Assembly: GCA_902788605.1 (NCBI GenBank)
Contig: CADAKX010000052.1
Span: 1 to 32,757, forward strand
DNA length: 32,757 nt
Reading direction: 5' to 3'
Source: an uncultured Prevotellaceae bacterium
GTDB taxonomy: Bacteria; Bacteroidota; Bacteroidia; Bacteroidales; Bacteroidaceae
Shown here: one piece after another, positions 1-32,757 of the stretch
Layout: each line of letters starts with the position of its first letter
Numbering within the stretch: the first letter of the stretch is position 1
Notes under the pieces: model-generated
Databases searched by the model: none
Told to the model about the DNA's origin: nothing
The model's input: only the letters and a program-made list of their open reading frames with translations
Program-made: the position numbers and the translations under genes

Positions 1-65
1 AGAGAAGTTAAGCCCGCTTGCGCCGATGGTACTGCAATGCAATGCGGGAGAGTAGGAGGCCGCCA
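1..65 (+). rRNA. rrf: 5S ribosomal RNA, 3' part (truncated by window edge)
   Basis: The first bases match the conserved 3' half of bacterial 5S rRNA: GAGAAGTTAAGCCCGC, then CGCCGATGGTACTGC, then GCGGGAGAGTAGG and a terminal GCCGCC. The 5' half lies outside the window. The 3' end is placed near base 65 because the GGAGGCCGCC segment should pair with the missing 5' strand of helix I; the exact end could differ by a few bases. A hairpin terminator follows directly, as expected at the end of an rRNA operon. Confidence 0.93.
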
Positions 66-78
66 TCTTTTTTAGAGA

Positions 79-111
79 AGCCCTGAGTCAGAAATGATTC
101 AGGACTTTTTC
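79..111 (+). terminator. Rho-independent terminator of the rRNA operon
   Basis: CCTGAGTC (82-89) pairs with GATTCAGG (96-103), an 8-bp stem with one G-T wobble and a 6-base loop, followed by ACTTTTT. It lies immediately after the 5S rRNA and is the natural end of the rRNA transcript. Confidence 0.85.
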
Positions 112-123
112 GTTGTGTCCCGC

Positions 124-161
124 GGATGTGCGGGGAATCTTCGGATGTGCGGGGAATCTTC
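124..161. repeat. Perfect 19-bp tandem duplication
   Basis: GGATGTGCGGGGAATCTTC occurs at 124-142 and again, without mismatch or spacer, at 143-161. It lies just downstream of the rRNA terminator and next to the octamer array. Confidence 0.9.
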
Positions 162-164
162 GAA

Positions 165-267
165 GGTGCGGGGGTACGGAGGTGCGTGGGTACGAGAATA
201 GACTTAGTACATGATAAAGCAAAACTATTCTCGTACCTCCGTACCCTCGCACCTCCGTACCTCCTAA
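165..267. repeat. Inverted array of 8-bp repeats (hairpin-forming)
   Basis: The left arm (about 165-209) is built of octamers alternating between GAGGTGCG-like and GGGGTACG-like units and ends in GAGAATAG. The right arm (about 225-267) starts with CTATTCTCGTACC and carries the complementary octamers TCCGTACC, CTCGCACC and TCCGTACC. The arms are inverted copies, except that the right arm has one extra octamer. The spacer is about 20 bases and AT-rich. A transcript could form a long imperfect hairpin. Confidence 0.8.
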
Positions 268-271
268 GAAT

Positions 272-337
272 GCCATTTACGGTTGCTAAGTACGCTGTTT
301 ACGATGCGTAAGTATGGTATTTACGAGTGCTAAGTGA
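272..337. repeat. Three degenerate 22-bp tandem repeats
   Basis: Three consecutive units of exactly 22 bases (272-293, 294-315, 316-337) share the pattern g-n-n-n-TTTACG-n-n-n-GC/CG-TAAGT. The third starts GGTATTTACGAGTGCTAAGT. They are not separated by spacers. Confidence 0.75.
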
Positions 338-344
338 TATACTT

Positions 345-472
345 GTGGACAGTGGACAGTAAATATTGAGAAAATAATAAAGTTATTGCGTACGTATGTA
401 CCAATATATACGCGTGCATGTACGCAGGAGTTTTTTTTGAGATATTACCGTTTTTTACTGTCCACTGTCCAC
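345..472. repeat. Perfect 19-bp inverted repeat made of heptamers, with an inner inverted repeat
   Basis: GTGGACAGTGGACAGTAAA (345-363) is repeated as its exact reverse complement at 454-472. Each arm contains two copies of the heptamer GTGGACA (or TGTCCAC). The 90-base spacer holds a smaller inverted repeat, TGCGTAC (387-393) and GTACGCA (420-426). No gene is visible inside. Confidence 0.9.
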
Positions 473-594
473 TACGCCCTTTGCGTACGTAAACTTATGC
501 TATTTTCTTTGATTATTGCCAATCTGTAGTACTTTTTTCTAATAATCTATTGATTTGTCTGATGAAGTTTTAATAAAACAAAAAAATGAGGTAG

Positions 595-630
595 TTTGTT
601 GTGAGATACTAATTTATATGAGTATCTTTG
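595..630 (+). promoter_or_regulatory. Bacteroidetes-type promoter upstream of the TPR lipoprotein
   Basis: A -7 box TATCTTTG (623-630) matches TAnnTTTG. A TTTG at 595-598 could be the -33 box, but its 24-base spacing is longer than the usual 19-21, so only the -7 box is convincing. The predicted transcript starts about 20-30 bases before the coding region. Confidence 0.6.
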
Positions 631-672
631 CATACTAATTGACGAATCTACAAAATATTAATGATTATACAA

Positions 673-2358
673 ATGAATAAAAATGGATTGTTTTTAGTGT
701 CACTGGCCACTGCTGCTGTGTTGACATCATGTTCGGGCAAACTTGGTGCCCTTTCATCTGATAACTTCAGTGTAACTCCTAATCCACTGGAATCTCAGGC
801 AGGACAGGTTTCTGCCACGATTAATGGCATGTTCCCTGAGAAATATATGAAGAAGAAGGCTGTGGTTACTGTTACCCCTCAGTTGCGTTTCCAGGGTGAA
901 CAGGGGCAGCGTTCTGTGAATGGTGAGTCTGCTACTTTCCAGGGTGAGAAGGTACTGGGTAACAACCAGACTATCTCTTATCTGATTGGCGGCCGTTATT
1001 CAATGAAGACGAACTTTGCTTATGAGCCCGATATGCAGGAAAGTGAACTCTACCTGACCTTTGATGCAAAGGTAGGCAAGAAGCGTGTTGAGGTTCCCGC
1101 AGTAAAGGTGGCCACGGGTGTGATTTCTACCTCAGAGCTTTCTAAGCGCACATTGGCAACAGCAAGTGCTGCTTTGGCTGAGGATGCTTTCCAGCGTGTG
1201 TCTGAACAGAAGCAGGAAGCAAATATCAAGTTCTTGATTGGTCAGGCCCAGTTGCGTAAGAGCGAGCTTCAGAACAATTCTGTCCAGGAGTTTGTTCGTT
1301 TGCTGGGTGATATCGTAAAGAACCAGGAGACCATGGTACTTGATAACATTGAGGTGTCTGCCTATGCTTCTCCCGATGGTGGTTATCAGTTGAACGATCG
1401 TCTGGCCAACAAGCGTCAGGACGTGACCAATGATTTCCTTGCCGGTGAGATGAAGAAAAAGAAGATGGATGCTCATGTTGATACAAAGTACACAGCCGAG
1501 GACTGGGAAGGCTTCCGTGAATTGGTGGCTGCCAGTGATATCCAGGATAAGGATGTGATTCTGCGTGTGCTGTCTATGTATCAAGATCCCGAGGAGCGTG
1601 AGCAGCAGATTAAGAATATCTCAGCTGCCTTCCGCGAGTTGACTGATGGCATTCTGCCTCAGTTGCGTCGTGCTCGCATGATTATTAACTATGAGTTGAT
1701 TGGTCGTGATGATGATCAGATTCTGGAGCAGATGAAGACCGATCCATCAGTGTTGAGCCTTGAGGAGATCCTCTATAGCGCAACCCTCTACGAGAATAAT
1801 GCCGATGCAGCCGCTGCTTATAAAAAGGCCATCGCTAATTATCCCAAGGATCCACGCGCTTACAACAATTTGGCACGTCTTGCTTATGCCAACGGCAATT
1901 ATGACGAGGCTGAGCAGTGGGCACAGATGGCTCTGAATATCGATAAGAACCAGCCCGAGGCAAATGCTAACATGGGTCTGCTGGCTCTGAAGAAGGGCGA
2001 TATGGATGCTGCCGAGACTTATATCGCTAAGGCTGCTAATGCCAATGGTATTGGCGAGGTGATGGGTAACTTGCATCTGGCACAGGGTAAGTATGCACAG
2101 GCAGAGCAGGATTTCGCTCGCGTACAGTCAAACTCTGCTGCTTTGGCACAGATTCTGAATAAGGACTATCAGACTGCTGCCAACACCCTGAAGGCTGTAA
2201 AGAATGCCGATGCAACTACCGCTTATCTGCGTGCTATTCTCTATGCACGTACTGGCAATAGCGTCGAGGCTACCCATGCTATGGACGAGGCTATTGCCAA
2301 GGATCCCACGCTGGCAGGCTATGCAGCAAAGGATCTGGAACTGAAAAAGATGAAGTAA
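673..2358 (+). CDS. TPR-repeat outer-membrane-associated lipoprotein
   Basis: The frame is open from an ATG at 661, but the ATG at 673 gives a cleaner lipoprotein signal (MNKNGLFLVS...LTSC, acylated Cys at residue 20). The mature protein has a long N-terminal beta-rich region. Near residues 230-260 a segment reading SAYASPDGGYQLNDRLANKR resembles the peptidoglycan-associated OmpA-like fold. From about residue 360 there are several tetratricopeptide-type helix pairs (for example AYNNLARLAYANGNYDEAEQ and NANMGLLALKKGDMDAAETY). Such proteins usually scaffold other envelope proteins; a specific partner cannot be read from the sequence. The next lipoprotein gene starts 16 bases downstream, suggesting an operon. 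The fold assignment is moderately sure; the function is inferred only. Confidence 0.85.
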   Translation: MNKNGLFLVSLATAAVLTSCSGKLGALSSDNFSVTPNPLESQAGQVSATINGMFPEKYMKKKAVVTVTPQLRFQGEQGQRSVNGESATFQGEKVLGNNQTISYLIGGRYSMKTNFAYEPDMQESELYLTFDAKVGKKRVEVPAVKVATGVISTSELSKRTLATASAALAEDAFQRVSEQKQEANIKFLIGQAQLRKSELQNNSVQEFVRLLGDIVKNQETMVLDNIEVSAYASPDGGYQLNDRLANKRQDVTNDFLAGEMKKKKMDAHVDTKYTAEDWEGFRELVAASDIQDKDVILRVLSMYQDPEEREQQIKNISAAFRELTDGILPQLRRARMIINYELIGRDDDQILEQMKTDPSVLSLEEILYSATLYENNADAAAAYKKAIANYPKDPRAYNNLARLAYANGNYDEAEQWAQMALNIDKNQPEANANMGLLALKKGDMDAAETYIAKAANANGIGEVMGNLHLAQGKYAQAEQDFARVQSNSAALAQILNKDYQTAANTLKAVKNADATTAYLRAILYARTGNSVEATHAMDEAIAKDPTLAGYAAKDLELKKMK

Positions 2359-2374
2359 ACAAATATCGGGTGTT

Positions 2375-3391
2375 ATGAAGAACCCATTCTCCTTTCACCA
2401 TTCATCGATTATTATTCTTTTCCTCTTCGGCCTGATGTCCTGTGGCGAGTCCACTAACGACTTCAGGCTGGAGGGGAAATTCAAGAATATTAATCAGGGT
2501 GAGTTTTATATCTACAACCTTGAGACGGGCAGAAAGGATACCATTGGACTGAATGACGGACAGTTTTCCTACTCCACTCCACTGTCAGATACGATTGTTT
2601 TGACGCTGCTCTTCCCAAACTATTCCGAAATGCCAATTTTTGCCCAGCCGGGTGTTCACCTGAAGATGGAAGGCGATGTTTCTCATCTGAAGGAAACAAA
2701 GGTGACGGGATCTGAAGACAACGAACAGATGACTGCCTTTAGACTCGAAACCGTCGATATGATGCCGCCTGCGGTAAAGAAGAAAGCCGAAGAGTTTATT
2801 ACTAAGAATCCACAGTCGCCCATCAGTCTCTATCTGTTGCGGCGTTATTTCCTCCAGTCTGTTGAGGTGGATTTCAATAAAGCCTTTCAGTTGTGCTCAA
2901 AGATGCTGAACGCACGTCCCAATTATCTTCCATTGGTTCATCTGCATAAACGACTATCAGCCCTTTCTAAATATCGCACCAGTGGCACTCTGCCACATTT
3001 CTCGGCAAAAGATACCAACGGCAAGCATGTCAGTGACAGTCTTTTGAAGAGTAAGGCCAATGTTATTATGGTTTGGGCTTCGTGGAATTCTGATTCGCAG
3101 GGTATCTTGAGAAAAGTGCGCATTTTACAGAGGGAACATCCAAAGGACCTTAGTGTGATTAGCATCTGTATGGATGTCTCACCCGATGAAGGAGCCCGTA
3201 CGTTGAGATATGACAGTATCCAATGGCCAAACATCTGTGATGGCAAGCTATGGGATTCGCCTATGATGACGCAGTTGGGTTTTTCATTTGTTCCCGATAA
3301 TATTGTTGTGGACAAACAGCATAAGATTGTTGGCCGCTCTTTAAGAAGTGACCAGTTGACCGAAAAGATAGAATCGCTGTTGAAAGATTAG
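2375..3391 (+). CDS. Thioredoxin-fold lipoprotein (DUF4369/TlpA-like architecture) lacking the CxxC motif
   Basis: 338 residues with a lipoprotein signal ending LMSC (Cys 23). The N-terminal half has the beta-rich pattern of the DUF4369-type domain common in Bacteroidetes (F-x-G-K-F-K-N, Y-I-Y-N-L-E-T-G, KDTIGLNDGQFSY). The C-terminal half has the thioredoxin-like AhpC/TSA pattern: APHF-like strand (LPHFSAKDTNGK), VIMVWASW, then PDNIVVDKQHKIV. In redox-active relatives WASW is followed by CxxC; here residues 238-241 are N-S-D-S, so disulphide exchange is not expected. It probably works as a binding or structural lipoprotein. It lies between the TPR lipoprotein and yifB with gaps of 16 and 4 bases, suggesting co-transcription. 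Confidence 0.85.
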   Translation: MKNPFSFHHSSIIILFLFGLMSCGESTNDFRLEGKFKNINQGEFYIYNLETGRKDTIGLNDGQFSYSTPLSDTIVLTLLFPNYSEMPIFAQPGVHLKMEGDVSHLKETKVTGSEDNEQMTAFRLETVDMMPPAVKKKAEEFITKNPQSPISLYLLRRYFLQSVEVDFNKAFQLCSKMLNARPNYLPLVHLHKRLSALSKYRTSGTLPHFSAKDTNGKHVSDSLLKSKANVIMVWASWNSDSQGILRKVRILQREHPKDLSVISICMDVSPDEGARTLRYDSIQWPNICDGKLWDSPMMTQLGFSFVPDNIVVDKQHKIVGRSLRSDQLTEKIESLLKD

Positions 3392-3395
3392 TATT

Positions 3396-4943
3396 ATGCT
3401 TGTAAAGACACACTGTGCTGCCGTGATGGGGCTGGAGGCTGTGGCTGTGACCATTGAGGTCAATATTGCCCGTGGTACGATGCTTCATATGTCGGGATTG
3501 GCAGACACGGCTGTTCGTGAGAGTATCGACCGTATCCGCGCCGCCTTTAGTAATACTGGCTATAAATATCCTACTGCTGATATTACTATCAATATGGCCC
3601 CTGCAGATATCCGAAAGGAGGGTAGTGGCTATGACCTGCCGCTTGCTATTGCGCTGATGGCTGCCAATGGTAAGCTAGTCAGTGACGAGTTGGAGAACTA
3701 TATGTTGGTGGGCGAGTTGGGACTCGATGGCAGACTGTTGCCCATCCGTGGTGCCCTGCCTATCGCCATCAAAGCCAGGGCTGAGAAGTATAAGGGACTT
3801 ATTGTTCCAAGTCAGAATGTGCGTGAAGCAGCTGTGGTGAACAACCTGGACGTCTATGGTATGGATTCCTTGTATGACGTCATCAAGTTCTTTAATGAAG
3901 GTCCGTTGTTTAGTCCTACCATTATTGACACCCGCAAGGAGTTTTTTGATCAACAGGAACAGTTTGAACACGATTTCGCGGATGTTCGTGGTCAGGAAAG
4001 TGTGAAACGAGCACTTGAGGTGGCCGCAGCCGGTGGTCATAACCTCATCATGATAGGTCCTCCAGGCAGTGGTAAGTCTATGATGGCCAAGCGTTTGCCC
4101 AGTATCTTGCCTCCGTTGTCGCTCAGCGAGAGCCTTGAGACCACGCAGATTCACTCTGTTGCCGGAAAACTCAGTCGCGACACAAGTCTTATCAGTCAGC
4201 GTCCTTTCCGCTCTCCTCATCATACGGTGTCGCAGGTAGCCCTCGTTGGTGGAGGCAATAACCCTCAGCCCGGCGAGATATCATTGGCCCATAATGGTGT
4301 GCTTTTTCTTGATGAGCTACCAGAGTTCAACCGTTCTGTGCTGGAAGTCCTGCGTCAGCCATTGGAAGACCGCACTATTACCATCAGCCGTGCAAAGTAC
4401 AACGTGCAGTATCCCTCCTCATTTATGTTTATCGCTTCGATGAACCCCTGTCCTTGCGGCTATTATGGCGACCCCACTCATCACTGTGTCTGCACCCCAG
4501 GTCAGATACAGCGTTATATGAACAAGATTTCCGGTCCGTTGCTCGACCGCATCGACATCCATTGCGAGATACAGGCTGTGCCGTTTGCCGAACTCAGTAA
4601 GATGCAGCCGGGAGAACCCAGTGCTGCCATCCGCGAGCGTGTCATTGCAGCCCGCAAGATTCAGGAGGAGCGTTTCAAACCCTATAAAGGTATTCATTGC
4701 AACGCGATGATGACTGAAAAGATGTTGCATGAGTTTGCAGAGCCAGACGAAGCTAGTCTGGATATGTTGCGTATTGCTATGGAACGTCTGAAACTCTCTG
4801 CCCGTGCCTACAGCCGCATTCTCAAAGTCGCCCGTACCATTGCCGATCTTGCCGGTTCTGAAAAAGTCCAGTCCGTCCACATCGCCGAGGCCATAGGTTA
4901 TCGAAATCTTGATCGCAGCGACTGGGCAGAGAGGGGAATATAA
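3396..4943 (+). CDS. yifB: YifB/ComM family Mg-chelatase-like AAA+ ATPase
   Basis: 515 residues, the usual family length. The N-terminal third is the ChlI-like/Lon-protease-S5-fold domain (GLADTAVRESIDRIRAAF, INMAPADIRKEGSGYDLPLA). The central AAA+ domain has Walker A GPPGSGKS at 221-228 and Walker B VLFLDE near 302-307, plus the Mg-chelatase segment PFRSPHHTVS. A zinc-type cluster CPCGYYGDPTHHCVC lies near residue 352, and the helical C-terminal domain ends the protein. In Gammaproteobacteria ComM is a branch-migration helicase in natural transformation; the role in Bacteroidetes is less established. The gene starts four bases after the preceding stop. Confidence 0.95.
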   Translation: MLVKTHCAAVMGLEAVAVTIEVNIARGTMLHMSGLADTAVRESIDRIRAAFSNTGYKYPTADITINMAPADIRKEGSGYDLPLAIALMAANGKLVSDELENYMLVGELGLDGRLLPIRGALPIAIKARAEKYKGLIVPSQNVREAAVVNNLDVYGMDSLYDVIKFFNEGPLFSPTIIDTRKEFFDQQEQFEHDFADVRGQESVKRALEVAAAGGHNLIMIGPPGSGKSMMAKRLPSILPPLSLSESLETTQIHSVAGKLSRDTSLISQRPFRSPHHTVSQVALVGGGNNPQPGEISLAHNGVLFLDELPEFNRSVLEVLRQPLEDRTITISRAKYNVQYPSSFMFIASMNPCPCGYYGDPTHHCVCTPGQIQRYMNKISGPLLDRIDIHCEIQAVPFAELSKMQPGEPSAAIRERVIAARKIQEERFKPYKGIHCNAMMTEKMLHEFAEPDEASLDMLRIAMERLKLSARAYSRILKVARTIADLAGSEKVQSVHIAEAIGYRNLDRSDWAERGI

Positions 4944-4980
4944 TTTGTCTTTTCGATGACTGTAGTTCAGAAAAAATATG

Positions 4981-4988
4981 TACCTTTG
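4981..4988 (+). promoter_or_regulatory. -7 box upstream of the HAD lipoprotein
   Basis: TACCTTTG followed by CA, an exact match to the Bacteroidetes -7 consensus, 51 bases before the chosen start codon at 5040. No clear TTTG lies at the -33 distance. Confidence 0.65.
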
Positions 4989-5039
4989 CAGACGTAAAGA
5001 ATGAAATAACATATTTTTTATCATTTGAACTATAGTAAC

Positions 5040-6116
5040 ATGAAAAAACAACTAACCCTGATGATGCTCGCCGTATTCTTTGCTTGCGGCGCATGCGTAT
5101 TCACGTCGTGTAGCAAAGATGATAGTGACGGCTCTGCCAAGAAGGAGTACTTCCAACTATGGAACAAATGTGCGGCATTGGATTCCCTGCAGGCATATGT
5201 GGAGGATGTGACCAATCCGCAGTCGCCCAACTATATCAGCGAGGAAGACCGTATTGCCACTTTTGACATGGATGGCACCTTCCTTGCAGAGCTCTATCCC
5301 AGTTATTTTGAATATAACCTGCTGGAATACCGTGTGTTGGACGATGCTTCCTATCGTGACAAGGCTCCCGAGGATGTGCGCGAGGCAGCGCAGAACATCC
5401 GAGATTTTGTTCGCCAGGGAACACCGCTGCCTGACCATTTTGATATGATTCATGCGCGTGCTGCTGCCAAGGCCTACTCGGGAATGACCCTCGCAGAATA
5501 TCATGCTTATGTTCAAGCCTATGCTGCCAAGCCGGCTAATGGCTTTATTGGTATGAGTTACGGCCAAGGCTTTTATAAGCCTATGCTGGAGGTGTTTGAC
5601 TATCTGAAGGACAATGGCTTCACATATTATGTTGTCTCTGGTACTGATCGTTTCGCTTGTCGTGCTTTGGTTGAGCCTCTTGGTATCGCACCAAACAGGG
5701 TGATTGGCATGGATGTGAAACTTATGTCGAGCAGTCAAGGTGATGAGGCTGGCGTCAACTACACCATGGGACGTGAGGAAGACTTGGTTCGTACGGATGA
5801 ACTGATTATCAAGAACATCAAGACCAATAAAGTGTTTCAGATTAGTCAGGAGATAGGTAAGATTCCTGTGCTGTCGTTTGGAAATAGTACTGGCGACTGC
5901 GCCATGCATAACTATTGCCTGAGTAATACAAAGTATCGTACTGCAGCCTTTATGCTCATCGCCGATGATGATGAACGTGACCACGCCAATCGTGATAAGG
6001 CACTTGAATTGGCTAAGAAATGGCGCGAAGCAGGCTATCATGTCATCTCTATGCGAGACGACTTCCGGACCATCTATGGGCCAGATGTGGTAAAGACAGA
6101 CTTTGTGTTTAAATAA
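5040..6116 (+). CDS. HAD-superfamily phosphatase-like lipoprotein
   Basis: The ATG at 5040 is preferred over the one at 5025 because MKKQLTLMM...FTSC is a standard lipoprotein signal (Cys 24), giving 358 residues. HAD motif I is FDMDGT with nucleophile Asp76 and second Asp78. Motif II is the Ser/Thr of YYVVSGTD. Motif IV is the late segment FGNSTGDCAMHNY, with one clear Asp. A large cap region lies between motifs I and II. It probably acts in the periplasm as a phosphomonoesterase; the substrate is unknown. It is monocistronic, with its own -7 box and a strong terminator right after the stop. A 345-codon frame on the opposite strand is a shadow. Confidence 0.88.
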   Translation: MKKQLTLMMLAVFFACGACVFTSCSKDDSDGSAKKEYFQLWNKCAALDSLQAYVEDVTNPQSPNYISEEDRIATFDMDGTFLAELYPSYFEYNLLEYRVLDDASYRDKAPEDVREAAQNIRDFVRQGTPLPDHFDMIHARAAAKAYSGMTLAEYHAYVQAYAAKPANGFIGMSYGQGFYKPMLEVFDYLKDNGFTYYVVSGTDRFACRALVEPLGIAPNRVIGMDVKLMSSSQGDEAGVNYTMGREEDLVRTDELIIKNIKTNKVFQISQEIGKIPVLSFGNSTGDCAMHNYCLSNTKYRTAAFMLIADDDERDHANRDKALELAKKWREAGYHVISMRDDFRTIYGPDVVKTDFVFK

Positions 6117-6152
6117 AAAAAGAGGTTGCTCAAAATGAGCAACCTCTTTTTC
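6117..6152. terminator. Bidirectional rho-independent terminator
   Basis: AGAGGTTGCTC (6121-6131) pairs perfectly with GAGCAACCTCT (6137-6147) around a 5-base loop. It is flanked by A-runs on the left and T-runs on the right, so it can terminate both the plus-strand HAD gene and the minus-strand tRNA-Leu. Confidence 0.93.
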
Positions 6153-6161
6153 GTCAACAAG

Positions 6162-6246
6162 TGCCGCGAGCGGGACTCGAACCCGCACAACCATTTCTGG
6201 TCAAGGGATTTTAAGTCCCTCGTGTCTACCATTCCACCATCGCGGC
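6162..6246 (-). tRNA. tRNA-Leu (anticodon UAA)
   Basis: On the minus strand an 85-nt cloverleaf can be drawn: acceptor stem GCCGCGA/TCGCGGC with discriminator A, anticodon stem-loop AGGGA-CTTAAAA-TCCCT with anticodon TAA (plus-strand 6211-6213), a long class II variable arm (TGACCAGAAATGGTTG), and T arm GCGGG-TTCGAAC-CCCGC. The CCA end is not encoded. The long variable arm and discriminator A agree with leucine identity. Confidence 0.96.
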
Positions 6247-6261
6247 AGTTGTAAGCGGATG

Positions 6262-6293
6262 CAAAGGTAATGCTATTTCTCGGAATATCCAAG
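6262..6293 (-). promoter_or_regulatory. Promoter of tRNA-Leu
   Basis: On the minus strand TACCTTTG (6269 to 6262) is a perfect -7 box. CTTG (6293-6290), one mismatch from the TTTG -33 box, lies 20 bases upstream. Transcription would start about ten bases before the mature tRNA. Confidence 0.75.
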
Positions 6294-6312
6294 AAAATGG
6301 GTTACTTTTTTA

Positions 6313-6891
6313 TCAGTTATGCACAACAAGACGGCCGCTGCTAGCGTTATAATCGATGTATCGATACTGAATCAGCATCTTGTCGCCATCGTGACCGTTT
6401 CTCACAATATAACCATCGTCGTTGTCCTGATTATAAACGCGCTTGCATTTCGCGCATTCCAGATAACGGCCGTTATCCGTCCAATGCAGTTCGTATTTCG
6501 GCATTCCATATTCCTCAAGGCAGTTAGGACATTGCAGGTCAAAAACCTTGCGACCAAAGGCGTTGGAGTGTCCGATGATTAGTCCCTTGCCGGCCCCCAT
6601 GCTGTTATACGACAACTTCTCGTTGCCGATAGCAGTATTCATCACCAAGTCAAGGTCAGATGCCTCCCACGAACCTTGGTTGGGCGTCAGTTTTAAGTGG
6701 GTTACCCCTTTTTCTATTGCGGGTTTGACGATGCAGAACATGCCAGGACTGCCAACGGCGCGTGTCAGGGCACTGGTGGGATAGATATTGGCAAAGAACA
6801 CAAAGTTCACGGGATAGTAGGTGTTGTACTTGTTGTCAACGCTACACGCCATGAACAGACCAAATATCACCAAAGCAATCAGTCTTCGCAT
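6313..6891 (-). CDS. Small lipoprotein with a four-cysteine (zinc-ribbon-like) motif
   Basis: 192 residues with signal MRRLIALVIFGLFMAC (acylated Cys 16). The mature part has two CxxC pairs, CPNC (121-124) and CAKC (146-149), spaced 21 residues apart, which could bind zinc or another metal. His109 precedes the first pair. The rest is without recognisable domains. The start overlaps the end of argH by 13 bases, so it is probably the last gene of the pyrE-argH transcript. A cysteine metal site in an exported lipoprotein is less common than in the cytoplasm. I do not recognise a named family. Confidence 0.8.
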   Translation of the reverse strand: MRRLIALVIFGLFMACSVDNKYNTYYPVNFVFFANIYPTSALTRAVGSPGMFCIVKPAIEKGVTHLKLTPNQGSWEASDLDLVMNTAIGNEKLSYNSMGAGKGLIIGHSNAFGRKVFDLQCPNCLEEYGMPKYELHWTDNGRYLECAKCKRVYNQDNDDGYIVRNGHDGDKMLIQYRYIDYNASSGRLVVHN

Positions 6892-8222
6892 GAACCAAGG
6901 AGTTTCTTTTCAGCCTTTTCTACGCGGTCAAAGGCGAAACCTTCGAGCACACTCTGCATCAGGGCCTCGATGCAGTCGTTGCAGAGGTTGCCGATAGAGC
7001 CCTCGTGGGTGTGATGGATATCCTTGTTGGGGGTGAACTTGCCAGCCTCAATGTCAAGGCCCACCTTCTTATAGGCGTCGCGGAAAGGCATACCTTCTGC
7101 TGCGAGGCGATTAACCTCTTCTACCGAGAACATCGGGTCGTAGCGTGGGTCATCCAGGATGTGGTCGTTCACCTCGATGCGATTGATGATATAGGCTGTC
7201 ATGCGCAGACAGTCGAGCAACTCGTCAAAAGCAGGCAGGAATACCTCCTTGATAATCTGCAGGTCGCGGAAATAGCCCACGGGCAGATTGTTCATCATCA
7301 GCGTGATCTGTTGGGGCAAACTCTGCAACTTGTTCGACTTCGAACGAATCAGTTCGAAGACATCGGGGTTCTTCTTATGTGGCATGATGCTGGAACCAGT
7401 GGTGCATTCCTTAGGAAGTTTTACGAAACCAAAGTTCTGACAGTTGAACATGCAGGCATCGAAAGCCAACTTGGCCATTGTACCAGAGATGGTGGCAATA
7501 GCGAAGCCCACGTTGCGCTCCATCTTGCCGCGGCCCATCTGTGCATAGACCACGTTGTAGTCCATTGAGTCGAAACCCAGGAGGTCGGTGGTCATTTGAC
7601 GGTTCAGGGGGAAGGAACTGCCATATCCTGCAGCCGAACCTAACGGATTGCGGTTGGTCATCTTATAGGCTGCCTGTAGGAAGAGCATATCGTCGGCCAA
7701 AGACTCGGCATAGGCACCAAACCACAAACCGAAACTGGAGGGCATAGCCACCTGCAGATGTGTGTAGCCTGGCATCAGTACGTTCTTGTACTGATTACTC
7801 TTGGCGATGAGTTGGTCGAAGAGGTCTTTTACTGCTTCGGCCACCAACTGCAACTGATGGCGGGTGAAGAGCTTCAGGTCAACCAATACCTGGTCATTGC
7901 GTGAACGGCCAGAGTGAATCTTCTTGCCCATGTCGCCCAACTTGCGGGTGAGCATCAGTTCCACCTGTGAGTGTACGTCCTCGATGCCGTCTTCAATGAC
8001 AAACTCGCCGCGCTGCACCTGTTCGTAGATGTTCTTCAACTCCTTCAGCAACACGGGCAACTCATCCTTGCCCAGCAGCCCGATGCTTTCGAGCATGGTG
8101 ATGTGGGCCATTGAGCCCAGCACGTCATATGGCGCCAGATAGAGATCCATCTCGCGGTCTCTGCCCACGGTGAAGCGCTCTATCTCGCTGTTTATCTCAA
8201 AGTCTTTTTCCCAAAGTTTCAT
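6879..8222 (-). CDS. argH: Argininosuccinate lyase
   Basis: 447 residues, full length for Bacteroidetes ArgH. It cleaves argininosuccinate to arginine and fumarate, the last step of arginine synthesis. The N-terminal segment LWEKDFEINSEIERFTVGRD and the HSGRSRNDQV motif (substrate binding) are present. The fumarase/aspartase superfamily signature GSSIMPHKKNPD lies near residues 276-287, and THLQ with its catalytic His is in PGYTHLQVAMPS. All signature regions are intact. It is downstream of pyrE and the SRPBCC gene, separated from the latter by a large palindromic repeat that could affect mRNA processing or expression. Confidence 0.97.
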   Translation of the reverse strand: MKLWEKDFEINSEIERFTVGRDREMDLYLAPYDVLGSMAHITMLESIGLLGKDELPVLLKELKNIYEQVQRGEFVIEDGIEDVHSQVELMLTRKLGDMGKKIHSGRSRNDQVLVDLKLFTRHQLQLVAEAVKDLFDQLIAKSNQYKNVLMPGYTHLQVAMPSSFGLWFGAYAESLADDMLFLQAAYKMTNRNPLGSAAGYGSSFPLNRQMTTDLLGFDSMDYNVVYAQMGRGKMERNVGFAIATISGTMAKLAFDACMFNCQNFGFVKLPKECTTGSSIMPHKKNPDVFELIRSKSNKLQSLPQQITLMMNNLPVGYFRDLQIIKEVFLPAFDELLDCLRMTAYIINRIEVNDHILDDPRYDPMFSVEEVNRLAAEGMPFRDAYKKVGLDIEAGKFTPNKDIHHTHEGSIGNLCNDCIEALMQSVLEGFAFDRVEKAEKKLLGSCED

Positions 8223-8226
8223 AATT

Positions 8227-8324
8227 AGTGCAGAGTTTAGAGTGTAGAGTTTAGAGTTTGCTTCCGCTGTAGAGCATGCCCCATCTTAAGGCGGTAGCAA
8301 ACTCTACACTCTAAACTCTACACT
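8227..8324. repeat. Heptad-repeat palindrome, copy A (intergenic)
   Basis: The left arm (8227-8267) consists of 7-base units AGAGTTT and AGAGTGT followed by GCTTCCGC. The right arm (8291-8324) starts GCGGTAGC and continues with the complementary heptamers AAACTCT, ACACTCT and AAACTCT. The left arm has one extra heptamer and two mismatches. The loop is about 23 bases. It fills nearly the whole gap between argH and the SRPBCC gene. The same arm sequences recur inside argS at 13231-13332. Confidence 0.92.
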
Positions 8325-8329
8325 ATTAA

Positions 8330-8743
8330 TTATACATAAGGAACCTGTGCCAGTGCATCGGCTATCTTCTCCACACCATCCTGGATGGGACCACTCACCA
8401 TGGCGGCGAGCATAAAGGGAATGTCGGCCTTTACCGTTACCTTCATTTTTGATGTGGTATCATTGACGGGCAACACCTGAATCCAGAGGTTGAATGGCAT
8501 GGGCGACTGTACCGTCTCGAATTTGACGCACTTAGGCTCCTCGCGCTCCACAACTTTCAGTGTAATCTGTCCAACGGGTGGTACGTTGATGCTCACAGAG
8601 TCCTGATCGAAGGAGAAGTCCTTCAACTTATCTTCAGGGATGCGGTCACGCACACGTTCCAAGTTACTCAGATCACTGATGTTGCGATAGACGGCCTCCT
8701 GTGAATAGGGTACCTGCTTAATGCTGCTTTCGAATTTCTTCAT
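8330..8743 (-). CDS. SRPBCC-fold (START/Bet v1-like) protein
   Basis: 137 residues with no signal peptide, so probably cytoplasmic. The pattern matches small polyketide cyclase/SRPBCC proteins: an N-terminal strand-helix (FESSIKQVPYSQEAVYRNIS), a central beta sheet (SVSINVPPVGQITLKVVERE, CVKFETV, LWIQVLPVND, SKMKVTVKADIP) and a C-terminal helix (VEKIADALAQVPY). Such proteins bind hydrophobic ligands; no ligand can be named. It starts nine bases after pyrE and is presumably co-transcribed with it. Confidence 0.8.
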   Translation of the reverse strand: MKKFESSIKQVPYSQEAVYRNISDLSNLERVRDRIPEDKLKDFSFDQDSVSINVPPVGQITLKVVEREEPKCVKFETVQSPMPFNLWIQVLPVNDTTSKMKVTVKADIPFMLAAMVSGPIQDGVEKIADALAQVPYV

Positions 8744-8752
8744 AGCTTCTTC

Positions 8753-9382
8753 TTATACGCCCCAGACACTGGGATCCTTTCTCCATTCAGCCAATACAGC
8801 CTTTTCTTCTTCTTTGATATAGCCTGTTTCAGCGGCCTGCTCCACAACAGCGTTGTAGTCGCTCAGTGTGATGAGCTTAACATTTGCTTCGCGGAAAGCC
8901 TCCTCGGCCACGGGGAAACCATAGGTAAACGAGGCCACCATACCGATAACCTCTACGCCATATTCCCGCAGGGCTGCAACGGCCTTCAAAGAGCTACCAC
9001 CAGTAGAAATCAGATCCTCTACTACGATAACCTTTGAACCCTTCTTAATCTCACCTTCCACCTGGTTGCCCATGCCGTGATCTTTTGGCTTTGGGCGCAC
9101 GTAGCAGTAGGGCAGACCCAGTTCCTCGGCTACCAGCGCACCCTGTGCAATGGCACCTGTGGCAACACCTGCCACTGCATCAGCCTCAGGGAAGTTCTCC
9201 TGAATGACGTGACATAGTTCCAGTTTTACAAAAGAGCGCAGACTGGGGTGACCCAGTGTCTTGCGGTTGTCGGTATAAATAGGTGATTTCCAACCGCTGG
9301 CCCATGTGAATGGGTCGTTGGGCTGCAACTTGATGGCTTTGATGTCCATCAGCTTCTGAGCGAATTGTTTCTTGATATCCAT
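8753..9382 (-). CDS. pyrE: Orotate phosphoribosyltransferase
   Basis: 209 residues, normal for PyrE. It converts orotate and PRPP to orotidine 5'-phosphate in pyrimidine synthesis. The PRPP-binding signature VIVVEDLISTGGS is intact near residue 120, preceded by the flexible-loop region PKPKDHGMGNQVEG. The N-terminal NPFTWASGWKSPIYTDNR segment is characteristic of orotate binding. It is the first gene of a minus-strand transcript with its own -7 box 24 bases upstream, and heads the SRPBCC, argH and lipoprotein genes. Confidence 0.97.
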   Translation of the reverse strand: MDIKKQFAQKLMDIKAIKLQPNDPFTWASGWKSPIYTDNRKTLGHPSLRSFVKLELCHVIQENFPEADAVAGVATGAIAQGALVAEELGLPYCYVRPKPKDHGMGNQVEGEIKKGSKVIVVEDLISTGGSSLKAVAALREYGVEVIGMVASFTYGFPVAEEAFREANVKLITLSDYNAVVEQAAETGYIKEEEKAVLAEWRKDPSVWGV

Positions 9383-9405
9383 AACGTTACGTTAATTTTT
9401 GCCTG

Positions 9406-9413
9406 CAAAGGTA
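9406..9413 (-). promoter_or_regulatory. -7 box of the pyrE transcript
   Basis: On the minus strand TACCTTTG followed by CAGGC is an exact match. The -33 region lies within the purine-rich heptamer array at 9422-9442, and no TTTG is visible there, so either the -33 box is weak or it was displaced by the repeats. Confidence 0.7.
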
Positions 9414-9421
9414 CGAAAAAA

Positions 9422-9442
9422 AGTGAAGAGTGAAGAGTGAAG
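9422..9442. repeat. Three perfect heptamers (AGTGAAG)
   Basis: AGTGAAG occurs three times in tandem, followed by AGAGA, between comF and pyrE. The period and purine bias match the heptamers of the palindromes at 8227 and 13231, but there is no inverted arm. Confidence 0.88.
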
Positions 9443-9461
9443 AGAGAAAAATTTTAATTAT

Positions 9462-10166
9462 TTACTCTTTCGTATAGCCAATGGAGAGCACACTGATGCG
9501 TACACCTTCTGCCTTGGCCAGTTCCTGAGCACAGGCGATGACGGTGGCGCCAGTGGTCACTACATCGTCAATAATCAAAAGGTGCTTGCCTTTTATCTTC
9601 TCTTCTTTCACTAAATGGAAGGCTTCCTTGATGTTTTCTCGTCGCTCAAAGTGTGTCAGATGAGTCTGACTCTGAGTGAAGCGTTTTCTTACCACTACGT
9701 CGTTATAGATAGGAAGTCCTGTCTCCATGCTGATACCTCGTGCCACTATCAGACTCTGATTATAGCCGCGTTTCCAGTTTCTTTTTCTTGTGATGGGCAG
9801 TGGGACGATGGCGTCGATACCGTCAAAGAATCCGTAGGCCATGTGGCGTTCGGCCATGAGTTGACCAATCATCTCACCCATCTCCATTTGTCCGTGATAT
9901 TTAATGTCGTACACCAGATGGCTGGGGGCGGAGTGGGGACGGAAGTAGAACCATGCAGAAGCCTTCTCGATGGGAAACTGTCCCCAGAACAGTCTTGCCA
10001 TCCAGTTGTCGTAGGGCGATTCACAAAAGGGCGTTACGGGCAGTTCTTTTGTGCATTGAGCGCATAGCAGCATGTCTTCCGCATCTAGTCTATCGTCACA
10101 AATGGCGCATCTTCTGGGAGAAATCAAATCCAGAAGATCACTCAGCAAACTCGTTTTCCTCTTCAT
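9462..10166 (-). CDS. comF: ComF family phosphoribosyltransferase-like protein
   Basis: 234 residues. The N terminus carries a zinc-finger-type pair, CAIC (20-23) and CAQC (35-38). The C-terminal half is a type I phosphoribosyltransferase domain with the PRPP motif LLIIDDVVTTGAT near 194-206 and the family segment RKRNWKRGYNQSLIVARG. ComF proteins are linked to natural DNA uptake in Firmicutes and Proteobacteria; in Bacteroidetes the role is not established. Its start overlaps the end of recX by 29 bases, indicating translational coupling in prmC-recX-comF. Confidence 0.92.
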   Translation of the reverse strand: MKRKTSLLSDLLDLISPRRCAICDDRLDAEDMLLCAQCTKELPVTPFCESPYDNWMARLFWGQFPIEKASAWFYFRPHSAPSHLVYDIKYHGQMEMGEMIGQLMAERHMAYGFFDGIDAIVPLPITRKRNWKRGYNQSLIVARGISMETGLPIYNDVVVRKRFTQSQTHLTHFERRENIKEAFHLVKEEKIKGKHLLIIDDVVTTGATVIACAQELAKAEGVRISVLSIGYTKE

Positions 10167-10614
10167 CAGTAACCTCTATACACTGTTTGATGATATCCAT
10201 GGTAAACCCGCGTCCCATCGCATATTTGATGAGTTTCATGGTCGCCTCATATTCGCTATTGGCCTTGATACCCTTGCGCTTCTGTTTGAGCATCGGTCGA
10301 AGAATCTTCAGATATTCCTCATCGTCCACTTCGTCGAGCAAAGGCTTACTGATGCTGTCGTCAATACGTTTCATCCAAAGCGCCTGTTCCACCTTCCGGC
10401 GTCCCCATTTGCTGTAGCGTATCTTGTCGTAGATGAAAGCGCGGGCAAAGCGCTCGTCGTCAACGTATCTCTCTGTAATCAGGCGCTCCATCACTTCTGC
10501 CTGCTCTTCCTCGCTAATGCCCCACTGTCGCATTTTATCCAGCATCTCCTGCTGACAGTGTTCGCTGCGGGCACAGAGGTCCGTGAGCTTCTGGTAGGCC
10601 TGTTGACCCGTCAT
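10138..10614 (-). CDS. recX: RecX family regulatory protein
   Basis: The frame opens at 10632 (MLIRKEMTGQQ...), but the internal ATG at 10614 (MTGQQAYQKL) better matches the family N terminus and avoids overlap with prmC; it gives 158 residues. RecX proteins are built of three-helix repeats and modulate RecA filaments. Visible segments are CARSEHCQQEMLDKMRQWG, the ITERYVDDERFARAFIYDK signature, and SKWGRRKVEQALWMK. The gene sits between prmC and comF and overlaps both coding neighbours slightly if the longer start is used. Confidence 0.92.
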   Translation of the reverse strand: MTGQQAYQKLTDLCARSEHCQQEMLDKMRQWGISEEEQAEVMERLITERYVDDERFARAFIYDKIRYSKWGRRKVEQALWMKRIDDSISKPLLDEVDDEEYLKILRPMLKQKRKGIKANSEYEATMKLIKYAMGRGFTMDIIKQCIEVTDEEENEFAE

Positions 10615-10622
10615 TTCTTTTC

Positions 10623-11531
10623 TTATAAGCATGATTTCGTGAATCTTTGTTTGCCGAATTGGTCGTTTTTGATTTCTGTATGTGAGAACCCTTCTTCGCT
10701 GAGCATCTGTTGCATCTCGGTGACATATAAGGGATTAATCTCGAAAAAGAGCGCTCCACCTGGATTTAATGCCTTTGCAGCATAGCGGGCAATGGCACGA
10801 TAGAACAGCAGTGGATCGTCATCGGGTACGAAAAGTGCCAGCGCAGGCTCATGTTCCAGCACGTTTTTCTCCATCATGTCCTTTTCTTTTGTGCAGATAT
10901 ATGGCGGATTACTCACTATAACGTCAAATTCGTTGGAAGGGAGTTGGAAGGGAGATGGAAGGGAGGTGGAAGGGAGAAGCTGGGGAGAAGGAGTAATTTT
11001 TAGAATGTCCTGTTTTTTTAATTTTACGTTTACTCCCATTCTTTTGGCATTCTCTGCTGCTATCCGCAGGGCATCCTCGCTGATATCCCAGGCCGTCACT
11101 GCTGCGTCAGGCAGTTCTGCAGCCAGCGTGCAGGCGATACATCCGCTACCTGTGCCAATATCGAGAATTTTATCGCAGCGGACTTTTTCGGACTTTTCCG
11201 TATCAGTCTGCTGTCGTCCGCTGCTAAGAATCCATTCACAGAGTTCGTAGGTCTCAGGTCTTGGAATCAGCACGCCAGGCTCCACATGGAAGGTCCTGCC
11301 GCCAAACTCCGCCTCACCTAAAACATACTGTACGGGTTCGCCAGTCAGCAGACGTTGCGTAATTTCCTCTAAGAGTTTTTGGTCATCTGTGGATAATTGT
11401 GTATCTTTGCCGATGAATAAGTCGGATGGCATGAGTCCGAAGCGAACTTCGTACACCATACGGGCAATAGCCTTCGCCTCGTAGTCATCATAGACCTGCG
11501 TCAACTGGCGCCATAATTCATTATAAGTCAT
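10623..11531 (-). CDS. prmC: Release factor glutamine methyltransferase PrmC, with an in-frame repeat insertion
   Basis: 302 residues against about 280 usual. It methylates the GGQ glutamine of peptide release factors. The N-terminal helical domain is followed by the SAM motif ILDIGTGSGCIACTLA (126-131 core) and the catalytic NPPY (208-211). Between the two, residues about 179-199 form a Pro/Ser/Leu-rich insert (TPSPQLLPSTSLPSPFQLP) encoded by four tandem 11-bp repeats at 10933-10976 plus flanking sequence. The frame is kept, so the protein may remain active with a longer surface loop. The predicted promoter leaves almost no leader. First gene of prmC-recX-comF. Confidence 0.95.
   Translation of the reverse strand: MTYNELWRQLTQVYDDYEAKAIARMVYEVRFGLMPSDLFIGKDTQLSTDDQKLLEEITQRLLTGEPVQYVLGEAEFGGRTFHVEPGVLIPRPETYELCEWILSSGRQQTDTEKSEKVRCDKILDIGTGSGCIACTLAAELPDAAVTAWDISEDALRIAAENAKRMGVNVKLKKQDILKITPSPQLLPSTSLPSPFQLPSNEFDVIVSNPPYICTKEKDMMEKNVLEHEPALALFVPDDDPLLFYRAIARYAAKALNPGGALFFEINPLYVTEMQQMLSEEGFSHTEIKNDQFGKQRFTKSCL
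10933..10976. repeat. Four tandem 11-bp repeats inside prmC
   Basis: On the plus strand TTGGAAGGGAG, TTGGAAGGGAG, ATGGAAGGGAG and GTGGAAGGGAG follow one another without spacers; only the first base or two vary. A looser copy continues to about 10993. Total insertion relative to typical PrmC is roughly 20 codons. Confidence 0.92.
11378..11409 (+). promoter_or_regulatory. Probable ribD promoter located inside prmC
   Basis: On the plus strand TTTG (11378-11381), a 20-base spacer and TATCTTTG (11402-11409) form a near-ideal Bacteroidetes promoter. It would give ribD a leader of about 135 bases running antisense to the prmC 5' end. No better box lies closer to ribD. Confidence 0.6.
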
Positions 11532-11535
11532 ACTG

Positions 11536-11567
11536 CAAAATTACACAAAATATGGAAACCGACCAAA
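11536..11567 (-). promoter_or_regulatory. prmC promoter, overlapping the start of ribD
   Basis: On the minus strand the -33 box TTTG (11567-11564), a 20-base spacer and the -7 box TAATTTTG (11543-11536) fit the consensus. The -33 box lies inside the ribD coding region. Transcription would begin within a few bases of the prmC start codon at 11531, so prmC mRNA may be leaderless. Confidence 0.65.
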
Positions 11568-12517
11568 TTTCTTTGGATAAAAAATATATGCGCCGCTGTC
11601 TGCAACTGGCGCAGAACGGACAGCAGAATGCAAAGCCGAATCCAATGGTGGGAGCTGTGATAGTGGCTGATGGTAGAATCATTGGTGAGGGGTATCATGT
11701 GCGCTGCGGACAGGGGCATGCAGAGGTCAATGCTTTTGCAAGTGTCAGCGCAGAGGATGAAAGACTGTTACCTGAGGCCACAATCTATGTGTCGCTGGAA
11801 CCCTGTTCGCATTATGGGAAGACACCTCCTTGTGCCGATTTGATTGTTAAGAAGGGGGTGATGCGTGCGGTTGTAGGCTGTATTGATGAGTTTGCCGAGG
11901 TGCAGGGTAGGGGCATCCGGAAACTGAGGGATGCTGGTATAGAGGTGACTGTGGGTGTACTGGAAGATGAGTGTAAGGCTCTGAATCGCCGCTTCTTCAC
12001 CTTCCATCGTCTCTCGCGCCCGTACATTATATTAAAATGGGCACAGACGGCTAACGGTTTTATTGATGATAACGGTAAGGCTTTGGCTATCTCGACACCC
12101 TTTACGCAGATGCTCTCGCATAAGTTGCGTGCTGAGGAGGATGCCATCCTCGTGGGACGTGTAACCAATGAGCGCGAGCATCCACAGCTCACCGTGCGTC
12201 AATGGGATGGTCCCAACCCCAAACGACTTGTTATTGACCGTCAGCATCCGCTGAATCTGGAGGTGCTCCATGCCCATCAAATACAATCGCTGATTGTCGA
12301 AGGCGGTAAGAAAACGCTCGATTCTTTCCTGGAACAAGGCTTGTGGGATGAAATCCGTGTGGAGACGAATATGCGTTTGACGGTAGGTGGTGGAACAAGA
12401 GCGCCACAACTTCCGGCTGATGCAGAAGTCGTGGCGCAACATGATTATGATGGTAATATGATTATTTCCTACCGAAGTCGGCTGGCACCTCGCCCCATTT
12501 CTGGGTCTCCCATTTGA
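11552..12517 (+). CDS. ribD: Bifunctional riboflavin biosynthesis deaminase/reductase RibD
   Basis: 321 residues. The N-terminal deaminase domain has the zinc ligands in HAEVNAF (His56, proton shuttle Glu58) and PCSHYGKTPPC (Cys85, Cys94). The C-terminal reductase domain begins RPYIILKWAQTANGFID and includes SLIVEGG. Together they convert the GTP cyclohydrolase II product to the ribitylamino intermediate of riboflavin. The segment between LVIDRQHPLN and IQSLIVEGG is about 35-40 residues shorter than I would expect from relatives, without frame loss. The 3' end overlaps the convergent RNase H gene by 56 bases. Confidence 0.94.
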   Translation: METDQISLDKKYMRRCLQLAQNGQQNAKPNPMVGAVIVADGRIIGEGYHVRCGQGHAEVNAFASVSAEDERLLPEATIYVSLEPCSHYGKTPPCADLIVKKGVMRAVVGCIDEFAEVQGRGIRKLRDAGIEVTVGVLEDECKALNRRFFTFHRLSRPYIILKWAQTANGFIDDNGKALAISTPFTQMLSHKLRAEEDAILVGRVTNEREHPQLTVRQWDGPNPKRLVIDRQHPLNLEVLHAHQIQSLIVEGGKKTLDSFLEQGLWDEIRVETNMRLTVGGGTRAPQLPADAEVVAQHDYDGNMIISYRSRLAPRPISGSPI

Positions 12518-12926
12518 TGATGGGATTGCGGTAATTATGTGTGCGTAGCCAATTCTCGGCGCGTTGGATAATCTGATAGAGCGGCTCCGTCTCAGGGGTC
12601 CGCTCTAATTTTGTCTTACATTGTCGTTTTGAGACCCAGAGGATGGCATTGTAGGAATCAGAGTAGATGGTTTTGTCATGCAAGCCCTTCTGCCAACAGA
12701 GAGCCAGGGCGTGAACGATAGCCAGGAACTCACCGATATTGTTTGTACCTTTCATTGGGCCAAAATGGAATACCTGTGCACCTGTCTGCAGGTCGATAGC
12801 CTGATACTCCATGGGTCCAGGGTTGCCGCTGCAGGCTGCGTCCACAGCCCACGCGTCTGCCCTTACCTCCATGGGCAAGGGCAGTACGGTGTCGTGTCTA
12901 TAGTCGGGAGGGTTCTGCATATACAT
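12462..12926 (-). CDS. rnhA: Ribonuclease H type I
   Basis: 154 residues. The retroviral-type RNase H fold is recognisable from the first strand AWAVDAACSGNPGP (catalytic Asp29), GTNNIGEFLAIVHAL (Glu66), TIYSDSYNAILWV (Asp90) and the C-terminal EVPADFGRK (probable fourth acid Asp150). It degrades RNA in RNA-DNA hybrids. There is no N-terminal viroplasmin-type domain. The gene follows argS by 32 bases on the same strand and runs convergently into ribD, overlapping it by 56 bases. Confidence 0.92.
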   Translation of the reverse strand: MYMQNPPDYRHDTVLPLPMEVRADAWAVDAACSGNPGPMEYQAIDLQTGAQVFHFGPMKGTNNIGEFLAIVHALALCWQKGLHDKTIYSDSYNAILWVSKRQCKTKLERTPETEPLYQIIQRAENWLRTHNYRNPIIKWETQKWGEVPADFGRK

Positions 12927-12934
12927 CAGTGCTT

Positions 12935-12953
12935 GTTGCTATGGCATAGCAAC
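12935..12953 (-). other. Small perfect hairpin between argS and the RNase H gene
   Basis: GTTGCTAT and ATAGCAAC form an 8-bp stem around a 3-base loop in the 32-base gap. There is no T-run, so it is not an obvious intrinsic terminator; it may affect mRNA processing or the translation of the downstream gene. Confidence 0.6.
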
Positions 12954-12958
12954 ATACA

Positions 12959-14626
12959 TTACATTCGCTCGGGCACCTCAATGCCCAGCAGACCCATACC
13001 GTTTTTGATAATCTTTGCTACGTTCTTTGCCAGCATCAGGCGTACGGCCTTCTTCTGCTCATCGGGCTCGTTGAGGATGCTGAAGTCGTGGTAGAACTGG
13101 TTGAATACCTTCGTCAACTCGTAGCAGTAGTTGGCGATACCAGAGGGAGAGTAGTCCTTACCTGCCTGCTCCACGGCAGCGCCAAACTCAGACATCTTCT
13201 GGATAAGCTCGATTTCCTTCTCACTTAATTTAGAGTTTAGAGTGTAGAGTGTAGAGTTTGCTACCGCAGTTCCATCAGCGGCAGGCTGAGCGGTAGCAAA
13301 CTCTACACTCTCAGTTCTACACTCTACACTCTTCCGAAGGATACTCCTTATTCTCGCATACGTGTACTGGATGAAAGGACCGGTGTTGCCGTTGAAGTCG
13401 ATACTCTCCTCGGGGTTGAACAGCATGTTCTTTCTTGCGTCCACCTTCAGGATGAAGTACTTCAGGGCACCCATACCCACGATACGGGCAATCTCGCGGC
13501 GCTCCTCTTCGGTCATATCGTCAAACTTACCCAGTTCCATAGAGGTCTTATAGGCATCCTCTACCATCAGTGCCATCAGGTCGTCAGCGTCAACAACGGT
13601 TCCTTCGCGGCTCTTCTCCTAAGCGGTCCAGCAGGATAGAGAGTACCTGGAAGTGGTAGTTCTGCTCGTTGCCCACTACATAAATCATCTTGTCGATGGG
13701 GTAGTCTTGGAAACGCATTTCGGCAGTACCGATATCCTGTGTCATATATACAGAGGTGCCGTCAGAACGCAACAGCAGTTTCTGGTCCAGACCCTCGTTG
13801 GTCAGGTCGGCCCAAACCGAGTTGTCCTCATGGCGCTCAAAGAGACCCTTGGCGAGACCTTCTTCTACCTTAGCCTTACCTTTCAGATAGGTCTGGCTCT
13901 CGTAGTAAATCTTATCGAAGCCAACGCCCATCTTCTTGTATGTCTCGTCGAAACCGGCATATACCCAGTTGTTCATCTTTTCCCACAAGGCGCGTACCTC
14001 GGGATCGTTGTTCTCCCATTTCACCAGCATCTCGTGAGCCTCCTTGATGAGCGGAGCCTCCTGCTTAGCCTTTTCTTCATCCATGCCCTGAGCCATGAGT
14101 TCCTTAATCTCCTCACGGTAGTGCTTATCGAAGGCCACGTAGTAGTCACCAATCAGGTGGTCTCCCTTCTTGCCAGATGACTCGGGTGTTTCGCCGTTGC
14201 CGTATTTCAGCCAAGCCAGCATTGACTTACAGATATGAATACCACGGTCGTTTACGATGTTGGTCTTCACCACCTTGTTGCCGTTGGCCTCCATAATCTG
14301 AGCCAGCGACCATCCCAGCAGGTTGTTGCGCACATGACCAAGGTGCAGGGGCTTGTTGGTGTTGGGTGAAGAGTATTCGATCATGACGAGAGGCGAATTC
14401 TCGTCTGCTGTTTTCATGCCGAAGCGGTCGTCCTGGTCCATAGCCTGCAGCAACTGCAGCCATGCACCCTCACCGATGCTCAGGTTCAGGAATCCCTTTA
14501 CTACGTTGAACTTCTCAACAGCCGAACAGTTGTCGGCAGCTGCAGCATCTTTTCGTTTGCCTCCATGTCGTAGAGTGCCTTAACGGCCTCGCCTGCGGCT
14601 TGACTTATCAGTGTCTCGATATTCAT
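12959..14626 (-). pseudogene. argS: Arginyl-tRNA synthetase, interrupted by two frameshifting deletions and carrying an in-frame palindrome
   Basis: Three frames together make a recognisable ArgRS. The true start (14626, MNIETLISQAAGEAVKALYD) runs about 30 codons, then the frame shifts near 14533-14545. The second piece (SAVEKFNVVKGFLNL onward) contains the class I motif NKPLHLGHVRNN and runs until about 13610-13620, where it jumps from LLDRLG to SREGTVVDADDL in another frame. The third piece ends at 12959 with GLLGIEVPERM. By comparison with my knowledge of Bacteroides ArgRS about 40 and about 22 residues are missing at the two junctions, including the Lys-containing part of the KMSKS-equivalent. 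A 102-bp palindrome adds about 34 codons near 13231-13332. As written the gene cannot make a functional enzyme, which is hard to reconcile with its essential role. Confidence 0.88.
13231..13332. repeat. Heptad-repeat palindrome, copy B (in frame inside argS)
   Basis: The left arm (13231-13267) has heptamers AGAGTTT, AGAGTGT, AGAGTGT, AGAGTTT and then GCTACCGC. The right arm (13290-13332) starts GCGGTAGC and carries five complementary heptamers (AAACTCT, ACACTCT, CAGTTCT, ACACTCT, ACACTCT). The total of 102 bases is exactly 34 codons and keeps the argS frame open. The core GCTACCGC/GCGGTAGC and the heptamers are shared with copy A at 8227-8324. Confidence 0.93.
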
Positions 14627-14656
14627 ATACCTCTTATATATATTATATTTGGGGTG

Positions 14657-14688
14657 CAAAGGTACTATTTTTTATTGGAATGGACAAA
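14657..14688 (-). promoter_or_regulatory. argS promoter
   Basis: On the minus strand TTTG (14688-14685), a 20-base spacer and TACCTTTG (14664-14657) followed by CACC match the consensus exactly. It lies 31 bases upstream of the argS start codon. Confidence 0.8.
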
Positions 14689-14878
14689 TAAAAGATTGCT
14701 TTTCAATTGAATAAAGGTAAGATTGGTCTCTTTTTGTTAAGGAGTATTCGATTTTTAACGTAAATCACAAATTTGTGGTATTTTATTGTTTAAATCTAAT
14801 TTCTTGATTTAAAACAAGTGAAAAGGCTAAAAAGTGATAAATTATTCGATTTTCGTGCATTATTTTATCAAAAAGTAG

Positions 14879-14886
14879 TAAATTTG
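14879..14886 (+). promoter_or_regulatory. -7 box of the giant secreted protein gene
   Basis: TAAATTTG followed by CGC fits TAnnTTTG, 51 bases before the start codon at 14938. The -33 region is AT-rich without a clear TTTG. Confidence 0.55.
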
Positions 14887-14937
14887 CGCTCGAATTTTAT
14901 AATTTTTCGTTTATTATTAATTTTTTATTAGTTACTT

Positions 14938-17900
14938 ATGGGTAAAAAGTTTACTTTATCTTTGTTAGTGTTGGTAGCCACGCTACTGGCACTACCAATC
15001 CAGGCCCAGGACGCCTACACACTTAGAAAGGCTCCCCTTTCTAAGGTGATGAAAGGCATACATGGCCAGGAGTTAAAGAAAGGCTACACCTTCGTTGCAA
15101 AGAACGTGAAGGAAGTGGCTGCTCAAGCTCGTCTGACTGCAGAGCAGAAGGCCGAGATTAATCGTATTGAACTCGCGAAGTTGTGGGAGAACAACATGGA
15201 GCGTGTTCAGAAAGGCAAATTCAGTCGTTTGATTGAACGTTCTTCTTTCGTTAAGGCTCCCCAGTTGACAGCCAATGCAATCTCAAACGGTCGCCTTACT
15301 GCTCCTAAAAAGGCAGAGAGTGTTGACGTTCACGGCATCATTACTGCTCCTGGAGACGGTGTTGTTAAGGTTTATAAGAATGCTGGTTCTGGTTATTATG
15401 TTTCTAATCAGCAGGTATATAAGACTGCCCTAAGTGGTACTACTCAGATTGTTGAGTGTGAGGATGGTACCGTTTATTTCAAGGATATTGTTTCTACGGT
15501 TTCTTATGGTGTGTGGGTTAAGGGCACCAAGGTAGGAAATACAATTACCGTTCCCACTAAGCAGCCAGTTGCATATAGTTCAGATTATGGCGCTACCATC
15601 AGTGTTCGTTGGGGCGCACTTAGTGGTCAGAACGTCGTCGCTGCTGACAATACTGCTGATAACTTTACTTTTGTAGTTGACGATGTCGCCGGAACTATTT
15701 CACTTCAGGGAACCAGCGAAGACCTGTTTATGGCAACTCTCTGGGATGACGATGATTCTTGGACAGGCTATGGCGTTTATGAAACAGTTTACACCTATGA
15801 CCATGATTATGTTGCTCCAACAACCGTGACCGTGACTCCTCCCGCAGGTCTGGAGACCGAGACATGGTATGCTAGTGGTCATACCTATTCTCAAAATGCT
15901 GGTCAGGTTGCTTTTGAGAGCACTATAAAAGTTGGATTTGATGGTAGTGACGTTTATCTGCAGGGTGTGTTCAGCCGTTTCCCCGACGCTTGGATGAAGG
16001 GTACTATCAGTGGCTCAACTGTTACTTTCGCAGGCTTGCAGGTTCAGGGTGATTACTCTGGTTATACCATCTATGCAACTGGTGGTGATAACTCAGGCCT
16101 TATTGACTATGTCATGACCTATGATGCAGAAAATAAGGTGATCAGCTCTGAAAATGCTCTCTTTGCAAATGCTGCAGAAGACAAACTCTATTATCTGATT
16201 TATGTTACCGATTTGAAGATCGCTCAGGCTGCTCCTGGTGAGGAAGAAGCTACGACAGCAGCACCTGTAGATGTTCTTCCTTATGAAAATGCATTGAATA
16301 CTGCAGATTTGTTTGGCGAGTTTGGTGTTATTGATAGTAATAAGGACGGTAAGACATGGAGCTTCAGCTCTTCTGTTGGTGCTGTGGGCTATTCTTATAG
16401 CACGGCTAATGATGGTGACGACTGGCTTGTTTCTCCTGCTGTTAAGCTGGAGGGTGGTAAGAAGTATCACTTCGCTATCGACGTGGCTGCTGCTGCTGCC
16501 AAGTATCCTGAGCGTATTGAGGTGAAGTTGGGTGCAGAGCCCAAGGCTTCTGCTCTGACTACCGAGGTTGTTCCTGCTACGGATATTGATTTCGCTAACT
16601 TCGCAACACTTGAGAATGATGAAGTTGTAGTTGCTGAAACTGGCTACTATCACATTGGTATCCACGCCATCTCTGATGCAGACCAGTACAACTTGTATGT
16701 TAAGAACTTCCTGATTGAAGCAGGTGTTGATCCAGCTGCTCCTGCTGCAGTTACCAACTTTAATGTTGTTCCCACAGAGAATAAGCTGGAGGCTACTGTT
16801 AGCTTTATTGCTCCTTCTTTGACTTCTGGTGGCGAGACGCTTACTAGTCTGACGAAGGTTGATGTTATTCGTGATAAAGCAGTTGTTGCTTCTCTGACTG
16901 ATGTTGTTCCTGGCGCACAGGTTCAGTATGTGGATAACGACAATCTGAGCATGGGTAATCACACCTATCAGGTTATTGCTTATAATGAATATGGTGCAGG
17001 TGTTAAGAGCGAAGAGAAGACGGTTGCCGTTTCTGCTGTTATTGATGTTCCTGTTGTATTTGATTTTGCTACAGAGAATATCTTTAACCTCTTCACTGTC
17101 ATTAATGCTAATGCTGATGATTACACATGGAAGTGGAACGCTAATTATGGTGCATACTATCTCTTTGCAGAGGAGGATGGTGACGATTATCTGATTTCTC
17201 CTGCTGTCAACTTTGAGGCTGGTAAGAACTACAAGGTTGTTGTCAATGCAAGCTGTGCAAGTAGTGACTATCCAGAGAAGTTCCGTGTGCTGGTTGGTAA
17301 GGCTGCCTCTGTCGAGGGCTTGACTCAGGAGGTTCTTGCTACAACCGTTGTTGATGTGAAGGATTCTACTGATTTTGAGGCTGAATTCGCAGTCGCTGAG
17401 TCAGGTCAGTATTATGTTGCTGTTCAGGCTTTGAGTGATGCTGACATGTATCGTCTGAACATCCATAAGATTTCTATTGAGAATGGTGCAGAGCCTACTG
17501 CTCCTGCTGCAGTTACAGAGTTTGCTGCTGTAGCTGGCGAAAAGGGTGCTTTGGAGGTTAATGTTAGCTTCAACGCTCCAGCTGACCATCAACGTTCTGC
17601 GTGATGGCGAGGTTGTGAAGACTTTCGAAGCTGCTGCTCCTGGTTCTTCTTTGAACTGGAAGGATGAGAATGTTGAGCAGAGCAAGACTTATGTATATCA
17701 GGTGGTTGCAAGCAACGCTTCAGGCGCAGGCTTGAAGAGCGATAAGGTAAGCGTTTACGTAGGCTTCGACGTTCCTGCTGATTTGGCTAACCTGACTGCA
17801 ACAGATAATGCTACTTCAATTAAGTTCGCTTGGGATAAGGTAGGTGAGGTAGGTGCTACTGGTGGCTACGTTAATCCTGCTGCTGTTGACTATGAGGTAT

Positions 17901-19900
17901 GGTCTCTGAAGATTGTTGAGACGATGCTCGGTCAATCTCTTGACTACGATCAGTTGTTGGCTTCTGAAACCGACAAAGATAACTATGTACTTGCTGAGAA
18001 TACCGACGAAGGTGTTCAGGACTATAAGTACTGGGCAGTTCAGCCTGTAAACGTGGCTGGTGTTGGTACCCCCGCTGTCGCTTCAATGCTGGTTGGTGCT
18101 CCTTATACATTGCCTTTCTTTGAGAGCTTCACAGGTAGTGCCTTCCACTATATCTGGGATTACTCTAGCAATGCAGGTATCTTCGTTTCTGAGGAGTCAT
18201 CTGACGATGATGCAGTAGCTTTGCAGTTGACTGCTCTGGATGAGCCTGGTACTGTAGATATCTTTACTGGTAAGGTAAGTCTGAAGAATGCAGCTAATCC
18301 TACTTTGCTCTTCGACGTGAAGTCTGCAACTGTCTCTAAGATTAACGTGATTGGTAGTGTTGAGGGTGGTAAATTCACAGCTATTAAGGCTGACGCTCCT
18401 GTTACCTCTGAGTACACTACCATCAAGGTACCCCTGAACGATCTGAAGGATGCTCGTTTTGTTCAGCTCGGTTTCAGTGCTGATTTCGCAAATGCAACAA
18501 TCGAGGATATCGACTGGGAAACCTATGAGTATGTTTATACTTGGGGTGATCTGCTGAATATCGATAACATCCGTATCGTTGACCTCTATGAGCACGATGT
18601 GGAGGTTGCTCTGAATGCTCCTGCTTCAGTTGTAGCTGGTAGCGCAGCTAAGTTGCAGGTTAAGGTTTCTAACAATGCCGAGAATGCAGCTAACGGCTTC
18701 ACCCTGAAACTGACTGCTGGCGAGAAGGAAATCTACAACAAGACCTTCAACGAGGCTTTGAAGCCCTTCTCTTCTATCGATGTTGAGGCTGCATTCGAGA
18801 CCACCGTATTCGATGAGGCTGGTGATGTGACCCTGACGGCAGAGGTTGTATACGAAAACGACCTGAACCCCGATAACAATGCTGACGAGGCAGTTATCAC
18901 TGTGAAGGAGCCCACAGCTACTGCACCTTCTAACCTGGTTGCTGAGCAGACTGCTGAGCAGGCAGAGAAGGGTGAGGTTACTCTGACTTGGACTGCTCCT
19001 GCAGAAGGTGCTGCACAGGAAGTTACTGAGGACTTCACAGCTTATGAGAACGGTGCTAACGAAACCGGTATGGTAGGCGAATGGACTCTGGTTAACGCTA
19101 ATGGCAAGACCAAGGGTTCTCTGTTCAAGGATCTTGAACTGGCTAATGATGGCCTGGCAAAGGCTTGGCAGGTATTCAACCCCGAGGCTTATGGTATTAC
19201 GAACCCCAGCTTCAATGGTCCTAACGGATCATTGTCAGAGAGCTACCTCATCTCTGGTTACAACCTTGAGGGACAGACCTATCCTGACAATGACGACTGG
19301 CTCATCTCACCTGTGCTGACTGGTATCGCTCAGGAAATTAGCTTCGACATCTCTGCTCTGGACGTTCAGTATGGTCCTTCTTCTTACGAGGTTCTGGCTT
19401 CTTCTACTGATACAGAGTTGGCAAGCTTCACCAAGGTTGCTGGTGCCGAACTGACAACTGCTGGATGGGGTAAGGTAACTGCTCAGCTGCCTGAGGGTAC
19501 TAAGTTCTTCGCTATCCGCAATACTACTCCTGGTGATGGTGCTTTGTGTGTAGCACTGGGTAACATCAAGTACCAGAAGGGTGGTGCAAAGGCTGAAAGC
19601 TTCAATATCTATGTTGACGCTGCAGCCGCAGGTAATACCACTGAGGCAACTGCTATTCTGAAGGAACTTGCTGCTGGTAACCACGTCTTTGCTGTGACCG
19701 CTGTTTATGCAAATGGTGCTGAGTCGAAGCCCGTAACAGCTACTCTCGACGTGACCAATGCTATCAACGAGATCCTGAGCAGTGGTAAGTCATTCACTAT
19801 CTACACTGTTGATGGTAAGCTCATCAACCGTCAGGCTACTAACCTGAACGGTCTGAAGGGTTCTTACATCATCAACAACAAGAAGGTGATTCTGAAGTAA
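14938..19900 (+). pseudogene. Giant secreted multidomain protein (choice-of-anchor-J, FN3, CARDB-like), frame broken near 17575-17585
   Basis: One gene of about 1,650 codons is read in two frames: 14938 to about 17580, then about 17580 to 19900. Sec signal MGKKFTLSLLVLVATLLALP. Residues about 298-430 form a domain starting PPAGLETETWYASGH that is shared with the protein at 22344. Then come repeated units of a choice-of-anchor-J (cleaved-adhesin-like) jelly roll (WLVSPAVKLEGGKKY, YLISPAVNFEAGKNY, later WLISPVLTGIAQEI) followed by FN3 domains (APAAVTNFNVVPTENKLEATVSF begins one). A CARDB-like domain (YENDLNPDNNADEAVITVKE) lies in the second frame. The protein ends with the sorting-type tail YTVDGKLINRQ...KKVILK. 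At the break NVSFNAPA continues as LTINVLRDGEVV, with about ten residues missing compared with the preceding FN3 copy. Confidence 0.85.
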
Positions 19901-19922
19901 TACATTTAATCTCATACATTCG

Positions 19923-19953
19923 GGGAGCGCGAGTCTGCTCGCGCTCCCTGATT
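19923..19953 (+). terminator. Rho-independent terminator after the giant secreted protein
   Basis: GGGAGCGCGAG (19923-19933) pairs perfectly with CTCGCGCTCCC (19938-19948) across a TCTG loop, followed by TGATTTTTCC. It separates this gene from the C10 protease. Confidence 0.92.
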
Positions 19954-19979
19954 TTTCCAACGATACAATTTTAAACAAG

Positions 19980-22214
19980 ATGATTAGAAAAGTAACCTTT
20001 GCTGTCCTTGTCTTCGGATTAACAGCCCTGCAAGCAATCGCTGCTCCGCGTTCTGCAGAACAGAGGAAGCAAGCTGCAGCCAAAGCCATCAACACGCATC
20101 GCTCTGCCAAGCGTATGGCACCGCGTACCGATGCGTTGAAAGTGCTGAAATCAACCCCAACCTTAGAGATTCTTGGCTATGAGCATGGCGGTTTCGCTGT
20201 GATCTCTGCCGACGACCTGGTACCCGAGGTGCTGGGTGTTTCAACATCAGAATACAGTGAGGGTCGTAACGAGAACTTCCAGTGGTGGCTCGATGCTACC
20301 AGTGCAGTCATCAACTATGCTGTCCAAAACAACATTCAGTTGGCTACCACTGCTCCCGATCCTGCCATATATCCCACAGAAGTAGAACCCTTGCTCACTA
20401 CAAGGTGGGACCAGACCACTCCCTATAATAATATGTGTCCCACCTATTCTGGCAGCACCAAGTGTCTGACAGGTTGTGTGGCCACAGCCATGGCCCAGGT
20501 GCTGAACTATCACAAGATGCCTGCGCACGGTGAGGGACAGCGCACGATTTATTATCCCTATCATAATTCCACAGGCCAGGCCGTGACAGCCAATTTTGAA
20601 GAGGACTACTACGACTGGGACAATATGTTGGATGACTATTCTTATGGTGGCTATAATCAGGAACAAGCCAATGCTGTGGCTATGCTGATGCGTGACTGTG
20701 GCGTGGCTGCCGATATGGAATATGGTGGTCCTAGTGACGGTAGTGGTGCCTATTCTCATGATGCTGCCGAAGGCATGCGCAGATATTTCGGCTTTGAAGA
20801 GGCTCAGATGCTGGAGCGTGATTATTACGACGAGGCAGCATGGATGAACATCGTTTATCGTGAGTTGAGCGAGAATGGCCCATTATATTATGGTGGTGCA
20901 GATGCCAGTGGTCGTGGTGGTCATGCTTTTGTGATTCATGGTTATCGTGCCGATGGTAAGGTTTACGTGAACTGGGGCTGGAGTGGTGATGATGACGGTT
21001 ATTATGATATTGCTCTCTTGAATCCCAGTTATTATCGCTTCAGCTATGGTCAGGATATGATTATCGGCGTTAAGAGCAATGCCCGTAGTAAGTTCCGTTC
21101 AGAGAGTGTTACTACCACTGCCGAGGGTATGCTGAAGCAGACCGTTGAAGCACTGGAAGGTGAAGGACAGATAGGTTCGCTCACAGTGAACGGCCCTCTT
21201 GGTCAGGAAGACTTGAAGTATCTGCGTTATCTTGCTGGTCGTGACTCTCTTGGTTTTGAGAGTGGCGAGAAAGTGCGTACGCTGAATCTGACAAACAGTC
21301 AGTTGGCAGGCAATGCTCTGCCCGACAGTGTCTTCAAGAACTGTACCACCCTGCAGCGTCTCTATCTGCCTGCCACCATTGAGCGTATTGGCAGTGAGGC
21401 CTTCAGTGGCTGTAGTCATCTCTACGAACTGCGTATACTCTCAAAGACAGTTCCAGAACTGGGAGGTTCGCGTGTGTTCCAGAATGTGTCCAGGAACGTC
21501 TGTATGCTCTATGTTCGTAGCAGCATGAAGACCAAATACCTGAAGAAGGCTCAGTGGAAGGACTTTGGTGAGAAGAATATTATAGAGGTGGGAACCAGCA
21601 TCCAGGTACGTAACGCTATCCGTAAGTATGGCGAGGAGAATCCCGAGTTCTTCTATTCTGTCAACGGTGAAGAGCTCCACGGAAAACCCGAACTGACGTG
21701 CGAGGCTACAGCTTCATCACCTGCCGGTCGTTATCCCATCGTTGTTAGTCGTGGAACCATCAATCGTGAGGATGTTGACTTCATCGATGGCTATCTGATT
21801 GTTCAGAAGTTGGATGCTACCGCTACCGTTGGTAACTACACCCGCGAGGAGGGACAGCCTAATCCTGAGTTCGGATTCGCTGCCTACGATGGCCTGATTT
21901 CCCTCGATTCTATTCCTGCCTGGCTCGAGGCACCTGTCTTTGTTACTCCTGCCGACGAGACCTCACCAGCGGGCGAGTATCCCATCATGGTGGAGAGTGC
22001 CACTGCAGAGAGTTATAACATGACCTTCGTGCCTGGTGTGCTCACCGTAACAGTGGCTACTTCGGTCAAAGGTGTTGATGTCGCTACTCAGCGTCAGAAG
22101 CCCGTATACTATACCCTTGACGGTAACAGGGTGGAAGGCGCTGCCCGTGCAGGCATCTACCTGGTTCGCCAAGCTAATGGAAAGGTTAAGAAAGTGCGTG
22201 TGGCACATCCCTAA
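19980..22214 (+). CDS. Secreted C10 family (streptopain/interpain-like) cysteine protease with LRR and MBG-like domains
   Basis: 744 residues. Signal peptide MIRKVTFAVLVFGLTALQAIAA is followed by a pro-region/inhibitor-like domain (AEQRKQAAAKAINTH..., FAVISADDLVPEVLG). The papain-like C10 catalytic domain has nucleophile Cys166 in GCVATAMAQVLNYHKMP and His315 in GGHAFVIHGY, followed by VNWGWSG. After about residue 380 a BspA-type leucine-rich segment appears (LPDSVFKNCTTLQRLYLPAT, AFSGCSHLYELRI). Two MBG-like beta domains follow (RKYGEENPEFFYSVNG; EEGQPNPEFGFAAYDG). The end, YYTLDGNRVEGAARAGIYLV, is a sorting-type tail. It probably cleaves host or dietary proteins. It starts only 32 bases after a terminator and no promoter box is clear. 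Confidence 0.92.
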   Translation: MIRKVTFAVLVFGLTALQAIAAPRSAEQRKQAAAKAINTHRSAKRMAPRTDALKVLKSTPTLEILGYEHGGFAVISADDLVPEVLGVSTSEYSEGRNENFQWWLDATSAVINYAVQNNIQLATTAPDPAIYPTEVEPLLTTRWDQTTPYNNMCPTYSGSTKCLTGCVATAMAQVLNYHKMPAHGEGQRTIYYPYHNSTGQAVTANFEEDYYDWDNMLDDYSYGGYNQEQANAVAMLMRDCGVAADMEYGGPSDGSGAYSHDAAEGMRRYFGFEEAQMLERDYYDEAAWMNIVYRELSENGPLYYGGADASGRGGHAFVIHGYRADGKVYVNWGWSGDDDGYYDIALLNPSYYRFSYGQDMIIGVKSNARSKFRSESVTTTAEGMLKQTVEALEGEGQIGSLTVNGPLGQEDLKYLRYLAGRDSLGFESGEKVRTLNLTNSQLAGNALPDSVFKNCTTLQRLYLPATIERIGSEAFSGCSHLYELRILSKTVPELGGSRVFQNVSRNVCMLYVRSSMKTKYLKKAQWKDFGEKNIIEVGTSIQVRNAIRKYGEENPEFFYSVNGEELHGKPELTCEATASSPAGRYPIVVSRGTINREDVDFIDGYLIVQKLDATATVGNYTREEGQPNPEFGFAAYDGLISLDSIPAWLEAPVFVTPADETSPAGEYPIMVESATAESYNMTFVPGVLTVTVATSVKGVDVATQRQKPVYYTLDGNRVEGAARAGIYLVRQANGKVKKVRVAHP

Positions 22215-22237
22215 TCTTCCCTCAGATATCGTTTATG

Positions 22238-22272
22238 GACGCAGGAACCTCATCGTTCCTGCGTCTTTTTTT
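22238..22272 (+). terminator. Rho-independent terminator after the C10 protease gene
   Basis: GACGCAGGAAC (22238-22248) pairs perfectly with GTTCCTGCGTC (22255-22265) around CTCATC, followed by seven T. Confidence 0.94.
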
Positions 22273-22304
22273 GAAAAAGAGTGTGCTAACTCGTTTTTAT
22301 TTAT

Positions 22305-22312
22305 TACCTTTG
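22305..22312 (+). promoter_or_regulatory. -7 box of the gene at 22344
   Basis: TACCTTTG followed by CAG, an exact consensus match, 31 bases before the start codon. No TTTG is seen at the -33 distance. Confidence 0.72.
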
Positions 22313-22343
22313 CAGCCCCAATTAGTAATATGGAAAATACAAA

Positions 22344-23834
22344 ATGAAAAAGATTGTTTTATTTATGATGACTATGATGCTTGCCGTGGCATCATGGGCA
22401 CAGACAGGCGAGGTGGTGACCCCGCCAGCAGGATTACAAGCCGAGGAGTGGTTGTTGACAGCACAGCGCTACGACCCCACACAGTACACCGTAGATGCTG
22501 TTCAGACGTTGTACATCGGTGTGGACGGTCAGGATGTTTATGTGAAGGGATTGAACCTCTATCTGCCTGAGGCATGGGTGAAGGGTTCTATTGTGAATGG
22601 CCAGGCAACTTTTGCTGCCAATCAGTATTATGGTCCTTTGGCTGATGATGAAGGTACCAGCTATGACACCTATTTCGCTGGTTGCGATGCCTCATGGTTT
22701 GATGGCGTTTCTACATTGACACCCGCTGACGTGACTTTCACCATCAACGAGGCTGGCGACCGCTGGACTACAACTTCTGTACTGGTGGTGAATACCCTGA
22801 CCGATGGTATTGCGGGCTTCGATTTCCTGAAGGATGTGGTTCTTGCTAAGCCTCATGATGTGGCTGCCACACCCAAGGCCCCCACGATTGCTTACTATAT
22901 GCCTTATGATAACGAGGAAGGCTATGGTGGTATCTCCTTGAATTTCCCGCCAGTTGATGTGGATGGCAATCCGTTGATGACCAGTAAACTGAGCTATATT
23001 ATATATAAAGATGTGGAGAGACTCTGTTCGCCTATTATGATTCCTGCTCTTCAGGAAGATGGTGAGACCTTCGTGGATATGATGGAGATCCCTTACAACT
23101 TCACCGATGGCTATAATATCGAGGCCCATGGTCTTGCCGCCTATTTCTACGAGCCCAGTAATACCTTCAATGCTATTGGGGTGAAAGCTATCTATCGTGG
23201 CGGCGATGAGGTGCGTTTGTCAGATATCACCTGGTTGAACCTCATGCCTTATGCTGACGAGTCAACGGTGTTTGACTTCAATGCACTGGACAAGGATACT
23301 ACTCCTTATTCTACCAGTTCTTCTGGCGCTGGTGACATCACCTCGGATAAAGTGTTAAAGCAGGGAGATGTCACACTGACTGTCTCACCCTGCGAGGGAG
23401 GTAACACGCCTAACCGTTATTGGCTTGACTACAACCTTCAGGCTATTCAGTTACGTCTTTATGGTGGTAAGCTGACTTTCGAGGTGCCTGCTAACAGCAC
23501 CATCGAAAAGATGTATTTCTTTGCAGGCGACTGGAATGACTACAATGAGTTTGACAGTGGAGAGTTCTCTGATGATCTGGTGTGGACGGGTTCTGCTCAG
23601 AAGGTGGTGCTCACCATTGATAACAGTAAGCCCAACACCAAGTTGAACAAGATTGCAGTAGTGGTTAAGGAAGACCTCACAGGCATCAGTACCGTCAATG
23701 AGGTGCCGGTTGAGACGATGCGTACTTTCGACCTTCTGGGACGTGAGGTTCGTAACACTGTTAAGGGCCTGGTTGTTGAACAGGTACGTATGGCCGATGG
23801 TCGGATGAAAATGATTAAACGCATGCGTAAATAA
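22344..23834 (+). CDS. Exported protein with PPAGL-type domain and C-terminal sorting-like tail
   Basis: 496 residues. Signal peptide MKKIVLFMMTMMLAVASWAQ is followed at once by a domain starting TPPAGLQAEEWLLTAQRY and containing YIGVDGQDVYVKGLNLYLPE and WVKGSIVNGQATFAANQYYG, clearly homologous to residues about 298-430 of the giant protein at 14938. A long mixed middle region contains FPPVDVDGNPL, suggesting an FN3-like stretch. A beta-rich C-terminal region ends with FDLLGREVRNTVKGLVVEQVRM, comparable to the tails of its neighbours. The function is unknown; the location and tail suggest a surface or released protein. It has its own promoter and follows a terminator. Confidence 0.82.
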   Translation: MKKIVLFMMTMMLAVASWAQTGEVVTPPAGLQAEEWLLTAQRYDPTQYTVDAVQTLYIGVDGQDVYVKGLNLYLPEAWVKGSIVNGQATFAANQYYGPLADDEGTSYDTYFAGCDASWFDGVSTLTPADVTFTINEAGDRWTTTSVLVVNTLTDGIAGFDFLKDVVLAKPHDVAATPKAPTIAYYMPYDNEEGYGGISLNFPPVDVDGNPLMTSKLSYIIYKDVERLCSPIMIPALQEDGETFVDMMEIPYNFTDGYNIEAHGLAAYFYEPSNTFNAIGVKAIYRGGDEVRLSDITWLNLMPYADESTVFDFNALDKDTTPYSTSSSGAGDITSDKVLKQGDVTLTVSPCEGGNTPNRYWLDYNLQAIQLRLYGGKLTFEVPANSTIEKMYFFAGDWNDYNEFDSGEFSDDLVWTGSAQKVVLTIDNSKPNTKLNKIAVVVKEDLTGISTVNEVPVETMRTFDLLGREVRNTVKGLVVEQVRMADGRMKMIKRMRK

Positions 23835-23867
23835 TTAGATAAAAGTTAAATAATTATAAAAAACGGG

Positions 23868-23920
23868 CTGCAAAGGCTACTGCATACTCAAAAAAAAGAG
23901 AAAAAGCAGTACCTTTGCAG
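23868..23920. repeat. Inverted repeat overlapping the rplM promoter
   Basis: CTGCAAAGGCTACTGC (23868-23883) and GCAGTACCTTTGCAG (23906-23920) are inverted copies with a single-base bulge and a 22-base, A-rich spacer. The right arm contains the -7 box of the ribosomal operon, so the box sits in one arm of a potential cruciform. Confidence 0.8.
23910..23917 (+). promoter_or_regulatory. -7 box of the rplM-rpsI operon
   Basis: TACCTTTG followed by CAG matches the consensus exactly. The predicted start, about seven bases downstream, coincides with the first base of the structured leader. Confidence 0.8.
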
Positions 23921-23921
23921 T

Positions 23922-24009
23922 CCGATTATTAGGGGAGAGTCTTAGAATCCCCGCGGGCGTCGTGTAAATAGTGCCTATCTTTGGCCGGAAGGCACGGTTT
24001 GTGAATCGG
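23922..24009 (+). ncRNA. Candidate structured leader RNA of rplM-rpsI (three-way-junction type)
   Basis: The 5' untranslated region is about 145 bases. CCGATT (23922-23927) pairs with AATCGG (24004-24009) as a closing stem. Inside, GGGGA (23932-23936) pairs with TCCCC (23948-23952) and GTGCC (23971-23975) pairs with GGCAC (23991-23995). A GC-rich linker, CGCGGGCGTCGTG, lies between the two hairpins. This is a compact fold right at the predicted transcript start, as expected for an autoregulatory ribosomal-protein leader. The pairing was found by eye, and no family assignment was possible. Confidence 0.6.
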
Positions 24010-24068
24010 CGTTCAAATCACAACTTTATAAAGTAAAAAACTGTTTTTTAGTAAATTTAAACGAAGAA

Positions 24069-24530
24069 ATGAACACTTTAAGTTACAAGACCGTCTCAAT
24101 TAACAAAGAGACAGCCAAGAAGGAGTGGGTCGTTATCGATGCTACCGATCAGGTGGTTGGTCGTCTCGCTTCAAAGGTCGCCAAACTGATTCGCGGTAAG
24201 TATAAGCCAAGTTTCACTCCGCACGTTGATTGTGGCGACAATGTTATCATCATCAATGCTGCCAAGGTGAAGTTCACCGGCAAGAAGGAAACCGATAAGG
24301 TTTACACACGTTATACTGGCTATCCTGGTGGTCAGCGTTTCAATACTCCTGCAGAGTTGCGCAAGCGTCCTGATGGAATTGATCGCATCCTCCGTCACGC
24401 CGTGAAGGGCATGCTGCCCAAGGGTCCCCTCGGTCGCAGCCTGCTGAACAACCTCTATATCTATGAGGGAACAGAACACAAGCACGAGGCTCAGCAGCCA
24501 AAGGCTATTGATATTAACCAGTATAAATAA
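24069..24530 (+). CDS. rplM: 50S ribosomal protein L13
   Basis: 153 residues. The L13 signature segments are visible: WVVIDATDQVVGRLASKVAK at the N terminus, the RGKYKPSFTPHVDCGDNVI block, and RTGY-type YTRYTGYPGGQ. The end NLYIYEGTEHKHEAQQPKAI is characteristic. L13 is an early-assembly protein of the large subunit. The gene is the first of the rplM-rpsI pair and lies behind a structured leader, which makes feedback control by L13 or S9 plausible. The ATG at 24069 gives the standard N terminus. Confidence 0.98.
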   Translation: MNTLSYKTVSINKETAKKEWVVIDATDQVVGRLASKVAKLIRGKYKPSFTPHVDCGDNVIIINAAKVKFTGKKETDKVYTRYTGYPGGQRFNTPAELRKRPDGIDRILRHAVKGMLPKGPLGRSLLNNLYIYEGTEHKHEAQQPKAIDINQYK

Positions 24531-24540
24531 TAAATAGGAG

Positions 24541-24927
24541 ATGGAAGTAATTAACGCAATCGGTCGTCGTAAGAGCTCAGTGGCTCGCGTTTATCTGTCA
24601 GAAGGTACTGGCAAGATCACGATCAATAAGAAAGACTTAACCGAATATTTCCCCTCTGCCATTCTGCAGTATGTGGTAAAGCAGCCCCTGAACCTGCTGG
24701 AGTGTGCCGAGAAGTATGACATCAAGGTTAACCTCGACGGTGGTGGTTTCACAGGTCAGAGTCAGGCTCTTCGTTTGGCTATCGCCCGTGCACTGGTCAA
24801 GATTAATGCTGATGATAAGAAGACTCTGAAGATGCAGGGCTTCCTCACACGTGACAGCCGTGAGGTAGAGCGTAAGAAGCCCGGTCGTCCCAAGGCACGT
24901 CGTCGCTTCCAGTTCAGTAAGCGTTAA
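24541..24927 (+). CDS. rpsI: 30S ribosomal protein S9
   Basis: 128 residues. It begins MEVINAIGRRKSSVARVYL, contains the family segment GGGFTGQSQALRLAIARAL, and ends with the basic tail GRPKARRRFQFSKR whose last Arg reaches the ribosomal P site in known structures. It is separated from rplM by ten bases, the almost universal rplM-rpsI order. Its length and ends are normal. Confidence 0.98.
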   Translation: MEVINAIGRRKSSVARVYLSEGTGKITINKKDLTEYFPSAILQYVVKQPLNLLECAEKYDIKVNLDGGGFTGQSQALRLAIARALVKINADDKKTLKMQGFLTRDSREVERKKPGRPKARRRFQFSKR

Positions 24928-25050
24928 TCCTGCTGAACAATCAAGCGATAGTTTAGTATCTAAACCTGTTGGATTCCATTGGACTACCATCGGGCTGATT
25001 CTAACAAGAATTAAAAAGAAAGTAAACAACAAAATTAAAGAATTAAAAAA
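24928..25050 (+). other. rpsI-rpsB intergenic region with possible S2 leader structure
   Basis: The 123-base gap contains the hairpin GTTTAG/CTAAAC (24951-24956 and 24960-24965, 3-base loop) followed by repeated TTGGA motifs (TTGGATTCCATTGGACTACC). No T-run follows the hairpin, so termination is unlikely. An S2-binding leader controlling rpsB-tsf is possible, as in other bacteria where S2 regulates this operon, but nothing beyond the small hairpin is clear. No consensus promoter was seen. Confidence 0.4.
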
Positions 25051-25866
25051 ATGGCAAGAACAAATTTTGATATGCTGCTGCAGGCTGGCTGCCACTTCGG
25101 TCACCTGAAGCGTAAGTGGAACCCCGCCATGGCTCCCTACATTTACTCTGAGCGTAATGGTATTCACATCATCGACCTCCACAAGACTGTTGTTAAGGTT
25201 GACGAGGCTGCTGAGGCTCTGAAGAATATCGCCCGTCAGGGTAAGAAAATCCTCTTCGTAGGTACTAAGAAACAGACTAAGGAAGTGATTGCCGAGAAGG
25301 CAACCAGCGTAAATATGCCTTATGTGATTGAGCGTTGGCCCGGCGGTATGCTCACCAACTTCCCCACCATCCGCAAGGCAGTGAAGAAGATGGCCAATAT
25401 CGATAAGCTGATGCAGGACGGTACCTATGGTAACCTGTCAAAGCGTGAGCTGCTGCAGATTACTCGTCAGCGTGCTAAGCTGGAGAAGAACCTCGGTTCT
25501 ATCGCCGACCTGACCCGTCTGCCCAGCGCTCTGTTCGTGGTTGACGTGATGAAGGAGAACATCGCCGTTAAGGAGGCAAACCGTCTGGGTATCCCCGTGT
25601 TCGGTATTGTTGATACCAACAGCGATCCTAAGAACATCGACTACATCATCCCCGCAAACGATGACGCTAAGGACAGCGTTGAGGTAATCCTCGCTGCTTG
25701 CTGCGCCGCTGTTGCTGAGGGTCTCGAGGAGCGCAAGGCTGAGAAGGCTGACGAGAAGGCAGCTGAGGCTCAGTCTGAAGAGGTTGCTGAGGCTAAGCCC
25801 AAGCGCGTTCGCAAGGCTCGCAAGGAAGAGGCTCCCGCAGAGGAGGCTGCTCCTGCTGCAGAGTAA
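25051..25866 (+). CDS. rpsB: 30S ribosomal protein S2 with charged Ala/Glu/Lys-rich tail
   Basis: 271 residues. Conserved S2 blocks are present: LLQAGCHFGHLKRKWNPAMA, YIYSERNGIHIIDLHKT, ILFVGTKKQTKEVI, RWPGGMLTNFPTIR and DTNSDPKNIDYIIPANDDA. After about residue 225 the protein has a low-complexity tail (AEKADEKAAEAQSEE, KPKRVRKARKEEAPAEE) of about 45 residues, which many Bacteroidetes S2 proteins carry and which is likely disordered. The usual partner tsf follows after 85 bases. Confidence 0.98.
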   Translation: MARTNFDMLLQAGCHFGHLKRKWNPAMAPYIYSERNGIHIIDLHKTVVKVDEAAEALKNIARQGKKILFVGTKKQTKEVIAEKATSVNMPYVIERWPGGMLTNFPTIRKAVKKMANIDKLMQDGTYGNLSKRELLQITRQRAKLEKNLGSIADLTRLPSALFVVDVMKENIAVKEANRLGIPVFGIVDTNSDPKNIDYIIPANDDAKDSVEVILAACCAAVAEGLEERKAEKADEKAAEAQSEEVAEAKPKRVRKARKEEAPAEEAAPAAE

Positions 25867-25904
25867 ACCCATCCCCAACCCCTCCCACTGGGAGGGGAGG
25901 TTTA
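25864..25904. repeat. CCCCTCCC/GGGAGGGG hairpin between rpsB and tsf
   Basis: CCCCTCCC (25879-25886) pairs with GGGAGGGG (25890-25897) across a 3-base loop. An outer stem TAAACC (25864-25869) pairs with GGTTTA (25899-25904), leaving a C-rich bulge on the left. I recognise this type of C/G-rich hairpin as a frequent interspersed intergenic element in Bacteroidales genomes (a reading frame through it gives N-P-S-H-W-E-G). It could act as an attenuator; there is no strong T-run. Confidence 0.78.
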
Positions 25905-25951
25905 ATTAGACAATTTCATTATTAATCAGAAATTTGAAATTTTAGAATAAA

Positions 25952-26947
25952 ATGGCTATTTCAATTGACGATATCAAAAAGCTTCGCGCAATGACCGGTG
26001 CTGGTCTGGCTGACGTGAAGAAGGCCCTGACTGAGGCTGATGGTGATTTCGACCGTGCCAAGGAGTTGCTCCGTGAGCGTGGTCTGGCTATCGCCGCTAA
26101 GCGTTCAGACCGTGAGACCTCTAATGGTTGTGTACTGGCAAAGGTAGAGAATGGCTTTGGTGCCATCATCGCCTTGAAGTGCGAGACCGACTTCGTGGCT
26201 AACGGTGCTGACTTCATCGCCCTGACCAAGAGCATTCTTGATGCTGCTGTGGCTAACAAGTGCAAGACTCTGGATGAGGTGAAGGAACTCGACATCAACG
26301 GTCAGAAGGCTCAGGACGCTGTTACTCAGCGCTCAGGTATCACTGGTGAGAAGATGGAGCTCGATGGCTACCAGACTCTCGAGGGTGCCAACATCGAGGC
26401 TTACGACCACATGGGTAAGCACACTCTGTGCACCATGGTTCAGACCAACAAGGAGAACAGCGAGGCTGGTCACAAGCTGGCCATGCAGGTAGCTGCCATG
26501 AAGCCCGTTGCTCTGAATGCCGAGGCTGTTGATCAGAAGATTCTCGACGAGGAGTACAAGACTGCTGTTGAGAAGACCAAGCTCGAGCAGGTTGAGAAGT
26601 TCGTAGAGATGAAGTTGAAGAAGGCTGGTTTGAACCCCAACCTCGTTGACAGCGAAGATCACATCGAGAGCAACATCAACAAGGGCTGGCTCACCAAGGA
26701 GCAGGCTGATGAGGCTCGTAAGATTATCGCTGACGCTAAGGTAGAGGGTGAGGCTCAGCTGAAGATGCAGATGATTGAGAACATCGCTAAGGGACGCGTT
26801 CAGAAGTTCCTGAAGGAGAACTGCTTGGTTGACCAGGAGTTCCAGTTCGGCGATGGTGACAAGGCTACTGTTGCTCAGTGGCTGAAGGCTCAGGATAAGG
26901 AGCTCGAGATCACTGCTTTCCGTCGCTTTACACTTGTTGCAGAATAA
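25952..26947 (+). CDS. tsf: Elongation factor Ts
   Basis: 331 residues, the normal Bacteroidetes length. The N-terminal UBA-like domain reads DIKKLRAMTGAGLADVKKAL. It is followed by ALKCETDFVANGADF, the EF-Tu-contacting core with TDFV motif, and later segments LEGANIEAYDHMGKHTLCTM and VEMKLKKAGLNP. EF-Ts regenerates EF-Tu-GTP. It lies after rpsB as in most bacteria, separated by the G/C-rich hairpin. Its terminator merges with the promoter of the next operon. Confidence 0.98.
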   Translation: MAISIDDIKKLRAMTGAGLADVKKALTEADGDFDRAKELLRERGLAIAAKRSDRETSNGCVLAKVENGFGAIIALKCETDFVANGADFIALTKSILDAAVANKCKTLDEVKELDINGQKAQDAVTQRSGITGEKMELDGYQTLEGANIEAYDHMGKHTLCTMVQTNKENSEAGHKLAMQVAAMKPVALNAEAVDQKILDEEYKTAVEKTKLEQVEKFVEMKLKKAGLNPNLVDSEDHIESNINKGWLTKEQADEARKIIADAKVEGEAQLKMQMIENIAKGRVQKFLKENCLVDQEFQFGDGDKATVAQWLKAQDKELEITAFRRFTLVAE

Positions 26948-26971
26948 TTTTCTACAAAAGTATAAAAAATG

Positions 26972-27004
26972 AATCGGCATTGTTTGCGCAATGCCGATTT
27001 TTTT
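26972..27004 (+). terminator. Rho-independent terminator of the ribosomal operon
   Basis: AATCGGCATTG (26972-26982) pairs perfectly with CAATGCCGATT (26989-26999) around the loop TTTGCG, followed by a T-run to 27004. The loop and the tract are shared with the next promoter. Confidence 0.93.
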
Positions 27005-27013
27005 GTATCTTTG
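26983..27013 (+). promoter_or_regulatory. Promoter of the partner-switching operon, embedded in the tsf terminator
   Basis: The -33 box TTTG (26983-26986) lies in the terminator loop. A 19-base spacer formed by the 3' stem and T-run leads to the -7 box TATCTTTG (27006-27013). Both boxes match the consensus and the spacing is ideal. The start codon is 30 bases downstream. Confidence 0.78.
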
Positions 27014-27042
27014 CACCCAGATAGATACCTAATGATAATGAC

Positions 27043-27456
27043 ATGAGAAAGGAAATTCGCATTAAGAACCAGGTTGAGGAGCTTGATCGTGTGGCTCGTT
27101 TCATCGAGGAAATCGGTGAAGAGTTGGGTCTCGACATGGAGTTACAGATGAACCTGAACCTGGTGATGGAAGAAATGGTTTCCAACGTCATCTTCTATGC
27201 CTATCCCAAGAAAGCAGATGCAACCATTGAGTTGATGGCAGAGAGTGACGGTAAGGAACTGACTTTTGTTCTGAGCGATCAAGGGCGAGCGTTTGACCCT
27301 ACTCTGAAGGAAGATACCGACATGGACGTTAACCCAGCCGAGCGTGAGTTGGGAGGCATGGGCATCTTTATTGTGAAGAATATTATGAATCAGGTAACCT
27401 ACCAGCGTCTAGAGGGCAAGAACCTGCTAACCATGAAAAAAGAAATCGTTAATTGA
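27043..27456 (+). CDS. RsbW-like anti-sigma factor / serine kinase (HATPase_c)
   Basis: 137 residues, all one GHKL ATPase domain of the RsbW/SpoIIAB class. The N box is NLNLVMEEMVSNVIFYAY with Glu and Asn in place, the G1 box is LSDQGRAFDPT and the G2-like loop is GGMGIFIVKNIMN. Such proteins phosphorylate a STAS-domain partner and, when free, hold a sigma factor or another target. The STAS partner is encoded 12 bases downstream. No sigma factor gene is adjacent, so the target is unknown. It is transcribed from a promoter within the preceding terminator. Confidence 0.92.
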   Translation: MRKEIRIKNQVEELDRVARFIEEIGEELGLDMELQMNLNLVMEEMVSNVIFYAYPKKADATIELMAESDGKELTFVLSDQGRAFDPTLKEDTDMDVNPAERELGGMGIFIVKNIMNQVTYQRLEGKNLLTMKKEIVN

Positions 27457-27468
27457 AAAGTTAAAGCT

Positions 27469-27777
27469 ATGACACAGATATTGAAAGAAGATGGAAAGAC
27501 CATCATAAAGACCGGTAGTCGCATTGATACCATTAATGCCCCTCAGTTTGAGAAAGATATTGAACCAGCTATCCAAGAGGCCGGTGTCGATTTGGTTATG
27601 GACTGCGACGAGTTATCGTATATGGCCAGTTCAGGTCTGCGTATCATCCAGAAGACGATGCGTGCAGTGATGATGAAGCGTGGTAAGTTCAAGATGGTTA
27701 ATGTGAGTCCTGAGATTTACAAGGTGCTGAATATGACGGGCTTCACCAAGTTTATGGCTGTAGAACAGAAAGCATAA
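27469..27777 (+). CDS. STAS-domain anti-sigma factor antagonist (RsbV/SpoIIAA-like)
   Basis: 102 residues forming one STAS domain: strand KTIIKTGSRIDTINAPQFEKD, strand VDLVMDCDELSYMASSGLRI and helix IIQKTMRAVMMKRGKFKMVN. Ser54 and Ser55 in MASSGLR lie where antagonists of this class are phosphorylated by their kinase. The protein should cycle between phosphorylated (inactive) and free (binding the RsbW-like kinase) forms. It sits between the kinase gene and a histidine kinase gene with gaps of 12 and 9 bases, a clear operon. No PP2C phosphatase that would reactivate it is in view. Confidence 0.92.
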   Translation: MTQILKEDGKTIIKTGSRIDTINAPQFEKDIEPAIQEAGVDLVMDCDELSYMASSGLRIIQKTMRAVMMKRGKFKMVNVSPEIYKVLNMTGFTKFMAVEQKA

Positions 27778-27786
27778 CTATAACTA

Positions 27787-28701
27787 ATGGCTGAGGATAT
27801 CAAGCAGCTCCGTGAAGAACTGGAGCAGTTGCGTGAGGACTATAATACCTTGGAGCATAACTTCGACATCATGTCGGAAGGCTATCAAGAGTCACTCCTG
27901 CTTTACGACAAGCTGGAGGAGACCTACCATGAGTTGGAGGAGACCAACAAACAGTTGGAGGTCGCCCGTTGTCGCGCAGAGGAAGCTTCACGTATGAAGA
28001 CCAACTTCATTCAGCAGATATCCCACGAGATCCGCACGCCGCTGAATATCCTCAATGGCTTTACGCAGATTCTCACCACGCCAGGCATGGAACTTGATGC
28101 CACCACGCAGCAGGAGGTGACCAAGGGTATTGATGACAATACCAATCGCATCACCTCGTTGGTCAACAAAATGCTTGAGTTGGCCGATGCCAATAGCAGT
28201 ACGGAGTTAGAGCGTACTGATAATGTACTGGCTGTACAGATTGCTGCCCAGGCTGCCGATGAGAGTCGTATCACTGTTGCTTCTCATCTTGTCTTCGACC
28301 TTGACATGACTGAGGGAGCCGATATGGCGATGCTTCAGACCAATCTGCAGCAGGCCACGCGTGCCCTTTCGCTGTTGCTCGACAATGCCCGTAAGTTCAC
28401 CCAGCCAGCCGAGGCTGCTGTGAATGCTGGTGCCGAGGTGAAGCAGGGTAGGGTGGTGTTGCGTCTTGCCATAGAGAATCAGATGTTGAACTTCATCGTT
28501 GAGGACAACGGCATTGGTGTTCCTGTTGACGAGGCAGAACATATCTTTGATGAGTTTGTCCAACTCGATGACTATTATGATGGCACTGGTATCGGCCTCA
28601 CTGTAGCTCGCAGTATTGCGCGTCGACTCGGGGGCAATATCGTGCTTGATACCTCTTATACCGACGGTGCTCGCTTTGTTTTAAGTTTACCACTCAATTA
28701 A
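27787..28701 (+). CDS. Soluble histidine kinase with N-terminal coiled coil
   Basis: 304 residues, no signal peptide or membrane segment. Residues 1 to about 65 are a charged coiled coil (EELEQLREDYNTLEHNF, EETYHELEETNKQLE). The HisKA domain has the H box FIQQISHEIRTPLNIL with phospho-acceptor His80. The ATPase domain has the N box LSLLLDNARKFTQP, G1 VEDNGIGVP and G2 GTGIGLTVARSIARRLGG. No receiver domain or response regulator gene lies nearby, so the phosphate acceptor is unknown. As the last gene of the operon with the RsbW- and RsbV-like proteins it probably feeds a signal into, or is controlled by, the partner switch. Confidence 0.92.
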   Translation: MAEDIKQLREELEQLREDYNTLEHNFDIMSEGYQESLLLYDKLEETYHELEETNKQLEVARCRAEEASRMKTNFIQQISHEIRTPLNILNGFTQILTTPGMELDATTQQEVTKGIDDNTNRITSLVNKMLELADANSSTELERTDNVLAVQIAAQAADESRITVASHLVFDLDMTEGADMAMLQTNLQQATRALSLLLDNARKFTQPAEAAVNAGAEVKQGRVVLRLAIENQMLNFIVEDNGIGVPVDEAEHIFDEFVQLDDYYDGTGIGLTVARSIARRLGGNIVLDTSYTDGARFVLSLPLN

Positions 28702-28780
28702 AATACTTTTTGCCACAAACCCTGTTGATGAGACCATTATCGAATAATAACATAATTTATTAACCAAAAACAGTTACATT

Positions 28781-30268
28781 ATGAGAACGATTACTAAGAA
28801 TTTTGTCATGTGCATTGCCATGTTGTTGATGGCAGTAAGTGCGTGGGCTGGTGACGTTGTAGTCATCAAGAAAGTGAACGGTGTTGTGAATAATGCCGCA
28901 GGTACTGTACAAACAAAGATTGCTCAGGACAATGGAGTTTGTACACTCACTGTTACTCCTGCTAGTGGTTATTACATTGATTTCATTACGGCCGAGAAGA
29001 CCGTTGATGGTGGTCTTGCTCAGTCTCGTGGTGAATCTCCTACTATTAATTTCCTGGAGGTCACACCTACCGATGAGGATGCTGATCCCAGTGGCGTGAC
29101 TACTTGGACGTTTGCGATGCCTTCTGGTGACGAATATGACGTGGAGGTCGTTGCCAACTTCAAGCAGTGTGTCAATATCTCTAACGCTGTGGTGACACTG
29201 GAAGAAACCGAGTTCATTTATAATGGTGAGGAGCAAACTCCAGAGATTACCAGCGTCGTTGTAGGTGATGAGATATTGGAAGCTTCAGACTATACTGCAG
29301 TCTATACTAATAATTTGAATGCAGGAACAGCTACTATCACACTGACTGGTCAGCGTACTTATACAGGTACCGCTGTGAAGACCTTTACCATTGCTCGTAA
29401 GACGTTGACAGAGGAAATGGCTCCGGATCCAGAGGATTTTGCTTGGTATCTCTATGCTTTTGGTGATCCAATTACAATTGATGAAGATCTTGAGCTTTAT
29501 GACCATGAAATTGGTGAAGAAGGTGTATATTTGGAATATGGTGAAGATTATACCATTGCCTACACCAATAATATCAATGTAGGTACTGCTACCGCCACGA
29601 TTACCGGTGTTGGAAACTATGTGGGTTCAATTGATTTCCAATTTGATATCGTACGTGATATGAGTGATCAAATCAGCTTTGATCCCAATTTGTGGGCTTC
29701 TTACTATGCCGAGGAGGATTTGGAGATTCCATTAGGTTTTGCTGCTTATATTGTGACAGAAGTTGCCGATGGCGCTGTTGAAGTAGAACCTATTGACTAC
29801 ATTCCTTGCCATGAAGGCGTATTGCTGACTATTGATCCAGAATTTGGTGGTCTCGGTGAGATGGCTATTGATAAAATGATCATTGCAGAGGCCTACGAGG
29901 GCGAGCCTGGAGACTTCGAAGCCAACCTATTGAAGGGCTGTTCTGAAGCAACTGCCGTGGAGTCTTTGACAGCCGAAGGCCAGAGCATCTATGTGCTCTA
30001 TAACGATGAGTTTGTCAAGAGCACTAAGGGTTATATCCCTGCTTTCCGTTGCTACCTCGAGGTTGACGGTTTGTCTTCCTTTGCAGCTAACTCACGCATG
30101 GCTATCCGCGTGGCAGGCGGTGACGATATGACAGGCATTGAGACCATCAGCAATGAACAGAGTGTTAAGAACAACGGTCTCTATGACCTCAATGGTCGTC
30201 GTCTCAACAGCACCCAGTTGAAGAAGGGTCTGTATATTAAGAACGGCAAGAAAGTCGTGATTAAATAA
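28781..30268 (+). CDS. Exported protein with repeated Ig-like domains and C-terminal sorting tail
   Basis: 495 residues. Signal peptide MRTITKNFVMCIAMLLMAVSAWA. Residues about 25-130 form a domain (CTLTVTPASGYYIDFITAEK; WTFAMPSGDEYDVEVVANF) that recurs at the start of the next gene. Two repeats of a beta domain follow, each marked by YTNN-N-x-GTAT-x-T (ASDYTAVYTNNLNAGTATIT near 160; GEDYTIAYTNNINVGTATAT near 255). A C-terminal beta region ends with NGLYDLNGRRLNSTQLKKG and LYIKNGKKVVIK, a clear sorting-type tail. Function unknown, presumably surface-exposed. No clear TAnnTTTG lies in the 79-base gap upstream. Confidence 0.85.
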   Translation: MRTITKNFVMCIAMLLMAVSAWAGDVVVIKKVNGVVNNAAGTVQTKIAQDNGVCTLTVTPASGYYIDFITAEKTVDGGLAQSRGESPTINFLEVTPTDEDADPSGVTTWTFAMPSGDEYDVEVVANFKQCVNISNAVVTLEETEFIYNGEEQTPEITSVVVGDEILEASDYTAVYTNNLNAGTATITLTGQRTYTGTAVKTFTIARKTLTEEMAPDPEDFAWYLYAFGDPITIDEDLELYDHEIGEEGVYLEYGEDYTIAYTNNINVGTATATITGVGNYVGSIDFQFDIVRDMSDQISFDPNLWASYYAEEDLEIPLGFAAYIVTEVADGAVEVEPIDYIPCHEGVLLTIDPEFGGLGEMAIDKMIIAEAYEGEPGDFEANLLKGCSEATAVESLTAEGQSIYVLYNDEFVKSTKGYIPAFRCYLEVDGLSSFAANSRMAIRVAGGDDMTGIETISNEQSVKNNGLYDLNGRRLNSTQLKKGLYIKNGKKVVIK

Positions 30269-30323
30269 GTACTTTGTAAGCTAAGATTTTCTTATCATTT
30301 TTGTGAACGTTTTGCTAACGCGA

Positions 30324-32757
30324 ATGAAACACCGAATGAGATATCTCTATCTACTGTCCCTCCTGCTCCTGTATACCACAGGAGCATGGGGAGGTGGTAC
30401 CATCACGGTCATCACCCAAAGTGACCGATGGCACCTGTCTGCTGACAGTAGCTCCCATCAGTGGCTATCAGATAACTGCTGATGATATCAAGGTGACCAA
30501 GGTGATTTCCGCTGATTTTGCCCAAGCGCGTGGCAATGCTCCAGCTTTGGCTGAGACCATTCCGCTGACAACTGTTCAAGCATCCGATCCCACTCGTCCG
30601 TCGCGCTATTCCTTTGTGATGCCCGCAACAGACTATGATGTGGAGATTACCGCCAATTTCCGTCGCTCCGCCATCAAGTACTACCCGTTGTGGGTGAAAG
30701 ATATCCAGGTCAACGACTTCAATAAAGCCAACATTTTGGCTGATGGAAATGGCACCGTACGCTATAATCCATCCACCAATACGTTGACGCTTTATGCAGC
30801 CAAGATTGACATGACGGATGAAACCCCTGTCGTCAGGAGTGCTCTGCCGGACGGACTGACGGTAGACCTGCGTGGTATCACGACCATGACATTTAAGTAT
30901 GGCTTCGTGTCAGAGGTTGCTGATGCCCCATTGGTCTTTACCCCCAATATGGTCAATCCCGGTCAGTTGAGCTGGGAGTTGGCTGTTGGTGGTGCTTTCT
31001 CTCAGGGCTTTGTCATCTCCTATCAGTATCCCCTCGAGCTTCAGTCGTCAGGCAATCTGATCTCTGTGACTCCTGTCACCAACTATCCGTTGAAGATAGG
31101 CGATAAGCAGGTGACCAGTGTGAACTGTATGGATGTCCTTGGTGATGGCACAGTAAGGTTTGATACATTCAAGACCTTGATACTCAATGGTGCTACACTC
31201 ACTGCTCCTATCACGAGCGGTCTTGACCAACTGAATATCTATCTGCAAGGGGCGAGCACGTTGAGTTGTAATGGCGATCTGCTGACGTCAACAGTAGCTG
31301 ATGCCAAGCTATCCTTTGAAACGGCTCCCAACACCCCAGGTAAGTTGGTGTTAACCAAGACCACGGGCGATTGGTTTAAAGGTTTCAAAACAGAGGTTGA
31401 CTATCTGACCAACCTGACAACAACCGAGGAAGGTAATGTTAAGACCATTCTCGATAAGGCAGCCATTTCCCCGATTAACAGTGAAGAGAATCCTACGAAC
31501 AATGTGTCTATTGAGGACCCAACCCCAGCAGAGACTGAGGAGTATATCAACATCACCATCAACGATGTGCTATACACCTTGCCTGTGTCAGCCTTCACGT
31601 ATGAATCGGCTACGGCAGACGAACCAGGTGGTGTCGTCCTAAACTCCGAAGGAGCCCCTGACGATTGCTTCTCTGAGATGGATCCAGGTTCCCCGGAGTT
31701 TGCAGAGGCATTCACTGGCTTAACCTTCAGATTGAGTGCCGGAACTGGAAATGTGGAAGTAGAGGCCACTATCAATGCCGATTCACATCTGGCTGTTAAG
31801 ATTGGCAGTAATACACCAGTCTTATTGCCCAACGAAGATGACCCCACTGTCGAAGAGATGCACAAATACTTCGTTCCCTATTCTGTTTCAGAACCGACCT
31901 ATGTGTATGTCTATCTGCAGAATACTGCAACATCCGAAGCCCGTAGTGATGGTCCCCATCGTGGTAAGGTCTTGCATGGCCATGTCAAGGTCACCTCTGT
32001 TGGTGCATCCTCAGAGTCTATTGTGAGTGAGAACAGTTATTCAGAGCAGACTAACACCATTGTGGACAACAAGGTGAAACTCTACAGTCTGCCCGAATCG
32101 GCTATCACTGGCGATGGCAATGGCGTGGTGCTCTCCACCATCGAGATTGAAGATAACGGCACTGCCGAAAGTCGTGACTTGCATCGTGCTGCTGCTACGC
32201 AACAGAAGAAGATTACCGAGTTGGCTCCCACGGTCTTTGACCAGCTCGACAAGAGTCAGATACTATATGTCGACCTCAGTGGTACCGATGTGACAGACTT
32301 CACCGTCAATCGCATTACCGGTATTATGAGTGGCTTTGCCAACAACACCTTGATTTATCTGCCCCAGGGCAATGACGATGGTGGTGAGGAGAATGTGGTT
32401 GTCAACGACTCCTGTCGCAGTCTGAGTCTCTATGACGATTGGAGCTTCCGTTCCCATCGCGACTTCGTGGCTGCCAATGCGGTCTTGAATAGCGACTTCG
32501 TGGCCGGTCAAGCCTCCACCCTCATGCTGCCCTTTACCTTGTCGCAGGCCAGTGCCGAAGCGTTAGGCCACTTCTTCACGCTGAAAGAGATTGCTGGCGA
32601 GGATGTGATACTCCAGCCACAGGACGAAGGTGATATCATGGCCAACACCCCCTACGTTTTCCTCTCGAAGGCTGATGGCAAGGTGACGGCCAGTGATGTC
32701 AAGGTCGTACCCTTGGAAACCTTTACGGTTGCCCAAGGTCAGCTGGTAGGCACCTAT
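30324..32757 (+). pseudogene. Large exported protein, 5' frame broken near 30405-30420, truncated by window end
   Basis: ATG at 30324 (or 30336) opens a signal peptide MKHRMRYLYLLSLLLLYTTGAWG followed by GGTITVI. That frame ends at TGA 30480-30482. From about 30415 another frame stays open without a stop to the last base (about 780 codons) and begins VTDGTCLLTVAPISGYQITA, homologous to the N-terminal domain of the preceding gene. Comparison of the two suggests about 20 residues plus a frame change are missing after the signal peptide. Later parts have a beta-rich pattern (NPSTNTLTLYAAKIDMTD; STLMLPFTLSQASAEALGHF) seen in large Prevotella surface proteins. The intended product is probably a secreted adhesin-like protein; the C terminus is outside the window. 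Confidence 0.82.

What the first reader, a model, noticed from the sequence alone, without database searches (positions are those of the whole stretch)
8227..13332. Heptad-built palindromic element in two copies, one inserted in frame within argS
The copies at 8227-8324 and 13231-13332 share a core (GCTACCGC and GCGGTAGC) and arms of 7-bp units AGAGTTT/AGAGTGT. Copy A fills an intergenic gap; copy B is exactly 102 bp (34 codons) and leaves the argS frame open, placing about 34 residues in a variable linker before LSEKE. The loop sequences differ, so only the arms are conserved. Rickettsia palindromic elements are the known precedent for palindromes that insert in frame into genes. A similar heptad-based class in Prevotella would be a mobile, protein-tolerated element. 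The arm heptamer counts differ between copies, so arms may also grow by slippage.
Basis: partly seen in the sequence, partly recalled or inferred. Interest (0 to 1): 0.72.

Follow-up and report, generated by a model that had tools for sequence, protein, structure and literature searches.

The report
Heptad-armed palindromes paired with helix-bundle gene
The window holds two copies of a short palindromic DNA element, common in rumen Prevotella, that can be read through in frame inside ordinary genes, and whose gene-carrying relatives enclose a small four-helix-bundle protein known from insertions in ribosomal RNA genes.

Summary
Both copies are two inverted 41-nt units (8-nt core GCGGNAGC plus four heptads) around a variable loop. 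The pattern matches in 110 of 299 genus genomes, up to 58 hits in one; the reversed control gave none. Six Fibrella loci show the same layout with other heptads.

Of 122 non-redundant places held, 63 lie in frame inside long ORFs, nearly always in one reading frame, so the Rickettsia-palindrome comparison is apt. Slippage-grown arms are not supported: the unit ends sharply at nucleotide 41.

The main discovery lies outside the finding. In related genomes the same inverted units enclose one 119-126-residue gene, a four-helix-bundle protein (TIGR02436, "23S rRNA-intervening sequence protein"). The core follows the clade of the enclosed protein, and genomes with a given gene type are rich in matching units. 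The window palindromes are most likely gene-less relatives of elements like the S23p-carrying 23S rRNA intervening sequences.

Not shown: movement itself, a clean empty site, any role of the protein. The paper searches made listed no report of this class.

The parts
8227..8267 (-). copy A, left 41-nt unit (antisense orientation, core GCTTCCGC)
   Evidence: alignment to 147-unit consensus
8268..8290 (.). copy A loop, 23 nt (not 3n+1; intergenic)
8291..8331 (+). copy A, right 41-nt unit (core GCGGTAGC), outer end degenerate
   Evidence: same copy with the same loop in near relative L187
13227..13267 (-). copy B, left 41-nt unit (core GCTACCGC)
13268..13289 (.). copy B loop, 22 nt (3n+1)
13290..13330 (+). 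copy B, right 41-nt unit (core GCGGTAGC)
12959..13576 (-). C-terminal part of argS holding copy B in frame (peptide VECRTESVEFATAQPAADGTAVANSTLYTLNSK)
9422..9444 (+). bare heptad array AGTGAAG x3 without a core, intergenic
152..274 (.). a different palindrome with arms of 8-nt units; relation to the same class is only inferred from its layout

Best explanation
The copies are gene-less members of a family of small mobile palindromes. Each is a pair of inverted 41-nt units: an 8-nt core (GCGGNAGC) facing inward, then four degenerate heptads (NNACTCT) facing outward. Gene-carrying members hold one four-helix-bundle protein (TIGR02436 / S23p, the protein of 23S rRNA intervening sequences) between the same two units. 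I propose that this protein recognises its own core and, together with a polymerase or recombinase supplied by the cell, lets gene-carrying and gene-less copies spread. I also propose that the heptad arms help new copies enter sites that already hold heptads, so that one family replaces another at the same host site. In genes only copies readable in one frame survive; they contribute about 12-37 residues to linkers that tolerate them. Shown here: anatomy, spread, reading frame, gene between the units, core-protein co-segregation, site sharing. Inferred: movement, recognition, the unknown enzyme, the role of the heptads.
For: Sharp 41-nt unit in 147 non-redundant units. 110 of 299 genus genomes match, 0 controls. 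63 of 122 places in frame in ORFs with at least 50 aa on each side; sense units in frame 0 in 57 of 60, antisense units in 42 of 42. Sixteen gene-carrying elements with interiors of 376-466 nt and a four-helix-bundle ORF of 119-126 aa, 7 with the GCGG and 9 with the AATCATA core (family). Flank type follows the protein tree: 10 changes against a shuffled mean of 36.1, as low in 0 of 200. All 11 genomes whose fetched gene has the GCGG core have at least 3 GCGG units, against 74 of 299 overall (p 1e-7); at a threshold of 8, chosen after seeing the counts, 42 of 299 (p 1e-10). 14 of 18 genomes with an AATCATA-core gene have at least 3 such units, against 48 of 299 (p 2e-9). Counts were read by hand from the tables. 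Same host sites hold different families or none: argS, clpA, the acpP-fabF gap, pyrG. Fibrella has the same 41-nt layout with other heptads.
Against: No clean nucleotide-level empty site was found, so insertion length and target duplication are unknown. At clpA site 2 the single unit replaces native sequence with no net gain. Many genomes with numerous GCGG units gave no GCGG-core gene among the 30 loci fetched; the other matches were not inspected. The window's own genome has an AATCATA-core gene, but none of its four family matches showed a GCGG core. Genes at the same locus in several genomes suggest inheritance rather than frequent movement of the gene-carrying form. Shared ancestry inflates the co-occurrence p-values. 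In viral contigs the units occur without a close relative of the protein and with a weaker frame bias. Some inverted core pairs at other spacings hold no such gene.
Confidence: 0.65

Rival explanations
1. The palindromes are moved by an unrelated transposase (for example a RAYT/IS200-IS605-type enzyme acting on hairpins), and the four-helix-bundle gene is a passenger.
For: Inverted repeats resemble MITE ends; hairpin substrates suit single-strand transposases (recalled). The protein matched no catalytic family above the curated cut-offs.
Against: All 16 clean interiors of 376-466 nt encode the helix-bundle protein. Pairs at other spacings (L109, L114, L131, L176, L220, L271) hold no gene or ordinary-looking genes and are read as separate elements. 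The flank type follows the protein tree. No search for transposase genes was made.
Confidence: 0.2
2. The heptads are simple repeats grown by replication slippage, with palindromes formed by chance or by snap-back copying; nothing is mobile.
For: Bare heptad arrays occur without cores (L187 argS, window 9422-9444).
Against: Fixed 41-nt unit with a sharp edge; conserved 8-nt core in unrelated host genes; arms of one element no more alike than shuffled arms, p 0.25 and 0.87, against recent snap-back copying.
Confidence: 0.06
3. The hairpins are kept because they act in RNA (terminators, RNase III sites or mRNA stability), and spread is secondary.
For: Strong predicted folding, -51.8 and -62.5 kcal/mol for the A and B regions; the Coxiella 23S intervening sequence is removed by RNase III (PMC4990558, passages).
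Against: No arm-to-arm covariation; 36 of 122 places are truly single units that cannot form the hairpin; no Rfam family matched the elements in the four sources scanned.
Confidence: 0.06
4. Assembly artefact of metagenome bins.
For: The window is from a 90-contig assembly and its argS lacks two stretches present in L187.
Against: The element is in a complete isolate chromosome, Prevotella communis E15-14 (L118, L169), and in isolate Fibrella genomes; copy A is shared with a separate genome.
Confidence: 0.02

Closest known systems
Rickettsia palindromic elements (RPE)
   Same: Palindromes read through in frame inside open reading frames (so described in passages of PMC3733652; their occurrence between genes and their length of about 100-150 bp are recalled; original papers not read).
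   Different: Here the arms are four degenerate heptads with an inward 8-nt core, single units are common, and gene-carrying versions exist. The host phylum differs.
23S rRNA intervening sequences carrying S23p
   Same: One S23p/four-helix-bundle ORF in an element of similar length (428 nt in Coxiella, against 458-548 nt here); inverted repeats are mentioned for such elements; tandem heptamers lie upstream of the Coxiella ORF (PMC4990558, passages).
   Different: Here they lie between or inside protein genes, in many copies, with gene-less versions; copies in rRNA genes were not looked for.
MITEs (for example BrickBuilt of Porphyromonas, recalled)
   Same: Short, gene-less, inverted-repeat ends, many copies, a gene-carrying partner.
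   Different: The partner is a helix-bundle protein with no recognised transposase domain; no target duplication was established.
REP/RAYT palindromes
   Same: Small dispersed palindromes in many bacteria.
   Different: These are longer, heptad-built and often in frame in genes; neither REP tags nor RAYT genes were tested for.

Membership tests
Rickettsia palindromic elements | palindrome of roughly 100-150 bp in many copies (length recalled) | tested here: met
   47 of 50 full copies are 95-116 bp by unit boundaries; 110 of 299 genomes
Rickettsia palindromic elements | in-frame copies inside protein genes | tested here: met
   63 of 122 places in open frames, at least two of which look like chance frames (L028, L170)
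Rickettsia palindromic elements | sequence homology to a named RPE family | not tested
   no RPE sequences were compared
S23p intervening-sequence elements | single S23p/four-helix-bundle ORF enclosed by inverted repeats | tested here: met
   gene-carrying relatives only; not the window copies themselves
S23p intervening-sequence elements | location inside an rRNA gene | tested here: not met
   window copies lie between genes and in argS
S23p intervening-sequence elements | removal from the transcript by RNase III | not testable with these tools
   needs RNA data
MITE | terminal inverted repeats and no gene, with a gene-carrying partner sharing the ends | tested here: met
MITE | target-site duplication and transposase-encoding partner | tested here: inconclusive
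   no clean empty site; partner matches no transposase family
REP/RAYT | tagged 20-40 bp palindrome with a RAYT gene in the genome | not tested
   RAYT genes were not searched

The most novel reading that the evidence does not exclude
Four-helix-bundle/S23p genes define a large, unrecognised superfamily of mobile elements in Bacteroidota whose ends are built of short tandem repeats (7-10 nt, different for each protein clade). The protein, like the Avd partner of diversity-generating retroelements, guides element RNA or single-stranded DNA through a polymerase supplied in trans. The heptads act as homology arms, so copies overwrite one another. Rickettsia-type in-frame palindromes and 23S rRNA intervening sequences would be outposts of this one system.
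Probability: 0.27. Interest if true: 0.95.

Novelty: new variant of a known kind. Interest (0 to 1): 0.84.

Why it matters
S23p/four-helix-bundle genes are very common (131 of 150 genus genomes) and are described as having no known function (PMC4990558, passages). Tying them to a dispersed palindrome family gives a concrete, testable role. It offers a candidate partner for palindromes that sit in frame in proteins. It also shows enzymes carrying element-derived peptide: ArgS in three genomes (window, L083, L149), ClpA in two, and UDP-glucose dehydrogenase in the own genome.

Tried and rejected
Slippage growth of arms: rejected by the fixed 41-nt unit. Snap-back copying or maintained base-pairing: arms no more alike than shuffled. 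Known RNA family: no Rfam match on the elements (it found an L13 leader and tRNAs). Phage origin of the gene: one protein query found no relative by tblastn among 6 pattern matches in viral contigs (close relatives only). Clean empty sites: sought among held loci and in the near relative G315 (only heptad matches to ugd), none usable. PyrG against solved structures: three attempts failed on coordinates and were dropped.

Rows left out or unread. Of nine hits outside Bacteroidota (titles) I read five (L100, L125, L154, L157, L161); they have no heptads and were treated as chance; four (L186, L193, L195, L202) were not read. Of nine Fibrella loci I read six; L177 and L179 were not read, and L180 entered as a non-gene copy. 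One search leaves out the six read Fibrella loci and the five chance hits. In one search only 5 of the 10 clpA loci given to the script came out. In one search only 17 of 30 fetched gene loci were scored, because a signature expression missed 13; 16 of 17 had an inverted-repeat score of 31 or more, against 4 of 34 cross-locus controls (different loci can share a repeat type). In one search three of 30 controls scored very high, probably from wrong strand handling. In one search the flank type of 17 of 63 gene loci was left as 'other'. In one search three of 56 elements with mixed arms were dropped. A count used (18 of 19 AATCATA genomes) was a miscount; it is 17 of 18 with at least one unit, and one search uses the stricter 14 of 18 with at least three. 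The 76 'single' places include 23 with a diverged second core and 17 flanks of gene-carrying pairs; 36 are truly single.
Full report
OBSERVATION. The window holds two copies of a palindrome at 8227-8331 and 13227-13330. Aligning 147 non-redundant units from the loci then held gives a unit of 41 nt: GCGGNAGC, then AAAYTCT, then three heptads of the form NNACTCT, then NNACT. Information content falls from 1.18 bits at position 41 to 0.14 and 0.22 at 42 and 43. A full element is two such units inverted, cores inward, around a loop. The own genome holds 7 unit hits in 5 elements: A and B full, and single units on C37, C43 and C29.

SPREAD. One pattern (at most one mismatch) matches in 110 of 299 genomes drawn from the genus, up to 58 hits in one, with 0 hits of the reversed control in all 299. 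Of nine Fibrella loci, the six that I read have the same 41-nt layout with other heptads (TCACTTA, CCGCTCA), loops of 15-16 nt, and no open frame across them. Of nine hits outside Bacteroidota, the five that I read have no heptads.

IN-FRAME COPIES. Of 122 non-redundant places, 63 lie in an open frame with at least 50 residues on each side: 34 full by the strict pattern, 8 full with a diverged second core, 20 single units and 1 tandem. ORFs were not checked gene by gene; L028 and L170 look like chance frames. Units read in the sense direction are in frame 0 in 57 of 60 cases and antisense units in 42 of 42, giving the recurrent peptide VECRVESVEFATA-loop-AVANSTLYTLHST. Among 106 full elements, the loop is 1 mod 3 in 45 of 45 in-gene copies and in 21 of 61 others. 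This contrast is partly circular, because a gene put out of frame would be counted as 'other'; also, some other frames are closed by TAG codons within the units. In viral contigs the frame bias is weaker (sense frame 0 in 6 of 10, antisense in 2 of 3).

THE GENE-CARRYING VERSION. In L082 and L205 the two inverted units lie 381 and 385 nt apart and enclose one ORF. It is a four-helix-bundle protein: TIGR02436 (2e-31) and PF05635 '23S rRNA-intervening sequence protein' (1e-28), related to the solved 2rld (3e-33) and 2gsc (9e-4). Searching 299 genomes with this protein gave 170 with a match; 30 loci were fetched. Eleven carry the GCGG core in their flanks; 18 carry a different core, TATGATTA/TAATCATA, again followed by heptads; one is unclear. 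Both cores were found intact around 16 elements, interior 376-466 nt, plus one AATCATA pair spanning 563 nt. The same scan listed core pairs at other spacings without such a gene (L109, L114, L131, L176, L220, L271), which I read as neighbouring separate elements. The own genome has a gene on C34 with the TAATCATA core. More distant genes of the family often have arms of other short tandem repeats: AGTTGACA, TAGTCGTT, AAGTTAAG and so on.

CORE AND PROTEIN GO TOGETHER. On a tree of 62 proteins the six flank labels, 'other' included, need 10 changes, against a shuffled mean of 36.1 (0 of 200 as low). All 11 genomes with a GCGG-core gene have at least 3 GCGG units, against 74 of 299 overall (p 1e-7; with a threshold of 8 chosen afterwards, 42 of 299, p 1e-10). 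14 of 18 genomes with an AATCATA-core gene have at least 3 such units, against 48 of 299 (p 2e-9). The gene's own flanks supply up to two hits, hence the threshold of three. Counts were read by hand from the tables. Relatedness between genomes inflates both, and only 30 loci were inspected. The AATCATA unit occurs in 103 of 299 genomes, with one control hit in all.

TURNOVER AT SHARED SITES. Gene names here other than argS, ugd and the four-helix-bundle gene are read from the sequence (recalled). In argS, at one position, the window has a full copy, the near relative L187 a bare array of four to five heptads of another type, L083 a single unit and L149 a full copy with TTCACTC heptads. In clpA the own genome has a full AATCATA element where G315 has a full GCGG element, G018 only heptads, and G009 and G015 nothing. 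A second clpA site carries a GCGG single unit in the own genome, heptads in G018 and G315, and native sequence of about the same length in G009 and G015, so this case is a replacement rather than an insertion. The acpP-fabF gap holds this element in seven loci and a different tandem-repeat palindrome in L145; the arm of the latter matches the flank of the helix-bundle gene in L241. Copy A, by contrast, is shared with L187 and is inherited.

MECHANISM. Arms of one element are no more alike than shuffled arms (40 elements of one type, p 0.25; 13 of the other, p 0.87), so the arms do not seem to be kept paired, nor recently made by snap-back copying. Genome-specific heptads and shared sites suggest that heptads act as short homology for entry and exchange. 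The association with one protein suggests that it recognises the core. Whether an RNA step is involved is open: the likeness to Avd proteins of retroelements is recalled, not tested here.

COMPARISON. The Coxiella 23S intervening sequence is 428 nt, contains an S23p ORF, and has three tandem heptamers upstream of it (PMC4990558, passages); the authors call it selfish and discuss mobility only as hypothesis. RPEs are the other close precedent (passages of PMC3733652). The listings of nine full-text searches showed nothing that describes this class; subscription journals and preprints are not covered.

VERDICT. Real and widespread; a new variant that joins two known kinds.

Noticed in passing
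window 152-274: A 50-nt-arm palindrome built of 8-nt units (GGTACGGA/GGTGCGTG) with a 23-nt loop, near the window start, just after what looks like the end of an rRNA gene (by eye).
   Followed up: no
window 10934-10988: An 11-nt tandem array (TGGAAGGGAGN, four copies) inside ORF 10623-11531 (-), which stays open; the ORF looks like prmC (recalled).
   Followed up: no
window 13577-14640: argS lacks about 110 nt (near 14533) and about 65 nt (near 13620) relative to L187, which splits its reading frame; assembly fault or real damage.
   Followed up: partly
L027 4150-5050: A GxxExxY protein gene (TIGR04256, PDDEXK_3) sits among repeats built of units like TTTCTGCGA on both sides; perhaps a parallel class of elements.
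   Followed up: partly
L383-L439 (viral contigs): 58 single units compared by flanks: in 7 pairs only the right flank is shared, in 2 pairs only the left, in 3 both, as if units marked joints between modules.
   Followed up: partly
L145 7460-7830: A palindrome of 8-9-nt units (GGAGTTAAA, then GACAATAG) occupies the acpP-fabF gap where relatives have the heptad element.
   Followed up: partly
L380 (own genome C22): A second helix-bundle gene flanked by another heptad (AATGTTT) array.
   Followed up: partly
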